Of a stretch of 64,000 nt of DNA, positions 1 to 64,000 are shown piece by piece (position 1 is the first letter of the stretch; every line of letters starts with the position of its first letter). The translations under genes and the position numbers were made by a program. The stretch is from Tolypothrix sp. PCC 7712 (GTDB lineage: Bacteria > Cyanobacteriota > Cyanobacteriia > Cyanobacteriales > Nostocaceae). The stretch spans positions 2,790,001 through 2,854,000 of the forward strand of contig NZ_CP063785.1 in the NCBI RefSeq assembly GCF_025860405.1, written 5' to 3'. The notes below the pieces were generated by a model. That model saw nothing but the letters and a program-made list of their open reading frames with translations. It did not search any database and was not told where the DNA came from.

Positions 1-2
1 TA

Positions 3-65
3 GACAAAATTGAGGGTGTAATGCAAGCACCGCAATTAGTCCAACATCTACAAACTAAGCTTTAG
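3..65 (+). CDS. 3' end of an unidentified gene entering from the left
   Basis: The frame that starts at position 3 stays open for 20 codons and ends at TAG 63-65. The residues (DKIEGVMQAPQLVQHL, then QTKL) look like a helical protein C-terminus, but the fragment is too short to assign to a family. It runs rightward, convergent with prmA, and repeats fill the space between them. The call rests only on composition and an open frame. Confidence 0.4.
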   Translation, partial: DKIEGVMQAPQLVQHLQTKL

Positions 66-118
66 GGCATTGGGCATGGGGCATGGGGCATTGGGTAATG
101 GGTAATGGTAATTTCTCC
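66..118. repeat. Heptamer-type short tandem repeats
   Basis: Back-to-back units of the GGGCATG / GGGTAAT type directly follow the stop of the left-hand fragment. Short tandemly repeated repetitive sequences of this kind are typical of heterocystous cyanobacterial spacers. No coding potential is seen. Confidence 0.75.
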
Positions 119-141
119 TTATCTGCCTTATCCCCCTCAAT

Positions 142-262
142 ACTTGTCGGTTAAGGGGAAAAGGGGAATGGGAAAAGGGAAAGAAAAAACCTTGAACCCT
201 TAACCTTTAACCTTTTCCCCAAAACCAATTTTGAGTTCAAAACGCTATCCCTTGTAGTATTG
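142..262. repeat. Dispersed purine/pyrimidine hairpin repeat, copy 1 of 3
   Basis: About 120 bp beginning ACTTGTCGGTTAAGGGG and containing AACCTTTAACCTTTTCCCC and CTTGTAGTATTG. Clearly related copies lie at 3853-3956 and 63051-63171, with a looser relative at 16936-17015. The G/A-rich left half can pair with the C/T-rich right half, so a transcript would fold into a long hairpin. Confidence 0.8.
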
Positions 263-274
263 TCATCCCCCTAA

Positions 275-385
275 TCCCCATTACCCCTGATCCCCAGAGG
301 GGGCCCCGAGTTCCCCAATCCCCATTACCCCTGATCCCCAGAGGGGGCCCCGAGTTCCCCAGTCCCCAGCCCCCAATCCCCAACC
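275..385. repeat. Tandem pair of a 44-bp GC-rich dispersed repeat
   Basis: Two adjacent copies of a unit built on CCCCATTACCCCTGATCCCC followed by AGAGGGGGCCCCGAGTTCCCC, starting near 276 and 320, then CCCCAGT-type heptamers. The same unit occurs near 5885 and, in the opposite orientation, twice near 31695 and 31768. It ends one base before the prmA stop codon. Confidence 0.8.
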
Positions 386-386
386 C

Positions 387-1307
387 CTACGACCGTCGCA
401 CATTCAAGCAACACCATTCTTTCTTCTTCCACAAAGTAGCAATCACCCAGCCGTGTTGTTCTAAGGCATCAGCTACGGCTTTGGATTGCTCAAGTAAAAT
501 GCCACTGAAGATAGCCCAAGTGCTAGGTTTGGTAATCGCGGTGATTTCGGGGACTAATTCGATAATTACATCAGCTAAAATGTTGCAGACAATGCCATCT
601 ACTGGTGCTTCAATCAGTTTTTTGAGGATGTCTACGCTGCCTTCTGCTGGGATCAAGCGTTTTGGGTTAATGTCGTTGAGAGCGCGATTGCTGAAGGTGG
701 ATTGGACTGCTAATGGGTCATTATCCACTGCATAAACTTTTTCTGCCCCTAGTAAGACTGCGCCAATAGAAAGGATACCAGAACCACAACCAATATCAGC
801 AATTACTATTGGCTCTTTTTGAGTGTCTGAATTTACAAATGATTTAGGTAATTGACTCAGCCGCATTTCCAGAGATTCTAAGCATAACTGAGTTGTGGCA
901 TGGTTGCCTGTACCGAATGCTACACCAGGGTCGAGGCGAATTACTAAGCGGTCTGTGGATTCTGGGAATGGTAGCCAAGCTGGATTAATCAAAAAGCGAT
1001 CGCCTATTTCTTCTGGTTGCCAATATTGTTTCCAGCTAGTAGCCCAATCTTCTTCATCAATTAATTGCCAGTTTAAATTTGGCTCTGATAACCCTACACA
1101 TAGCGCATCTTGACGTAGCCACAACGATAGTGCTGCCAAATCTAACAAATCTACCTGAAATTCTGGTAAATAAGCCTTGACGAGTGAAGAATTGCCTTTA
1201 CCTTCAATTGCTGTACCACGACAGCCAAAATTTTCCAGTCGCCAAAAGATTGTATCTTCTAGGTCTGGTTCAGCTAATATCTGTAATTCCCACCAGGTGT
1301 TTGCCAT
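387..1307 (-). CDS. prmA: Ribosomal protein L11 methyltransferase
   Basis: PrmA methylates several amino groups of ribosomal protein L11 using S-adenosylmethionine, in the cytoplasm. The 306-residue product has the usual two-part build: an N-terminal L11-recognition region (about residues 1-110), then a Rossmann methyltransferase. Visible motifs are [14 protein letters not shown] (126-139), the SAM loop DIGCGSGIL (171-179), an acidic ribose-binding AVDNDP and a later NILADV. Length is normal for the family. It reads leftward 92 bp downstream of serA, so co-transcription is likely. The start ATG at 1305-1307 gives the normal MANTWWEL N-terminus. Nothing looks broken. Confidence 0.95.
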
Positions 1308-1311
1308 CTTT

Positions 1312-1399
1312 TCAGTGCTCAGTTCTGAGTGCTGAGTGATGAGAAAGTCCTGAGTTGATTCTTCTTCTACTCAGAACTCGCTACTCAGCACTCAGCACT
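1312..1399. repeat. Inverted repeat between serA and prmA
   Basis: AGTGCTGAGTGATGAG near 1328 faces CTACTCAGCACTCAGCACT near 1381, enough to form a long imperfect hairpin in the serA-prmA spacer. Related GTGCTGAGTGCTGAG sequence recurs near 3151. It could act as an intercistronic RNA-processing or attenuation structure. There is no terminator-like T run. Confidence 0.6.
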
Positions 1400-2980
1400 T
1401 TATAGTGTTACTGTATACGCGTCCCGAATGCCTGGTACTTTGGTAATCTCATCCAAAATGCCCTCTGGTAAGGGATCATCAATACTGAGAGCCATGACTG
1501 CATCACCACGGACGATTTTGCGACCTACCTGCATACTGGCAATATTGACATTAAAACTGCCAAGTAGGGAACCAAGTTTACCAATGATACCCGGCATATC
1601 GCGGTGCAGGGTAAACAGCATATATTTGCTGGGGGGAACATTAATGGGGAAACCATCAACGTCAGTCAGGTGGATTTCTTTGTCACCTAACAAAGCACCA
1701 GTGACGCAATGTGTTCCTAAAGTGCCTGTCGCTTCTAGATGCAAGGAACCTGCATAGTCACGTACAGAGGCATCTCTGGTTTCAATCACCCGGATTCCCC
1801 GTTCTTTAGCCTCAATGCTGGCATTGACGTAATTTACTCGTTCCCGCAGTGCTTGGTATAGAAGTCCTTTTAGGGATGCTACCACTAAAGGTTGGCTTTT
1901 GTTAGTTGCTAGTTCGCCTTGCAGTCTGATGTTGAGTAATTCTACTCGACCGCCTGCTAGTTGTCCTACGAGATTTCCCAAGGTTTCTGCTAGCTGCATA
2001 TAGGGTTTGAGTTCTTCCAGGACATCGGGGCCGAGTCCGGGAATGTTCACAGCCGAACGTGCGGGTAATCCTAAGAGGACATCACGGATTTGTTCAGCCA
2101 CATCAATCGCCACATTCACTTGCGCTTCTGCAGTTGATGCTCCCAAGTGGGGGGTGAGGATGATGTCTTTACCAATCGATCGCAAATCCGATTCGGCTAA
2201 TGGTTCAGACTCGAATACATCTAAGGCTGCACCAGCTATTTTACCTTCTTTGATTGCCGCCGCTAAAGCTGCTTCATCAATGATCCCACCACGGGCGCAG
2301 TTAATAATCCGGGCAGTAGGCTTCATCTTTGCCAGGGTTTTGGCATTGATTAAATGCGCTGTTTCTGAAGTTTTGGGGATGTGTAAGGTGATGTAGTCTG
2401 CTTGCTGGATGAGCAAATCTAAATCAACTAATTGACAACCAATTTGTTCAGCTCGTTCTGTAGAGATGAAGGGATCGTAACCTAACAACTTCATTCCCAT
2501 CGCCTTAGCTACAGCCGCCACGTGGGAACCAATTTTACCCAACCCAACAATACCGAGAGTTTTTTTGTAAACTTCCGCGCCGACAAAAGTTTTGCGATCC
2601 CACTCACCTTTTTTCACCGAGACATTTGCATCGGGGATGTGACGAGACAAAGCCAACATCATGGCGATCGCATGTTCGGCTGCTGCGATCGTGTTACCTT
2701 CAGGAGAATTGACAACCACAATCCCGTGGCGTGTGGCAGCGGGAACATCCACGTTATCCACACCCACACCTGCACGACCGATAATCTTTAACTGCGTGCC
2801 GGCTTCAATAATTTCTTGGGTGACGCGTGTACCCGAACGAATCATCAGCGCATCGTACTCACCAATAATTTCTATCAGTTCTGCTGGTTTTAAACCTGTT
2901 TTGACATCAACCGTTGCTACTTGCGAGAGAATGTCAATTCCAGCCTGGTCAATAGGATCGGAGACAAGAACCTTGGACAT
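1400..2980 (-). CDS. serA: D-3-phosphoglycerate dehydrogenase
   Basis: It catalyses the first step of the phosphorylated serine pathway, oxidising 3-phosphoglycerate to 3-phosphohydroxypyruvate with NAD. The 526-residue length matches the long type with catalytic, NAD-binding, intervening and ACT domains. Seen in order: AGVGVDNVD near residue 72, the NAD loop GIVGLGKIGS (about 144-153), the catalytic NCARGGIIDE and LTPHLGAST segments, and a C-terminal ACT domain containing DMPGIIGKLGSLLG, which usually gives serine feedback control. ATG 2978-2980 gives the standard MSKVLVSDPID start. prmA follows in the same direction. Confidence 0.96.
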   Translation of the reverse strand: MSKVLVSDPIDQAGIDILSQVATVDVKTGLKPAELIEIIGEYDALMIRSGTRVTQEIIEAGTQLKIIGRAGVGVDNVDVPAATRHGIVVVNSPEGNTIAAAEHAIAMMLALSRHIPDANVSVKKGEWDRKTFVGAEVYKKTLGIVGLGKIGSHVAAVAKAMGMKLLGYDPFISTERAEQIGCQLVDLDLLIQQADYITLHIPKTSETAHLINAKTLAKMKPTARIINCARGGIIDEAALAAAIKEGKIAGAALDVFESEPLAESDLRSIGKDIILTPHLGASTAEAQVNVAIDVAEQIRDVLLGLPARSAVNIPGLGPDVLEELKPYMQLAETLGNLVGQLAGGRVELLNIRLQGELATNKSQPLVVASLKGLLYQALRERVNYVNASIEAKERGIRVIETRDASVRDYAGSLHLEATGTLGTHCVTGALLGDKEIHLTDVDGFPINVPPSKYMLFTLHRDMPGIIGKLGSLLGSFNVNIASMQVGRKIVRGDAVMALSIDDPLPEGILDEITKVPGIRDAYTVTL

Positions 2981-3598
2981 GATTACTTTGTTTAAAGCTA
3001 CAAGTTTTGCTGCACAAGACTTTTTAGTTTAGTCTTTATCCGTTGCAATTCAGCAAAAATTCTTTATTGTAATATCAACTTATCCTTACACTGACACCTC
3101 TCACTGAGGGTATATATTAGTTACACAGGTGATATGGCGCTGCTGCCAAATGTGCTGAGTGCTGAGTTGCAAGTCAGAATATACTCTTCTGCCTACACCT
3201 CTGCTTCTGTTTTCTCACCTTGTCCCTTGTTGATGCTAGGTGCTGAGTTTCAGAATTTGAATTGATTTTTACTGCCTCCTATATTTGAATATCAGTGACT
3301 GTTCGTGTCACCTTTGGGTAAATATAAACCATGAATAGGGGACAGTATAGATATATTTATTAATCGTTAAGAGTTATCTGTATTTCTTTCTGGCTACGCA
3401 GTGGCTCAGGAATATCACTTGACGTTGCATTCATCCCCAGTAACACAGTACTGCTGAGTATCACTTTATTACTGTCAAGGTGTGTGCGTAGGCGTAACCC
3501 TTTCTTTTTAACGCGCCTATTTGTAGGTTCCAAATCTTAATACTTTGAACAAAGCCGGATTCAGTTTTCTTGAGATTTTCTTTACGAATCATCTCTTA
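2981..3598. other. Intergenic region upstream of serA
   Basis: About 620 bp between serA and the 21-bp tandem array. It holds GTGCTGAGTGCTGAG-type repeat fragments near 3151 and 3238 and is otherwise AT-rich. The serA promoter should lie in its left part on the minus strand, but I cannot point to convincing -10/-35 elements. I see no gene. Confidence 0.4.
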
Positions 3599-3828
3599 CA
3601 TTAACAATGCCAACCTATACATTAGTAATGTCAACCGATACGTTGGCAATGTCAACCCTTACATTGGCAATGTCAACCCACACATTAGCAATGTCAACCG
3701 ATACGTTGGCAATGTCAACCCACACATTAGCAATGTCAACCGATACGTTGGCAATGTCAACCCACACATTAGCAATGTCAACCGATACGTTGGCAATGTC
3801 AACCCCTACATTGGCAATGCTGATGAAG
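3599..3828. repeat. 21-bp tandem repeat array, about ten and a half units
   Basis: Ten units of 21 bp from 3599 to 3808, consensus CATTAGCAATGTCAACCGAT plus one base, then a decayed eleventh unit. Units 5-10 alternate strictly between CATTAGC...CGATA and CGTTGGC...CCACA forms, making a 42-bp higher-order dimer. Because 21 is a multiple of three, several frames on both strands stay open and encode seven-residue repeats. No ribosome-binding site or conserved domain supports translation. The array lies about 150 bp upstream of the CheW gene. Confidence 0.9.
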
Positions 3829-3852
3829 CAACTTGTGTGTACACTGTAGGCG

Positions 3853-3956
3853 CGTGGGAAGGGGAAAAGGGAAAGAAAAAACCTTTCACCCTTAACCTTT
3901 AACCTTTTCCCCAAAACCAAATTTTGGGTTCCAAACCCTATCTCTTGTAGTATTGC
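3853..3956. repeat. Dispersed purine/pyrimidine hairpin repeat, copy 2
   Basis: GGGGAAAAGGGAAAG, then AACCTTTAACCTTTTCCCC and CTTGTAGTATTG, closely matching 142-262 and 63051-63171. It fills the space between the 21-bp array and the CheW gene and would form part of that gene's leader or promoter region. Confidence 0.8.
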
Positions 3957-3978
3957 TTCCTTCCCCACCCCAACCATC

Positions 3979-4422
3979 ATGACTGAACAACTGTGTACCT
4001 TTTTCCTCAACGGCATTTTTTTTGGGATTGACGTACAGCACGTTCAAGAAGTGATTCGTCCCCAAGTAATGACACCTGTACCCTTGGCTCCCTCAGATAT
4101 TTGTGGCTTAATTAACCTGCGGGGACAAATTCTCACAGTCATTGATTTACAGCAGCGTTTAGAAATGGGTAAATCCACCATCCGCACCACAACCCCACTA
4201 GATGAAGCCCAAGGATTTAATATAGTTGTCTCGACTCACGATGAAGTAGTTAGCCTCCTGGTTGATGATGTTGGTGATGTCTTAGAATTCACACAAAATA
4301 CATTTCAACCCCCACCAGCAACTTTAAAAGGTAGAATGCATCAGATGCTAGCTGGAGCTTATCCATACGCAGGGGGTTTGCTGCTAGTTCTAGATACTAA
4401 AAAAATTTTAGCTGCCAATTGA
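3979..4422 (+). CDS. cheW: CheW-like chemotaxis coupling protein
   Basis: A single CheW (SH3-like) domain of 147 residues that normally bridges chemoreceptors and the CheA kinase at the cytoplasmic face. The family segment [16 protein letters not shown] (about residues 48-63) is clear, followed by a conserved [10 protein letters not shown] region. It is the first gene of a rightward four-gene unit, only 13 bp before the receptor gene, whose SD overlaps the end of this gene. No CheA is encoded nearby, so its kinase partner must come from elsewhere. The start ATG 3979 follows a C/T-rich stretch without an evident SD. Confidence 0.9.
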
Positions 4423-4435
4423 GGAGCACTTTGCA

Positions 4436-5734
4436 ATGGCTACAAGTCGGAGTGGGAAAACAGCCAAAACTCCCTCAGAAAATACTATAAATACAGTTGA
4501 GAGCGATCGCACTCCCACAGATCCGCAACTGCAACCTTTACTGAATGCATTGATAGCCGCCAAAAATGGTGATTTTTCAGTCCGCTTACCAGTGGATAAC
4601 AATGGATTAGCCGAAATCGCCACAGTTTTTAATGAATTGGTGAGTGTCAACCAAGCTTTTAGCAAGGAAGTGAATCGCTTTGCATCCGAGATTGGTAAAA
4701 AAGGTAAACTCGGTTCCCAAGCTGAGGTTCCTGGTGTAACAGGTGCTTGGCAAGAAGTAATTGATAATTTAAACCAAATGTCAATTAACCTCAAACAGCA
4801 GATTACCAGTATTAATGATGTAACTCTCTCTGTGACTAGTGGCGATTTATCTAAACAAATCAAGGTACGCAATGCTGGCGACTTCAAACAGCTTACCGAT
4901 AATACCAATCAAATGATTGGTAGCCTGAAATCTTCAATTCAACAAATGGCAGAAGTAGCCACAGCCGTTGCATCCTCCGCAGAAGAATTAACCGCCGTCA
5001 GTCAGGAAATGAATGCAAATGCCGAACAAACCTCAGAACAAGCCACTTCCGCCTCCGCCTCCGCCGAACAGGTGAATCAAAATACAGCTACAGTGGTGAC
5101 GGCGGTGGAAGAGATGAACGCTAGTATTCGCGAAATTGCCAAGACAGTTTCCCAAGGTGCGAGAGTCGCAATAGAAGCTGTCAAAACAGCCGGTCGCACC
5201 AACGAAACCATTGGTAAACTTGGTCAAAGCAGCGTGGAAATTGGCAAAGTCATCAAAGTAATTACCTCCATTGCCCAGCAAACAAACTTACTCGCCTTAA
5301 ATGCTACCATTGAAGCAGCGAGAGCCGGAGATGCTGGCAGAGGATTTGCGGTAGTGGCAAATGAGGTGAAGGAACTAGCCAAACAAACCGCCAACGCCAC
5401 CGAAGATATTAGCCAGCGCATTGAAGCAATTCAAACAGATACCAAAGGCGCAGTCAACGCCATTACCCAAATTACTGATATCATCAACCAGATTAACGAC
5501 TTACAAAGTGCGATCGCCAGTGCCGTAGAAGAACAAACCGCAACCACCAACGAAATAGCCCGCAACATCGGCGAAGCCGCCGCAGGAACCTCCGATATTG
5601 CCAAAAACATCGGCATCGTCGCCCTCAACGCCCAAACCACCACCATAGGAGCCAGCAACACCTCACAAGCCGCCACAGAACTATCCCGAATGGCAATAGA
5701 CTTGCAAAAAGTCGTCAATCAGTTTCAATATTAA
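4436..5734 (+). CDS. Soluble methyl-accepting chemotaxis protein with tandem HAMP-like segments
   Basis: The 432-residue receptor has no hydrophobic segment long enough to cross a membrane, so it is probably cytoplasmic or held in a complex. Residues about 35-160 look like two HAMP-type units (each with a GDFSVRLP- or GDLSKQIK-like motif). A long coiled coil follows, with the invariant hairpin tip near 282-312 ([20 protein letters not shown], then [15 protein letters not shown]) that contacts CheA and CheW. Methylation-type Glu/Gln pairs flank the tip. There is no separate sensory domain and no C-terminal NWETF-type CheR tether. A good SD (GAGGAG, 4421-4426) precedes ATG 4436. Confidence 0.93.
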
Positions 5735-5741
5735 TTGGTGT

Positions 5742-5997
5742 TTGTCATTTGTCATTTGTCATTTGTCATTCGTCATTCGTCATTTGTCATTTGGTAATGG
5801 GTAATGGGTAATGGGTAATTGCAATTTCTCCCCTGCTCCCTCATCCCCCTCATCCTCCTCATCCCCCAATCCCCAGTCCCCAATCCCCATTACCCCTTAT
5901 CCCCAGAGGGGGCCCCGAGTTCCCCAATCCCCAGTCCCCAGTCCCCAATCCCCAATCCCCAATCCCCACAGTCCCCAGTCCCCAATCCCCACCCCCT
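5742..5997. repeat. Short tandem repeats and one GC-rich dispersed repeat
   Basis: Three blocks in series: repeated GTCATTT units (about 5747-5795), GGGTAAT units, then CCCCAGT/CCCCAAT heptamers enclosing one copy (about 5885-5926) of the GC-rich unit also found at 276 and, inverted, at 31695. The block runs up to the cheB start codon, so cheB has no recognisable SD and may depend on an unusual leader. Confidence 0.8.
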
Positions 5998-7071
5998 ATG
6001 CCCAAAATCCGGGTGCTCGTAGTTGATGATGCTGTTGTTGTACGGAGTCGCGTTAGTAAGATTCTGTCGCACGATGCTGAGTTGGAGGTGGTGGATGTGG
6101 CGGCTAATGGACGTATTGCACTCGCGAAGATTCCCTATGTGAATCCTGATGTGATTATTTTGGATGTGGAAATGCCAGATTTGAATGGTTTGGAAACTCT
6201 GGCGGCGATTCGCCAAAGTTATCCGCAGTTACCTGTAATCATGTTCAGCACTTCTACGCGCATAGGAGCAACTGCAACCTTAGAAGCTCTGTCTTTGGGT
6301 GCTTCAGATTATGCCACCAAACCTAGTAATTTAGGAAGTATGGAGGCAACTACCAAACATATCCGCGAGGAATTAATTCCTAAAATTAAGCTCTTTGGTG
6401 CCGGAATTAGTGTAGTTTCCCCAGCAATTACAGTTAACCATGCAGATGTTCCTCCCCAGCGTCCGAAAATAGAGCAAATAGATGTCATTGCAATTGGGGT
6501 GTCTACAGGAGGGCCAAATGCTTTAGCGCAAATACTTCCTGAACTTCCTGGGAATTTAGCAGTTCCCATCCTGATTGTGCAACATATGCCGCCCATGTTT
6601 ACAAAACTGTTAGCTGAAAGATTAGCTTCTAAATGTCAAATCGCCGTAGATGAAGCGATTCCCGGCGCAGTCTTAGAACCTGGAAAAGCGTGGATTGCAC
6701 CTGGAGACTTCCACATGGTAGTACAACGGCATGGCAATATGGTGAGAATCGATACTCATAAAGACCCACCAGAAAATTCCTGTCGTCCTGCTGTTGATGT
6801 TTTATTACGCTCAGTTGCAGAAGTCTATGGAGGGCGATCGCTTGCCGTTATACTGACAGGCATGGGGCAAGATGGATTACAAGGTTGTCAGCACATTCGC
6901 GAAGTTGGCGGTAAAATCTTAGCTCAGGACAAAGCTTCTAGTGTAGTGTGGGGGATGCCAGGTTTCGTTGTCAATGCTGGACTAGCTGATCAAATTGTAC
7001 CCCTCGACCAAATGGCAGGTGAAATTATGCGCCGAGTTCGTTACAATCAAGTTCCGATTTTAGGTCTGTAA
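5998..7071 (+). CDS. cheB: Chemotaxis protein-glutamate methylesterase
   Basis: CheB removes receptor methyl groups and deamidates glutamines when phosphorylated. The 357-residue protein has an N-terminal receiver domain (VLVVDD at 7-12, phospho-acceptor D56 in ILDVEMP) and a C-terminal methylesterase domain. The Ser-His-Asp triad is visible as S169 (GVSTGGP), H196 (VQHMPP) and D292 (GMGQDG). Length and layout are standard. Its stop overlaps the start of the CheR gene (TAATG), implying translational coupling. ATG 5998 follows a C-rich repeat tract; MPKIRVLVVDD is the expected N-terminus. Confidence 0.95.
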   Translation: MPKIRVLVVDDAVVVRSRVSKILSHDAELEVVDVAANGRIALAKIPYVNPDVIILDVEMPDLNGLETLAAIRQSYPQLPVIMFSTSTRIGATATLEALSLGASDYATKPSNLGSMEATTKHIREELIPKIKLFGAGISVVSPAITVNHADVPPQRPKIEQIDVIAIGVSTGGPNALAQILPELPGNLAVPILIVQHMPPMFTKLLAERLASKCQIAVDEAIPGAVLEPGKAWIAPGDFHMVVQRHGNMVRIDTHKDPPENSCRPAVDVLLRSVAEVYGGRSLAVILTGMGQDGLQGCQHIREVGGKILAQDKASSVVWGMPGFVVNAGLADQIVPLDQMAGEIMRRVRYNQVPILGL

Positions 7072-7904
7072 TGAAACAGACGATGGGTGTAAGCACTACT
7101 GATTTTGATTTTATCCGAGACTTAGTTTATCGTCATTCGGCAGTTGTGTTGTCTGCTGATAAAACCTATTTAGCAGAATTATATTTACAGCCAATTACAA
7201 CCTCTCTAGGATTTACAAAAATTGCTGATTTAGTCAATTACCTGCGTAACCAAACTTTTAATCATATTCACACCCAGGTAATTGAAGCTTTAGTGACTAA
7301 TGAAACATCTTTTTTCCGTGATATTTACCCTTTTGAAACGCTGCAAAAATTTGTTTTACCAGAGTTAATCAAAAAAAGAGCGATCGCGCGATCGCTAAAT
7401 ATTTGGTGTGCAGCCTGTTCTCATGGACAGGAACCTTATAGCATTGCCATGTTGATGCGCGAACATTTTCCCCTATTAGCCAATTGGTCTGTAAAGCTAA
7501 TTGCTAGCGACTTTTCCCAAAAAGCCTTAACCAAAGCGCGCCAAGGACGTTATAACCAACTAGAAATTCAGCGAGGACTACCAAAAAATTTGTGCGATCG
7601 CTATTTTCACAAAGTCGATAATGAATGGCAAATTCTTGATAATTTCATCAAGATGGTGGAATTTCAGCAAATCAATCTTGTCAAAACTTGGCCATCCCTT
7701 CCCAAATCTGATGTGATATTTTTACGCAATGTTTTAATTTACTTTGATATCCCCACTAAAAAAGCTTTACTAAACAAAATTAAGCAGCAATTAAGTTCAG
7801 ATGGCTATTTATTTCTAGGTAACGCAGAAACCACCATTAACCTAGATGCGTCATTTGAACGTGTGCAATTTAATAAAGGTATTTGTTATCGATTACAACA
7901 ATAA
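7071..7904 (+). CDS. cheR: Chemotaxis protein methyltransferase CheR
   Basis: CheR methylates receptor glutamates using S-adenosylmethionine. In 277 residues the N-terminal helical domain is followed by the Rossmann domain, with WCAACSHGQEPYSIAML near 122-138, the SAM-contacting ASDFSQKALTKARQGRY, and FLRNVLIYFD near 217-226. The family usually has WCAGCSTGEEPYS, so the core is intact. It starts in the overlap with the cheB stop and closes the CheW-MCP-CheB-CheR unit, an adaptation module without a kinase or CheY. Confidence 0.94.
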   Translation: MKQTMGVSTTDFDFIRDLVYRHSAVVLSADKTYLAELYLQPITTSLGFTKIADLVNYLRNQTFNHIHTQVIEALVTNETSFFRDIYPFETLQKFVLPELIKKRAIARSLNIWCAACSHGQEPYSIAMLMREHFPLLANWSVKLIASDFSQKALTKARQGRYNQLEIQRGLPKNLCDRYFHKVDNEWQILDNFIKMVEFQQINLVKTWPSLPKSDVIFLRNVLIYFDIPTKKALLNKIKQQLSSDGYLFLGNAETTINLDASFERVQFNKGICYRLQQ

Positions 7905-7957
7905 AACCCTTACCAATGACAAATGACTAGTACAACAAGGCAAAAGTAAAAAGTGAG

Positions 7958-8075
7958 CCAGTGCGGTGGACGGGTTCCCCGGCATAAAGCAACTGGCGTT
8001 AGCGCAGCGTTAGCGACGAAGGAGCGTCACCCGTTCGCTTTAGCGTCTCCTTTGGGAGAAGGAAGCAAAAGTAAA
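7958..8075. repeat. GC-rich dispersed repeat fragments
   Basis: GACGGGTTCCCCGGCATAAAGCAA is shared, with small changes, with 36704-36723. It is followed by GCGTTAGCGCAGCGTTAGCG and CGCTTTAGCGTCTCC, pieces that recur near 42210-42240. This is a mosaic of short GC-rich repeats, not a gene. Confidence 0.6.
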
Positions 8076-8097
8076 AAGAAAGAATGATGATTTTGTA

Positions 8098-8236
8098 ATA
8101 CCATTTTGAAAAAAGAACGCGACAGATGGGTTGGTAAGGGCACGGCACCAGTAAGATAATTTGATATACCAAAAGATTGTGGATGCCGTGCCCCTACAAA
8201 GAATTGATCTGCCGCAAACATTATTTAAATTAGTAT
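8098..8236. mobile_element. MITE-like element, copy A (GGGCACGGCA core)
   Basis: The ends are ATACCATTTTGAA and AAATTAGTAT, an imperfect terminal inverted repeat. Inside, AAGGGCACGGCACC (about 8136-8149) faces GGATGCCGTGCCCC. Position 15518-15648 carries the same element in the opposite orientation. No transposase is encoded, so it would need to be mobilised in trans. Confidence 0.7.
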
Positions 8237-8626
8237 AAGCTATTCGCTTGTTTTAAATGGGTGGCTTATTTCCGCCGTATTGTACTAGTTATCTTTCTTT
8301 GCACCGACCTGACTTTAAAAAGCAGGAGAGCAGGGAGCAGGGAGCAAGGGGGATTAATGAATTTTTCATGTGTTCTAGTGTATGCAGTTCATGATGGCTA
8401 CTTATAATCCAATAAAGTTCAGTTTAGTTAAGAAAATTAATTGACAACAAAATCAAAAACTATTTACTCAACAAAAAACCGAACAATCATTTTGGAGGGT
8501 GTTTGGGCGACGCAACCGTCCCCCAATCGGGGGTTTGGGGGAGAATCCCCCAAGTCTGCTAGCTTTTCCCCAAGTAATAAATCAATCACTAATAATCTTA
8601 TCTGAATTGTATTAACTGATAATCTA
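8237..8626. other. Intergenic stretch between two MITE-like copies
   Basis: It contains GAGCAGGGAGCAGGGAGCA-type short repeats (about 8327-8346) and a GC-rich hairpin, CCCCCAATCGGGGG with an adjoining GGGGGAGAATCCCCC (about 8521-8553). No open frame with coding character is visible. Confidence 0.4.
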
Positions 8627-8727
8627 ATACCAAATCAAATAATGTTTGCAACACATCAATAATATTCTAGAGGACAAGGCAGTGCCTTGCCCCTACAATC
8701 TGTCGCATTATTTTTTCAAATTGGTAT
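8627..8727. mobile_element. MITE-like element, copy B (GGACAAGGCA core)
   Basis: About 101 bp from ATACCAAATCA to CAAATTGGTAT, an 8-bp near-perfect terminal inverted repeat. The central palindrome is GGACAAGGCAGTGCCTTGCCCC. An inverted copy sits at 29843-29942. The outer parts (TGCGACA, TTTGCAACA) match copies A and C, so this is the same family with a different core. Confidence 0.72.
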
Positions 8728-8756
8728 AAATTAATAATAGCTATCCATAAAAAAAT

Positions 8757-9278
8757 ATGCCTCCTCGCCACACATCACTCCCACTATTACTAACTATTAG
8801 CCTAGCCACTATTTCACTTTTACCCGTTCGACCCTTACAAGCCGAAACTATAACCGTACCGCAACCTTCTAATGCGCCATTAGAACTAAGCTTATTAACA
8901 GAACCAAAAGGGCCTGTAATTACCGGGAATACCGTTAGCCAAGGAACTATCACCATTCCTAAATTATGGTGGGCCAAAGAAAGCGCTGAAAACAAGCTTT
9001 TAGATAACTGGATAGCATATCCAACTTCGCCAAAAGAAGCAGCAAGAGTAGATTTAATTGTGAATCAACAAATTTGGAGTTTATTAGATTATCTAGAACG
9101 CTACGACTTTGTAAATCGTTTAGGTACTGCCGCTAGGAATGATAATTATAATCTGCGAGTCTTTAATTATCAGCAAGAACTTTTAGCAACTTATACTTGT
9201 AACTATAATAATAGTCAGCCTTTATGCAACATCAAACTATCTTCTCAAAATCAATTAGGCTGGCGACGTTCTTTGTAG
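8757..9278 (+). CDS. Secreted protein of unknown function
   Basis: A 173-residue product whose first 29 residues form a typical signal peptide (basic start, hydrophobic LLLTISLATISLLPV core, Ala cleavage region LQAET). The mature part has no family motif that I recognise. It includes IPKLWWAKESAENKLLDNWI and a pair of cysteines (YTCNYNN and PLCNIKL) close together near the C-terminus, which could form a disulfide in the periplasm. It faces the caspase-like gene and shares a bidirectional terminator with it. Real gene likely; function unknown. Confidence 0.7.
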   Translation: MPPRHTSLPLLLTISLATISLLPVRPLQAETITVPQPSNAPLELSLLTEPKGPVITGNTVSQGTITIPKLWWAKESAENKLLDNWIAYPTSPKEAARVDLIVNQQIWSLLDYLERYDFVNRLGTAARNDNYNLRVFNYQQELLATYTCNYNNSQPLCNIKLSSQNQLGWRRSL

Positions 9279-9325
9279 AAACTAACAGTTGTTAGCCAAA
9301 CTAAAATTGCTCGTTTCCGACTAAG

Positions 9326-9361
9326 AAAAAGGGGAAAGGCTAAAAACCTTTTCCCCTTTTT
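9326..9361. terminator. Bidirectional hairpin terminator
   Basis: AAAAAGGGGAAAGG (9326-9339) pairs with CCTTTTCCCCTTTTT (9347-9361) around a short A-rich loop. An A run on one side and a T run on the other allow termination on both strands. It serves the convergent secreted-protein gene (stop 9278) and the caspase-like gene (stop 9397). Confidence 0.7.
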
Positions 9362-9396
9362 CCTTTTCCCCTTTCCCCTTTATTGCATTATTGATA

Positions 9397-10929
9397 CTAT
9401 GCTAATCGTGAAGAAAGAGCCGAAAACCCTACCAAACAACCAAATAAACCCACTACCCAACCTTGGCGGACAGTGAGTAGATCAACAGTCGCCGCAGCTG
9501 GAAAATGTCCTATTGGTGCATCATCCACAAAATTTAGGTCAGAGTAGAATAGCCAAGCATCATTGACACGCCAACCGATGAGATCGCCAAATTTGCACCA
9601 TGTTTGATAATCAGCATCAGCTTCACCACCAATACTGTCCCAAATCTGCTTTTGCACAGTAAAACCAAAACGACCTTTGCTATATTTGACCCACAGTCGG
9701 TCAATTGTGCAAAGGTCGGTATAGGGGAATTTATTGATTGCTGGAATATCTAACCAACCGGCTTCTTCTCGCGCCGCTACTTTCAGCATGAGGTTGAAAG
9801 TTTCCCGATCTGCAGCTTTCCAATCACCAGCTGCTAATAATTCTGACAATCGCTGGTAATCTATTCCTCGTTCAGAAGCCAGGTCATCAATTGCTGGTTG
9901 CGAGATAGTTAGCGTTGATGTATGCGCTTGAGTGTGGGTACTGTGCATCTTGTCGTCAGACATCACTTGCATAGAAGAAGCGCAAACGACTGGATGAGAA
10001 GTAAAGTTCTCACCGCTACCTGCATATTGAGCAATTCTTGAGATGTCTTTAACTTTATGCTTTTCTACACTAGGAGTTACTGTATTTGTCCGTAACCATA
10101 ACTCTTCTAGTTGTACAAATTCCCTATGAGAGTTTACTTCTATGGGCAGGCCATTTCTCTGATTTTTAGCAATATCATGTAAATTTGCGTATTTTTGAAT
10201 AACAACTCGCTGTGACTTAGCAATTGGTTCTGCATTGATCACAGGTGTTTGCAGAGGATACTTGTAATGCGCTAACAGTTCTGGAACTCGGAAACTGAGA
10301 TATTGGTGTAACCGTTTTACAGTGGCGCATTGTCCCTGGCTTCCTAAACCTTCTAGGAGTGCATGGGTAAAAGCACCTTGTTGCAAGGCATCGATTTCAG
10401 CAGCAGATTGATTAGCAGTACATGATAAGATACTGATAAACCCGGTTTGCCGAGCCAAATTTTGTGTTTGTTGCCCAATTCCTAAGCCATGTCCTTGATG
10501 CTGGTGGTGATTAGCATCCAACATCAAAACAATATTATCTGAGCCAGAATTCCGGAGGCACTCAGTCAAATAACTCAGGGAAATTCCCGTATTTTCTATA
10601 TCTTCTGGATTCCCATCAGCAGCTAAGAGGTAATCTTGCTCACCATAGCTCATCCCATGACCGTTAAAGAAAAACCAGAAATTATCTTCTGGCTGAAGGA
10701 AGGGACGCTCAAATAACTGCTGTAAGCATCGTAATAAGTTAGCGCGATCAGGACGAGTTAGTTCACCACCAATACTAGGTGAGTCATCCGAGAATAAGAA
10801 AACCCGCTCGAAACCTGCTTCATTGTGGAGCAAATTCTGCATTAACTCTGCATCCCGCTTCGCATATTTGAGGGGTTGCAAGCAGTCGTAATGATTAATA
10901 CCAATAACCAACGCCCAGTTTTTTACCAT
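9397..10929 (-). CDS. Caspase-like (peptidase C14 fold) protein fused to a GUN4 domain, catalytic Cys replaced
   Basis: Residues 1 to about 200 follow the metacaspase/orthocaspase p20 pattern: WALVIGINHY (5-14), the His-loop FFNGHGMSYGEQDYLL (87-102, catalytic-type H91) and the strand before the Cys loop, IVLMLDAN (133-140). Active members have Cys in that loop (DxCxSG); here residue 140 is Asn and no Cys is near, so proteolytic activity is doubtful. Residues about 361-455 are a GUN4 domain (LLAAGDWKAADRET, TIDRLWVKYSKGRFGF, KFGDLIGWR), a fold that binds tetrapyrroles in characterised members. The tail (488-505) could be a membrane helix. It may act as a tetrapyrrole-responsive pseudo-caspase; that is inference. 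Confidence 0.85.
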   Translation of the reverse strand: MVKNWALVIGINHYDCLQPLKYAKRDAELMQNLLHNEAGFERVFLFSDDSPSIGGELTRPDRANLLRCLQQLFERPFLQPEDNFWFFFNGHGMSYGEQDYLLAADGNPEDIENTGISLSYLTECLRNSGSDNIVLMLDANHHQHQGHGLGIGQQTQNLARQTGFISILSCTANQSAAEIDALQQGAFTHALLEGLGSQGQCATVKRLHQYLSFRVPELLAHYKYPLQTPVINAEPIAKSQRVVIQKYANLHDIAKNQRNGLPIEVNSHREFVQLEELWLRTNTVTPSVEKHKVKDISRIAQYAGSGENFTSHPVVCASSMQVMSDDKMHSTHTQAHTSTLTISQPAIDDLASERGIDYQRLSELLAAGDWKAADRETFNLMLKVAAREEAGWLDIPAINKFPYTDLCTIDRLWVKYSKGRFGFTVQKQIWDSIGGEADADYQTWCKFGDLIGWRVNDAWLFYSDLNFVDDAPIGHFPAAATVDLLTVRQGWVVGLFGCLVGFSALSSRLA

Positions 10930-11639
10930 CTCACTTTATATTGTTGCCACTGCAAGTAGAGTTTGATTGCTCCTAACCTCGTACTTCAGGAAAAATCCTG
11001 AGAGTGCTTGAACCCCCATCAGTCATTCAAAATCCTAGATTGATAATCTAGGTTCCATAAATCTTAGGGCTGAGATTAGGAATACTTTGTATTTCGTGCT
11101 ACATATATCAAGACAAACAGCTCTTTCTACGGCTCTTTGTCAGGTATTTCCGGACTAAGGGAGTAGCAAAAAATAAATTATTCGAGAAGCCACCAAACAC
11201 AGGTCAAGGTAGGAAACACGGATAGGCTCTCAACGAGACATAAATCTTATCCATATTAACTACGATTTCCAAAATTGGTATCAAAAGTCTAAAAATAATT
11301 GGAAATGGCTGCTATTTGCCAAAAATAACCATTTAAATAGCAATATATCTATAATTTTTCTGACTGCGTAGTTAGTGCTTCAGCACCTATGCTTAGATAA
11401 TTTACCCCTATGGGGATGCAAGCTAGAAGCAGCTTTTCGCAGGGATGAAACATTTTTTACTTAGAAATCCCTCGATATCTGCTGTAATTAATTTAGTCTT
11501 TATGAATATAAAGATGATTTCATCATACTGATAAGTAAATACATGGGACAATAGCCACAGCAAATCGGCTTTGAGATGAATTAGTCTAAATTATTTTTTA
11601 TCAACCAGTCATCTACTACTATTAGAAATCTAAAAAAGT
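10930..11639. other. Long intergenic region with several small inverted repeats
   Basis: No gene is visible. Small hairpins include CCTAGATTGATAATCTAGG (11032-11050), GACAAACAGC facing GCTCTTTGTC (about 11112-11141) and GTGCTTCAGCAC. A TAGGAAACACGG segment lies near 11211. The stretch could hold the caspase-gene promoter (minus strand) or a small RNA, but nothing is firm enough to name. Confidence 0.35.
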
Positions 11640-11897
11640 ATGTATGAGCCACAGAATATTAAAAAAGGTAAATTTTACTATCAAAATTTACCCAGAATTA
11701 TCTTAGCTATTTTATTTGCTGTCATTTTTGTGAGTTGTGGTTATGCCACTGCTTTAGTATTAATATTCCATCCAAATATAAACACAATATATCCGACTTT
11801 CATTCCCAATATTCATAATCAAGTGCAATGTGAAAAGAGCGAAAGAATATGGCGTGAGCAAAAATGTTGGGATGAACAACATAATCCCTTATTTTAA
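11640..11897 (+). CDS. Small single-pass membrane protein, unknown
   Basis: 85 residues with a basic N-terminus, one clear transmembrane stretch (about residues 20-43, IILAILFAVIFVSCGYATAL) and a polar tail containing two cysteines (VQCEKSER, KCWDEQ). The topology suggests a short inside and a tail in the periplasm or thylakoid lumen. No family is recognised. The SD is weak. It converges with the pentapeptide gene to its right. Its coding status is plausible but unproven. Confidence 0.5.
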   Translation: MYEPQNIKKGKFYYQNLPRIILAILFAVIFVSCGYATALVLIFHPNINTIYPTFIPNIHNQVQCEKSERIWREQKCWDEQHNPLF

Positions 11898-11942
11898 AAG
11901 TCAGCCAATGGCTAGTATCTGTATGAGTCTTTAACTTAGACT

Positions 11943-13307
11943 TCAAGTTTCGGAATCAGATACTGAACAGTCAACTAAATTTTGACACCAATGTGCAGGA
12001 ATTTCCAAATTTTCTGGCAAAATAGTTGTGCGATCGCCTAACGCTAATTCTAGTTGCTGTGATTCCAGATTTTCACATTTTGTTAAGTCACAACCAAACA
12101 TCTTAGCTTTTTGAAATATTGCTTGATTCAGGTTAGCTCCGGTGAGGGTAGCATATTTGAGATTAGCTTCATAGAAGTTTGCTTCTTCTAAATTGGCCTC
12201 ATAAAGGTTGGCTTCTTGAAGATTTGCTGTACTTAATAGTACGGCTTCTAAGTTGGCACCAATCAATTTTGCACCTTGCAAGTTACTACCAATGAGGTTG
12301 GCTCCTGATAGGTTGCATCCTTCTAAGTTTGCTCCTGCTAAATTTGTGTCGCAAAGAATAGCATCTTCTAAATTAGCGTTATAAAGAACTGCGTCTTGCA
12401 AATTAGCATCATATAGCATTGCTCCTTGCAAATCAGCTTCATAGAGAATTGCTTTCGCTAAATCAACTTTTCTCAGTACAGCTTCTTGGAGATTTGCTTC
12501 TGGAAGTATCGCCTTATGCAAATTGGCTTCATACAGCACCGCACCACAGAGATTAGCTTCCGTTAAGTTAGCTCCAGATAAATTTGCTCCGATGAAGTTT
12601 ACCCATTGCAAATTCGCTCCAATTAAAATGACTCCAGAAAGATTCGCTTCCATTAAGTCAGCGTTACTAATATCGATATCGCGTAAATCGAGTTTTTTAT
12701 TAGCTAAATCGTATTGTGCATTCCGCCTACCAATAACGGTAAGTGCTGTTTGAATATCTGTAGGCAGTTTTTCTGGTAAATTATTTTCACTATCTCGGCG
12801 CGCTGGAGCATTTTCGCGAATAAAAGCAGCCAGAATTTCCATAATTGTCCAATGATTTTTAGGGAAATCGCGAGCAATTCTTTCTAGCTCATATATCGCA
12901 GCAAATCTAGTTTCTATTTTGTCATTACCTAAATGTTTAATTGCTTGATAAAATCTTTCTGTATCCAACTCTTGAACATTTGATTGGGTGTAATTAATAC
13001 CCATTTCTACTTTTTTCTCCCACGCCATTACTTTTGAAAGTATTTGTCCTAATGTACTCTGATCAATTCCCAGAGATAACCTCGAGGTATTATAAGCATT
13101 AATGGTAATAGCCATTGCCCAAGCAAATATAGCAATGATTGCCATCACCTTAGTTACTGCTGTGATTTTTTCCTCAGTTGGCAAACCATGAAGACTAAAA
13201 AAGAATAGAAGAATTAAAATTAATGAGAGAATAAATATAAGTGTGATAGATAGCACCAAACTAGTGAGTTCATTAGTCTTGATCAAAGACATCTCATTAG
13301 TCTTCAT
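11943..13307 (-). CDS. Membrane-anchored pentapeptide-repeat protein
   Basis: 454 residues. Two transmembrane helices lie near the N-terminus (about 14-38 and 47-70), then a conserved helical module (RFAAIYELERIARDFPKNHW, then TIMEILAAFIRENAP). A long run of A(N/D)LxX pentapeptide repeats follows (about 215-415) that should fold as a right-handed quadrilateral beta-helix. The C-terminus carries LALGDRTTILPENLEIPAHW, a motif shared with the paralogue at 13758-15245. Such helices often mediate protein contacts; the target is unknown. The two genes read in the same direction, 450 bp apart, and look like a duplication. Confidence 0.88.
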   Translation of the reverse strand: MKTNEMSLIKTNELTSLVLSITLIFILSLILILLFFFSLHGLPTEEKITAVTKVMAIIAIFAWAMAITINAYNTSRLSLGIDQSTLGQILSKVMAWEKKVEMGINYTQSNVQELDTERFYQAIKHLGNDKIETRFAAIYELERIARDFPKNHWTIMEILAAFIRENAPARRDSENNLPEKLPTDIQTALTVIGRRNAQYDLANKKLDLRDIDISNADLMEANLSGVILIGANLQWVNFIGANLSGANLTEANLCGAVLYEANLHKAILPEANLQEAVLRKVDLAKAILYEADLQGAMLYDANLQDAVLYNANLEDAILCDTNLAGANLEGCNLSGANLIGSNLQGAKLIGANLEAVLLSTANLQEANLYEANLEEANFYEANLKYATLTGANLNQAIFQKAKMFGCDLTKCENLESQQLELALGDRTTILPENLEIPAHWCQNLVDCSVSDSET

Positions 13308-13757
13308 CTTTGACTCCTTGTGGAATTTAGTTTATCCATACTATTATTTGTTATTACCTTTTAATACAGTAAAAACACTGACTTAATTAGTCAATTAATT
13401 GGGGATCAAAGAAATCTCTATATATTTACTGACGATGTGATTCAGGCTGAGAACAGGTAATAGAGAACAGGGAAGCATAAGCCAAACCTTCCCGAATATT
13501 GAGTTTAAAACCCCTAAATTGATTGATTAAATGTATTAAAAACTTTTGTAATTTGGTGCAGTAAAAACTGCTGTTGTTAATCTTAAATAGATTGGCGAAA
13601 TTAAAGATAACTGGCTGAGGCTGTCATTTGTCCTTGGTCATTGGTCATTGGTAAGGATTTCAAGCCTATTTACCTTTCTTAACATAGTTTGGTTTATTTC
13701 CACCGACTTACTTAAATAGCCAGATGCACCCAGATCAGCAATAGATGATATGTTAAA
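13308..13757. other. Spacer between the two pentapeptide genes
   Basis: 450 bp of AT-rich sequence with a short GTCATTGGTCATTGGTAAGG repeat (about 13636-13655) and AGAGAACAGG fragments. No gene or convincing terminator is seen. Confidence 0.4.
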
Positions 13758-15245
13758 TTAGCCAGATTGTCGCCAATGGGTTGGAGTTTCCACATAATCT
13801 GGAAGGCGGGTTGTGCGATCGCCCACTGCCAGTGTAATTTGTTGTAATTCTAAGTTTTTTGCACCTGTCAAAATTGCGCCTTCTAGTTTGACATCACAAA
13901 GATTGGTATCTAAAAAGTTAGCTCCCATCAGGTTAGCGCTGTGGAGATTGGCTTCATAGAGCATGGCTTTAGAAAGGTTAGCTCCTATCAGGTTCGCTTG
14001 ATACAGGTCAGCTTCTGCTAAACTAGCTTCTGAAAGATTGGCAAAAAATATCTCTGTCTGCTGGAGTTTAGCTGCATTCAGGTTAGCACCACAAAGATTG
14101 GCTCCATTCAAATTTGCGCCATGCAGATTGGCTCCAATTAAACCTGTTAATTGCAGGTTAGCTTTTCCGAGTTTTGCTCCTTGCAAATTAGCTAAAAATA
14201 ATTTAGCGCCAGCCAGGTTAGCAACTTTTAAAGTTGCTTGTTGTAAGTTAGCTTTATAAAGGTTAGCTCCTTGCAAATTAGCTGCGCGTAGACTTGCACC
14301 TGTGAGGTTAGCACCACGGAGATTAGCTCCAGCCAAGTTAGCGCGATTCAAGTTTACCCAAGAAAGGTTAGCTCCTCGAAGGTTAGCTTTGAATAAATTG
14401 GCTTCATAAAGAATCGATTTTAAGAGTTTTGCGCTACTCAAATTAGCATTAGCTAAATTAGCTCCCCGCAAATCTGCACTAGATAAATTAGCTCCCCGCA
14501 AATCTACCCGTTCTAAATTAGCTCCCAGTAAGTCTGCACGTCTAACATCTGTGTTGCGTAAATCTAGTGTTTGATTAACTTTGTCTTCTAAATAATTACG
14601 TCTACCAATGACTGTCAATGCTACTTGAATATCTGTGCGAATTTTTGGTGACTCATCATAGTAGTTAGATACAGATTGCTGTGTACGATTATTTTCTCGC
14701 TTTTGCTGCTCATAATTTAAGACGGCTATATCTTCTTCTCTTAATTGCTCTCCTTCACCAATGGGAGCATTCTCGCGAATAAAAGCCGTGAGGATTTCCA
14801 TAATTGTCCAATGTTCTGTGGGAAATTCCTGCGCGACTCTTTCTAAAGCATAAATTGCACCTGTACGAGTTTCCGTTTTTTGATGTCCCAACTGTGCAAT
14901 AGCTGTCATAAAGCGTTCTGCAATCAGCCTATCTTGACTTAGTTTGGCATTTTGAATGCCAAGTTCAACACTTTTTTCGGCTGCGATCGCACTTTTTTGT
15001 AAAGCCTGGGCACGCTTTGCGCCATAATAAGCATTAACGATTAATCCTAATCCTAGGAAAATAATTGCAGTAGTAGCTAATGCTTGAATTGTGTATTCTA
15101 TTTGTTGTTGAACAGACAATCCTCGAATTTGGGACAATGCAAAGATAATTAAACTCAATAAGAGAGCAAATATAACTGTTATAACTATCAACCAATTCAA
15201 GATTACGCCTGTCTTGTTAGCAGACATCGCAGAAATATTCCTCAC
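13758..15245 (-). CDS. Membrane-anchored pentapeptide-repeat protein (paralogue)
   Basis: 495 residues with the same architecture as its neighbour: two N-terminal transmembrane helices (about 15-38 and 47-71), the module RTGAIYALERVAQEFPTEHW, then TIMEILTAFIRENAP, an insertion rich in charged residues, and a pentapeptide-repeat helix (about 230-465). The C-terminal motif LAVGDRTTRLPDYVETPTHW is shared with 11943-13307. The repeat region is longer and more regular (ANLRGANL-type units) than in the neighbour. Both helix-plus-anchor proteins probably sit on the same membrane; the partner is unknown. Confidence 0.9.
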   Translation of the reverse strand: MRNISAMSANKTGVILNWLIVITVIFALLLSLIIFALSQIRGLSVQQQIEYTIQALATTAIIFLGLGLIVNAYYGAKRAQALQKSAIAAEKSVELGIQNAKLSQDRLIAERFMTAIAQLGHQKTETRTGAIYALERVAQEFPTEHWTIMEILTAFIRENAPIGEGEQLREEDIAVLNYEQQKRENNRTQQSVSNYYDESPKIRTDIQVALTVIGRRNYLEDKVNQTLDLRNTDVRRADLLGANLERVDLRGANLSSADLRGANLANANLSSAKLLKSILYEANLFKANLRGANLSWVNLNRANLAGANLRGANLTGASLRAANLQGANLYKANLQQATLKVANLAGAKLFLANLQGAKLGKANLQLTGLIGANLHGANLNGANLCGANLNAAKLQQTEIFFANLSEASLAEADLYQANLIGANLSKAMLYEANLHSANLMGANFLDTNLCDVKLEGAILTGAKNLELQQITLAVGDRTTRLPDYVETPTHWRQSG

Positions 15246-15517
15246 TACTCTGGATTATTACTTATAGTCCGAGGATAATATAACATTTAACTACAGTATA
15301 CTTGTAAAAGCGTAGTTTTTCATCGATAAATGAAGTTTGGGGCAACTTAAGGCTACGCGAATACAGCATTTTTAAGTACATAAGTTACACAGGTAGGTCA
15401 AAATATTGTTGTACTTGGTAATAATCTCTACCTAACTTATGTGAAATATTATGCCTAAAAAATAGGTGAATTAATTTCCAATTAAATAATTCAAAATCCA
15501 AAACCTAAAATCTATTA

Positions 15518-15648
15518 ATACCATTTTTAAACAACGGAAAGACCAGTAGGGGCACGGCATCCAAAATATTTTGGTATATTCAATTATCTTACTGGTGCCG
15601 TGCCCCCACAAAGCATTTACCTGTTGCAAAAATTATTTGATTTGGTAG
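15518..15648. mobile_element. MITE-like element, copy C (inverted relative to copy A)
   Basis: It starts ATACCATTTTTAA and ends GATTTGGTA. The core is GGGGCACGGCATCC facing ACTGGTGCCGTGCCCC. Read on the minus strand it follows copy A (8098-8236) base by base with scattered changes, including the inner stretch around TAAGATAATT. It lies between the second pentapeptide gene and the nucleotidyltransferase gene. Confidence 0.72.
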
Positions 15649-15692
15649 AAGCTATTTCCACAAAACAAATTATCCTATTTAGCTTTGGTATG

Positions 15693-15719
15693 GATGCGTT
15701 ACGCTATCGCTAACGCATC
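15693..15719. repeat. REP-like palindrome
   Basis: GATGCGTTA and TAACGCATC are perfect 9-bp arms around CGCTATCGC. The same core, CGCGTTACGCTATCGCTAAC, occurs at 58433-58452, so it is a dispersed palindromic repeat. It lies downstream of the leftward nucleotidyltransferase gene and may also act on transcript ends. Confidence 0.6.
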
Positions 15720-15788
15720 ATACATGAACGATATATTCCCCCCTACACCCTGCACCCTGCCTCTCTGCCAAACAAGAGATAGTATATT

Positions 15789-16901
15789 TTAGTTGCAAGT
15801 TTCTGACTCTTCACCCCATCCTTGCATTTCTACTAATTCCATACATAATTCATTAATTCTTTCCAAATCAGGTTTGTGACGCAGTGTTGATTGAGTATAA
15901 GCAGTTTCCATTTTTGCTACTAATTCCTCTGCCATTTTCATCACCTGCTCATAAGAATAATCTCCGTGAAGAATAGCTTTTAAATCATCAACATCACCCG
16001 CTATCCTTCTATCTACAATTATTTCTCCTTGCTGTAAAATTTCTAAGCCACTGCGTAGCAATCTAATGCAGTGCATACCATGCTTCAAGTCGAAACCAGA
16101 CTTTCTTTCCATTTCGGCTCTAATGGGATTTCTATTTTCTTGCCATGACAAGTAGGCTTTCCATTCTCGTAAAGCAATTTGATAATTTTGGCTTTTTTGC
16201 AGCAAGCGAATAAAATCTTTACGGCTATTGGTTAGCTTTTGAGTATATTCTAGAGTTTCATCGGGTAAAGTATACTGTTTGAGCATTCCTTTAAAATCAA
16301 TATCTGCTGTCAACAGTTGGTATAACTGTTCAGCTTCTTCTAAAAATTCAATTCTGCCTCGAATTAATAAATAGAGATATTCCAAAAAAGCATTTAAATC
16401 ATCTTTAACTAAAGGTAATTCGTCTTCTATGCCAAAATCAGATGGTAGTGGTTTCTTTTGTGGCGGATTTAATAACCACTTGCGATGAGTTTCCATCTTT
16501 TTAATTTGGGCAAAAGCGTAACCAGAATATGTATGTTTTACTTTTTTAGATAAAAATAGTTGTTTGTGTTTAATTAAATGTTCGCCAACTGGAGTTAGTA
16601 CAGGATAGTTACCTAACCACAGCAATTCTAAAACATTGGGATTAGCTCCAGCTAATAACTGTAGGATTTTACGTAATTCGTAAATCACAGTATCTTTATT
16701 ATTATCCAAAAAAGAAAATATTCCTGGTTCATCCCAACCATTTTCTTTTTGTTCTATGCGATCAAATCCCAGATAATACCTTTTAGGGGCGATAAATATA
16801 CCCCGATAATCAAAGTCAGAATCAGGACGATTCAATCCATAGCCGTGGCTACCCGCCAAGCCAATCAGAATGCTTCTTTGTTCAACTACTATTCTTTTCA
16901 T
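15789..16901 (-). CDS. DNA polymerase beta-type nucleotidyltransferase (RlaP/YcgL-like family)
   Basis: 370 residues. The N-terminus has the nucleotidyltransferase signature GLAGSHGYGLNRPDSDFDYR (about 14-33), with the GS and DxD metal-binding residues intact, followed by a long helical region. This fits the PF10127-type family that has been linked to RNA repair, but no ligase or RtcB-type partner is encoded nearby, so the substrate is open. Related small antitoxin-type MNT proteins are much shorter. The start ATG 16899-16901 puts the signature at the usual place. Confidence 0.82.
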   Translation of the reverse strand: MKRIVVEQRSILIGLAGSHGYGLNRPDSDFDYRGIFIAPKRYYLGFDRIEQKENGWDEPGIFSFLDNNKDTVIYELRKILQLLAGANPNVLELLWLGNYPVLTPVGEHLIKHKQLFLSKKVKHTYSGYAFAQIKKMETHRKWLLNPPQKKPLPSDFGIEDELPLVKDDLNAFLEYLYLLIRGRIEFLEEAEQLYQLLTADIDFKGMLKQYTLPDETLEYTQKLTNSRKDFIRLLQKSQNYQIALREWKAYLSWQENRNPIRAEMERKSGFDLKHGMHCIRLLRSGLEILQQGEIIVDRRIAGDVDDLKAILHGDYSYEQVMKMAEELVAKMETAYTQSTLRHKPDLERINELCMELVEMQGWGEESETCN

Positions 16902-16935
16902 TACAAGCGATCGCAGCGACTCAACATCACTATCT

Positions 16936-17015
16936 TAAGCAGGGTAAAGGGAAAGGGGGAAAGGGTAAAGGTTTTTCCTATTGCTCTTTAACCTTTTCCC
17001 TTTTCCCTTCAAAAC
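16936..17015. repeat. Purine/pyrimidine hairpin repeat, divergent copy
   Basis: GGGTAAAGGGAAAGG and GGGTAAAGG face CTTTAACCTTTTCCC and TTTTCCCTT. This is a looser relative of the repeat at 142-262. A hairpin is possible in either transcript direction; it sits between two leftward genes. Confidence 0.6.
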
Positions 17016-17077
17016 CTTGCATAGTTCAGTTTAATCGCATCTACTTACTGAAAGTCAGTTAAATTTGTAACGAATAA

Positions 17078-17632
17078 TTAGCGCGGCTTGTTCATCGAAT
17101 CGCTTAACTGAGTACCTGTGTAAGTAGGTAACCAACCTTCTGCGGTTGTAAAATAGCGTATTGCTTTAAAATTCAAAGCAGCATTCGGGCTACACCAATG
17201 CTCAACACCAGCCGGAATCACCAGATAATCTTGAGACTCAATTAAAAGCTGTATCTGGTTCCCATCAGGTTTGACAAAACCAAAAATCATCTCTCCAGCC
17301 AAAACATAGATGGGTTCAGTAGCAGTATGGGTGTGATAACGGTTGTAAGTTGCAATTAGTATCTCAAGATGCGGCGAACCTGGATGCATATTCAGCAAAT
17401 CACACCAGAGATAGCCATTTTCCTGTTGGAGAAACTCAAAGACACTATTATGAAGTTCTAAAATGTAGCGCTTCTCAGACTCAGTGATAGTATCTTGTTC
17501 GATTAAATGGGGAAAAAGCAGCGATGTACCCGGATCGTAGTGTTTCAACTCAATTCCCAGAGGGGAAAGTTCACGGACTATCTCATCTAAATCACTCTCG
17601 ATTGTACCGTTATCAAGCAATAGAGTAGCCAT
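17078..17632 (-). CDS. Acireductone dioxygenase-like cupin
   Basis: Acireductone dioxygenases cleave the acireductone of the methionine salvage pathway. The protein is about 184 residues from the ATG at 17632 (MATLLLDNGTI), which I prefer to the upstream ATG at 17653 because it gives the usual family start. The metal ligands are visible: the HxH pair in YHTHTATEP, Glu three residues after, and the later His in PAGVEHWC. No other salvage gene lies next to it. The family is clear, but metal choice (Fe or Ni) and product cannot be told from sequence. Confidence 0.85.
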   Translation of the reverse strand: MATLLLDNGTIESDLDEIVRELSPLGIELKHYDPGTSLLFPHLIEQDTITESEKRYILELHNSVFEFLQQENGYLWCDLLNMHPGSPHLEILIATYNRYHTHTATEPIYVLAGEMIFGFVKPDGNQIQLLIESQDYLVIPAGVEHWCSPNAALNFKAIRYFTTAEGWLPTYTGTQLSDSMNKPR

Positions 17633-17653
17633 AACAGAAACACTCATAACCAT

Positions 17654-18180
17654 TAAGAAAAGTATACTTAATTTTTTCTTAATTAGCCACTATGCCGATG
17701 GGTAAACCGGAGTTGTTTGTCCGAATTTCCTCACATTATCAATTAGAGATATACACCAGGATGCATTAATAATTTGGTGTTGAAGAACCTCAGTAATATT
17801 TAACTTGTTTCAGGTGTAAGCAGTGACACACGAAAAGTCTTGCCATTTTCGTATTCTCAGCTAAACGGTTTAGTATCAACCCGAATCAACCATTGAAATC
17901 CCCAAGCATTACCACAGAACTACACTTTTGTAATATTATTCCATCAATAGCAATTATTGAAATTATCAATAGTATTGACTGCTAATTATTTCAGAAAATA
18001 GGATTTACTATAATTTAATACTTGCGATTAAACTTCTGCGTTGGTAAGTCAATTCAGTGAATATCTGAACTAAAAAATTTAGATTTAGCAAGCTGTATTT
18101 GTTAGTTTAAATTTACTTATCAATGGCATTATAACATCGCAATTAAGTTTTTCATACTTCATATATATTGGGAGCTTATC
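17654..18180. other. AT-rich leader/promoter region of the porin gene
   Basis: About 525 bp without a gene. It is AT-rich, with an imperfect AATTATTGAAATTATCAATA element near 17950, too degenerate to call an operator. The porin SD (TTGGGAGC, just upstream of 18181) is good. The divergent promoters for the cupin and the porin must lie here. Confidence 0.35.
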
Positions 18181-20079
18181 ATGAAAAGATATCTACTAGC
18201 TTCTGCTGGTGGAGCAGGTCTGCTATGGGTATTTTGCGGTTTATTACCCGTCAAAGCGCTGAGTATTTTAGAGCGCACAAATACAAATATAGCCCCGGAA
18301 GCGGATGGTAGTAGCTATCAAGAAAGTGATGTTCATGATAGTAATTCAGCCAATAATGTTGCTAGTAAATTGATAGTAGCTGATGGGACTAATCAGAAAC
18401 AAACCAATGAAGATTTAGGTAATAATCCTGCTGCTAATTCTTCACCATCAATCACAGCACCATCGCAAAATTCATCTCAACCATCAAACGCGCTTGCTCA
18501 AGTAACATCTGTATCCCAACTCTCTGATGTTCAACCAACTGATTGGGCATTTCAAGCACTACAATCTTTGGTTGAGCGTTATGGTTGTATTGCAGGTTAT
18601 CCCAATAGCACCTATCGCGGTAATCGAGCGATGACTCGCTATGAATTTGCAGCTGGCTTAAATGCTTGTTTAGAACGAGTCAATGAACTAATCGCTACTG
18701 CAACTACTGATTTGGTCAAAAAAGAAGATTTAGCCACCTTGCAAAAGCTGCAAGAGGAATTTTCTGCGGAATTGGCAACATTGCGGGGTCGAGTTGATGC
18801 TTTAGAAGCGCGCACAACAGAACTGGAAGCCAATCAGTTTTCTACTACCACCAAACTCAATGGTGAGGCCATTATCGCGGCTGTGGGAGCTAGCGGTGGC
18901 GCTCCTGGTAGGAGTGACCCGAATATCATGTTAGTCAATAGGGTGCGGTTAAATCTGACCACTAGTTTTACAGGTAAAGATTTATTAATTACAGGGTTGC
19001 AAGCGCATAATTTTTTAGGTGGAGCTACTGGTGAAGGTAGTTTGCAAAACAGCTTGGGGTTAGCTTCACCGATATTGAGTTCTAGTAGTGCGCGTACTAG
19101 TTTTGAACCGCAGTTTCCTGGGCTGAACGTTAAGGACTTGTCGAGTGTTAGTGCGAACAGTTTACAGCTTTATAAATTGCTGTATATCTTTCCCGTCAGC
19201 GATAAATTAACTTTATTTGCAGGAACTGCGGCGGAAACATCTGATGCTTTTCCCACCATTACACCTTTTTATGGTGAGGGACAAGAATCAATTTCTCGGT
19301 TTGCTAGCCTGAATCCGGTGTTACGTGTCTCTGGTGGAACTTCGGGTTCTGGTTTAGCATCGGCGGCGGGATTTATTTTTAATATTTCTCCCAATCTGGA
19401 TTTCAGAGCTTTATATGGTAGCGTCAACGCCAACTTACCTGCAAAATCTGCTGCTGAAGTGCTCCCAGGAGTTTCTACTACACCTTTAGGGTCTGGTTTG
19501 TTTAGTGGTAGTAATGTCATAGCTGCACAGTTAACTTTCAAGCCTAGCCGTAGTCTAGACATTGGCTTAAACTACTCTCACAGCTATCACGAAATCAATA
19601 TCTTAGGTACCGGATTAATTAGTGGTGATATTGGCGCTTTAGCTGGTGTGGGGGCGGGGACACCAGTCACGCTCAACTCTGTGGGTGGTACAGTAACATG
19701 GCAATTTTCTCCCAAAATAGCCTTCTCTGCCTATGGGGCAGCACTATTTGTTGATGATTCATCTAATAGTGTCAATGCTGCTACTACTTTTACCAGCTGG
19801 ATGGTGGGGGTTCATTTTAAAGATTTATTCAATGCTGGAAATACTGCGGGTATTATTTTTGGTCAGCCACTTTTTCGTGCTGATGCTAGTGGTGCTGCTG
19901 TACTTACCCCAGCAGGCGAAAATCGAGCTACGCCTTACCATTTAGAAGCGTATTATCGGTTTAAAGTTAGTGACAATATTAGTATTACCCCTGGTGCGTT
20001 TGTTTTATTTAATCCAGAGGGTAACAGTAGAAATGAAACGACAACTGTAGGTGTACTGCGTACTACTTTTACGTTTTAA
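18181..20079 (+). CDS. SLH-domain OprB-type outer-membrane porin
   Basis: 632 residues. A signal peptide (1 to about 26) is followed by a low-complexity Ser/Asn region, one S-layer-homology domain (about 117-175, QPTDWAFQALQSLVERYGCI, then GYPNSTYRGNRAMTRYEFA), a short coiled coil (about 178-220) and a beta-barrel ending in VLRTTFTF, whose last aromatic residue fits barrel insertion. This is the standard plan of cyanobacterial outer-membrane porins: the SLH domain binds the peptidoglycan layer and the barrel passes small solutes or ions. An SD precedes ATG 18181. The solute is not predictable here. Confidence 0.93.
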   Translation: MKRYLLASAGGAGLLWVFCGLLPVKALSILERTNTNIAPEADGSSYQESDVHDSNSANNVASKLIVADGTNQKQTNEDLGNNPAANSSPSITAPSQNSSQPSNALAQVTSVSQLSDVQPTDWAFQALQSLVERYGCIAGYPNSTYRGNRAMTRYEFAAGLNACLERVNELIATATTDLVKKEDLATLQKLQEEFSAELATLRGRVDALEARTTELEANQFSTTTKLNGEAIIAAVGASGGAPGRSDPNIMLVNRVRLNLTTSFTGKDLLITGLQAHNFLGGATGEGSLQNSLGLASPILSSSSARTSFEPQFPGLNVKDLSSVSANSLQLYKLLYIFPVSDKLTLFAGTAAETSDAFPTITPFYGEGQESISRFASLNPVLRVSGGTSGSGLASAAGFIFNISPNLDFRALYGSVNANLPAKSAAEVLPGVSTTPLGSGLFSGSNVIAAQLTFKPSRSLDIGLNYSHSYHEINILGTGLISGDIGALAGVGAGTPVTLNSVGGTVTWQFSPKIAFSAYGAALFVDDSSNSVNAATTFTSWMVGVHFKDLFNAGNTAGIIFGQPLFRADASGAAVLTPAGENRATPYHLEAYYRFKVSDNISITPGAFVLFNPEGNSRNETTTVGVLRTTFTF

Positions 20080-20149
20080 AGACAAGCGGAGTGGCTGACA
20101 AGTAGAGGTTTTTAACAGGTTTCTTTTAGGGGAATTTTAAATAAAAAAT

Positions 20150-20173
20150 CTCCCATCAATTTTGATGGTGGAG
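20150..20173 (+). terminator. Weak hairpin after the porin gene
   Basis: CTCCCATCAA faces TTGATGGTGGAG around a two-base loop, 70 bp after the porin stop. One bulge is needed and there is no long T run, so it may be only a 3'-end stabiliser. Confidence 0.35.
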
Positions 20174-20396
20174 GAGCAGAGATAAGGTGAAAGTGCTTTT
20201 GATATGGTGAAATTGGATAATTGATTTTTTTGATTTTCCTAAAACCATCAAACTACATTTGTTGAAACTTTGTGAAGTATTTATTTATTGGTTAAGTTCT
20301 GCTTAAATGTGTAGTAGCCAGTTAAGAGATATTTCACAAATCGCACTTTAATTAAGTTGCAATCGCTCTTTCACGCTTGTGATTAATCTAGGTAAT

Positions 20397-20840
20397 CTAG
20401 GAATCACCCTGCTCTTCTTTATGAAAGCCATTCCTTTCTTTTTTAATGCTTTCTTCTAAAGCTTGAATTTGTTCACGGCGGGCTTCCAATTCTAACGAAC
20501 GACGGGCTAAATCTTGATTTTGCAAGGTTAATGCTTGTCGCCAATGTTCTGCGCGTTCTGTTTCCTGTTGTAAAAAATCTGGAGTCACGCCAGTAGAAAG
20601 GTAAGCCTGTATCAAATAGAGTACCCAACTGGTGGCATCTTCTAATCTTTCAATATCGCCTGTAGATGAAAGTTCTACTAACACCAGCAATTTCTCGCTC
20701 ATAGCGTTTCCCTTTCCTAAAAGAATCACCGCCTCTTCAGGGATAAGTGCCCATAGATTTTCGGCTTCTTGACGGGCCAATAAGCGCAACTGATACTGTT
20801 CTAAAAATTCGTTTTTATTTACCTGGGCTAGATATCGCAT
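20397..20840 (-). CDS. Conserved coiled-coil protein, unknown function
   Basis: About 147 residues from the ATG at 20840; a TTG at 20864 would add eight residues but has no SD, whereas GGAG lies upstream of the ATG. The N-terminal two-thirds are helical (EFLEQYQLRLLARQEAENLW, LEDATSWVLYLIQAYLSTG). The last 60 residues form a charged coiled coil (ELEARREQIQALEESIKKE). No motif points to a function. It follows valS in the same direction, with a hairpin between them. Confidence 0.65.
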   Translation of the reverse strand: MRYLAQVNKNEFLEQYQLRLLARQEAENLWALIPEEAVILLGKGNAMSEKLLVLVELSSTGDIERLEDATSWVLYLIQAYLSTGVTPDFLQQETERAEHWRQALTLQNQDLARRSLELEARREQIQALEESIKKERNGFHKEEQGDS

Positions 20841-20871
20841 GACTGTCGCTTGGCTCCAATTCAAAAACTCA

Positions 20872-20905
20872 AAATTAATTTTTGATTTTTGATTTTTGAT
20901 TTTTG
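20872..20905. repeat. TTTTTGA tandem repeat
   Basis: Four to five direct copies of a TTTTTGA heptamer lie just upstream of the coiled-coil gene, another heptameric short tandem repeat. It could provide an unstructured leader for that gene. Confidence 0.65.
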
Positions 20906-20926
20906 ATGTTCTGGGGTTGTTTCAAT

Positions 20927-20961
20927 AGTAATGGGTAAGTTGAAAAAAATTACCCATTACT
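20927..20961 (-). terminator. Hairpin downstream of valS
   Basis: AGTAATGGGTAA (20927-20938) and TTACCCATTACT (20950-20961) are perfect 12-bp arms. On the minus strand the loop carries the T run, so it is not a canonical intrinsic terminator. It lies 10 bp after the valS stop. Confidence 0.4.
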
Positions 20962-20970
20962 TCATTGCAG

Positions 20971-23900
20971 TTATGCTAAACCACGCAGGCGCTCTCGTAA
21001 AATTTCCCCTTGTTTCTCAGCCTCCGCTAAAGCATCTCGTGCACCTTGTACTACATCTTTGGGTGCTTTATCAACAAATTTAGCGTTACTTAACCTTCCT
21101 TTGAGAGATTGCGCTTCTGCTTCTACTTTGTTGAGGCTTTTCTCTAGCTTGGCTCGTAGCACCTCAATATCTACCACACCCTTGAGCGGAATGACTACTT
21201 GTACTGTCCCCACAACGCCAGCAATAGCGTTTTCTGATGCTTCTGGCTGCGATTCTGTTGCTAGTGAATGCTGATTGTCTGTGGCTGGTGGGAAAAACTT
21301 CTCCCAGAACTTTTGTCTCGCCTCAGCTATCAATAAATAGCGACTAATAAACCAAGTTGAGTAAACAAAACCAACTATTTCAAAGAAATTTCCAAATAAA
21401 GGAACTCGATCAATTGCATAACCAACAGAATAAGCCAACCTAATAAAGACAATTGTCACAATAATCAAGCCGATAGTTTTTAAACCTTTTAAAGGTGTTT
21501 TTTCTACAACTGCTTGTTTATTTTCCTTGTCATTAATAGTTAAAGTCTCAACCTTGGCCAAATCTTTAATGTAAACTTGTCCAGAGTTAATAATTTGCCG
21601 TTCTCTGGCGTTTTCACTTTGCAAATTAGCCGTCACTTTTGCCCCAGGTTTAATATCCGCCTCGGCACGTAAATTCCTAATAGTGCGGATAGTCTCAATT
21701 AACAGTTCAAATTCTGTCTCAATCTCGGGATTAATCAGGTTACTATCCGGTTGGGGATAGGGTTGTAAAGATAAAGTTTGTCGAGAATCTGCTGGTTGTT
21801 GAGTGAGAGTTTGCCAAATCTCCTCCGTAATATGGGGCATAAAAGGATGAAGCAATTTTAAAATCCCTTCTAGGATATGAGCCAGAATTTGTTGTGCTAC
21901 TCGCCGCGATGCTGGATCAGCATTTTGTTGGAGACGAGACTTCACCAGTTCAATATACCAGTCACAGAAGTCACCCCAAATAAATTCATATAATCCTTTG
22001 GCTGCTTCACCTAAACCATAATTATCGATGTAATTAATAGTCTGTTTAATAACTTGATGGTAGCGCGAAAGAATCCAGCGATCGCTTAATTCTATGGGGA
22101 GTGGTTGACCTAATTGTTGCGGCGTTTGTCCATCAAGATTCATCATCACAAACCGGGCGGCGTTCCACAACTTATTAGCAAAGTTGCGGGAAGCTTCTAC
22201 CGATGGCGACTCATCCTTTTTGCGGTCATATTCCAAGCGAATATCTTGGCCTGCGCCTACCACTTCCTTAACTAGGGTATAACGCAGGGCATCAGTGCCA
22301 TATTTATCGATTAATAATAGCGGGTCAATACCATTACCTTTGGTCTTTGACATCTTTTGACCTTTTTCATCCAGCACTAAGCCGTGGATGTAAACGTCAT
22401 TAAATGGCATTTTTCCAGTGAAATGACCAGCCATCATCGTCATTCTGGCTACCCAGAAAAAGATAATGTCAAAGCCTGTGACTAAGGTAGTCGTGGGGTA
22501 GTAAGTTGCTAAATCCTGAGTTTCTTGCGGCCAGCCTAAAGTGGAAAACGGCCATAATCCTGAAGAAAACCAAGTATCTAACACATCTGGATCTTGCTCA
22601 AGCTGGACGTTTTCACCAAATTGTGATTTGGCTTTCTCCCAAGCTTCCTCTGCTGATTTAGCAACTACAAAGGGGGTATTATCAGCGATTTGTCCGTTTG
22701 TTTCACTAACAGCATACCAAGCGGGAATTTGGTGACCCCACCATAATTGACGAGAGATACACCAATCTTTGAGTTTAACTAGCCAATCACGATAAACCTT
22801 AGTCCAGCGTTGGGGGACAAACTCCGGCGAATTTTGCTGATCGAGAAATTCTAGCGCCCGGTCAGCTAAGGGGCGAATTTTGACAAACCACTGAGTAGAT
22901 AACAGGGGTTCAATGGGAACTTTGCCGCGATCGCTATAAGGAACGGTATGCTTATAATCTTCAACTTTGACTAAAAAGCCATCTGCCTCAAGACGCGCAA
23001 CCACATTCTTTCTGGCTACAAAGCGGTCTTGTCCTTGAAATTCCCCAGCATTAGCGTTGAGAGTACCATCTTTATTGAGGATGTTAATAAACGGCAGATT
23101 GTGACGCTTACCCATTTCAAAATCATTGGGGTCATGGGCGGGAGTCACCTTCACGCAACCAGTACCGAAAGTTGGGTCTACAAATTCATCACCAATAATC
23201 GGGATTTCTCGCTGCATAATTGGCAGAGTGATTGTCTTACCAATTAAGTGCTTGTATCTCTCATCACTGGGGTTAACAGCCACTCCTGTATCACCCAGCA
23301 TGGTTTCTGGGCGGGTTGTTGCTACTTCCACATAACCAGAACCATCGCTGAGGGGATAGCGGAAGTGCCAAAGGTTACCATTCACCTCTTGGTTTTCTAC
23401 TTCTACATCAGACACCGCCGACTGAGTAGCAGGACACCAGTTAACTAAATACTCACCGCGATAAATTAAGCCTGACCCATACAGGCGAGTAAACGCTTCG
23501 ATAACAGCTTGTGATAAACCCTCATCTAGGGTAAATCTTTCCCGCGTCCAGTCCACCGAAACACCCAGGCGGCGTAGCTGATTCACAATAAAGCCGCCAG
23601 ATTCCGCTTTCCACTGTTTAGCGCGTTCTAGGAATTGTTCACGCCCCAACTCATAGCGAGTTTTACCCTCTTTCTTGAGTTGCTTTTCTAGCATAGTGTG
23701 TACAGCAATACTGGCGTGGTCGGTTCCGGGTAGCCACAGAGTATTACGCCCCCGCATCCGGTGGTAGCGCACTAGCACATCAATCAACGCGCTTTCAAAG
23801 GCGTGACCCATGTGCAAACTACCAGTGACATTTGGTGGTGGGATGACAACACAGTAAGGTTCGCCGCCATGATTAGGGTCGGCTTTATAAACTTGGTTTT

Positions 23901-23979
23901 CTTCCCAGAATTTTTGCCACTTGGCTTCTGTGGAGAATGGTTCGTAGAGACTAGGGAGATTAGGTATAGTTGCGGTCAT
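20971..23979 (-). CDS. valS: Valyl-tRNA synthetase with CAAD membrane domain
   Basis: It charges tRNA-Val with valine. The class I signatures are present: HMGH (56-59) and KMSKTKGN (near 543), with the CP1 editing domain between them and the anticodon-binding domain after. At about 820-918 a CAAD domain is inserted: two hydrophobic helices ([20 protein letters not shown] and [14 protein letters not shown]) joined by an amphipathic stretch. It sits before the usual C-terminal coiled-coil arm ([20 protein letters not shown] onward). CAAD is known to anchor some cyanobacterial synthetases to thylakoid membranes, and the Anabaena ValRS is a described case. At 1002 residues it exceeds ordinary ValRS by about the insertion. 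Confidence 0.96.
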
Positions 23980-24050
23980 GCGGGGAAAACTAAGTTTGGA
24001 AGGACTCTAATAAATTTTGCCACAGGGTTGGAGAGGGATTGATGGAGATA

Positions 24051-24080
24051 AACCGCAGAGGCGCAGAGAACACAGAGGGA
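24051..24080. repeat. Left inverted copy of the CCGCAGAGGCGCAGAG repeat
   Basis: It starts AACCGCAGAGGCGCAGAG and continues AACACAGAGGGA. It is the near-perfect inverse of 24468-24501; the two bracket the GxxExxY gene. A naive long reading frame would translate it as RRGAENTEG at the protein's N-terminus. Related pieces lie at 59688 and 63034. Confidence 0.8.
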
Positions 24081-24098
24081 AGAGAGTTAGGGAAAAGG

Positions 24099-24467
24099 AT
24101 GAATTGGCTGACTGGTGAAGTAATTGGGGCGGCGATTGAGGTACATCGAGTATTGGGGCCAGGGTTTTTAGAGGAGGTGTATCAGGAAGCATTGATGGTA
24201 GAATTTTTGAGCCGTGGGATACCTCATGAATGCGAGAAGTGGGTAACAGTCAATTACAAAGGATATGAAGTTGGTAAAGGAAGATTGGATTTTTTGGTTG
24301 CTAACTGTCTAATTTTGGAATTGAAAGCTGTACAGAATCTAGCCCCAATCCATGAAGCACAAGTACTCTCATACCTGAAGATTACTAACTATCCCCTCGC
24401 TCTCCTAATAAACTTTAACGTTCCTCTCCTTACAAAAGGCATCAAACGCATTATCCTATCTTCTTAA
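24099..24467 (+). CDS. GxxExxY family protein (PD-(D/E)XK nuclease-like)
   Basis: About 122 residues from ATG 24099 (MNWLTGEVIGAAIEVH), preceded by GGAAAAGG. The family signature GPGFLEEVYQ (with GxxExxY) is present. The likely nuclease-fold residues follow as GRLDFLV and LILELKAV, the D-(E)xK pattern, then LPL-type strands to the end. The domain resembles PD-(D/E)XK nucleases but no activity has been assigned. An upstream in-frame TTG at 24039 only adds translated repeat sequence, so I reject it. The gene is bracketed by inverted repeat copies and fills the gap between divergent valS and the transporter gene. Confidence 0.85.
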   Translation: MNWLTGEVIGAAIEVHRVLGPGFLEEVYQEALMVEFLSRGIPHECEKWVTVNYKGYEVGKGRLDFLVANCLILELKAVQNLAPIHEAQVLSYLKITNYPLALLINFNVPLLTKGIKRIILSS

Positions 24468-24501
24468 CTCCTCTCTGTGTCCTCCGCGTCTCTGCGGTTC
24501 G
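24468..24501. repeat. Right inverted copy of the CCGCAGAGGCGCAGAG repeat
   Basis: It begins at the first base after the GxxExxY stop: CTCCTCTCTGTGTCC, then CGCGTCTCTGCGGTTCG. The reverse complement matches 24051-24080 with about five differences in 29 bases. It ends nine bases before the transporter ATG, so that gene's leader is largely repeat. Confidence 0.8.
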
Positions 24502-24509
24502 TTAATTCT

Positions 24510-25772
24510 ATGAAAACCCCTTCCCCCTGGACATATATCCCCACCCTCTACTTCGCTGAGGGTGTCCCCAACGTCATTATCAGCAGCGTTTCCGTCATCT
24601 TTTACAAAAAACTCGGAATCGACAACGACCAAATCACCGCTTGGACGAGTTTTCTCTACCTCCCCTGGGTGATTAAAATGTTTTGGGGGCCAGTTGTAGA
24701 TATTTACGCCACAAAAAGAACATGGATATTAGTCACCCAATTTGCCATGTTCTGTTGCTTGAGTTTAGTAGCTTTATCTTTACAACTCCCAAACTTCTTT
24801 TTTATCTCCCTAGCAGCCTTAACAGTTGGAGCATTTATTTCTGCCACTTATGATATCGCCACCGATGGCTTTTATATGTTGGCATTAAATCCCGAACAAC
24901 AAGCTTTCTTCGTTGGTATTCGCTCGCTCTTCTATCGTATCGCTGTATTATTTGGTAGCGGATTATTAGTGGTATTAGCTGGAAGATTAGAAACCACACT
25001 CAACAATATTCCTTTAAGTTGGACTATATCCCTAGGATTTTCCGCCGTTATTTTTGCTATTCTGTTTATTTTTCATCGCTTCATTTTACCGTTACCGGAA
25101 TCAGATACTTCTCGACAAACACAAGCCCAAAGCGAAAAAATTCCTTTTTTAGATATTATTCAAACCTATTTCCGGCAAGAGAAAATAGGCGCGATTTTAG
25201 CTTTTATTTTGCTCTATCGATTAGGTGAAGCCATGCTGTTGAAGGTAGCTTCATTATTTCTTTTAGATAAAGTAGAAAAGGGCGGATTAGCTGTTTCCAC
25301 AGAGCAATTTGGCTTAATTTATGGAACCTTTGGTGTACTTTCTTTAATTATTGGCGGCATTTTAGGCGGAATGATTATTTCCCGCTATGGCTTGAAAAAA
25401 TGTCTGCTACCAATGGCTTTAGCTTTAAATTTACCAGATTTATTTTATGTTTATCTTGCCTATGCTAAACCATCACTCACATTAGTTTATCCCCTAGTTT
25501 CTTTAGAACAATTTGGCTATGGACTCGGCTTTACTGCTTTTAGCGTGTATTTGATGTATATTTGCCAAGGTGAATATAAAACCTCTCATTACGCCATATC
25601 TACTGGACTAATGGCTTTAGGTTTGATGTTACCAGGAGCAATTAGCGGCACAATTCAACAAGCAGTAGGATATCCATTATTTTTTGTATTGGTTTGTTTG
25701 CTAACTATTCCAGGGATGTTGTCTATATTCTTCATTCCATTGACAGAACCAGTGAAGCCTCCGACAAGTTAA
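24510..25772 (+). CDS. AmpG-like MFS transporter
   Basis: 420 residues with about twelve hydrophobic segments. The N-terminus IPTLYFAEGVPNVIISSVSV and LYLPWVIKMFWGPVVD match the AmpG/PAT-type family of the major facilitator superfamily, which in studied bacteria imports anhydro-muropeptides. The substrate in cyanobacteria is unproven. ATG 24510 (MKTPSPWTYIPT) is chosen because the upstream in-frame codons are translated dispersed repeat. A GlcNAc-kinase-like gene follows 284 bp later, which fits a muropeptide-recycling role. Confidence 0.8.
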   Translation: MKTPSPWTYIPTLYFAEGVPNVIISSVSVIFYKKLGIDNDQITAWTSFLYLPWVIKMFWGPVVDIYATKRTWILVTQFAMFCCLSLVALSLQLPNFFFISLAALTVGAFISATYDIATDGFYMLALNPEQQAFFVGIRSLFYRIAVLFGSGLLVVLAGRLETTLNNIPLSWTISLGFSAVIFAILFIFHRFILPLPESDTSRQTQAQSEKIPFLDIIQTYFRQEKIGAILAFILLYRLGEAMLLKVASLFLLDKVEKGGLAVSTEQFGLIYGTFGVLSLIIGGILGGMIISRYGLKKCLLPMALALNLPDLFYVYLAYAKPSLTLVYPLVSLEQFGYGLGFTAFSVYLMYICQGEYKTSHYAISTGLMALGLMLPGAISGTIQQAVGYPLFFVLVCLLTIPGMLSIFFIPLTEPVKPPTS

Positions 25773-26056
25773 GAAGTAGTAAAAAATAAATTCTCAAATT
25801 ATTTTTGGCGGGTTAGATGCAGTAAGATTTCATATTTTTATATTTATTTTGAGTGCATCTTCATCCACTATTATTTTTTGCATGATGAGAAACTTCATAT
25901 TTGATAACCTGTTATATCACTTCTCTAAACTTCACCAACACATTCAAACCCTGAAACACACCTTAACTGATTTTCTTAATTACGAATTACGAATTACAAA
26001 TTGGTATTAATCCCTACATATATTAATGTATAAAATAGCGAGTTTTGAATTTATCC

Positions 26057-27019
26057 ATGAATTATGTTTTAGGGATTGATGGCGGCGGTAGTAAGACTGT
26101 TTGCGTATTAATGGACGAAACACGCCAAGTTATCAGCCGAGGAAAAGCAGGAGCATCAAATTATCAAAGTATAGGTGTAGATGCAGCACGACAATCTATT
26201 GAATTTGCAATTATGGCGGCGACAGAGCAAGCCGTAAATATTGCCAAACCAATTAAAATTACAGCAATTTGTTTAGGTTTAGCAGGTGTAGGACGCGCAG
26301 AGGATATTGAATTAGTAAAAAGTTTGGTACCAGCATTACAAAATAGTGAATTATTGCCAATTAACTGGGCATTATCTGCATCTAATATTGTAATTTGTCA
26401 TGATGCTTTAATTGCTTTGGTAGGAGGAATTGGTAACAATGTAGGTATTGTTGCAGCCGCAGGTACAGGTTCCATAGTTTTTGGATGTAATCATCAGGGA
26501 ATTACCAAGCGCGTTGGTGGTTGGGGATATCTTCTAGGTGATGAAGGTAGCGCTTATAAAATTGCGATCGCAGGTTTACAGGCAGCATTAAAAGCTTATG
26601 ATGGCAGTGGAATGCCAACGAGTTTGGTAGATATTTTTAAAGCGTATTTAGAATTGCCTCATTTAGAAGCTTTAGTAGAATTAATCTATCGGCGGGGATG
26701 GGGAGTTACAGAAATAGCAGCTTTAGCAGAAATTGTGGATTTAGCAGCAGCTTTAGGCGATAAAGTAGCAAATCAAATTATTGAGGATGCGGTGCAATAT
26801 TTTGTTAAAGCTACTTCCACAGTAATTGAGCAAATTTTTAGCGATCGCCCAATTTTAGAAGTAGTCACTACAGGAAGTGTATGGCAAGGTAAATCGAAGA
26901 TGCATGAAAAGTTTACCACATCTCTTGTGCAGCAGTTTCCCAAAGTAAAAGTAATTTTTCCGAAGCATGAGCCTGCTTATGGTGCTGGTTTATTGGCGTT
27001 GCGGAAGTTAAGTAGGTAA
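26057..27019 (+). CDS. BadF/BadG/BcrA-type kinase, N-acetylglucosamine kinase-like
   Basis: 320 residues with the ASKHA ATPase fold. The phosphate-1 loop GIDGGGSKTVCVLMD is at the N-terminus, the second phosphate loop AAAGTGSIVFG near residue 137, then GGWGYLLGDEGSAYKIA and an adenosine motif VTTGSVWQGK near the C-terminus. Eukaryotic and bacterial GlcNAc kinases of this subfamily share the GGWG..LGDEGS segment. The likely reaction is ATP-dependent 6-phosphorylation of GlcNAc. ATG 26057 (MNYVLGIDGG) is preferred to TTG 26045. Confidence 0.82.
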   Translation: MNYVLGIDGGGSKTVCVLMDETRQVISRGKAGASNYQSIGVDAARQSIEFAIMAATEQAVNIAKPIKITAICLGLAGVGRAEDIELVKSLVPALQNSELLPINWALSASNIVICHDALIALVGGIGNNVGIVAAAGTGSIVFGCNHQGITKRVGGWGYLLGDEGSAYKIAIAGLQAALKAYDGSGMPTSLVDIFKAYLELPHLEALVELIYRRGWGVTEIAALAEIVDLAAALGDKVANQIIEDAVQYFVKATSTVIEQIFSDRPILEVVTTGSVWQGKSKMHEKFTTSLVQQFPKVKVIFPKHEPAYGAGLLALRKLSR

Positions 27020-27157
27020 TAGAGATTTGAGCTAAAACAATAAGCCTTTATATATTTACGAGTTTTTACTATAGTGACTGACCATTTGAGCCAGTTACGC
27101 TAAAAGTGTTAGCTTCATTCATACTTGTAAAACTATTACTCTAAATACATAAAAACT

Positions 27158-27589
27158 ATGGAATTTACTAAAAATATAAAAACTATTTTTCCTAGTAATA
27201 CTTTTCAAGTAATTGAAAGCTATAAGAAAATACATCGTAGAAATTCTAATGAACTCAAAACCTCAGAAGAATATAAAGATTTTATAGATTATGTACAAAA
27301 GCCATTCATATTTTTATGTGAACGTCTCTATCAAAATCTAAATAAAAATTTAGCTAATGATAATTTTTATTACATAAATGGAGAAGGTCTGAAAGAAGTA
27401 AATATTGATTTATTGGTATCTCCTAATACATTTAGCATGAAAAAGTATATAGATAATTTTTCATTATTATATGTATCTATGAATGAAAAAGGGTTAGAAA
27501 TTACTTTTCATGCATCTGAATTATTATTTAAAATAAATGGCATTCTAGATAAGTTAACTATTCAAAAAAATATTGCCAAAATTCCGTAA
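27158..27589 (+). CDS. McrB-like N-terminal fragment ended by an in-frame TAA
   Basis: 143 residues, AT-rich and lysine/asparagine-rich. The last part (NEKGLEITFHASELLFKING) resembles the N-terminal DNA-reading region placed before McrB ATPase domains. TAA 27587-27589 ends it. The same frame stays open after only six codons (from 27608) into YEGGFALRFNQN and then the AAA+ domain. This suggests one ancestral gene split by a nonsense mutation. It could instead be a separately translated DNA-recognition subunit. Confidence 0.65.
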   Translation: MEFTKNIKTIFPSNTFQVIESYKKIHRRNSNELKTSEEYKDFIDYVQKPFIFLCERLYQNLNKNLANDNFYYINGEGLKEVNIDLLVSPNTFSMKKYIDNFSLLYVSMNEKGLEITFHASELLFKINGILDKLTIQKNIAKIP

Positions 27590-27607
27590 ATTATATTTTA
27601 TAAAATA

Positions 27608-28576
27608 TTGTATGAAGGTGGATTTGCTTTACGCTTTAATCAAAACATTGTAGATATACCTGTATCAAAATTAATTAATAAATTTAATGACTGGTTTCAA
27701 GAAATAAGACCATTGTTTTTAATGTTGACAAATACTAATACCAGTAGAACGGAAGTATATACATTAAATCAATGTGCTGAAGAAACCGGGTTTTCTACAA
27801 CAGAAATAAAGCATTGGATCAGTGCAGTTAATCGCAAAGGTCAAGCAATTATATGTGGTTCCCCTGGTATAGGAAAAACTTTTATAGCTGAAAGGCTTGC
27901 TCAACAGTTACTCAACGGTGGTTATGGTTTCTTAGAATTAGTACAATTTCACCCAGCATACACATATGAAGACTTCATTCAAGGTATCCGTCCCCACAGT
28001 AAAAATGGCAAACTAACATATCCGCTTGTACCCGGACGCTTTTTAGAATTTTGCAAAAAAGCAGAATCTTTTCAAGACACTTGTGTGCTCATCATAGACG
28101 AGATAAACCGTGCAAATTTAGCTCAAGTTTTTGGCGAATTGATGTATTTGCTAGAGTATCGCGATAAAGAAATTCCTTTAGCTGGTGGAAATAGTTTTCG
28201 CATACCAAGAAATGTCCGCATTATTGGCACAATGAATACAGCAGATAGGTCTATTGCCCTCATAGATCATGCATTACGTCGTCGCTTTGCATTTATTGAA
28301 CTTCGCTCCAATTATGATGTATTGCGACGTTATCACCAAAAAACAGGTCTTGTAGTAGAGGGATTAATTAAAATTCTACAACAATTAAATCAAGTTATTG
28401 CCGATAAAAATTACGAAATTGGTATTTCCTTCTTTTTAACAGATAACCTACGGGAAGATATTGAAGACATCTGGTGTATGGAAATTGAACCTTATTTAGA
28501 AGAATACTTTTTTAACCAACCAGAGAAGGTAGAAAATTTTCGCTGGGATCAAATTAAGCAAAGTTTATGGATATAA
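27608..28576 (+). CDS. mcrB: McrB-like AAA+ GTPase, start lost or uncertain
   Basis: In McrBC-type restriction, McrB hexamers use GTP to move on DNA containing modified cytosine. The 322-residue frame has Walker A GSPGIGKT (84-91), Walker B VLIIDEINRA (about 152-161), the signature MNTADRSIALIDHALRRRF and the C-terminal lid. It has no ATG near its beginning (TTG 27608; first ATG at 27725) and continues the frame of the preceding 143-residue fragment across one TAA. McrC starts inside its last ten bases, so the two are translationally coupled. With an intact recognition region missing, its activity is uncertain. Confidence 0.85.
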   Translation: MYEGGFALRFNQNIVDIPVSKLINKFNDWFQEIRPLFLMLTNTNTSRTEVYTLNQCAEETGFSTTEIKHWISAVNRKGQAIICGSPGIGKTFIAERLAQQLLNGGYGFLELVQFHPAYTYEDFIQGIRPHSKNGKLTYPLVPGRFLEFCKKAESFQDTCVLIIDEINRANLAQVFGELMYLLEYRDKEIPLAGGNSFRIPRNVRIIGTMNTADRSIALIDHALRRRFAFIELRSNYDVLRRYHQKTGLVVEGLIKILQQLNQVIADKNYEIGISFFLTDNLREDIEDIWCMEIEPYLEEYFFNQPEKVENFRWDQIKQSLWI

Positions 28577-29652
28577 ACCCAGTAAAACACAAAATTATTG
28601 AAATAACCGAATATAAAGATAAGCTATTTACCCATCAAGACATACCAGATTTGGTAGGCAAAGAATTATATGATAAATATAAAACGCAAATAGATATAGA
28701 ATTTCCTAGCTACAAAACAAGAAATCAGTGGCAGCTAAAATCTAAAGGATGGGTTGGTTATATTCCTGTAAATCCTGAATTTGGTTTAAAAATCAATCCC
28801 AAAGTTCCTATTAAAAACCTCTTGGGAATGCTGGAATATGCCTATAACTTTAATAATTTTCGATTTCTTGATGGGCTAATGGATTGCGAATCTCTGCAAG
28901 AATTTTATAATTATCTAGCTCATTTACTAGCCCAGAAAATTCTAGAGCGATGCCGTAAGGGATTATATCGTACTTACTTACCTAAAACAGAACAGCTTGC
29001 CTATGTAAGAGGAAGGCTGGATATACAACAGGTAATTCAAAAGCCTTGGGATGTTAAACTAAAATGCCACTACGAAGAACATACTGCTGATATTGTAGAA
29101 AACCAAATTCTTGCTTGGACACTTTATATTATTGGTCACAGTGGTTTTTGTTCAGACAGAGTATCACCAACAGTAAGAAAAGCTTATCACGCTCTCCAAG
29201 GATTAGTAACGCCAAAACCTTGTAATGCAGAAGATTGTATTGGTAGACAGTACAATCGCCTCAATGAAGACTATCAAATATTACATATTCTCTGCCGATT
29301 CTTTTTAGATAACAGTAGCCCAAGTCATGAAATGGGAAATCATCAAACTTTGCCCTTTCTCGTTGATATGGCACGTTTATACGAACTTTTCGTTGCCGAA
29401 TGGCTGAAGCAAAATGCACCAACAGGCTATATTTTTAAACAGCAGTATCAAATAAAAGTTGGTCAAAATCGGCAATTCATTTTAGATATTTTACTTTGTG
29501 ATGCTTCTACTGGCAAAGCATTAGCAGTTTTAGATACTAAATATAAATTTCCTGATCAAGCTGCAAATAGCGATATTCATCAAATGATTAGCTACGCTAA
29601 CACAACCAATTCTAAACAGGCTTTCTTAGTATATCCGGTAGATTTAAAATAG
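28567..29652 (+). CDS. mcrC: McrC-like endonuclease subunit, truncated by an in-frame TAG
   Basis: 361 residues matching McrC: an N-terminal OB/beta region (TRNQWQLKSKGWVGYIPVNP), a helical middle, and the PD-(D/E)XK core near 315-332 (ILDILLCDASTG, then LDTKYK). The nuclease core is intact. TAG 29650-29652 ends the frame after LVYPVDLK, but the same frame continues to TGA 29770-29772 with 39 residues (ALNIHSYDINVRNLTFSLDD onward) that look like the usual McrC C-terminus. So the protein has lost about 40 residues, or the stop is read through. Confidence 0.87.
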   Translation: MDINPVKHKIIEITEYKDKLFTHQDIPDLVGKELYDKYKTQIDIEFPSYKTRNQWQLKSKGWVGYIPVNPEFGLKINPKVPIKNLLGMLEYAYNFNNFRFLDGLMDCESLQEFYNYLAHLLAQKILERCRKGLYRTYLPKTEQLAYVRGRLDIQQVIQKPWDVKLKCHYEEHTADIVENQILAWTLYIIGHSGFCSDRVSPTVRKAYHALQGLVTPKPCNAEDCIGRQYNRLNEDYQILHILCRFFLDNSSPSHEMGNHQTLPFLVDMARLYELFVAEWLKQNAPTGYIFKQQYQIKVGQNRQFILDILLCDASTGKALAVLDTKYKFPDQAANSDIHQMISYANTTNSKQAFLVYPVDLK

Positions 29653-29772
29653 GCACTAAATATTCACAGTTATGATATTAATGTCCGCAATCTCACTTTT
29701 TCATTAGATGATAACCTTGAGAAGGCGGGTCAAAGTTTCTTACAAAAACTATTCTCTACGCTTGTAAAGTGA
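29653..29772 (+). pseudogene. Untranslated 3' remainder of mcrC
   Basis: 39 in-frame codons after the mcrC TAG. The residues VRNLTFSLDDNLEKAGQSFL fit the family's last strand and helix (a PFxL...d.e.aG..FL pattern). The frame ends at TGA 29770-29772. This is the strongest sign that the TAG is a recent nonsense change. Confidence 0.65.
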
Positions 29773-29842
29773 GTGCTTCTAAAGCTCGACTAAAAAACTA
29801 TAACTACTCTAAAAATTACACATTTAAATGATTCAATAATTC

Positions 29843-29942
29843 ATACCAATCTGGAAAAAGAATGCGACATATTGTAGGGGCAAGGCAATGCCTTGTCCTC
29901 TAGAATATATTGATGTTTCACAAACATTATTGGAATTGGTAT
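29843..29942. mobile_element. MITE-like element, copy D (inverted relative to copy B)
   Basis: It runs from ATACCAATCTG to GGAATTGGTAT. The core is GGGGCAAGGCAATGCCTTGTCC. It matches the reverse complement of 8627-8727 with few changes, including AATGCGACA and ATATTGATGTTTCACAAAC. It sits about 70 bp beyond the decayed mcrC end. Confidence 0.72.
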
Positions 29943-30283
29943 CACTTTGCGATCGCACTCTTGTTCATATCATGTTTCGTTGGGGAATACTATAAGTAGT
30001 CAAAGAGCACTTATTACAAATTATGACGCAAAATTCAGACATGAAATTCCGATGCAGATGAGAAACTGATGTGCGATCGCAGCTGCTATGCTCTTCATAG
30101 TCGGTGGCATTACATTGTATGGGCATAAACTAGCCCAAAATCGCTCAAGGAAGCGAGTTTGTAATTCAAATCCCCATTCAACAAAAAGTTCGTGAAGTGG
30201 TATCACTATAATCCAAAATCCAAAATTAGTAAAAGGGATAGATGACACGCTTGCGAATCACCTATCCCTAAATAGCTGCCCAG

Positions 30284-30391
30284 ATGACGAACCTGGAAAC
30301 CTATAATCAGGTATCTAATAACCCAAGTATCAGCCGAGAAATGTCTGATGTCATTGGGATAGATACTGATTTAGAAGAGATTTGTGAATAA
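30284..30391 (+). CDS. Possible 35-residue peptide or gene remnant
   Basis: ATG 30284 opens a frame of 35 codons with acidic, protein-like composition (MTNLETYNQVSNNPSISREM, DVIGIDTDLEEICE). After its TAA the frame continues for eleven codons (ILQVLDEDARL) to TGA. It looks like a remnant of a regulator-type protein, but it has no SD and I recognise no family. Confidence 0.25.
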   Translation: MTNLETYNQVSNNPSISREMSDVIGIDTDLEEICE

Positions 30392-30555
30392 ATACTACAA
30401 GTTTTAGATGAGGATGCTAGGCTATGAATTTTTTCTGATATCAGGCTGAGGATGGGGAAGTAATTATTTCTTTCAGGAAGAGTTAACTTTTAGACTAGTT
30501 AAAGTTATGGTGGTATCGAATAAATTAAAAGCAACTATTGCCTAAAGTTAGTAAT

Positions 30556-31689
30556 ATGAGGCTATGCTACCCCTCAATCTCTATATTTACCTTTTGTATA
30601 TGCCTGGGTTTGTACCAGAGTCCCGCGCAGTCTGCGATACCTGAGTTAAACCCAAAAATATTGATACTGGCACAAACCAGTACCCCAAAACTTGACCCAC
30701 CAATGCTCCAACCCGGTAGTACAGGCCCGGATGTGCAGACTTTGCAAACCCAATTAAAAGAGTTGGGATATTACAATGGTGCGGTTAATGGGCAGTTCAC
30801 AGAACCTACAAAAATCGCTGTATCTCAATTTCAAACAGCACAGGGTTTGCTAGCAGACGGTATTGTTGGCAGTACAACTTGGAAAAAGCTGCAAGCAGCT
30901 ATTGCTGCTAAACAACCAATAATTACCGCTCCTGTACCTACTTCCAAACCCCGTGTTGAACCTCAGCCTAGCAAAAAAAATCTGATTTGGTGGTCAGTAT
31001 TAGGACTAGGAACTTTAGGAAATCTTGTAGCAGTGATTTACTGTCTGAAATGGTTGCATCAAGTCAAAAAAATGCAACAATCTCAAGCTGCAAATAGCGA
31101 AATCAAAACTGAAGCAGACAGAAACATCAGCATACCGCAGTTACCAGAATCAACCAACAATCCTGTATCTGCGTCTAATTCGCCATCTGCTACAACATCC
31201 ACACCTAAATTGTTGCCAGCAGAAACAACTTCTCGTTTAGCGAAATTTAGTCTAGTTGACGAATTGATGAACGATTTATACAGCGCTGATCCCGCAAAAA
31301 GACACAAGGCGATTTGGGATTTAGGTCAGCAGGGAGATTCACGAGCAATTGAGCCATTGGTAGATTTGATTATCGATGCGGATTCCCAGCAGCACAGTTT
31401 AATTTTGTCAGCTTTAGGGGAAATAGCTATTCGCACCTTCAAACCTATCAACCGTGCTTTAGCAATCTCAATGCAAAATCAAAATCCCCAAGTCCGGCAA
31501 AATGCTATCCGTGACTTAACTCGCGTATATGACATGATGTCTCAAATTACCCCCATCCTACGCCATGCGCTAGAAGATGCCGATCCAGAAGTCCAGTCAA
31601 CAGCAAGGTATGCACTGAACCAACTGAATCGCATTCGTGTTTTATCAGAGCAAGAGAGTTTACCAGAACAGAGGGAGAAGGATGGTTAG
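30556..31689 (+). CDS. Peptidoglycan-binding, membrane-anchored HEAT-repeat protein
   Basis: 377 residues from ATG 30556, chosen over TTG 30538 because it begins a proper signal peptide (MRLCYPSISIFTFCICLGLY). A PG_binding_1 domain follows (about 50-115, GSTGPDVQTLQTQLKELGYY, GIVGSTTWKKLQ). After a Pro-rich linker there is a transmembrane helix (about 143-165), a disordered Ser/Thr region, and HEAT-like repeats to the end (KAIWDLGQQGDSRAIEPLVD, IRDLTRVY). It probably links the cell wall side to cytoplasmic partners. Function unknown. Confidence 0.8.
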   Translation: MRLCYPSISIFTFCICLGLYQSPAQSAIPELNPKILILAQTSTPKLDPPMLQPGSTGPDVQTLQTQLKELGYYNGAVNGQFTEPTKIAVSQFQTAQGLLADGIVGSTTWKKLQAAIAAKQPIITAPVPTSKPRVEPQPSKKNLIWWSVLGLGTLGNLVAVIYCLKWLHQVKKMQQSQAANSEIKTEADRNISIPQLPESTNNPVSASNSPSATTSTPKLLPAETTSRLAKFSLVDELMNDLYSADPAKRHKAIWDLGQQGDSRAIEPLVDLIIDADSQQHSLILSALGEIAIRTFKPINRALAISMQNQNPQVRQNAIRDLTRVYDMMSQITPILRHALEDADPEVQSTARYALNQLNRIRVLSEQESLPEQREKDG

Positions 31690-31830
31690 GGGATTGGGGA
31701 ACTCGGGGCCCCCTCTGGGGATAAGGGGTAATGGGGACTGGGGACTGGGGATTGGGGATTGGGGACTGGGGAACTTGGGGCCCCCTCTGGGGATAAGGGG
31801 TAATGGGGACTGGGGACTGGGTATTGGGAA
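31690..31830. repeat. Two inverted-orientation copies of the GC-rich dispersed repeat
   Basis: GGGGAACTCGGGGCCCCCTC and related sequence occur at about 31695-31736 and 31768-31808, joined by GGGGACTGGGGATT heptamer stretches. They are the reverse complement of the units at 276, 320 and 5885. The block starts at the stop of the preceding gene. Confidence 0.8.
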
Positions 31831-31871
31831 AAAGCAGGGGAGCAGGGAGCAGGGGGAAAAATAACAAACAC

Positions 31872-31942
31872 CAATTACCCATGCCCCATGCCCCATGCCC
31901 CATGCCCCATGCCCTATGCCCTATGCCCTATGCCCCATACCC
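31872..31942. repeat. CCCCATG heptamer array
   Basis: About ten tandem units of CCCCATG/CCCTATG, abutting the end of the leftward DUF2141 gene. It is a classical short tandem repeat of heterocystous cyanobacteria. No function is evident. Confidence 0.85.
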
Positions 31943-31945
31943 CAC

Positions 31946-32437
31946 CTATAAATATTTCAAATTTATTTTAATTTCGGTGTTGGGGCCTGCTAAAACAATT
32001 GCTGCATCGCCAAATTTAGGTGCGCTGGTGCGGATTTCTGGATTTTTGGAAAATCCAAAGCCTTCAGTTGGTATTCCCAAGCTATTGCGATTGAGAACTA
32101 AGTCCTTATTTTGGTCGTGCATGACTGCAACGGCGTAACTCCCGGCTTTGAGATTCTCAAAAGTGAGCTTTACAGGAATGTCAGTAATATTGGTACACTG
32201 CTTTTGAATGACGCGATCGCGTTGATTGGGAAATCCTTGACTATTGGCAAAAATACTGGCGCAAATTTGCCCTTGTTTATTTTTTAAGCCATCAATTTCT
32301 ACTGTTAGGTTGCCGTTGAAATTGGCTCTGGCGCTGAAAGACCAAGCTAAATTTCCCACTACTGCTAAGAGCAGCATACTCACTTTCATTCCTTTGAGCA
32401 TAAAATTATTTTTGGCGAAAACAAATAAAAGTCTCAT
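31946..32437 (-). CDS. Secreted DUF2141 protein
   Basis: 163 residues with a hydrophobic signal segment (SMLLLAVVGNLAW) ending near Ala-Arg-Ala; the true start could be the ATG at codon 13 or 17, since 20 residues before the hydrophobic core is long. The mature part is a clear DUF2141 domain: LTVEIDGLKNKQGQICASIF, FENLKAGSYAVAVMHDQNKD, GIPTEGFGFSKNPE, then PKFGDAAIVL. Function is not known; the domain is a periplasmic or surface beta-sandwich. It is divergent from the LD-carboxypeptidase gene, 63 bp apart. Confidence 0.82.
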   Translation of the reverse strand: MRLLFVFAKNNFMLKGMKVSMLLLAVVGNLAWSFSARANFNGNLTVEIDGLKNKQGQICASIFANSQGFPNQRDRVIQKQCTNITDIPVKLTFENLKAGSYAVAVMHDQNKDLVLNRNSLGIPTEGFGFSKNPEIRTSAPKFGDAAIVLAGPNTEIKINLKYL

Positions 32438-32500
32438 CTTTAGATTACCTTGTTATCTCTACAAAGTTAGTAATTTTTATTACTAGTAAATAAGTTATTT

Positions 32501-33409
32501 ATGCAAGCAAAAATTTTACCCCCGGCGCTCAAACCAGGTGATTTACTGCGTGTTATTGCTCCTAGTGGTGCTTTGCGAGAATTTGAGGCATTCAACAAGA
32601 GTATCGAAATTTGGCGATCGCGTGGCTATAAAGTGGAAGTCCCGGCAACAATCGGTGATAAATTGGGTTATTTAGCAGGAAAAGACGATCAACGTCGCAC
32701 TCAACTAGCATCTGCATGGGAAGATCCTAATTGCCGAGGTATTCTCTGCGCTAGAGGCGGTTTTGGTAGCACCCGAGTTTTAGAAGATTGGCATTGGCAA
32801 GCTGGATTATCGCCTCTGCAAAATCCTAAGTGGTTAATTGGCTTTTCCGATATCACGGCGCTGTTATGGAGTCTTTACAACGAAGGGATTGCTAGTGTTC
32901 ATGGCCCTGTATTAACCACTCTCGCTAAAGAGCCAGATTGGTCAATTGAGCGGTTTTTCAATTTGCTGGAAGGTCGTCCCTTAGAACCGCTCAAGGGTAA
33001 TGGTTGGGGTGGCGGTATAGCTACGGGGATTTTACTACCTGGTAATCTTACGGTGGCAACTCATCTTTTTGCTACTGCCTTTAAACCCAATTTCGATGGT
33101 GTCATTTTGGGATTTGAGGATGTTTCGGAAGCACCTTATCGCATTGACCGGATGTTAACGCAATGGCGGTTAAGCGGTGCTTTATCAAAAGTTAAGGGAA
33201 TTGCCTTGGGTAATTTTACTGGCTGTGAACCGCCAGCAAATGTACCGAGTTTTAGCGTTGAGGAAGTACTGCGCGATCGCTTAGGTGATTTGGGGATTCC
33301 AATTGTGGCTGACTTACCCTTTGGTCACGATAGTTGTAATGCGGCTTTGCCAGTGGGTGCCTTAGTAACTTTAGATGCTGACCAGGGAATATTAGCTATT
33401 AACAATTAA
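32501..33409 (+). CDS. LD-carboxypeptidase (peptidase family S66)
   Basis: 302 residues. LD-carboxypeptidases remove the terminal D-Ala from murein tetrapeptides during wall recycling. The family landmarks are present: an N-terminal RVIAPSGALRE, CARGGFGSTRVLEDW, the nucleophile Ser116 in LIGFSDITALL, the Glu region EDVSEAPYRIDRML near 208-221, and the catalytic His in DLPFGHDSCNAALPVG near 275. Length is normal. There is no signal peptide, so it is cytoplasmic. It lies 6.7 kb from the AmpG-like and GlcNAc-kinase-like genes, which would feed the same pathway. Confidence 0.9.
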   Translation: MQAKILPPALKPGDLLRVIAPSGALREFEAFNKSIEIWRSRGYKVEVPATIGDKLGYLAGKDDQRRTQLASAWEDPNCRGILCARGGFGSTRVLEDWHWQAGLSPLQNPKWLIGFSDITALLWSLYNEGIASVHGPVLTTLAKEPDWSIERFFNLLEGRPLEPLKGNGWGGGIATGILLPGNLTVATHLFATAFKPNFDGVILGFEDVSEAPYRIDRMLTQWRLSGALSKVKGIALGNFTGCEPPANVPSFSVEEVLRDRLGDLGIPIVADLPFGHDSCNAALPVGALVTLDADQGILAINN

Positions 33410-33455
33410 CTATGAATTGGAGTACTGATAAATAGGGATTGAGATAAGCGGTTAC

Positions 33456-33624
33456 GCATATTTCTCGCTCAGGTAGTCAAAATTCAAGAGTCCAAAGTCC
33501 AAGCTAGCCTTTGACCCTGGAACGCCAGTTCACTCAACGGAGGGAACCTCCGCACGTGACTGGCTCCTCTTGACCCTTGACGACCCTAACACCAGAATAT
33601 TTGATCTAGACGCGTATCAGCTTA
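33456..33624. repeat. Dispersed AAGAGTCCAAAGTCC repeat, copy 1 (interrupted)
   Basis: It runs from TCGCTCAGGTAGTCAA through AAGTCCAAGCTAGCCTTTGA and CCAGAATATTTGAT to GCGTATCAGCTTA. The copy at 49461-49580 has the same order but lacks the 45 bp present here at 33522-33566. It lies downstream of the LD-carboxypeptidase gene. Confidence 0.75.
33522..33566. mobile_element. 45-bp palindromic insertion nested in the repeat
   Basis: ACGCCAGTTCAC at the left faces GTGACTGGCTC at the right. The middle is CAACGGAGGGAACCTCCG, itself partly self-complementary. The parallel copy at 49461-49580 reads straight across this site (CTGGA then CTCTTGACCC). A related sequence occurs at 42091-42114 (CCTCCGTTGAGTGAACTGGC). 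This shows a small palindromic element that has moved. Confidence 0.7.
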
Positions 33625-33753
33625 GATTCTGGTTTTAATATTTGATGATTTTATGAAATCCGAAATCAGTGTTATTACCCTGAGCAGAGAGTATTTTTTA
33701 ATGCTACCCTAACAACAGTTGTCAGCGCTTCTACCCTCTAATGTTTCGGTTAT

Positions 33754-33789
33754 TTAAAAAAAGCCAATGGTACCTTGATCATTGGCTTT
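33754..33789 (-). terminator. Intrinsic terminator of maf
   Basis: On the minus strand AAGCCAATG and CATTGGCTT form a 9-bp perfect stem, followed by a T run (A run at 33756-33762 on the plus strand). It lies about 75 bp after the maf stop. Confidence 0.75.
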
Positions 33790-33862
33790 ACCTAAAGATT
33801 AGCGTTCACCACTTCAATTACTCTATAATCCCCTTGCTGCATTGTGGCAGATAAGGGTTTTT

Positions 33863-34459
33863 TCACGCTGACCAAAAATCAACAGCGTTGTATCCCAGTT
33901 CAGCTAGCATATGGCGCAGCAAGGGTAAACTCAGGCCGATGACGTTGCTGTGACAACCTGCAATTTTTTCTACAAAGAAGCTACCAAAACCTTCTATTGC
34001 AAAAGCACCAGCACATTTGAGCGGTTCACCTGTAGCGACATAAGCTTGAATATCGCGATCGCTCATTTTACCAAAGTAAACTCTAGTTACTTGGCATTTA
34101 ACTACGGTGAGGTTTTGAGTTAAATCAATTAAGCTATGGCCGGTATACAAATCACCAAAGCTACCTTGCATAATTTTCCACCGTGCGATCGCTTCCTCAA
34201 CATTGGCTGGTTTACCATGAATCTCTCCATTCAAAGCCAATACTGAATCACAACCCATAATTAAAGCTGATTCAAACTGCGGAACTACGGTTTCCGCCTT
34301 TCGCAGAGACAGAGTTTGTACTAATTGATTGGGATCGTTTAACTGGATTTGCGATTCATCAAAGTCGCTAGGGTAAACTATTGGTTCAATCCCAACAGTT
34401 TGCAGCAAACGCCGTCGCGCTGGTGAAGCAGAAGCCAGAACAAATTGCGGAATTGTCAT
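33863..34459 (-). CDS. maf: Maf family nucleoside triphosphate pyrophosphatase
   Basis: 198 residues. Maf proteins hydrolyse non-canonical or damaged nucleoside triphosphates and were first named for septum-formation effects. Visible motifs: [12 protein letters not shown] (8-19), SDFDES near 37, [16 protein letters not shown] near 68-78 and GKPANVEEA, then a C-terminal [20 protein letters not shown] with the typical GxGxxxVExIxG pattern. Length is normal. It is a single gene between the LD-carboxypeptidase and CyanoP genes, with its own terminator. Confidence 0.93.
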
Positions 34460-34499
34460 AGAGACTTATGAATTATGAATATTAGGGTTGGTGTTAACT

Positions 34500-34540
34500 G
34501 TTGACTGTTGAATGTTAACTGTGAATCGTCAACAGTCAAC
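34500..34540. repeat. GTTGACTGTTGA inverted repeat
   Basis: GTTGACTGTTGA faces TCAACAGTCAAC around a 17-base loop, in the maf leader region. The GTTGACTGTTGACT motif recurs near 42246 and is one of several common spacer repeats here. It could form a leader hairpin. Confidence 0.55.
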
Positions 34541-34658
34541 AACTTGAAGAGGAATAATTTATTTTTTGAAGTTCCCTTGTCAATCAGCAAGAGTCCAAAA
34601 TTAAAAGTATTTAACTCTGGACTCTCAACTTATGGCGAATATATAAATGCGTAACAGC

Positions 34659-35204
34659 TTAATAAACTAAGAAAGAATTGACCACATTTTCGATAGCTGA
34701 TTTGAGTTTTGGCCAGCGTTGTTCAGGAATCGAGGCGTTAAAAGTGAAAACCTTACCACGGCTGACGGCGACACTCGCAATGTTATGCCGTTTTTGTTGA
34801 TTGGGCAATTTCACCTCATATTCTAAAATGTAATATGTCTTGCCATCAGATTCTTTCTCAAAAGCATTGACTAATTCAGCAGTACGGCCAGAGTCAGCAG
34901 GTGCAAGAACAGCTTTACCCAATTTATATCCTACTTCTGTGGGTGTTCCTAGTTCTACTAAAGATTTGCCGTCAGGAACAGGACTTATTACTACTGAGAC
35001 ATTTTCACTGAATTCAATCAAATCATGAAATACCACATCAGGGCCGTTGGCTACTTTAACTTGCACCCAGCCGTTCGGATATGAGAACTCATAGCCATTA
35101 GAAGTATTGACAAAGCTTTTAACTCCCGCAGCCGCAGCTACATCAGGATTACTCAGGCTGAAGGTTAATACCAATAGCAAAATGAATGCAATTCGTTTCC
35201 ACAT
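34659..35204 (-). CDS. CyanoP/PsbP-like photosystem II assembly protein
   Basis: 181 residues: an N-terminal signal (MWKRIAFILLLVLTFSLSNP, then DVAAAAG) and a PsbP domain (VNTSNGYEFSYPNGWVQVKV, VVFHDLIEFSENVSVVISPV, LVELGTPTEVGYKLGKAVLA). Cyanobacterial PsbP homologues act in the thylakoid lumen in photosystem II assembly. Many carry a lipobox cysteine, but none is visible here, so this protein should be soluble in the lumen or held by an uncleaved signal. Length is normal. The start ATG 35202-35204 is the only one that retains the whole signal peptide. Confidence 0.88.
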   Translation of the reverse strand: MWKRIAFILLLVLTFSLSNPDVAAAAGVKSFVNTSNGYEFSYPNGWVQVKVANGPDVVFHDLIEFSENVSVVISPVPDGKSLVELGTPTEVGYKLGKAVLAPADSGRTAELVNAFEKESDGKTYYILEYEVKLPNQQKRHNIASVAVSRGKVFTFNASIPEQRWPKLKSAIENVVNSFLVY

Positions 35205-35356
35205 TTTTTATAAATTCCTTTGGCCTGGCAGCAAAATAAGCCAAGCACAGTTTCTCATTGTCCCATCAACAGGGACGCTTAAGGCAATACACAATCTAGT
35301 GAAGTTGCTTGTAACGTCTGCTTTTATACTTTATTCATTCTGAGACTAAATAATCT

Positions 35357-35983
35357 ATGTTGATCAGTAATGAATTGCGCTGGTTTTATCCTGGTAAACT
35401 TCCAGAAAATATGCAGTTGTGGTTTCAACAGCATTGTTTGGTGAACCCATCACAGCTACCAGAAGCAAGGGAAGATGTCTATCTCTATTCGCCAGGATGT
35501 GATTATTTGGGAATTAAATTGCGTCAGAGAAGGCTGGAGGTGAAATGGCGACAAGCAGAACTTGGTGTGATGTCTTTTGGCGATTTAATTACAGGTAAGG
35601 CTGAAAAATGGGGTAAATGGCTGTGTGAAGATGCAAATGCAGAAAGTTTTCAACCATCAATGGTGTTAGGTAACCCTGTATGGGTGAGTGTCAAGAAAGT
35701 ACGTTATTCCCAACTTTTTCAAGTCTTTGCTGATTATGCGATCCAACCTGTTACCACTAAAGAACCTCTGGATAATGGTTGTAGTGTAGAAATTACTAAT
35801 TTAGTAGTTGCAGAAAATGTTTGGTGGAGTATTGCTTTTGAAGCTTTTGGCGAAGATAGCTGTATTCGGGAAAATCTGCAAGCTACAGCTAAATGGGTAT
35901 TTCATACCGATCGCAATTTTCCATTAGCCATCGCCAATTCTTACGCTTACCCTCATTGGCTAGAAGTGATCTCCCATTCCTAA
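35357..35983 (+). CDS. Conserved protein of unknown function
   Basis: 208 residues, soluble, with alternating beta-type segments (DVYLYSPGCDYLGIKLRQRR, LEVKWRQAELGV, CSVEITNLVVAENVWWSIAF) and several tryptophans. The layout of charged residues at strand ends recalls CYTH-type tunnel folds (KLRQRRLEVKWR), but I cannot confirm the ExExK signature and treat this as a guess. It overlaps the response-regulator gene tail to tail by four bases. Confidence 0.7.
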   Translation: MLISNELRWFYPGKLPENMQLWFQQHCLVNPSQLPEAREDVYLYSPGCDYLGIKLRQRRLEVKWRQAELGVMSFGDLITGKAEKWGKWLCEDANAESFQPSMVLGNPVWVSVKKVRYSQLFQVFADYAIQPVTTKEPLDNGCSVEITNLVVAENVWWSIAFEAFGEDSCIRENLQATAKWVFHTDRNFPLAIANSYAYPHWLEVISHS

Positions 35984-36657
35984 ACTAAGCCAGAACGCAG
36001 CGCTACAACTGCAGCTTGCACGCGATCATCTACTGCTAATTTATTCATAATCCCCCGGACGTGAGTTTTTACGGTATTGGGACTGAGATAAAGCTTTTCG
36101 GCAATTTCTGGGTTACTCAATCCTTCTACCATCAGTTTTAATACTTCTAACTCTCTCCCAGACAGGTTAGCGGCGTTTCCCTTAACTGCGGGGGGACGAA
36201 GATGTTCAATGACTCGCCGTGCAATTTGCGGATCGAGATAAGTTGCGCCATCAACAGCAGCTGCGATCGCACTCAATAATCGTTCGACACTGGCACCTTT
36301 GATACAATAGGCATCGGCCCCACTAGACAGCGCTGCAATAATTTCTGTCTCTGTTTGATGGGATGTCAGCATCACTACATGAATATCAGGTAATGCTGCT
36401 TTGATTTGCTGTGTCGCCGCAATCCCATCTAATCGCGGTAACCCAATATCCATAACTACCAAATCAGGTTTGAGTTTAAGTGCTGCTTGTACACCTAAAT
36501 AGCCATCTTCCGCTTGTCCAACTATCTCCAATTGGGGATGAACCATCAATGACTGTTCTAATCCCAGTTGCATCATCGGATCATCTTCCACAATCAAGAC
36601 TCGCAACGGCGGCGCATCGGTTGGTAGATTTAAGAAATAGCCATTATCTGGAGACAT
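35980..36657 (-). CDS. NarL/FixJ-type response regulator
   Basis: 225 residues. The receiver domain (about 18-135) has the acidic pair EDD and phospho-acceptor D70 (LVVMDIGLP), the conserved T/S region MLTS, and Lys in YCIKG. The LuxR-type HTH (about 165-212, LSGRELEVLKLMVEGLSNPE, IAEKLYLSPNTVKTHVRGIM) is at the C-terminus. The cognate kinase is not adjacent. Its gene ends inside the last bases of the convergent unknown gene, so antisense interaction of their 3' ends is possible. Confidence 0.93.
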   Translation of the reverse strand: MSPDNGYFLNLPTDAPPLRVLIVEDDPMMQLGLEQSLMVHPQLEIVGQAEDGYLGVQAALKLKPDLVVMDIGLPRLDGIAATQQIKAALPDIHVVMLTSHQTETEIIAALSSGADAYCIKGASVERLLSAIAAAVDGATYLDPQIARRVIEHLRPPAVKGNAANLSGRELEVLKLMVEGLSNPEIAEKLYLSPNTVKTHVRGIMNKLAVDDRVQAAVVALRSGLV

Positions 36658-36698
36658 TGCGATCGCTCATACCATTTTGGATTTTGCGGAAAGTTGCG

Positions 36699-36800
36699 TG
36701 GGCGGGTTTCCCGGCATAAGCAAAGTGGTGAATTCGTTCGCTGAAAGCGTTCCCGCAGGGTAGGAGGGTTCCCCCCGTTGAGGAGGCAGTGCGCCCTTGC
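36699..36800. repeat. GC-rich dispersed repeat mosaic upstream of the regulator
   Basis: It includes GGGCGGGTTTCCCGGCATAA (shared with 7972) and GCTGAAAGCGTTCCCGCAGG, then GTAGGAGGGTTCCCCCCGTTG (shared with 42063-42105). The core TACCCTGCGGGAACGC also appears, inverted, inside the putA reading frame (61339-61354). Confidence 0.7.
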
Positions 36801-36913
36801 GGTTCCCCGACTTGTAGCAAATGCCGTCAAACTTTCCAAGACAGATTATTAGATTTTAGATTTTGGATTACAAACCAGTTTGTGGGTAACGATATTACCA
36901 CTTAGCGATTAAA

Positions 36914-37020
36914 AGAAGGGAAAGGGAGAATGGGTAATGGGTAATTGGTAATCGAAATTTATCTGATTGTCTCCCTCATCTTCCTCATCTCCCTCATCTC
37001 CCCCGTCCCCCTAACCTCTA
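36914..37020. repeat. Short tandem repeats before era 3' end
   Basis: GGGAGAATGGGTAATGGGTAAT-type units, then CTCCCTCATCTTCCTCATCTC-type units. Low-complexity spacer typical of this genome; no gene. Confidence 0.55.
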
Positions 37021-37037
37021 CCTAGAAAGCAAATCCC

Positions 37038-38012
37038 TTACTCTTCCACTCGATATCCTAACTCTGCTAAACTGACGCGAGACTGCCGCCATTTGGGTTG
37101 CACTTTCACGAACAATTCTAGGTAAACTTTCCCAGCAATTAATTTTTGAATTTGTTCGCGAGCTGCGCTACCAATGGATTTGAGCATTGATCCACCTTTG
37201 CCAATCAGAATTCCTTTTTGAGAATCCCTTTCAACATTGATGGTGGCGAGTACGCGGGTAATGCTGGGAGTTTCTTCTACCAGATCAATGGCGATCGCTA
37301 CTGAATGGGGAACTTCTTCACGAGTTAATAACAAAATTTGCTCGCGGATTAATTCGCCCATAATAAAGCGTTCTGGCTGGTCAGTTACCAAGTCAGGGGG
37401 ATAATAATATGGCCCTGTCTCTAAATGTTCGATTAATAAATTTTGCAGTTGCGGCAATCCCTCGCTAGTCTTGGCAGAAAATTTCACTGTTTGCCATTTA
37501 TAAGACTCAGCCAAGTGTGTATAACTATCATCTATCAACTGGGAATTTGTGGCTTGTTGGTCGATTTTATTCAAACCTAAAATTACTGGGGTTTGACTAC
37601 GACTCAGTAACTCCGCAATAAAGCGATCGCCTGCGCCACAAGCCACAGATGCATCTACTACAAATAGCACTACATCCACAGACTCAATGGCTATTTTGGC
37701 ATTTTTCACCAGCACTTCCCCTAATTGATGATGGGGTTTATGAATTCCTGGTGTGTCTACAAAAATTAGCTGTGCTTCTGGGGTGGTTAAAATTCCTCTT
37801 AACCGATTTCTTGTGGTTTGTGCTACTGGAGATGTAATGGCAACTTTTTGTCCTACTAACTGATTCATTAAAGTAGATTTACCGACATTAGGGCGACCGA
37901 TAATGCCGATGAATCCCGATTTAAATTCAGGAGGAGCTTGGGGAATCGATACTTCTCCTGAAAAAGAGAAGATGTGATTATCAATACTAGTCACCTTTAG
38001 CTCCACCGTCAT
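37038..38012 (-). CDS. era: GTPase Era
   Basis: Era is an essential GTPase that binds 16S rRNA during 30S assembly. The 324-residue protein has G1 GRPNVGKS (40-47), G2 TTRNR, G3 DTPGIHKP, G4 NKID, and a C-terminal KH domain (SQKGILIGKGGSMLKSIGSA). Residues 1 to about 30 are an extension beyond the usual start, so the true start could be further in; no internal ATG fits well. It is monocistronic, with an 880-bp gene-free region upstream. Confidence 0.93.
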   Translation of the reverse strand: MTVELKVTSIDNHIFSFSGEVSIPQAPPEFKSGFIGIIGRPNVGKSTLMNQLVGQKVAITSPVAQTTRNRLRGILTTPEAQLIFVDTPGIHKPHHQLGEVLVKNAKIAIESVDVVLFVVDASVACGAGDRFIAELLSRSQTPVILGLNKIDQQATNSQLIDDSYTHLAESYKWQTVKFSAKTSEGLPQLQNLLIEHLETGPYYYPPDLVTDQPERFIMGELIREQILLLTREEVPHSVAIAIDLVEETPSITRVLATINVERDSQKGILIGKGGSMLKSIGSAAREQIQKLIAGKVYLELFVKVQPKWRQSRVSLAELGYRVEE

Positions 38013-38894
38013 AGTTGATTGTTGGGATAGATTGTTTTTTCAGCGAGATACATAACAAACATAGAGATCACCCTGGCACTTTTTGGTGATTGCCTTTGCT
38101 TAAGTTTAATCTACTACTAAATATATTGTGTTCGCACACCAAAATCAGGAAATGGCATCACAGCTAGTTAGATAAACTCTCTTTCTTTTAGGGTATTGAT
38201 TTAATGATAACACTGTGCTGCAATTGCCTGGTTTTTTGACTATAATACCTAAAAATAGTGATTCTTGGGAGTTGAGCAACATAGTATTCCTGCTTCTATC
38301 CCGATAGGTCAAAGAAGTGCGATCGCCTGAGGTTTCCATACTCAGAATAAGAAATATGGCTGAGATTTTTAGTTTTAGGTAGTCAACCTCAGAGACTTCC
38401 AATCAATAAAAATATCCGATTTTTTAACTAAGCTAGTAACCTAGATAACATAGCTACTTATTGTAATTAGGTGATATACAATTGCTGACTAATATTCTCA
38501 AGAATTGATTTTTTAGCACTTCCTAATTACATAGTAATCAATGAATTGCAGCTTTTAATCATAGAACTATCCTAGTTTTAGAATCAATAATGCAAATAGA
38601 TAATTATCTAAAAATTAATAAGTCGTTTTGTTAATTTACTTTTTGTAGTAAAACCCAAAATTTTATAGCTTCAGCCTATAGTCTTGCTGGCAATGTTTCA
38701 TTAGCTACTGATGGCAATTGACAAGCACATCATTTTAAAGAAAGAATTAATTTTTTATAAAGTTTTAGCAAATTTTTCTTTAATCGTAGTTAGATAATTG
38801 TGTCGGACGACCTCTTTATTGATATGAAGTTGAGATTTAGTAAGAGTTACTAAATCATCAGCTTCTTTCTGATTGACTACGTGACTTTGATTAA
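38013..38894. other. Long AT-rich spacer upstream of era
   Basis: About 880 bp. No supported gene. On the minus strand, about 38747-38890 holds a 48-codon open frame with protein-like composition (SHVVNQKEADDLVTLTKSQL) but no start codon, overlapping the end of the hydrolase gene. It may be a remnant. The rest is AT-rich with no clear structure. Confidence 0.4.
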
Positions 38895-39791
38895 TTAATT
38901 CAACAAAGCTAAAAAGCGGCGGATTAACCCAATAGTCACTGCTGGTAGTTCTAGCTGTGGTGTTAACCCCACATCTTCTAGTGGTTGAAAAAATTTGATT
39001 GCTTGGGGATTCATCTCAGCGAAGCGATGTCCAATTTCTGGCCCAGTAAATTGCGATTTTTGTCCCCAAATAATGGCTGTCGGTGTGGTTAGCTGCTGAA
39101 TAAACAGTGATAAATCAAAGCACAAATCGCCACGGACAAAAGATAGCGCTGCATATTCAGCATTGGGTTGCTGTGCAGATTGCAAATAAGCATCAACTAT
39201 TTCTTGATATACCCGGTTAGGTTGGGCAAATTGTCTTTGCTCTAAAAAACTCCGAATACCGTTGCTAGTCGCTATTCCTGTACTGTACAGCAAACGGTCA
39301 AAAACAGGAATACTAACTAACTGAGCAAAGAAACTGCGAGAGTAGTCTTCGCCAAAATCACCCAGTCCGGCGGGAGTTGTGAGAATCAGCGACTTGAATA
39401 AATCAGGATGAGCGATCGCAACTCGAATTGTCATCGCTGCTGTGAGGGAAGATGCGATCGCAGTCACAGGGCCCGTACAAGTCTGCTGGATAAACTCCCC
39501 AATTGTATTCAAATAATCTCCAATCTGATAATTCCGAGCTAAATGCTCAGATCTACCCCAACCGAGTAAGTCTGGTGCGATTACTCGGTACTCACTCGCA
39601 AAAGCCGGGTATACTTTTGACCACTCATAAGCAGAAGATCCACCACCAAAGCCATGAAGAAACAACAAAGTTTCTTTTTCATCTTTTGCAGTCAAATCAT
39701 CCTGCCAGAGAGAACCAGTGTTTGTATAGTACACTATCCTACCGAGTGAGGTAATAATCGAACGTTGCTCAAATCCTAGTGGTTGAAACAT
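38895..39791 (-). CDS. Alpha/beta hydrolase-fold protein with an incomplete catalytic triad
   Basis: 298 residues. The fold is clear: LLFLHGFGGGSSAYEWSKVY (oxyanion region), VIAPDLLGWGRS, nucleophile elbow IASSLTAAM (S115), LILTTPAG and a cap. Two triad positions are altered: the usual Asp after IIWGxK is Ser246 (IIWGQKSQF), and the usual His after the next G is Leu276 (EDVGLTPQLELP). The canonical pattern is WGxKD...GHxPQxE. It may be a non-hydrolytic binding protein or may use other residues. It is a lone leftward gene. Confidence 0.82.
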   Translation of the reverse strand: MFQPLGFEQRSIITSLGRIVYYTNTGSLWQDDLTAKDEKETLLFLHGFGGGSSAYEWSKVYPAFASEYRVIAPDLLGWGRSEHLARNYQIGDYLNTIGEFIQQTCTGPVTAIASSLTAAMTIRVAIAHPDLFKSLILTTPAGLGDFGEDYSRSFFAQLVSIPVFDRLLYSTGIATSNGIRSFLEQRQFAQPNRVYQEIVDAYLQSAQQPNAEYAALSFVRGDLCFDLSLFIQQLTTPTAIIWGQKSQFTGPEIGHRFAEMNPQAIKFFQPLEDVGLTPQLELPAVTIGLIRRFLALLN

Positions 39792-39874
39792 AAGTATATT
39801 TTATTTAATGTCGTGTTTGCTTGGTCTAGATGACAGCCTGGTCTCTATAGAGTATTTATACTAAGTTGTGTTCA

Positions 39875-39963
39875 GAGATAGGATCGAGAAATCAATATGT
39901 GATGAACTTAAATTCTGCTGTTCATTTGCTCTTTGATTTCTCGATCCCCTAGGGTCTATCTCA
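39875..39963. other. Long nested inverted repeat (structured RNA candidate)
   Basis: GGATCGAGAAATCAA (39881-39895) pairs with TTGATTTCTCGATCC (39932-39946). Inside, GATGAAC faces GTTCAT, and outside GAGATA faces TATCTC. The result is a stem of more than 25 bp around a 12-base loop. It stands alone in a 570-bp spacer upstream of the hydrolase gene. It could be a small RNA, an attenuator or a palindromic repeat seen once here. Confidence 0.5.
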
Positions 39964-40363
39964 GAGCGCAACTTTGTTTTACCCGTTGGCTGTAAACTTT
40001 CTACTATTATCAGTGAATTTACTATTCTGAGACTTCATACTAACGTCAGATTAAGTAGATGTAAAATTGCTGTAGTGTCTGTAAAGATATTGTGTTTTTT
40101 TTACACAAGTATTGCATGATTTTTCCTTGTGTTTAGCGCCCGATAAGGATTTTAGTCAGTAGCTAAGATAACTGAGATCGGAATTCTCGTGAGAATTTTG
40201 TATGGTAATCTATCAGAAAGATTACGGATAAATCAGAGCGTCAAGATGATCATCAAAACGCCAATCAAAAACCACTATTAATTCTAGTTTTGTACTTAGA
40301 AACAATAGATGTTGATGAAATTACTAAATTAATTTTCTATAAGTAACTGTAAAGTGGGGAGTC

Positions 40364-40945
40364 ATGGTCAAGGAGGCTATTCAATCAGATACAATACCGA
40401 GGTTTAAAGACACTGGATTGAACCTGGAGAACTTTCATCTCCAAAACCAAGTGATAATTTCCGAGTGGCAAGGTCAAGTCGAAGCAGTAGCGGATACTAC
40501 GCAGGAAAATTCACAGAACTGTATCTGTTTAAACTTTGAAGGCTTAAAATGTTTTGAACCAGTAGAGCGCCAGTATGAGTCCTTGGGCGTAATTTTTCAT
40601 GAATGTTTAGCAATTCAACCATCAAATCCAGCCTTTCCCACCCACTCAGGCTCGATAGTATTGATGGGATCGCCTCAAACTGAATTGTTAGAAGTCACTT
40701 TTTTACGTCCTGTGAAGCAAGTCAGCGCCTTGGTAACCAGTTCACAGCGCCTAGTACTTTCAGCTTACGGACGCGATCGCCAACTACTTGCCCAAACAGT
40801 TTTACCAATGGCGAATCTAGCTAATTCTGACTCCGCAATTACCCCCAACGCCCAATTATCCGTAGCCGCAAATGAGATTTATTCGGTGACATTCAGCGTT
40901 TTTAATGGCTTATTCACTCTAGATAACTTTCGTTTTTGTGCTTAA
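40364..40945 (+). CDS. Cyanobacterial beta-rich protein, unknown function
   Basis: 193 residues without a signal peptide. After a 50-residue variable start, the rest is beta-type (CICLNFEGLKCFEPVERQYE, VIFHECLAIQPSNPAFPTHS, GSIVLMGSPQ, LEVTFLRPVKQVSALVTSSQ, IYSVTFSVFNGLFTLDNFRF), resembling lectin-like sandwich domains found in secreted cyanobacterial proteins. Here it appears to be cytoplasmic. No catalytic motif. ATG 40364 (AGTCATGGTC) has GTGGGG as a possible SD. Confidence 0.68.
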   Translation: MVKEAIQSDTIPRFKDTGLNLENFHLQNQVIISEWQGQVEAVADTTQENSQNCICLNFEGLKCFEPVERQYESLGVIFHECLAIQPSNPAFPTHSGSIVLMGSPQTELLEVTFLRPVKQVSALVTSSQRLVLSAYGRDRQLLAQTVLPMANLANSDSAITPNAQLSVAANEIYSVTFSVFNGLFTLDNFRFCA

Positions 40946-41273
40946 AACAGTCTCAAAACTCCATAACTAAATCACTCTGCTTTACCGAAGTTCAGGTATT
41001 CTTAATAGGGTATTATTGATTCTCAATTCAGCCCCAGGTAAATGAAAAATCACCGAACATTAAGGGCGGAGTAGAAAATTTCACCCTTTGTTTGAGTTTT
41101 TGGTCAGCCCTTAACTTGGGGAAACCCACGCTTCTGGCATCGGCATTGGAGTTTATCAAACTATAAACTTAACTAATAGCTATGCCGTAAGCAGCTTGGG
41201 TGTCTGCATTCTTCCCTGATATGGGGTAAAACTTATAAACTAAACAATCTTGTAATTTTAGTAGGTAAACACC

Positions 41274-42041
41274 GTGGCACAGGCTTCGTCTTCGTGGCAG
41301 CAATTGATTAACCAGCTTTCCCACTGGTCGCTTCCAGATCTCAAGACAGGAGCCACAAAGCAGCGAAATTTTCAGCGTTTCTCTGGGCCTGGAGGCGTTT
41401 TAGGATTCCTGACAATAGTCGTTGCAATGCTGTTGTGGAACTGGAAGCTGCTGTTAGCCTTGAGTATTGGCATTGGGATCATGTTATCAGTCTACTCCAT
41501 GCAAAAGTGGGACTGGCAACAACGCTGGTCACAAATGCAGAGGTTTTTCAACGGCCCCAACCGTCGCTTACTCTTGGCAGTCAGTAGTGGTGGAATCGCC
41601 ACCTTTAGCACTTACATAGCAGCTACAATTTGGTTTGACTCCCATAGTCCTTGGATAGCTGCGGGAGTAATTACCCAAGGTATAGGAACCGTATTAACCT
41701 TAATTTTATTAGTCTGCCAAATCGTCAATTTTTATGGCACCACAGACGAAGACTATCTCGATCGCCTGTTGAACAATTTAACAGAACCAGACCCACTAAA
41801 GCGCTTAAATGCTATTAGACAACTCACCAAATTAATCACACGCAAGCGCGTTGATGCTTCCGTGCAACAAAATGTAGTGGAATGTTTGCAATTGTTACTC
41901 ACCAAAGAAGAAGAATCTATCATTCGTGACGCAGCTTTTACAAGTTTGCAAACCTTAGATAACTCCGAAACGCCATCTGGCAAAACACCCCTGTTGATCC
42001 CTGTATCTGCAAAAGTTAACAGTCAATTGAAAGTTGAGTAG
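41274..42041 (+). CDS. Membrane protein with a C-terminal armadillo/HEAT-like part
   Basis: 255 residues from GTG 41274. Residues 1-40 are cytoplasmic, followed by two helices close together (VLGFLTIVVAMLLWNW and LLLALSIGIGIMLSV), a basic loop (WDWQQRWSQMQRFFNGPNRR) and two more helices near 110-155. The C-terminal 90 residues are HEAT-like (DRLLNNLTEPDPLKRLNAIR, VVECLQLLL). Such proteins occur across cyanobacteria; no function is known to me. It is a single gene, with repeats behind it. Confidence 0.72.
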   Translation: MAQASSSWQQLINQLSHWSLPDLKTGATKQRNFQRFSGPGGVLGFLTIVVAMLLWNWKLLLALSIGIGIMLSVYSMQKWDWQQRWSQMQRFFNGPNRRLLLAVSSGGIATFSTYIAATIWFDSHSPWIAAGVITQGIGTVLTLILLVCQIVNFYGTTDEDYLDRLLNNLTEPDPLKRLNAIRQLTKLITRKRVDASVQQNVVECLQLLLTKEEESIIRDAAFTSLQTLDNSETPSGKTPLLIPVSAKVNSQLKVE

Positions 42042-42062
42042 GGGTTGGAGATTTAAATATTT

Positions 42063-42255
42063 GCTGAAAGCGTTCCTGCAGGGTAGGGAGGTTTCCTCCG
42101 TTGAGTGAACTGGCGTGCAAAAGTCCAAAAAACCTGAATTTTTGACCCTTAAACACCACTTGCTCTACTTGGGCAAACCCCAGACGCTCTTACCTCTCGC
42201 AGAGCAGGCTTGACGCTGCGCTATCGCTTTTAGCGTCTCCCCTTGACTGTTGACT
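42063..42255. repeat. Mosaic of GC-rich dispersed repeats
   Basis: GCTGAAAGCGTTCCTGCAGG and CCTCCGTTGAGTGAACTGGC (shared with 36740 and with the 45-bp insertion at 33522), followed by GACGCTGCGCTATCGC and TTTTAGCGTCTCC (shared with 8040), and GACTGTTGACTCTT. This shows how these elements are assembled next to each other. Confidence 0.65.
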
Positions 42256-42593
42256 CTTCAACCAGAAGATGAGTTTACCAGTTGCGTAAGTCCTGGTGAA
42301 GAACGTTGGCGATCGCTGATTTTAGATTTTGGATGAATTTCTTCCCTTTAAGTCATTACCAATTACCCATCCTCAAATTAAATGATGGCAATTTTTGTAT
42401 TCTTGGTTAAAATATCCTGGAGTCATTTTAATGACAGTCTACTGACTTGATAGCCAGATATGAGATTCAGAAAATCCAAGATTTTCTGGCTGATATCAAA
42501 ATACAGTATCAATTTACTAGTATTTCTTTTCACCTTTGATTTATCAGTAAGTAGTATGCCAAACAATTCAATATATAGGAGAGCGTAAAACTC

Positions 42594-42875
42594 ATGTTAG
42601 GTCAAACTGGATTTGATGCTGGTAGCAACCCTTCATCCAATAGCCGAGTATTTCGTTACGAAGTAGTAGGTTTGCGCCAAACCTCCGAAAGCGACAACAA
42701 TCAATACGACATTCGGCATAGTGGCAGCGTATTTATCAATGTCCCCTACAATCGCATGAATCAAGAAATGAAACGGATTAGCCGTCTAGGTGGTAAGATT
42801 GTCAACATTGAGCCTTTAAATGTAGCGATCGCTCAACCTAGTGCAGTACCTCACCGAGGTGGTGGTAGACGCTAA
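42594..42875 (+). CDS. cpcD: CpcD-like phycobilisome rod-capping linker
   Basis: 93 residues, made almost wholly of a CpcD domain (RVFRYEVVGLRQTSESDNNQ, VFINVPYNRMNQEMKRISRL, GGKIVNIEPL). CpcD caps phycocyanin rods and limits their length. A strong SD (TAGGAGAG, about 42577) precedes ATG 42594. Unlike the standard cpcBACD operon, no phycocyanin subunit gene is near; the neighbour 287 bp on is a CpcG-type rod-core linker. So this is a dispersed or additional copy. The tail HRGGGRR is basic. Confidence 0.9.
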   Translation: MLGQTGFDAGSNPSSNSRVFRYEVVGLRQTSESDNNQYDIRHSGSVFINVPYNRMNQEMKRISRLGGKIVNIEPLNVAIAQPSAVPHRGGGRR

Positions 42876-43162
42876 GAATTGCAAAGAAATGTTACACCAG
42901 TTTTTCTCATAATTTTCTGATTGCAGGCTGATTGTGGTAGGTTTGAAAACCATTAATTTCCCTATATTCCCGGTAGTCTGGCACTTGCTAATATCAATTG
43001 TTTGACTCTCTAAACCCCTTGCACAGGGCGTTTCAGCATTACTGAACAAATGAATTAAGTTATGTAATGTTTATCAAACCAAATCGAATAATTCTCCCTC
43101 TTCTCCTTTATTATTATGATAACTTTGTAAGATTTCATTAAGGAAAGGGAGATTTTGTATTC

Positions 43163-43918
43163 GTGGCAATTCCTCTTTTAGAATATACCCCTATTTCTCA
43201 AAACCAGCGGGTAGCAAGTCTTGAAGTTCCTGGAGATGAGCAACCAAGGACTTTCTCTACTGACAACATACTTTCCGCAACAGATTTAGATGTTCTGATT
43301 GAAGCAGCTTATCGTCAGATTTTCTTTCATGCATTTGCTTCCGATCGCGAGCGTTTCCTAGAGTCCCAACTCCGTAACGGTCAGATCACAGTGCGTGACT
43401 TCATTCGCGGCTTGTTGCTCTCTAATACTTACAAACGTAGTTTCTACGATCTGAACAGCAACTATCGTTTCGTTGAACAGACAGTACAGCGCGTTCTTGG
43501 CCGCGATGTATACAACGAGCGCGAAAAGATTGCTTGGTCAATTGTGGTAGCGACAAAGGGTATTAAAGGCTTTGTTGACGATCTACTAAATTCTGATGAG
43601 TACCTCCAAGCTTTTGGCTACGACACCGTACCTTACCAACGTCGTCGGGTACTACCTGGTCGTGTAGCAGGCGAAACACCTTTTAACATCAAGTCTCCTC
43701 GCTACGATTCATACCATCGTGCGAAGTTGGGCTTCCCCCAAATCATTTGGCAAACTACCGTTCGTGGCTTTACCCCCCAAGAGAAGAAGCCTACAGCTGG
43801 TAACCCTGCTCTCTTCCTTGATATGGCGAAAAGCATCAACGCTAGAGGTAATGCACCTCAGCAGCTCTCAGTACAGAACATTGATATTGAGAAAGCGGTT
43901 CCCTATCGCCGTAAATAA
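43163..43918 (+). CDS. cpcG: CpcG-type rod-core linker polypeptide
   Basis: 251 residues from GTG 43163, preceded by GGAAAGGGAGA. The linker domain (PF00427-type) covers about 12-180: [55 protein letters not shown]. CpcG joins phycocyanin rods to the allophycocyanin core. The C-terminus ([12 protein letters not shown]) is polar, without the hydrophobic tail of CpcL proteins, so it is a core-binding type. It lacks cpc subunit neighbours; only the CpcD-like gene precedes it. A strong hairpin follows. Confidence 0.93.
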
Positions 43919-43940
43919 GTTGAAATAACAACTTAACCAA

Positions 43941-44002
43941 AGCGTATGTTGTATTTATATAAAAATACAGCTGTCGTATTTTATATAAATATGACATACG
44001 CT
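43941..44002 (+). terminator. Very long terminator hairpin after cpcG
   Basis: AGCGTATGT at the left pairs with ACATACGCT at the right, and the inner ATTTATATAAAAATACAG pairs with CTGTCGTATTTTATATAAAT. The stem is nearly 30 bp with few mismatches and essentially no loop, followed by ATTTTAAGTTT. It should end or protect the linker mRNA. Confidence 0.75.
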
Positions 44003-44173
44003 ATTTTAAGTTTAATTCAGATAAACTATAGCAATTCATGCATTAGTTGCGAAATATAAGTTCGTGTAGGGAATAAGCAATAGTGACAATAGCCAATAAT
44101 TTTGCCACTCATTCTCAAATCATGAACAACTAAATTTTATATATCTGCTGGAATTGAGAATTTTGAAATTACC

Positions 44174-44593
44174 TCAAGCACATTCATCATTCTCTTCACT
44201 AAATCCTAACTCTAGGAGAGCTTTGCGGATTTTAGCTTTAGAAGGACGGACTTTAGGAACCGCTAACCGCAACTCTCTAGCAGTCTCAAATAAATCTCGC
44301 ATTAAGATATCTAGGGAAGTATCATCTGCATCTTCCGGTAGCTTCTCAATTCTCGCCTCGTATGCAAGTGTATAAAGCTCCAAGTGATGTTTCCCCATCA
44401 CTCTCGCAAGTTTCCTCAAAGTTTCCGGCGTAGGACAAGTTCCCTTAAAGCAAGCACCTCTGAGTCGTGGTTGAGGAACACCAGACAAATCCGCCAGACG
44501 GTTCATACTGATACCCTGTTCTTCCAAATATTGGAGAATGAATCGTCCTAAGGGGGAGCAATCTTCAGCTTTTATTTGCAACCTTGCTGGCAT
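44174..44593 (-). CDS. XRE-family helix-turn-helix regulator
   Basis: 139 residues. An HTH domain lies at about 14-62 (PLGRFILQYLEEQGISMNRL, ADLSGVPQPRLRG, PTPETLRKLARVMG), followed by a short acidic effector or dimerisation part with no recognised domain. It is a likely transcriptional regulator; its target is unknown. It converges with cpcG across the hairpin and does not look co-transcribed with it. Confidence 0.82.
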   Translation of the reverse strand: MPARLQIKAEDCSPLGRFILQYLEEQGISMNRLADLSGVPQPRLRGACFKGTCPTPETLRKLARVMGKHHLELYTLAYEARIEKLPEDADDTSLDILMRDLFETARELRLAVPKVRPSKAKIRKALLELGFSEENDECA

Positions 44594-44836
44594 TGTTCGG
44601 TGTCAAGAAAATCCAAATATATACAATATAGCGGACTCCCAAGGATTAAGCATGATATGGCATACAAACCATAATCTTTTTTTCTCCTCCCTGCTTGTTG
44701 AAGCGCGATTAATCGCGTCTGTGCTCTGCCTAGCTGCCAAGAAAGAATAGTACATTTTTAGTTGGGAAACCCGCCTAACACGCTGGCTTCCCTTACAATT
44801 AACGTATTAAGTATTCAACCTGTAATGACTAATATG

Positions 44837-45121
44837 TTAATCTTGAGGCTCTTCAGAAATAGGTTCTGATTCTGTTTCAGAGTCGGTTTTGACATCAATT
44901 TTAGGTTTAACAGGTTTAGGGCCACGAATTAGAGCAGGATTGACCGGCGGCTTAGTTTCATCTTTAAAAGATCCTTTTTTTCCTTTACCAGATGAGCGAT
45001 TCCCGCTTGGTTTTGATTTTGGATTAGACTCTCTTGGGGTTACAGAATCCAAATTTTCAGAATTACTATCAGCATTTGCTTGGGACTGACGTTCTGATTT
45101 CTTAATTGGGCGTTCTACCAT
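44837..45121 (-). CDS. Disordered, highly charged small protein
   Basis: 94 residues rich in Ser, Pro, Lys and Glu (KKSERQSQANADSNSENLDS, SGNRSSGKGKKGSFKD, ESEPISEEPQD), with no hydrophobic core. It is basic in the middle and acidic at the end, suggesting a flexible linker or nucleic-acid contact. It precedes the VirB10/TrbI-like gene in the opposite order, about 310 bp away, both leftward. No family is known to me. Coding is supported mainly by the open frame and biased composition. Confidence 0.5.
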   Translation of the reverse strand: MVERPIKKSERQSQANADSNSENLDSVTPRESNPKSKPSGNRSSGKGKKGSFKDETKPPVNPALIRGPKPVKPKIDVKTDSETESEPISEEPQD

Positions 45122-45435
45122 TGTTGATTTTTGTAAATGTATTTTTTATGATACATCAGTTTAAAGATTATCAATTGGTTGAGTATGCTTTTTAGCTTTC
45201 GGACTCAATGCAATTGCATAATTCACAAAAATGTAAGATTCTTATTGACTAATTATTGCTGATTTTAACTTTGAGGGTATAGTGCGATCGCCTAAACAAA
45301 ATCTGTGATTTATCTTTACCTAAGTAACCAAAAAATTGTTGACTGCTCAATTCAAAATGCAAATTTCCCTCAGCTAAAATAGATGTAACTTTCCAAATTA
45401 AATTTTAGCAATTGCTGGTGGAGTTGACATCATAA

Positions 45436-47025
45436 CTAAAATTGCATTGCTTGATTAACATAGATTTCAATTGCTGTACCCGCAGGTAAAAACCAAACGT
45501 TAGTTCGTTGGCTCATTTGAGAAATTGCTTGCTGATTGCGTTGCACGATTTGGGGAACTACAGTATTTATCCCACCTTCTAAAACTCCGGCTAAGATGTT
45601 GCGTTGAGGATTACTATTGCTGACGATAGTACCACCAGCAGTTGTAGTTACAACTTGAGATTCAGTACGGTTAGCTAACTCAGCTGCTTTACCAAGACCA
45701 CCTAACATAAATAACCCTAGATCCATACTAGCAATCGATGAACCGCTATTAGGAAATCGATTGGCGATTAAGGGTTTACCTTGGGGAGCACGAATGACCA
45801 GTGCATTTGCTGATAAACTTCTTTCTGTGATTTGTCCTTGATTTTTTACAATCATTTTGACTACGTTAAGCTGAATCAAACCTTGCTCAGAAATAGAGTT
45901 TATTTCAGTTAATAATTCTGTATTTGCAGGAATTGCGATCGCACCATCTGCTGCTTTTAAGGGTTCCTTTAACCTGACTACAAAGATATTATTATCATCG
46001 CTATCTTTTGATTTAGTCGTTTCTCCAAATATAGCTGTTGCCAACACAGCTTTAGCATGACTACCAATTGCTAAAGATTTTGGATTTTTTTGTAATCCTT
46101 GACCTACTATAGAAGTTTGCTGATTCGGTGTATCTTCTGGCTGATTATTACTTATTTGTTGTTCTTCTTGATGATTATTTTCTTCTACATTCCTGACATT
46201 TTGATTAGAATTATTAGCAGCAGCAACCTGTCCATAGCTACCTAACTTTGCTATCTTCTCCCAATCTTGGAGTGGGTTTGGTGTAGAGATTGGAGTTACA
46301 TTGACTGATGGTTGCACCAATGGTTGAGTTGATGGTTGGCTAATCAGCGGTTGGGGTAATAATGAAGATTGAGCAACAGGTTGTTGAGGATTAGGGTATC
46401 TAACCATGCGCTCAACTGTAACTGTCCTGGGTACATAAATTGTTGACCTCGGTGTTGGTATTCTTGTAACTACCATTCGTTCAGATTGAGAAGTATCTGG
46501 CTGTGAATTTGATGCAACTGCTCTCATTCTGCCACTTCTTAACTGTTGTTGTGCTGATTTCACAGCTACCGCTTGTTCAGTTAAAGCTAATTTTGTTTTC
46601 AGAGTCTCTACTGTTGCTGCTAAACTTTCTTCTCTAGATTCTGGTTTTACCGATGGTTGAACTTCTGGCGAAACAATCTTCTTTTTTGGGGTTTGATTAC
46701 TACTCATCAATTGTGATAAAAACCCACCAGCAAATAAAACTATCAATAAAGTAACACTACCAACTACACCTACTTTAGCAAAGGGATTTGATGATAGTGA
46801 TTGCTCAGTTTTCTCTGCTGTTGGTTGAGATGGTAATAACTGTACGTTATCTGATGATTCTAATGATTCTTCCGACTCAGCAGATATTGACTCTACTTCC
46901 AAACCTACTAATTGAGCCATCCGTAATTCCCAATCATCAGCGTTTAATGCTAGTGGGTAGTTATCAGATTTAGTATTAGCTAAATTTTCTGAGGAAGTAT
47001 CGGAAGAAACTAAATGCTGAGTCAT
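45436..47025 (-). CDS. VirB10/TrbI-like membrane-anchored protein (tentative)
   Basis: 529 residues. A cytoplasmic 88-residue start is followed by one transmembrane helix (about 89-110), a coiled coil (about 135-165), a long Pro/Gln-rich linker (about 170-330) and a beta-type C-terminal domain (SHAKAVLATAIFGETTKSKD, FVVRLKEPLKAADGAIAIPA, NVWFLPAGTAIEIYVNQAMQ). This order (cytoplasm, helix, Pro-rich, beta-barrel-like end) is that of VirB10/TrbI proteins of type IV secretion. No other secretion genes lie nearby, so it may serve another envelope role. Assignment by layout only. Confidence 0.6.
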   Translation of the reverse strand: MTQHLVSSDTSSENLANTKSDNYPLALNADDWELRMAQLVGLEVESISAESEESLESSDNVQLLPSQPTAEKTEQSLSSNPFAKVGVVGSVTLLIVLFAGGFLSQLMSSNQTPKKKIVSPEVQPSVKPESREESLAATVETLKTKLALTEQAVAVKSAQQQLRSGRMRAVASNSQPDTSQSERMVVTRIPTPRSTIYVPRTVTVERMVRYPNPQQPVAQSSLLPQPLISQPSTQPLVQPSVNVTPISTPNPLQDWEKIAKLGSYGQVAAANNSNQNVRNVEENNHQEEQQISNNQPEDTPNQQTSIVGQGLQKNPKSLAIGSHAKAVLATAIFGETTKSKDSDDNNIFVVRLKEPLKAADGAIAIPANTELLTEINSISEQGLIQLNVVKMIVKNQGQITERSLSANALVIRAPQGKPLIANRFPNSGSSIASMDLGLFMLGGLGKAAELANRTESQVVTTTAGGTIVSNSNPQRNILAGVLEGGINTVVPQIVQRNQQAISQMSQRTNVWFLPAGTAIEIYVNQAMQF

Positions 47026-47892
47026 ATTATCAATCGAGTAATTTAAATTTTCAGGAGATTGTCAGTTTTTAAATTAAATATTTAACCGATTTTAATTTAG
47101 TTTGAAGCAATTGAGCAGCTACGAATTGTCATGCAATCAGATAGCTAATAGTGAATTTGTTAAATATTTATATACTCTCAAGGAAATTGCTTTTTAGCTA
47201 TAATTTTCTCACCAGGTCTATTAAAGCATTTAAAAATTAATCAATTGGTCATTATCTGCACTTTACGCTGATATTCAGCTACCTTATGAGGCTGAAAATG
47301 CTCTATAATCTAAAATATTTACTCAGGTTGTTGACTAAAATTAATAGCATTAAACTTAATTATACCAAATCTTGCTGGCAATGAGTTTATAAAATTTCAG
47401 CAATTATTGCGTATTGTTGCAATCTCTAGTCAGGAATATTAAGCCTAAATTTATAGAAAATAAAAATTTTAATTTTTATTGAGACAGGGATGAAATAATT
47501 AAACATTTAGTTAAGTAGGAAAATTCCACTTGATTAAATATTTTAAAGATTCTGGTTTATACTACTTGATGTTTCCAGGTTGCTTGAACTACAAGCCTAT
47601 ATTTAGGGTTAGCAATGCCATCCTGTAAATAAATATTTATTTACTCTAGCAGAATTTATATCCCGGAATTTTTAGAAAAGTCCGGGATATGGGCAGCAAA
47701 GTTTAGTCTTATGCTAACTTTTTATATGACTTCATTCATTGCTTCAGTTAAGCGTGTTTTTAGGGGAAACTAACTGCCTTCATTTTATTTTTGAAAGTAC
47801 ATGAAAATAAAAATCTCGCTTGATTAAGCTGATAAAAATCAGCTTCAAACTTCTAACAAGGCTTGCTCGAAGTTAAAGTTATGACAAATACT
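47026..47892. other. Long spacer with two hairpins
   Basis: AT-rich, 867 bp, no gene seen. ATATCCCGGA (47658-47667) and TCCGGGATAT (47681-47690) are perfect arms. AAGCTGAT/ATCAGCTT (47826-47845) forms a tight hairpin with a four-base loop and could end the phosphatase transcript, although there is no T run. The promoter of the VirB10-like gene must be at the left end. Confidence 0.45.
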
Positions 47893-49296
47893 TTATGCTC
47901 GTTTTCTAGTCCAAGGGCCCCAAATTGCACAGGTAATTCCAGGATCTTGGATATTGACAAACATTGTACGGCCATCAGGTGAAAAGCAAGCCCCAGCAAA
48001 TTCACTACCGTTAATAGCATTTGCGGCAAAGCGATACAATTCGCCATTTTGGTTAACGCCAATTACGTACTCAGTATTGCTACCGTCTTCACATAAAAAG
48101 AGATCCCCAAATGGAGCTACGGTAATGTTATCAGGGAAATTAAGTATGTTCTCTGCCGGAGACTCAACAACTAGGGTAAGAGTGTTTTTTCTGGGATTAT
48201 AAGCAAAAACCTGCCCTTGTCCTACAGCCCCACCATTGGTACAGGTAAAGTAGATATTGCCATCACCATACCAAGCACCTTCACCGCGTGAGAAAATGGC
48301 TGCACCCTTAGCTTGTCCTTGACCTCGCACGGAACTAGCAAAAGAATTGTCATTAGGGTCAACATTATCTATCGTTACCCACTCAACTTCAACTGATTTT
48401 GATTGAGTGACAGGGAACTCTTTGCTGGTATTAAGTCTAGGTTTTCCTTTAACTACTAGCGCCTCTAATACTCCCGCACCACGCTTTTGCAAATCACCAT
48501 ATCTAGTAGGACGGACATGAGGACGGAAGCGATAAAAACAACTACTTCCATCATCTTCTGTTTGATAAATCCATCCCGTCTTGGGATCAACAGCAACAGC
48601 TTCGTGATTAAAACGGCCCATTGCTACAAGGGGAATCGGATCGGCAATCTGAATATTCTCTGTTGCTGGAACCTCAAAGTTATAGCCATGCTTTTTGCTA
48701 GCTCCACCAGGTGTAGGAAGGGTCAGGTTCTCTTCGCAACTAATCCAAGAATCCCAAGGAGTCGGCCCACCAGCACAATTACGAATAGTTCCTGATAGAG
48801 AAACAAATTGCTTCTTCACCCGTCTATCAGGCCCAACAATAATAGTCGTTGTTCCTCCTCCAATTTGGTCATATCGTGGCAATCCGATGATTGGATTAGA
48901 ACCATTAGCGCTGACCTCATGATTTCGTACTAAAATTGTGCTATTTGTTTTACGACCGTTTCTACTACGATCCTCAAAAGCAGCCATTCCATCATGATTA
49001 CTGGCTACCAATGCCCCATCATCCATACGTTGGCCTGTATAGGATATGGCAGTGTAGTTAAATCCACGAGGAAGTTCTAACAGTGGTTGCTTACCTAAGT
49101 TAATTCCACCAAGCACAACATCAACTAGTTCATCTGCATTTTCGGGTAGTTTTGCCTCTAAGGGGCCATAGCCAATTCCGTTAGCAACTTTACCTTTGGC
49201 TGCTCCTGCATACAAGGCTTCTAGGGGAGAAAGCATCGTCACACCAACAGCACTTGCACCAGCCACCTTAAAGAAATTACGTCTTGATAAGTTCAT
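47893..49296 (-). CDS. PhoX-type (DUF839) Tat-exported phosphatase
   Basis: 467 residues. The twin-arginine signal is clear: SRRNFFKVAGASAVGVTML at the N-terminus. The mature protein is a beta-propeller type fold with GDLFLCEDGSN, LVRNHEVSANG, WDSWISCEENLTLP and GEGAWYGDGNIYF, which carry the acidic ligands that hold calcium and iron in PhoX. It is probably a periplasmic phosphatase or phosphodiesterase; the family is broad (DUF839) and substrate is not certain. It is somewhat shorter than classic PhoX. Confidence 0.85.
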   Translation of the reverse strand: MNLSRRNFFKVAGASAVGVTMLSPLEALYAGAAKGKVANGIGYGPLEAKLPENADELVDVVLGGINLGKQPLLELPRGFNYTAISYTGQRMDDGALVASNHDGMAAFEDRSRNGRKTNSTILVRNHEVSANGSNPIIGLPRYDQIGGGTTTIIVGPDRRVKKQFVSLSGTIRNCAGGPTPWDSWISCEENLTLPTPGGASKKHGYNFEVPATENIQIADPIPLVAMGRFNHEAVAVDPKTGWIYQTEDDGSSCFYRFRPHVRPTRYGDLQKRGAGVLEALVVKGKPRLNTSKEFPVTQSKSVEVEWVTIDNVDPNDNSFASSVRGQGQAKGAAIFSRGEGAWYGDGNIYFTCTNGGAVGQGQVFAYNPRKNTLTLVVESPAENILNFPDNITVAPFGDLFLCEDGSNTEYVIGVNQNGELYRFAANAINGSEFAGACFSPDGRTMFVNIQDPGITCAIWGPWTRKRA

Positions 49297-49460
49297 TAGA
49301 AATGCTTCAGCAACATACCAGTGGTTTAAAAATAAAAATTGTTTTTTAATAAATTAATAAGGCTTGGTTAAGATTGGGTGTGAAGATACAGGTATGAAGG
49401 CTGTGAATATTCTGTGGTTAAAGGCAAACAGCCAATAAGCTGTTAAGCATTTAAATTGTA

Positions 49461-49580
49461 TATTTCGCACTCAGGTTGTCAAAAGTCAAGAGTCTAAAGT
49501 CCAAACTAGCCTTTGACTCTGGACTCTTGACCCTTGACAGTCCTAACGCCAGAATATTTGATTTAGGTGCGTATCAGCTT
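49461..49580. repeat. Dispersed AAGAGTCTAAAGTCC repeat, copy 2 (uninterrupted)
   Basis: It has the same order as 33456-33624: CTCAGGTTGTCAAAAGTCAA, GTCCAAACTAGCCTTTGA, CCAGAATATTTGATTT, GCGTATCAGCTTA. It lacks the 45-bp insertion seen in that copy and so marks the pre-insertion state. Confidence 0.75.
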
Positions 49581-50018
49581 ATCAAAGAGTCACCGTACTC
49601 CACTGAACGACAGCGATCGCAATTTTCCTAAATTCATTATCAAACGCAGATATCATTTGCAAGCAATGCCACAACAGTCAAAAAGCTAGAATTTCTGACT
49701 CGTACCCCGGATTTCTCACGAATCGTCTAAAAATTCTTGGTCTTATGTACGTACTATAGCTGCAAGAGTGTTTAAATTTTTGCTCTAAAAATTCTATCTT
49801 TTAAAAAAATATCTTAAGCAAGGAAAAGATGCGATCAAGCTGAAAATAAGTGACTAAATCTATACTTAGTATCACAAAATCAAATAGTAATCTTATATCT
49901 ATCTAAAGGATGATATTTATGATTTTTTGACTTTTGCAATATATTTCATAATTATGCATTTCAAAAAAAGCGATAATGAATTTTGCAATGATTTTCTGGC
50001 AGCCTCTATCACATCTAA

Positions 50019-50058
50019 ATTTGTCAAAAAAGGGGTGAAAACCCCCTTGGCAAAAAAA
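50019..50058. promoter_or_regulatory. Leader hairpin candidate upstream of the 50168 gene
   Basis: TTTGTCAA and GGGG at the left face CCCC and TTGGCAAA at the right around TGAAAA. It lies about 110 bp before the unknown gene at 50168. It could be an attenuator or the end of a small transcript. The role is inferred from position only. Confidence 0.4.
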
Positions 50059-50167
50059 CAAATCAGATATACACATCAGTCTGCTAATTAACAGTAATAT
50101 CTCGACTGTTAGTAGGGGCATAATGGGGGCAATTTATCAGGAAGCAGTTATACCAAAGGAGGTTGAG

Positions 50168-50614
50168 ATGAGTCGTCTTCTTTATGAAAGCTCAGTGTCA
50201 TATAAAGGATATCTCATCATTCCATTTGTTTTTGGCAAAGCCGATAATTACGAAATTTATTCCTATAAACTATTGGCAGAGATTGGTAATAATAGCCAAT
50301 TTCACAAAACAGAGAATCCAGCAGGTATTTATGGCAGTAGTATCAGTAATATCATTGATATTGCCAAAGAACATATTGACAAACAGTCAGAGTTTATCAG
50401 TAGCGGTGATAGTTTTAAATCTCGCTATATTTACCATCACAATTTAATTATTGTCTCCCAACAGGAGGGTAAATATTTTTACGACCACTACCCGCCAGAG
50501 TTATTGAATAATATTGCAGCACCAAAATTATTCAATTCAGAATATGAATGTCTGAGTTGGATCAAACTGGGACTGGATGGGCGATATACAAGGCAAAGAG
50601 TTAGACAACTTTAA
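50168..50614 (+). CDS. Protein of unknown function
   Basis: 148 residues from ATG 50168. This start is fixed by an excellent SD (AAAGGAGGTTGAG) and replaces the ATG at 50123. The protein is soluble and mixed alpha/beta, with SSVSYKGYLIIPFVFGKADN, an aromatic-rich middle (RYIYHHNLIIVSQQEGKYFY) and LSWIKLGLDGRYTRQRV at the end. I know no family. A strong terminator follows about 100 bp later, so it is monocistronic. Confidence 0.75.
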   Translation: MSRLLYESSVSYKGYLIIPFVFGKADNYEIYSYKLLAEIGNNSQFHKTENPAGIYGSSISNIIDIAKEHIDKQSEFISSGDSFKSRYIYHHNLIIVSQQEGKYFYDHYPPELLNNIAAPKLFNSEYECLSWIKLGLDGRYTRQRVRQL

Positions 50615-50710
50615 GATTCCTGCCTGAAAAAATAGGAAGTTGGATTTTGCGGCATAGGGCATAGAAAAAGCAATCAATGCCTGATTCTCTATGCCCCAAG
50701 TTAGTGAGCA

Positions 50711-50757
50711 GCAGTTGATCCCATCCTTAAGACATGGGATCAACTGCTGATTTTTTG
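50711..50757 (+). terminator. Rho-independent-type terminator
   Basis: GCAGTTGATCCCAT and ATGGGATCAACTGC are perfect 14-bp arms around CCTTAAGAC, followed by TGATTTTTTG. It ends the transcript of the unknown gene at 50168. Confidence 0.85.
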
Positions 50758-50879
50758 TAAGCATTTTTACTCTTTGCAGATTGCAGATTGACCGAAAATC
50801 AATGATGGTAAGCCCCGAAGAGAAAAAGTAAAGCTTGTGATGAAGGATTGACTGCAGAGGAAAACGAGAAATCACGAAC

Positions 50880-51282
50880 AGACATCAATACCTTTTCTGT
50901 GTCATCCTACCTGGGAATGAATTCTAAATGCAATAGGTATAATTTTATAGTATTACTGGATATCGAATACAAAATTGTACGGATAAAGCTGATATGAGAT
51001 TTTGCTGATAGCCGTAAATTTACAGTGATTGAATCCCAGAAAAATTAGAAATATCGGTGTTTTATAGTTATCTATGAGAGTACATATCTAACTATTTCCG
51101 TTTTTACTCGGTTCTCGACCATCGGTATATTTAGATTCAATGGAAATAGACTTATCTTTGCGAGTTGACAGCCAACTCTATTTGAAGAACACCCAAACTA
51201 GGGTTTAAGTTCAAAACTTCAGGTGTGCAATCCTCAGCGCGATCGCATAAAAGCTCTATACTGCTGAACGTCAGAATTCACC
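50880..51282. other. Promoter region of the hybrid kinase
   Basis: About 400 bp of AT-rich sequence with no gene and no clear structure. A HIP1 octamer (GCGATCGC) lies near 51239. I could not identify promoter boxes. Confidence 0.35.
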
Positions 51283-53523
51283 ATGAACCAACAATTCTCA
51301 TCCGATAACCCCCAGACAACTTTGGGAGCAAACATTAACATGATTGGGTGTAATCTGACAGACATCGCTTCATCGGAGACCACAACATATTTGCAACAGG
51401 CTATTGATTATAGTCCTGTGGGGATGGTCATACTGGATCGGGAAATGCGCTATTTGACGGTGAATCGCAAATGGCTAGAAAGCTATCACATAACTGATGA
51501 CATAATTGGACGCTGTCACTACGATGTATTTCCTGATATCCCCGAAGAATGGAAGCAGATTCATCAACAGTGTTTAGCGGGGGCGATCGCCCAACGCGAT
51601 GAAGACCGATATTTACGTGCAGATGGTTCTATTGAGTGGGTACGCTGGTTGATACGTCCTTGGCATGAGGCTAGTGGTGAAATTGGCGGGCTGGTAATGT
51701 TTAGTGAAAATATTACACAGCGCAAACAAACAGAAGAAGACCTACGCGCTAGGAATATGCTGTTGCATTCTATTTTGGAAAGTACACCAGACTTGATTGT
51801 GGTTAAAGATTGCCAAGGTCGTCATGTGGCTCTCAACTCTAATTTAGCTAAATTATTTGGTAAGCCCATCAACGAGATTATTGGCAAAGACGATACAGCA
51901 GTATTACCACCTGATGCAGCTCAGGAAATCATGGCCAAAGACCGCCAGATTTTGGCAACAGGAATCACAGAGACTTACGAAGAAGAAATATCTGCTGATA
52001 ACATTCAGGGGATTTTTCTGACCACCAAGGCTCCTTGGCGTGATGCTAAAGGCAACATGATGGGAATTATTGCCATAACCAGAAATATTACTGAGCGCAA
52101 ACAAGCTGAAATCACCCTAGCTAAAGCTAAAGAAGCCGCAGAAGCAGCAAGTTATGCCAAAAGCGAATTCCTCGCCAATATGAGCCATGAATTGCGGACT
52201 CCCCTCAACGGTATTTTAGGCTATGCCCAAATTCTGCAACGTTCCCAACACTTAGATGAAAAAGAGCGATCGCGTATTGATGTCATTTACCAATGTGGTT
52301 CGCATTTGCTGACTTTAATTAATGACATTCTGGATTTATCAAAAATCGAAGCACAAAAACTGGAACTTACACCTACGGATTTCCACTTACCAGCATTTTT
52401 GCAAGGTGTTGCAGAAATGTGCCGCATTCGCGCCGAACTCAAAAATATTAATTTTCAATATCAATTAGCTGCAGAATTACCTATTGGCATTCATGCCGAT
52501 GAAAAACGTTTACGACAAGTGTTAATTAATCTTCTCAGCAACGCTATTAAATTTACCGATACAGGTAGCGTAATTTTGACCGTGAGCTATGCTGCAGCCG
52601 GAAAAATTCGCTTTCAAGTCCGTGATACTGGTATAGGTATCCCCGAAGAAAAACTCCAAGTGATTTTTCAACCCTTTGAACAAGTAGGAAATCATCGGCG
52701 ACAAACAGAGGGTACTGGGTTGGGATTGGCAATCAGCCAAAAAATTGTCGGATTAATGGAAACCACTATTGAGGTGCAAAGTCAAGTAAATGTTGGGAGT
52801 ATTTTTTGGTTTGATGTCAACTTACCTGAAGCTGATGAGTGGGTTAAAACATCTCAAACTGATGACAAGGGACAAATTATTGGTATTAAAAACTGCCGTC
52901 CTAAAATTTTGATTGTGGATGATAAATGGGCAAATCGCTCAGTAATTGCGAATTTACTCAGCCCCATTGGTTTTGAGGTAGCTGAAGCCGTCAATGGACA
53001 AGAAGGTTGGCTGAAAGTTTGGGAATTTCAACCAGATATTGTCTTGACTGACTTATTAATGCCAGAAATTGATGGATTTACTTTGATCCAGCGCATCCGT
53101 AAGTCAGAAACATTCAAAGAAATTGTGATAATTGTGTCATCAGCAAGTGTATTTGAAACTGATCAACATCGCAGCATAGAAGTAGGCGGAAATGATTTCC
53201 TCCCTAAACCAGTACAAGCAACGACTCTCTTGCAAAAATTACAACAACATCTGCATCTAGAGTGGCTTTATGAAGAGCAGAAAAATGAACATCTACCAGA
53301 ACTAGATCATACTGAGCTAATTGCTCCACCTATAGCCGAACTAGAAACTCTGTGCAAGTTGGTAATGAAAGGTAACTTTAAGGGAATTATTAAACAAGCA
53401 GCATTAATCGAACAGATGGATAAAAAATATATCCCCTTCGCGAAAAAGCTGCACGAACTAGCAACAGGATATCAAGACCAAGATATCTTGGCACTCATTC
53501 AATCTTATAAGTCAAAGCTTTGA
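51283..53523 (+). CDS. Hybrid sensor histidine kinase (PAS-PAS-HisKA-HATPase-receiver)
   Basis: 746 residues, soluble. Two PAS domains (about 34-150 with a PAC end, and 156-275) are followed by the kinase core: H-box MSHELRTPLNGILGYAQIL (phospho-His H302), N-box NLLSNAIKFT, G-boxes GIGIPEEK and GTGLGLAI. The receiver at about 540-660 has phospho-acceptor D590 (ILVDDK... LTDLLMPEIDG). The C-terminal 70 residues are a helical tail often found on cyanobacterial hybrid kinases. PAS ligands are not predictable. The next gene is another receiver-kinase, probably part of the same phosphorelay. Confidence 0.93.
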   Translation: MNQQFSSDNPQTTLGANINMIGCNLTDIASSETTTYLQQAIDYSPVGMVILDREMRYLTVNRKWLESYHITDDIIGRCHYDVFPDIPEEWKQIHQQCLAGAIAQRDEDRYLRADGSIEWVRWLIRPWHEASGEIGGLVMFSENITQRKQTEEDLRARNMLLHSILESTPDLIVVKDCQGRHVALNSNLAKLFGKPINEIIGKDDTAVLPPDAAQEIMAKDRQILATGITETYEEEISADNIQGIFLTTKAPWRDAKGNMMGIIAITRNITERKQAEITLAKAKEAAEAASYAKSEFLANMSHELRTPLNGILGYAQILQRSQHLDEKERSRIDVIYQCGSHLLTLINDILDLSKIEAQKLELTPTDFHLPAFLQGVAEMCRIRAELKNINFQYQLAAELPIGIHADEKRLRQVLINLLSNAIKFTDTGSVILTVSYAAAGKIRFQVRDTGIGIPEEKLQVIFQPFEQVGNHRRQTEGTGLGLAISQKIVGLMETTIEVQSQVNVGSIFWFDVNLPEADEWVKTSQTDDKGQIIGIKNCRPKILIVDDKWANRSVIANLLSPIGFEVAEAVNGQEGWLKVWEFQPDIVLTDLLMPEIDGFTLIQRIRKSETFKEIVIIVSSASVFETDQHRSIEVGGNDFLPKPVQATTLLQKLQQHLHLEWLYEEQKNEHLPELDHTELIAPPIAELETLCKLVMKGNFKGIIKQAALIEQMDKKYIPFAKKLHELATGYQDQDILALIQSYKSKL

Positions 53524-53585
53524 CAAACACCAAAAGACAAAATTAATTATGTCTTTTGTTGGTTTCTACACATCCTAGAGGTTGT

Positions 53586-54914
53586 ATGACTCTGGTAACT
53601 GAACAAACGGCGACAGTTCTAATTGTTGATGATAATTCTGCCAATTTAGGTGTCCTATCTGATGCCCTAGATCAAGTTGGCTTAGAAGTATGCGTAGCAA
53701 AATCTGGCAAAATCGCTTTAGAAAGGATTAAATATGTTATACCAGATTTGATTTTGCTGGACATCATGATGCCAGATATGGATGGCTTTGAAACCTGTAA
53801 TCACTTAAAAGCCAATCCTGTCACTAAAGATATTCCAGTTATCTTTATGACCGCATTTTCTGATACAGCTAACAAAGTCAAAGGTTTTGAAGTTGGGGCT
53901 GTAGACTATATTACCAAACCCTTCAATCAGCAAGAAGTTTTATCAAGGGTTAAATTGCACCTCAAATTACATGATTTATCAGTAAAATTAGAGCAGAAAA
54001 ACGCTTTATTAGAGCAGAAAGTTGGAGAAATCAGCCAAGCATATCAAGATTTACAAGAAATGCAACTGAAGTTAATTCAGAGTGAAAAGCTATCTAGCCT
54101 AGGACAGATGGTTGCTGGCATCGCCCATGAAATTAATAACCCAGTCAATTTTATTTATGGCAATCTCATTCATGCCAACGAATATACTCAAGAAGTCCTA
54201 AATCTTTTAAATCTTTATCAAGAAGAATATCCTCATCCTACACCCCGTATTCAAACAGGGCTTGATGAAGTAGATATAACTTTTATTCAGGAAGATTTAT
54301 TAAAGTTGCTCAAATCAATGAATATTGGTGCTAGACGTATTCGTGATATTGTGCAATCTATGCGGATTTTCTCGCGTGTCGATGAAGCCAACATGAATGC
54401 TGTAAATATTCATGAGGGCATTGATAGCACACTGATAATTTTGAATTATCGCTTAAAGTCTAAACCAGAGTATCCTGGTATTGAAGTAATCAGAGATTAC
54501 AGCCAGTTGCCACTAATTGATTGTTATGCAGGGCAACTGAATCAAGTATTTATGAACATTATCGCCAATGCTATTGATGCTTTAGATGAATATAATCAGC
54601 AGCGTTCATTGGCAGAAATTAAGCAGCAACCAAGCCGCATAGAAATTCGTACTACTATGATTGACAAGAATCAAGTAGCTATCCACATTGCAGATAACGG
54701 CCCTGGTATAAATCAAGAAGTCCTAGAAAAACTATTTCAACCATTTTTTACCACCAAATCTTCTGGTAAAGGCACTGGATTAGGCTTATCAATCAGCCAC
54801 CAGATTATTGTCGAAAAACATGGTGGCTGTCTCTATTGTAAATCGACACCTGGACAGGGAACAGAATTTATCATTCAAATTCCCATTCATCAAAAAGTTA
54901 GTCGAGTGGCTTAG
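53586..54914 (+). CDS. Receiver-histidine kinase fusion
   Basis: 442 residues from ATG 53586 (MTLVTEQTATVLIVDDNS); upstream codons in the same frame (TTG 53556) lack support. The N-terminal receiver has phospho-acceptor D59 (LILLDIMMPDMDG). A coiled-coil linker (about 122-165) leads to the kinase domain with H-box GIAHEINNPVNFIYGN (H181), N-box NIIANAIDALDEYN and G-box FTTKSSGKGTGLGLSI. The short gap (62 bp) to the preceding hybrid kinase suggests one operon, in which the receiver here may accept phosphate from that kinase. The output is not encoded nearby. Confidence 0.92.
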   Translation: MTLVTEQTATVLIVDDNSANLGVLSDALDQVGLEVCVAKSGKIALERIKYVIPDLILLDIMMPDMDGFETCNHLKANPVTKDIPVIFMTAFSDTANKVKGFEVGAVDYITKPFNQQEVLSRVKLHLKLHDLSVKLEQKNALLEQKVGEISQAYQDLQEMQLKLIQSEKLSSLGQMVAGIAHEINNPVNFIYGNLIHANEYTQEVLNLLNLYQEEYPHPTPRIQTGLDEVDITFIQEDLLKLLKSMNIGARRIRDIVQSMRIFSRVDEANMNAVNIHEGIDSTLIILNYRLKSKPEYPGIEVIRDYSQLPLIDCYAGQLNQVFMNIIANAIDALDEYNQQRSLAEIKQQPSRIEIRTTMIDKNQVAIHIADNGPGINQEVLEKLFQPFFTTKSSGKGTGLGLSISHQIIVEKHGGCLYCKSTPGQGTEFIIQIPIHQKVSRVA

Positions 54915-54963
54915 TCGTCAAGAGTCAAGAGTCAAGAGTCAAAGGTCAAGAGTCAAAAGTTAT
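54913..54963. repeat. GTCAAGA tandem repeat
   Basis: AGTCGTCAAGAGTCAAGAGT and further GTCAAGAGTCAAAAG units follow the kinase stop. They relate to the TCAAGAGTCCAAAG repeats at 33490 and 49480. It is another heptameric tandem repeat. Confidence 0.7.
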
Positions 54964-54990
54964 TCCTCGTTGTCTCCATTCCCCAACCAG

Positions 54991-56502
54991 CTAAGGCAAC
55001 CAAAAGTCAGGTAGGGTAGATTTGCCCAATTGACGGACTGTTTGATTGAGCGATCGCGCTGCTTGTATGTGGGGTTCATCTGCTTCTACTGGTAAAATCT
55101 TAGCTGGCTGACCTGCTCCTAAATAAGAAATTACCGAATTTGCTGCAGCTAAACCAGTGACATACGCCTTTTCCTGCGACCATGAACCATGAGGGGTGAC
55201 AATCCAATCACCACTCATAAACACATTAGTAAAAGTAGTTGTAGCTGGTAACATATAGCGATAACTCCCTGGTGCAAAATGAGTCACTGCATTTGGCAGG
55301 CGAATTACACTTTTATCAATCACCTTTGCTTCTCGAAATGCTGGGATACAAGTTGTTAAATAACGCTGAACAATAGGCACAATTTCCTCATCACTTAAAT
55401 TGAGGAATTGATTGCCATGATAAAAATCAGCTTCAATTACTGTTCCTGGTTCATTTTTATATTCATCATGGATGGCGTTTAAATCAAAAAATGTCCATCC
55501 TGTAGTTGCATCAAACCCAAAACAAGCATTAGAAGGGCGAGGAATATCAATTTTGCGGTCAAACCATAAGCGAGTCGCTAAAACATCAATTGCTCCTAAA
55601 TTATTTAAATTACGAAATTCTTCACGATTTTGTAAGCTGGGGCTATTAGCAACTATTTTCTTCATGCCAGTGATACCAACAGCAAAAATTACAGCATCGG
55701 CATCAAAAACCTCATCGCCACAAACTACACCTGTGGCTCGATTATTACTATCTACAATTACATCAGTAACTCGTTTTTGAGATAATACTTTTGCGCCTGC
55801 TTTTTCAATAAGGTTTACCCAAGGACTAAATATTTTTTCGCCAACAGTTCCTCGACACCAAACAACATCAAAATCAGCTTGATGTGCCAAAATAAAAAAG
55901 TACAACATTCCTAATGTAGCTGCGGCTGAACATTGTTCGCCAGGGGCAAATAAACCTACCAATAACATCGGTTCAAAAGCTTCTTTATAAAGTCGCGCCG
56001 AAACCCCAAAATCTTTGAATAATTCCCGGGCTGTGACAAAATCATAACGCCGCCAAGCATCGGGAGAATTATCAAAATCAACTACAGCATAAAGTAAAGG
56101 TAACGCACTTAAACGGTCAATTAATGGTAAACGTTGAAATTTAGTGTACAGAAAAGTTCCTAAAGGAGTGGGTAGCCTGGGTAAGTCTTGAAAAATTGGT
56201 GATTCTACTTCTAATCCTGCAGGAGAATATTGAGCAGAACGAGTCCAAGTTGTAAAAGGATTAATTCCTAATTCATTAATGAGGGCAAAAATATTTCTGT
56301 AAGGATACCAAAAGCCATGTATACCCGCTTCCACAGAACTTCCGGCGGCTGTTTTCCAACCAGCAACTAATCCCCCAGGATAAGGCCCGGCTTCTAGAAG
56401 CGTCACATCATATCCTTGTTTTGCCAGATGGTAGGTAGCCCCTAAACCAGCCCAACCTGCACCTACAACGACTACCCGTTTTTGTTTTGACTCTGCTTTC
56501 AT
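54991..56502 (-). CDS. FAD-dependent oxidoreductase of the phytoene desaturase/amine oxidase superfamily
   Basis: 503 residues from the ATG at 56502 (MKAESKQKRVVVVGAGWAGL); the 25 extra codons upstream look non-coding. The dinucleotide-binding loop VVVGAGWAGLGATYHL and the following LLEAGPYPGG are typical of carotenoid desaturases and related amine oxidases. The C-terminus has FMSGDWIVTPHGSWSQEKAY, the second FAD motif. It resembles zeta-carotene or phytoene desaturase-like enzymes, but the substrate is unknown. No carotenoid gene is adjacent. Confidence 0.85.
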   Translation of the reverse strand: MKAESKQKRVVVVGAGWAGLGATYHLAKQGYDVTLLEAGPYPGGLVAGWKTAAGSSVEAGIHGFWYPYRNIFALINELGINPFTTWTRSAQYSPAGLEVESPIFQDLPRLPTPLGTFLYTKFQRLPLIDRLSALPLLYAVVDFDNSPDAWRRYDFVTARELFKDFGVSARLYKEAFEPMLLVGLFAPGEQCSAAATLGMLYFFILAHQADFDVVWCRGTVGEKIFSPWVNLIEKAGAKVLSQKRVTDVIVDSNNRATGVVCGDEVFDADAVIFAVGITGMKKIVANSPSLQNREEFRNLNNLGAIDVLATRLWFDRKIDIPRPSNACFGFDATTGWTFFDLNAIHDEYKNEPGTVIEADFYHGNQFLNLSDEEIVPIVQRYLTTCIPAFREAKVIDKSVIRLPNAVTHFAPGSYRYMLPATTTFTNVFMSGDWIVTPHGSWSQEKAYVTGLAAANSVISYLGAGQPAKILPVEADEPHIQAARSLNQTVRQLGKSTLPDFWLP

Positions 56503-56577
56503 TGTGCAGTCCAGCCTCCGATTATTGCTATCTATAATTAAATTTAAAGTATTTGTAAACCGATGCTTACATTGCAT

Positions 56578-56815
56578 CGTAAAATTACTGACAAATGCTA
56601 ATTATATTTGCCTATACCAGCCAAAACAATTAGATTATTAGCACGGTTGTTATAATAAACAACCGCGATTTTAATGAATTTTTAAATTAAAAATTACTTT
56701 GATAATTATTTTATGTATTTTAAATAAATTAAAGTAGATATAACAGCACTTGCACTTAATAGTTGGTTAAGAGTATAACAGAAAAAATAGCTAGCTATTG
56801 ATTAAGAATCTTATT
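56578..56815. other. AT-rich divergent promoter region
   Basis: It separates the leftward flavoprotein and the rightward methyltransferase. There is a short inverted repeat, CGGTTGTTATAATAAACAACCG (about 56644-56665), which could be an operator or a small terminator. Nothing else is seen. Confidence 0.45.
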
Positions 56816-57718
56816 ATGACTCAATTAGAAAAATCTAGAAATAGCCTAAGTGACTTTCAGTTGCGGGATGGTATTTATTTTCCCAAAAATTATGAACAGT
56901 TAAATAGCACTGAACATAAACAAAAATGGGATGCAATTGGTAAGACTTATTATGGTTCTCAAAAAATTGAGCAGCTTCCCGAAACATCAGCTATTAAACA
57001 AGATTACACTTTGCTAGGTGGCAAACCAGGCGGTACATGGAATAAATTTCCTGAAAATAAATCTGTTGGTTCTATTCTAGAAATTGGTTGTGGTTATGGA
57101 CGCGCTCCATTGCACCTTTCAAAAGATAAAAATCTGAGATGTGAAAAATATTATGCTATTGATATTTCCGAATCTTTACTCAGGAGATTAATTAAAGTAA
57201 AACAAGAATACGATTTTTTCCCTGGTGCGGAATTCAATATAATTTGTAACTCAGCAGAAATTTTACCATTAGCGGATAATTCTGTGGACTTAGTGATTTC
57301 TAATTGTGTTTTTATGCACATTCCAGATGCACAATTAAGAAACTTATTATCTGAGATATTTCGTATCCTTAAACCAGGTGGCAGTTTTGTATTTAATCAT
57401 TCCTTTCATAACAAAGATTGTCCGTCCCATATTATCCATAATTTCATTAGAAATCTCAATGTATTTAGCCGGAATCCTATTTATCTCAAGCAATATTCAG
57501 CTAGAGAAATAGCAGAAATGTTGAATGATGCGGGTATCAAAGAAAAGTGTCCGCAATATACAGTGGAACATACAACAGAATATGCAATTTTACCAGAAAC
57601 TATCAAAGGTATTCCATTACCATTTGCAAAAGCATTTAATAGAAGCTTAAAGCCTTCAGATGCTTGGAAAGAAACTTTAGCTTATGGTTTTAGCGCCTAT
57701 AGCAATCCGCTAGCATAG
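56816..57718 (+). CDS. Class I SAM-dependent methyltransferase
   Basis: 300 residues from ATG 56816. The SAM-binding loop SILEIGCGYGRAPLHLS is near residue 86, followed by the acidic YAIDIS and the post-I motif, and by SVDLVISNCVFMHI and EIFRILKPGGSFVFN, all typical of class I enzymes of small molecules. The substrate cannot be told. The start at ATG is preferred to TTG 56798. A strong terminator follows, so it is monocistronic; the neighbours do not suggest a pathway. Confidence 0.88.
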   Translation: MTQLEKSRNSLSDFQLRDGIYFPKNYEQLNSTEHKQKWDAIGKTYYGSQKIEQLPETSAIKQDYTLLGGKPGGTWNKFPENKSVGSILEIGCGYGRAPLHLSKDKNLRCEKYYAIDISESLLRRLIKVKQEYDFFPGAEFNIICNSAEILPLADNSVDLVISNCVFMHIPDAQLRNLLSEIFRILKPGGSFVFNHSFHNKDCPSHIIHNFIRNLNVFSRNPIYLKQYSAREIAEMLNDAGIKEKCPQYTVEHTTEYAILPETIKGIPLPFAKAFNRSLKPSDAWKETLAYGFSAYSNPLA

Positions 57719-57745
57719 TAGTAAATGAAATATTTTGCATTATGG

Positions 57746-57778
57746 GGAAACCACTGGTTAACAATGGTTTCCTTTTTT
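57746..57778 (+). terminator. Intrinsic terminator of the methyltransferase gene
   Basis: GGAAACCA (57746-57753) pairs with TGGTTTCC (57765-57772) and is followed by TTTTTTA. It lies 28 bp after the stop codon. Confidence 0.85.
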
Positions 57779-57918
57779 ATTTCAATTTTATGAGCCAATG
57801 TCAAAATTCAAAAATCAAGGTAACGAACTATTGATAATAGGTTTGATTTTTGAATTGTTACCTGCCTATTATTTGTGAATTAAGCTGTGATTTAGATAAA
57901 TATTATTTAGAGCATTTC

Positions 57919-58302
57919 TCAAATTGCTATTGTGGAGAAGCGATGCTCTAAACGAGTCAGACGTTCTGAATAATTTTTTATAACTTGCAGCGCAAATACT
58001 GGAGTTTCTTGAACCGCAAAAATAAATCTTTGTTCATTTAGAAAAGCAAGCTGAACATCGGTTTTGGCAATAGCTGTATAAGTTCTATTTTTTATGCCTA
58101 CAAGTACGCCTATACCAAAAACTTCTCCTGGATGAATTGTTTCTATCAGCTTATTATTGATGAATATTTGAACCTCTCCTTGGATGATGCCATACATAAA
58201 ATCACCCGGCTGTCCTTCTCCAAAGACTACTTGTCCTGCTGAAAATACTTGAGGATCAGGTTGTTTTTGGAAGATGCTGATTGTTTGTACAGGACTTAAC
58301 AT
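57919..58302 (-). CDS. Stand-alone cyclic-nucleotide-binding-fold protein
   Basis: 127 residues covering one cNMP-binding domain: VFSAGQVVFGEGQPGDFMYG, IIQGEVQIFINNKL, HPGEVFGIGVLVGIKNRTYT, and a C-terminal helix (VIKNYSERLTRLEH). In the phosphate-binding cassette the usual Glu of FGE is Ile (FGIGVLV), although an Arg (NRTYT) remains, so nucleotide binding is doubtful. No HTH or kinase is attached. Alone it may be a regulatory subunit or a decoy. Confidence 0.8.
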   Translation of the reverse strand: MLSPVQTISIFQKQPDPQVFSAGQVVFGEGQPGDFMYGIIQGEVQIFINNKLIETIHPGEVFGIGVLVGIKNRTYTAIAKTDVQLAFLNEQRFIFAVQETPVFALQVIKNYSERLTRLEHRFSTIAI

Positions 58303-58776
58303 AAAAAAGCTCCTAATGCTCCGTTTCTAAGCCTATGTGTGGCATTGTAATTCTCTCTGTCACAAATGTATATAGGCATCCGATTTGATTTGTGAAAAAA
58401 TATTAGTAACGCACGCACAGCATTGCTCCAGGCGCGTTACGCTATCGCTAACACAGCCTACATGAATTTTGGCAATCAGAAAACCAATCTTAGGAGGTAT
58501 TGTAAAAATATACTCTCTATGAATTTTACAAATGCTCTCTGAATCAGATACAAGGAGATAAAAAGAATCACAAGTCTAGTGAATAGTTATTGCACTTTAA
58601 ATAATTGCTCAAGATTTTCTAGCTAGCTGTGATGCTATCAATCACAATATAACCTTGGAAAAATATCTCTTTAGCCTCTAGCATTCAACGAAAATTTTTA
58701 TATACAGTGGTAGTGAAATTTACCAATTTGTTCGCTATCTTCAAATAGAGTAGAGTGCAATATTAATTAATGTACA
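58303..58776. other. Spacer with a REP-like palindrome
   Basis: It holds GCGTTACGCTATCGCTAAC at about 58434-58452 (the same core as 15697-15715), and is otherwise AT-rich with no gene. The promoter of the two-helix membrane protein should be at its right end. Confidence 0.4.
58431..58460. repeat. REP-like palindrome, second copy
   Basis: GGCGCGTTACGCTATCGCTA, then ACACAGCC. It shares the central CGTTACGCTATCGCTAAC with 15693-15719; both are followed by a TACATGAA tail, so the repeat unit extends past the palindrome. Confidence 0.6.
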
Positions 58777-58968
58777 ATGGATGACTCAATATTTATTATA
58801 TTTCTTAGCTTTGGGTTTCTCTGGCTGGTAATGGGAGTTATAGGTTGGATGGCTTTTCTGAAATCTGAAGGCGAAGAGATTAAATTTGGTAAGTGGGGAC
58901 TATTAGTTGCTATTCCAATTTTGATACCGATAATTATTACATTGATTATTGGTGCACTGTACCACTAA
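58777..58968 (+). CDS. Small two-helix membrane protein, unknown
   Basis: 63 residues with two hydrophobic segments (FIIFLSFGFLWLVMGVIGWM and LLVAIPILIPIIITLIIGAL) joined by an acidic loop (LKSEGEEIKFGKWG). The N- and C-termini are both short. No family is recognised. The composition and two well-shaped helices argue for a real gene, though the SD is weak. Confidence 0.55.
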   Translation: MDDSIFIIFLSFGFLWLVMGVIGWMAFLKSEGEEIKFGKWGLLVAIPILIPIIITLIIGALYH

Positions 58969-59240
58969 TTGCAGCATTAATTATTAACTATCGTTTAAAA
59001 ATATGGTGTGTTGAAGAGGATTCTAATGCACCATTAAAGCGATTAATGTTGATGCTAAGTACTCTACCACTGTGGGAGTAAATATAATTTTTTAGGACTT
59101 CTTCGGGAATTACAGCAGACTGTAAGTATTTTGACTTACGCATAGCGGTACTAGCCTTATAAAAACCAAGGTAACCAGAGAATAAGAACCACAAATATGC
59201 AATTTAAAAAATATGAAATAATGATTCAAATATCATCATA

Positions 59241-59684
59241 TTATAATAATTTTCTCTTCATTTTGATATGAGCAATATCTGCTTCCATAAAGACTTCTCC
59301 TTCTGGTATAAAACCTAAATTATCATATAAACCTTGGATATATTTTTGAGCATGAACTATAACTTCTGGAATATGCTGATGAGCAATAATTTCTATTGCT
59401 TTTTCCATAAGTTGTTTACCAATACCTTTACCTCTAGCTTTGCTTAAAACGGCAAGTCTTTCTATTTTGGCAATTTTATTATCTAAATATCTAATTCTGG
59501 TAGTACCGACAGCTTCTTGATTTAAATAAGCAATTAAATGGTCACATATTTCATCTTTACCATCAAACTCTAAAGCAGCTTCTACTCCTTGTTCTTCCTG
59601 AAATACAGCGATTCTAATTGCTTTAATTGCTGCAAATTCTTCAGGAGACTCAACAATTTTGATAATTAAATCTTTGTTGATCAT
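59241..59684 (-). CDS. GNAT-family N-acetyltransferase
   Basis: 147 residues with the acetyl-CoA loop RGKGIGKQLMEKAIEI (about 84-99) and preceding strand IAKIERLAVLSK, then AQKYIQGLYDNLGFIPEGE and HIKMKRKLL. The fold is that of the ElaA/YjcF-type branch. The acceptor is unknown. The leader is made from the dispersed CCGCAGAGGCGCAG repeat. It follows putA in the same direction, about 65 bp away, so the two could be co-transcribed. Confidence 0.87.
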   Translation of the reverse strand: MINKDLIIKIVESPEEFAAIKAIRIAVFQEEQGVEAALEFDGKDEICDHLIAYLNQEAVGTTRIRYLDNKIAKIERLAVLSKARGKGIGKQLMEKAIEIIAHQHIPEVIVHAQKYIQGLYDNLGFIPEGEVFMEADIAHIKMKRKLL

Positions 59685-59686
59685 TT

Positions 59687-59708
59687 CGCTGCGCCTCTGC
59701 GGTTCGAT
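59687..59708. repeat. Copy of the CCGCAGAGGCGCAG repeat
   Basis: CTGCGCCTCTGCGGTTCG is the inverse of the left arm at 24051-24080. It lies between the acetyltransferase start and putA. A further truncated piece (AAACCGCAGAGG) is at 63032. Confidence 0.65.
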
Positions 59709-59749
59709 GAAAAAGTAAGTAGGGCATCTGCCCTACCTTCTTTTATAAT

Positions 59750-62700
59750 TTAATCTGCGCCTTCAATTGGTGCAAAACCTTGGCGTTGAATATTTTCGGT
59801 GATGGTGCGCGGTTCTAGGAACTGTAGCAGGTAATCGGGGCCACCTGCTTTAGAACCAACACCAGAAAGATTGAAACCACCAAAGGGTTGACGTGCGACG
59901 ATCGCACCTGTAATTGTACGGTTAATGTACAAATTCCCGACTTCAAACTCTTGTTGTGCTTGCTGAATGTGGGATGGGGTACGCGAATAAAGTCCTCCAG
60001 TTAAAGCATAGTTAGTCCCGTTAGCTACGGCTAATGCTTCCTGAAAGTCTTTGACTTTAATTACCGCTAGCACAGGGCCAAAAATTTCTTGTTGGGCAAT
60101 TATCGCATTCGGCGGCACTTCACTAAAAATCACCGGGCCGATAAAATATCCCTGTTGTGGTGCGGGTAACTCTAGTGCAACTAAGGCTTCTGTTTTACCT
60201 TTTTCAATATACTCGCGAATGCGATCGCGGGCGTTGGCATCAATTACCGGGCCGACTTGGGTGCTAGGTAACTCTGTTTCCCCAATGTTCAGGGATTTTG
60301 TGGCTTCTACTAACCGTTCCACAAAGCTATCGTAAATCGATTGCAGCACAATTACCCGAGAACAAGCAGAACATTTTTGTCCGCTATAACCAAACGCCGA
60401 TTGCACTACCCCGACAACCGCTTGGTCTAAATCAGCACTCTCATCAACAATGATGGCATTCTTGCCACCCATCTCTGCAATTACCCGCTTCATTTGTTTT
60501 TGACCGGGTTTGAGGGTAGCTGCTTCTGCGTAAATTCTACAACCAACTTCTTGAGAACCAGTAAAGGCAATTACATGAGTATCAGGATGATTAACCAAAT
60601 ATGCACCAACCTGAGAACCCTTACCGGGTACATATTGATAGACACCTTGAGGAATCCCAGCTTCTACCAAAATTTCTGTGAGTTTCGCCGTAATAACAGA
60701 AGATGTTTCCGCAGGTTTGAGCAGAGTACAATTACCAGCAACTAACGCTGCTACAGTCATACCACAGGCGATCGCCAAAGGGAAATTCCAAGGAGAAATC
60801 ACCACAGCAATTCCCCGTGGCTGGTAAATATAACGGTTCGTTTCCCCAGAAACATCATAATTTACGCCTTTATCCAACCGTTCCATTTCATCGGCGTAGT
60901 AGAGACAAAAATCTATCGCCTCCGAAACCTCTGCGTCTGCTTCCTTAACTGGCTTCCCAACTTCCAAAACTATCCAAGCCGAAAGTTCTGCACGGCGTTG
61001 TGACATCAAATCCCCAGCTTTCCGCAAAATATCAGCGCGTTGTTTCGCTGGTGTTTTCCGCCAAGCAGGAAAAGCTGCTTTCGCTGCTTTCATCGCCTGT
61101 TCAGCTTGTTCAACACTGATGAGTCCGACTTTCCCCACCACCTGACTAAAGTTAGAAGGATTGAGAGAATCAATCGCTTCTGGAGTATTCACATACTCCC
61201 CATTAATCAAAGGTAAATAAGTCCTCCCCAATTGCTGATGAACAGCCTGAAACGCCTCCGCCGACTTCCTCCTCTCTTCCTCCTGTGCATAATCAGTATC
61301 CGCCACACCCAAAAACCCTGCGCCTTCTTCTTTGCGGCTACCCTGCGGGAACGCCTCCGGCGAATGCGCCTTTGCGTGAGACAAATCCACCTTCGGAGGC
61401 GCTATCAACTCCTCAACTGGTCTATTCTCCAAATTTTGCCGTAAAAATGAACTATTAGCCGTATTTTCCAACAAACGCCGAATTAAATAAGCCATCCCCG
61501 GCAATAATTCACCGTAGGGACAATAAACTCTTACTCGGTAACCCTTATCAACCAAAGCCTTCGCCAGCTTATCCCCCATACCGTAGAGAACCTGCATTTC
61601 AAAACTACGTCGGGGAACCTTTAAAGTTTCTGCAATAGCTATTGCCCTAGCTTGCGATCGCACATTATGGCTACCAATGGCAGCATATACATATTGATGA
61701 TTCTCTAGCAATAGCTGCGTAATGGCTTCAAAGTTCGCATCGCTAGCGGCTTTGTCATTATAAACAGGTTGAGGCCAATGTTTTTGCGCTGCTTTGATAG
61801 TTTCCTGATCCCAATATGCGCCTTTAACTAAACGAATAGTTAAGGGATAACCACGCTGTTTCAACCAAGCAATCACATCTCTAGCATCTTGCTCGCTGTC
61901 ACGCAGATATGCTTGGATAGTGATGCCAATATCTGTACGTTGGCGAAACTCTTCTTCCATTAATAATTTTTTCAGGATATGAAGAGTTATATCTTTATAG
62001 GCATACTGTTCCATATCAAAATGCACAGCCGCCCCTAATTCTTTAGCATGACGTAAAAGGGTGCGAATGCGATCGCTAACTCTCGCCTCACTACCTTCAG
62101 CGTCTAAAGGGTCAAATTGCGAATAAAACGCCGTTAACTTCACAGAAACCTGAACTTTTGCTAGCTGTTCGCCATCTGCTTCATCAATAGCCGCTATAGC
62201 TTTCCAATTCTTTGATGCAGCTACCAATTGCTGTATTAATTCCGAATAGCGTTCTAAGTAAGATTTAGCTTCTGTTTCTGTAATTACCGCCTCACCAAGT
62301 AAGTCAATGGTGAAAGCCATTTTATCTTTACGTAGGCGTTCAACTGTTCTGATGACTTGTGTAATATTTTCCCCAGCAATATATTTATGAGCAAGAGTTT
62401 CAACGGCTGTCGCCACTGTTGTGGCTGCTACTTGTCCCGGCATAGAATCAGGGTTAGCAAAATTCAGCATTCCCTTTAACGCCGCAGGTAATTCTACAGA
62501 TTCATCTCCTAAATATTCTTGTAAATGGGCAGCAATTTCCGCTCTGCTGCGTAAAGCTGGTAATGTATCGATAAAGCGAAATAATTGCACCCGTAAACCT
62601 GGATTGCTCATCGCCCAAGCTAGTAATTTATCATCCCAGCGCATTTGATCGCGCAAAGATGCCAAAAACGAGCGATTTTCTTGGGTTACTTCTAGAAGTT

Positions 62701-62758
62701 GTTTAGCAATTTCTTGGGTTTTAGCTTCGTAGGTGCTGGTTTGTACTTGTAATACCAC
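59750..62758 (-). CDS. putA: Bifunctional proline dehydrogenase / delta-1-pyrroline-5-carboxylate dehydrogenase
   Basis: PutA oxidises proline to glutamate with FAD, then NAD. The 1002-residue protein lacks the N-terminal DNA-binding domain of enterobacterial PutA. The proline dehydrogenase barrel is at about 70-445 (VHFDMEQYAYKDITLHI, IRLVKGAYWDQE, RVYCPYGELLPGMAYLIRRL). The aldehyde dehydrogenase is at about 515-990 (YQPRGIAVVISPWNFPLAI, IAEMGGKNAIIVDE with the general base Glu, GYSGQKCSACSR with the catalytic Cys). The linker at about 461-478 carries residues (HSPEAFPQGSRKEEG) encoded by a dispersed GC-rich repeat. Start ATG 62756-62758. Confidence 0.94.
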   Translation of the reverse strand: MVLQVQTSTYEAKTQEIAKQLLEVTQENRSFLASLRDQMRWDDKLLAWAMSNPGLRVQLFRFIDTLPALRSRAEIAAHLQEYLGDESVELPAALKGMLNFANPDSMPGQVAATTVATAVETLAHKYIAGENITQVIRTVERLRKDKMAFTIDLLGEAVITETEAKSYLERYSELIQQLVAASKNWKAIAAIDEADGEQLAKVQVSVKLTAFYSQFDPLDAEGSEARVSDRIRTLLRHAKELGAAVHFDMEQYAYKDITLHILKKLLMEEEFRQRTDIGITIQAYLRDSEQDARDVIAWLKQRGYPLTIRLVKGAYWDQETIKAAQKHWPQPVYNDKAASDANFEAITQLLLENHQYVYAAIGSHNVRSQARAIAIAETLKVPRRSFEMQVLYGMGDKLAKALVDKGYRVRVYCPYGELLPGMAYLIRRLLENTANSSFLRQNLENRPVEELIAPPKVDLSHAKAHSPEAFPQGSRKEEGAGFLGVADTDYAQEEERRKSAEAFQAVHQQLGRTYLPLINGEYVNTPEAIDSLNPSNFSQVVGKVGLISVEQAEQAMKAAKAAFPAWRKTPAKQRADILRKAGDLMSQRRAELSAWIVLEVGKPVKEADAEVSEAIDFCLYYADEMERLDKGVNYDVSGETNRYIYQPRGIAVVISPWNFPLAIACGMTVAALVAGNCTLLKPAETSSVITAKLTEILVEAGIPQGVYQYVPGKGSQVGAYLVNHPDTHVIAFTGSQEVGCRIYAEAATLKPGQKQMKRVIAEMGGKNAIIVDESADLDQAVVGVVQSAFGYSGQKCSACSRVIVLQSIYDSFVERLVEATKSLNIGETELPSTQVGPVIDANARDRIREYIEKGKTEALVALELPAPQQGYFIGPVIFSEVPPNAIIAQQEIFGPVLAVIKVKDFQEALAVANGTNYALTGGLYSRTPSHIQQAQQEFEVGNLYINRTITGAIVARQPFGGFNLSGVGSKAGGPDYLLQFLEPRTITENIQRQGFAPIEGAD
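61323..61376. repeat. Dispersed GC-rich repeat inside the putA reading frame
   Basis: CTTTGCGGCTACCCTGCGGG, then AACGCCTCCGGCGAATGCGC and CTTTGCG. It has the core TACCCTGCGGGAACGC in common with the inverse of 36747-36762 (GCGTTCCCGCAGGGTA). It is translated in frame as part of the linker between the two PutA domains. Confidence 0.75.
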
Positions 62759-62783
62759 TGATAATAACTCCTAATTCCAGGTA

Positions 62784-62870
62784 ATACCAATTTTGGATTT
62801 TAGATTGAAAACCTTGAAAATAAGGCCGTGACAGGATTTTCAAGCAATACTACATATCCCAAGTTGGTAT
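62784..62870. mobile_element. Possible small MITE-like element
   Basis: ATACCAATTTTGG at the left and CCAAGTTGGTAT at the right match the ATACCAA ends of the MITE-like family. The interior is different, with CTTGAAAAT facing ATTTTCAAG. It could be a decayed relative; only the ends support the call. Confidence 0.4.
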
Positions 62871-63050
62871 AAGGCTTGCATTTACAAGCCTCTGTATTCT
62901 ATTTTGACTCCTCAATTTTGCTGTCACCATATTTCCCAAGTGCAAAATTCATTTCCAGTTTCGGAAATCAAATCTACCTACGAAATACAATTTGTAGTGG
63001 AACAGGATTTACACAGAGGTTACAGAAAATCAAACCGCAGAGGAATGAAT

Positions 63051-63171
63051 ACTTGTCGGTTAAGGGTAAAAAGGGGAATGGGGAAAGGGAAAGGAAAAAC
63101 TTTAACCCTTAACCTTTAACCTTTTCTCCAAAACCAATTTTGAATTCAAAACGCTTAACTGAGTAGTATTG
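63051..63171. repeat. Dispersed purine/pyrimidine hairpin repeat, copy 3
   Basis: ACTTGTCGGTTAAGGGTAAA through AACCTTTAACCTTTTCTCC to GTAGTATTGG, closely similar to 142-262. It lies in the leader of the HD-domain gene, beside an incomplete CCGCAGAGG repeat (63034). Confidence 0.8.
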
Positions 63172-63255
63172 GTACACAGAGGAATAAGAGTTTGAGTAGT
63201 TATTGGCGTAAGTCCTATGGCAAATTCAGTTTAATAAATTAACGCATAAATTCAG

Positions 63256-63930
63256 ATGTCCAACATCAGAAATAAAGATATATCTAAAGAAAAATTGCTC
63301 GATATTTTATTATATCGCTGGCAACAAACACTCCTACCTTTGAAGGTTAATCCAATAGATACAAATATTATTTTTAATCACCTAATTGCAGGTTATTTGG
63401 CTCCTGGGCGTTATTACCATACATTAGAACATATTCTTCACGTTCTGATTACTATTGATAATTTACAGGACTATGTTCAAGATATGTATGCTGTACAAAT
63501 TGCCGCTTGGTTTCACGATATAGTTTATGACACTCAGGCTAAAGATAACGAAGAAAAAAGCGCAGAATATGCAAGTGAATTATTACATAATTTAGGGCTG
63601 ACCGCTAATAAAATTGACCACATCACCCGCTTAATTATCGATACAAAATCACATCAAGCGGCTGCGGATGATTTTGATAGCCAAGTTCTACTGGATGCCG
63701 ACTTAGCAATTTTAGCTGCCGACCCAGTTCAATATCAAGAATATGCTCAGGCAATTCGCCAAGAATATGCTTGGGTTCCACAAGACCAATATATTGCTGG
63801 ACGCAAGCAAGTTTTAGAAAAATTTTTGCAGCGCGATCGCATTTATTTTACGCCTTTAATGTTTGAGGTTGCCGAAGAAATTGCCAGAGCTAATATCACA
63901 GCCGAAATTAAAACTTTGAGCCAAGGATAA
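63256..63930 (+). CDS. HD-domain metal-dependent phosphohydrolase-like protein
   Basis: 224 residues of mostly helix. The HD motif AAWFHDIVYD (about 86-95) is preceded by YYHTLEHILHVL, supplying the first metal His, and followed by VLLDADLAILA, an acidic ligand. This matches the predicted metal-dependent HD superfamily of unknown substrate. Other HD proteins hydrolyse nucleotides or signalling molecules. ATG 63256 gives a short polar N-terminus. The SD is not obvious. Nothing downstream can be judged before the window ends. Confidence 0.82.
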   Translation: MSNIRNKDISKEKLLDILLYRWQQTLLPLKVNPIDTNIIFNHLIAGYLAPGRYYHTLEHILHVLITIDNLQDYVQDMYAVQIAAWFHDIVYDTQAKDNEEKSAEYASELLHNLGLTANKIDHITRLIIDTKSHQAAADDFDSQVLLDADLAILAADPVQYQEYAQAIRQEYAWVPQDQYIAGRKQVLEKFLQRDRIYFTPLMFEVAEEIARANITAEIKTLSQG

Positions 63931-64000
63931 AAGACAAATTAAATATCTATTATGCTGGAATGGCACTTACATAAAAAAGTTGCTCCCCAGATCCCCGACT

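Follow-up and report, generated by a model that had tools for sequence, protein, structure and literature searches.

The 450-bp stretch at the centre of this analysis lies in a 64,000-nucleotide window (the whole piece of Tolypothrix sp. PCC 7712 DNA that was analysed) and is probably, at roughly 0.68 by our estimate, a single-gene mobile, or once mobile, cassette whose nuclease recognises its own arms; how the arms are bound, cut and copied is inferred. The most likely account is that this GxxExxY nuclease recognises the repeats flanking its gene and travels together with them, making up a very small selfish element; binding and movement are both inferences. The pairing of the nuclease with its arms is real, general and specific, and mechanism beyond recognition is inferred. 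We observed matched arms, private unit types, a decoupling of type from host phylogeny, an association between a protein residue and a repeat base, and copies that end at the arms. Each arm comprises about three units of the formula R-C-n1-n2-A-n3, and the relevant features of the window are as follows.

24051..24082, plus strand: upstream arm, three units with cores CAGAG at 24056, 24064 and 24073 (from sequence and alignment)
24099..24467, plus strand: GxxExxY gene for a predicted PD-(D/E)XK nuclease, 122 aa from ATG 24099 (TIGR04256 and PF13366 matches)
24111..24116, plus strand: codons of profile positions 2 and 3 (T5 and G6), which open helix 1 and are the inferred determinants of specificity (from covariation with n2)
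24468..24499, minus strand: downstream arm, inverted cores CAGAG (24490-24494), CGGAG (24482-24486) and CAGAG (24473-24477) (from sequence and alignment)
59687..59708, minus strand: isolated copy of the outer portion of the arm (minus-strand sequence CGAACCGCAGAGGCGCAGCG; from pattern searches and sequence)
63033..63043, plus strand: short partial copy AACCGCAGAGG, weak (from sequence)

The window arms (24051-24082 and 24468-24499) are inverted relative to each other and align without gaps at 27/32 identical positions, with 5 mismatches. The original prediction had placed the start of the downstream arm at the first base past the stop codon, which the ungapped alignment bears out. ATG 24099 is the likely start codon of the nuclease; the frame is open from TTG 24039, and from there it crosses the upstream arm, which orthologues also carry. 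Taken alone, the arm pair is moderately unusual, since 4 of 1963 placements drawn at random from the window match its score, and the evidence becomes decisive only at the family level. Within the whole 10.1-Mb genome, CCGCAGAGGCGCAG with at most one mismatch has 26 copies (reversed control, 0). Two further copies of the repeat had been pointed out in the window: the one at 59687-59708 is a genuine solo made of one full and one degenerate unit, and the one at 63034 is repeat-like over only about ten bases. Solo arms in this genome retain the outer GAACCGC edge seen in cassettes.

We collected 80 related loci, then paralogues together with Firmicutes and Planctomycetota loci, and scored arms by local alignment of the upstream flank against the inverted downstream flank in 210 full-length GxxExxY loci drawn from Cyanobacteria, Planctomycetota and Firmicutes. 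The median own-arm score was 26, compared with 10 for shuffled flanks (99th percentile 16.5) and 10 for flanks from different loci; other places in the same loci had a 99th percentile of 14. Inverted arms exceeded the 99% shuffle level in 169/210 loci, and scores above 16.5 were obtained in 70/75 and 24/32 loci of two mainly cyanobacterial sets, in 11/21 of the Firmicutes set and in 64/82 from Planctomycetota. The analysis confirms the inverted arm pair proposed for this gene and shows it to be much more widespread than the window could reveal. The proposal would have been refuted had such repeats been as common beside unrelated genes; in a control test in Planctomycetota, arms were present at 38/44 GxxExxY loci and at 0/30 ParE toxin genes, so the claim survives. 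GxxExxY proteins were found in 170 of the 392 Planctomycetota genomes searched and occur throughout Nostocales. They are encoded on 8 of 72,556 plasmids; a search for phage carriage gave no phage match, and one GxxExxY query had no match among viral contigs. On a Sphingomonas parapaucimobilis plasmid (L294), the gene sits between fabD and fabG in a fatty-acid operon, with a clear arm upstream only.

Successive cores within the arms are spaced by 8 bases (219 cases), 9 (325) or 10 (86). The dispersed repeat had been described as one sequence, and in this respect the original prediction does not hold: there are many types (CAGAG, CAGAT, CAAAG, CCAAG, CGAAG, CGGAG, CGGAT, CGAAT and others outside the formula), and they are matched inside each cassette. 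The five-base core was the same in both independently called arms in 140/149 cases (shuffled partners, mean 31.7 and maximum 45); the core caller has a background, firing in 6/60 control flanks and 7/165 random places. One genome may hold many cassettes, nearly all of private type, and across multi-cassette genomes the own partner was the unique best match for 74/78 upstream arms, where 24.6 were expected. The Planctomycetota genome G479 illustrates this: nine cassettes were read, eight with detectable arms, and each upstream arm matched best with its own partner. The matched arms, with the residue-base association described below, explain a class of dispersed CAGAG/CAGAT/CAAAG-type repeats; we found no bacterial description of the unit repeat letters in the open-access literature. 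A Firmicutes genome with six GxxExxY genes (G248) includes two (L148, L233) with long unit repeats (GACCCAGCATGTAGC) that differ from the usual five-base cores.

The window protein is a member of the GxxExxY family, with profile scores above the curated cut-offs for both TIGR04256 (E 4.8e-41, 139.8 bits; cut-off 35) and PF13366 (E 6.7e-40, 136.5 bits; cut-off 22). These were the only matching protein families, and no HUH tyrosine transposase was among the matches. In an alignment of 68 sequences, residues G22, E25, Y28, D64, E74 and K76 never vary, and Q88 and Y92 hardly do. They supply the D, E-x-K and Q-x3-Y motif set typical of the RecB/Cas4/lambda-exonuclease clade. An AlphaFold2 model built from the 68 sequences (mean pLDDT 96.9) has Cas4 SSO0001 as its best structural match (4ic1_G, VIA Z 10.2, rmsd 3.5 over 100 residues); in Foldseek, lambda-exonuclease relatives rank next and I-Bth0305I is among the weaker fold matches. 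The PD-(D/E)XK-like D...ExK pattern noticed at the outset has thus stood up in D64, E74 and K76, and as far as sequence and a predicted model can tell, the protein meets the definition of the PD-(D/E)XK superfamily, this motif on the expected fold. T5 falls early in the first helix (residues 2-19). A PADLOC search of the window protein returned no known anti-phage defence family at E <= 0.01. In the open-access literature, the papers found mention GxxExxY only in passing and give no function for it; the matched arms and the residue-base association make its role cheaply testable.

This association links n2 with the residue at profile position 2, which is T5 in the protein of the window. It was first spotted by eye in the first data set, and in a scan of all columns position 2 reached z 11.7, with a runner-up at 5.1. 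In a held-out set of previously unused Planctomycetota genomes plus a few plasmid loci, T predicted n2=G in 50/50 loci and A predicted A in 3/3 (Fisher p 2e-11), and S went with either base (12 A, 5 G). Restricting the test to the downstream arm, which lies about 350 bp from the codon, and to representatives under 70% identity left the association in place (T/G 63/64, A/A 11/11, p 3e-12), so physical linkage to the upstream arm is no explanation. Whether T or A occupies this site, close to where helix 1 begins, predicts a single base of the unit. Position 3 contributes as well, since the residue following S sorts n2: S then N/K goes with A (10/10), and S then G/E/S with G (10/11). The specificity of a 122-residue nuclease may be readable from two residues. 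By eye, Bacteroides and Bernardetia (T, CAGAG) and Sphingomonas (A, CGAAG) agree.

The tree implies 28 changes of the base n2. Taking the best ML tree gives 23 independent pairs, about 15 in the expected direction, 0 opposite and 8 without change. Well-supported branches alone leave only 5 independent pairs (about 3 in the same direction, 0 opposite, 2 unchanged), which means that control for phylogeny depends on the best ML tree and on comparing matched close pairs. Disjoint pairs of close sequences (mean identity 0.62) have different residues at position 2 in 95% of cases when n2 differs (n=43) and in 19% when n2 is shared (n=64). We looked for a determinant of n1 and found none. A seemingly near-perfect link between position 111 and n3 was not counted as evidence: n3 has just two changes on the tree, and the pattern reflects a single subfamily split.

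At the valS site, whose cassette is widespread in Nostocales, 58 cyanobacterial loci with cassettes of four types were compared. The nuclease tree requires 12 changes of arm type, where shuffled labels require 28 on average and never fewer than 21; the tree of the adjacent valS protein requires 27 (shuffled mean 28.1; 368/1000 shuffles as low). Arm type here tracks the nuclease rather than the host, and the two counts indicate that the gene and both arms are exchanged or altered together. The predicted partnership between protein and repeat is upheld both by this result and by the residue that predicts a repeat base in held-out loci. The nuclease reading frame is interrupted in the closest valS-site orthologues (L009, L010), which points to ongoing decay.

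Genomes contain up to 15 GxxExxY matches, some truncated and some with internal stops. Two cassettes in one genome (L280 and L298, G756) share 94.7% identity that spans the two arms and what lies between and goes no further, and two in different genomes (L315 and L372) are 92.8% identical, with the likeness likewise ending at the arms. Both pairs meet the insertion-sequence criterion that a copy ends at terminal inverted repeats within unrelated flanks; near-identical cassettes in unrelated flanks occur in G756 and between G777 and G793. That gene and flanks behave as one cassette, as was inferred from the window, is borne out by the arm-to-arm likeness of copies within one genome. The G756 cassette flanks are themselves repeats, and those of L280 and L298 contain other multi-copy sequences that recur in varied combinations, giving the look of a mosaic of repeats.

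Triple CACAGAG arrays were present in 17/43 Planctomycetota genomes with a GxxExxY gene and in 3/56 without (p 3e-5). Several are facing pairs 40-200 bp apart, with no room for a gene, and some genomes with solo arms lack a detected GxxExxY gene of matching type. Two Planctomycetota genomes (G415, G443) have 30-60 such arrays and a single detected GxxExxY gene each, which in G443 has a different arm type; this suggests that the arrays are orphan repeats. Comparison of valS-transporter gaps, proposed as a way to find the insertion ends, revealed decayed and truncated cassettes among 30 Nostocaceae loci and no clean empty site. The thiC-acsF site has full, truncated and gene-deleted forms alongside unrelated gaps. 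Because neither a clean empty site nor a target duplication was found at the valS-MFS, thiC-acsF or G756 loci, the route of movement remains open.

In our proposal, the cassette's only gene encodes a small RecB/Cas4/lambda-exonuclease-like nuclease, and its ends are the two inverted arms, each of about three units at 8-10 bp spacing. The nuclease would recognise its own arm units, in which n2 would be read by the residues that open helix 1 (here T5-G6), and would probably cut at or near the arms. Repair after the cut could then copy the cassette elsewhere or replace a resident cassette. Since recognition must match, unit type and protein would change together, and each cassette in a genome would keep its type to itself. 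Facing arms without a gene, like solo arms, would be non-autonomous or decayed derivatives. Direct binding, cutting and the copying route in this proposal are inferred.

The main reason for caution comes from four-helix-bundle genes (TIGR02436; L238-L267), which in Planctomycetota have inverted iterated arms, built of tandem 7-10 bp units in other alphabets (for example TTCTGGG, TAGTGG, TTCGGTG), at 19/24 loci against 0/30 for the ParE control, and which tend to be present in the genomes that have GxxExxY genes (odds ratio 8, p 2.7e-6). Because these genes lack nuclease motifs and have similar arms, arm formation may not need the GxxExxY nuclease; either they make up a second class of element, or the making of arms relies on something shared. 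The shared layout and co-occurrence lend some support to a generic repeat-flanked element moved by another enzyme (from the host, RNA-based or acting in trans), with GxxExxY as a passenger or accessory that binds the arms and does not move them. We consider this unlikely, given that arm type tracks the GxxExxY protein, that one residue predicts a base, and that the catalytic residues, needless in a mere binder, are invariant. Homing-like gene conversion is a variant of the main reading that is possible, if doubtful: the nuclease would cut other cassettes or solo arms, repair would use the cassette, and spread would occur mainly between existing arm sites rather than by transposition into new ones. 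Cassette type in the valS gap does switch often, regardless of host phylogeny, while the flanks stay, and the GAACCGC edge is common to solo arms and cassettes. The near-identical cassettes in unrelated flanks (G756; G777 versus G793) are harder to accommodate in this way, although those of G756 lie among repeats.

Arms serving as operators or as a structural feature for autoregulation of the resident gene, without mobility, would be in keeping with their fixed short distances around the gene and with how widespread the valS-site cassette is, but not with truncated copies in multi-copy genomes, copies that end at the arms or gene-less paired arms, and this strikes us as very improbable. Scarcely credible is the idea that the arms are kept for transcript pairing, as an RNA hairpin or terminator. 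The arms are inverted, and paired ends are described for the 23S rRNA intervening sequence that carries an S23 ORF (PMC4990558), but arm mismatches that G-U pairing would tolerate number 344 against 352 of the A-C kind (p 0.79). With no wobble bias and no Rfam match, RNA pairing of the arms was rejected. Returning to the cassette whose nuclease recognises its own arms, we suggest only tentatively, at slightly less than even odds, that GxxExxY cassettes form a new class of minimal, single-gene mobile element, in which a PD-(D/E)XK nuclease reads iterated inverted arms through a short amino-acid-to-base code that has diversified into many private types per genome, with four-helix-bundle cassettes as a parallel class that shares this end architecture.

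Several known systems share parts of this organisation. Within the Cas4/lambda exonuclease/RecB clade, the fold match and the D, E-x-K and Q-x3-Y motif are common ground, whereas the GxxExxY nuclease is minimal (122 aa) and stands alone between arms. PD-(D/E)XK homing endonucleases, among them I-Bth0305I and I-Ssp6803I, belong to the same superfamily and are comparable as selfish, sequence-specific enzymes only by analogy; the GxxExxY gene is not in an intron and has iterated arms on both sides. With MITEs and insertion sequences bearing terminal inverted repeats, the cassette shares copies that end at inverted repeats and gene-less derivatives, but it has no known transposase domain and no detected target duplication. 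The 23S rRNA intervening sequences carry a small S23/four-helix-bundle ORF bounded by inverted repeats (PMC4990558). They too place a small ORF between inverted repeats, and TIGR02436 genes share the iterated-arm layout; the GxxExxY protein is different and is located outside rRNA.

REPtrons and TIRtrons, in which RAYT or TIRYT genes are associated with REP or TIR repeats (PMC3733652), share with the GxxExxY cassette a single gene between inverted repeats, repeat-specific partners and dispersed gene-less copies. They use an HUH tyrosine transposase in place of a PD-(D/E)XK nuclease. GxxExxY arms differ from their repeats in being built by iteration of 8-10 bp units, in having many interchangeable types and in showing a residue-base association. 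Of the REPtron criteria, framing repeats that are also dispersed in the genome are met, and an HUH tyrosine transposase of IS200/IS605 type is not. The analogy to RAYT and REP sequences drawn in the original prediction therefore applies to the layout (a gene framed by repeats, with gene-less derivatives) and fails for the enzyme: the GxxExxY cassette works like a REPtron/TIRtron-type cassette from which the RAYT-defining HUH transposase is absent.

The window's genome holds a second GxxExxY cassette (L089, C1:6789092-6789439) with different, mixed arms (AAACGCAAAG..GCGCAAAGG..ACGCGGAG), and its site is likewise occupied in related cyanobacteria (L092, L094, L095). Elsewhere in this genome (L004, 1490-1560), two back-to-back arms have their outer ends facing across an A/T run, an arrangement that resembles the junction of two cassettes or an excision product.
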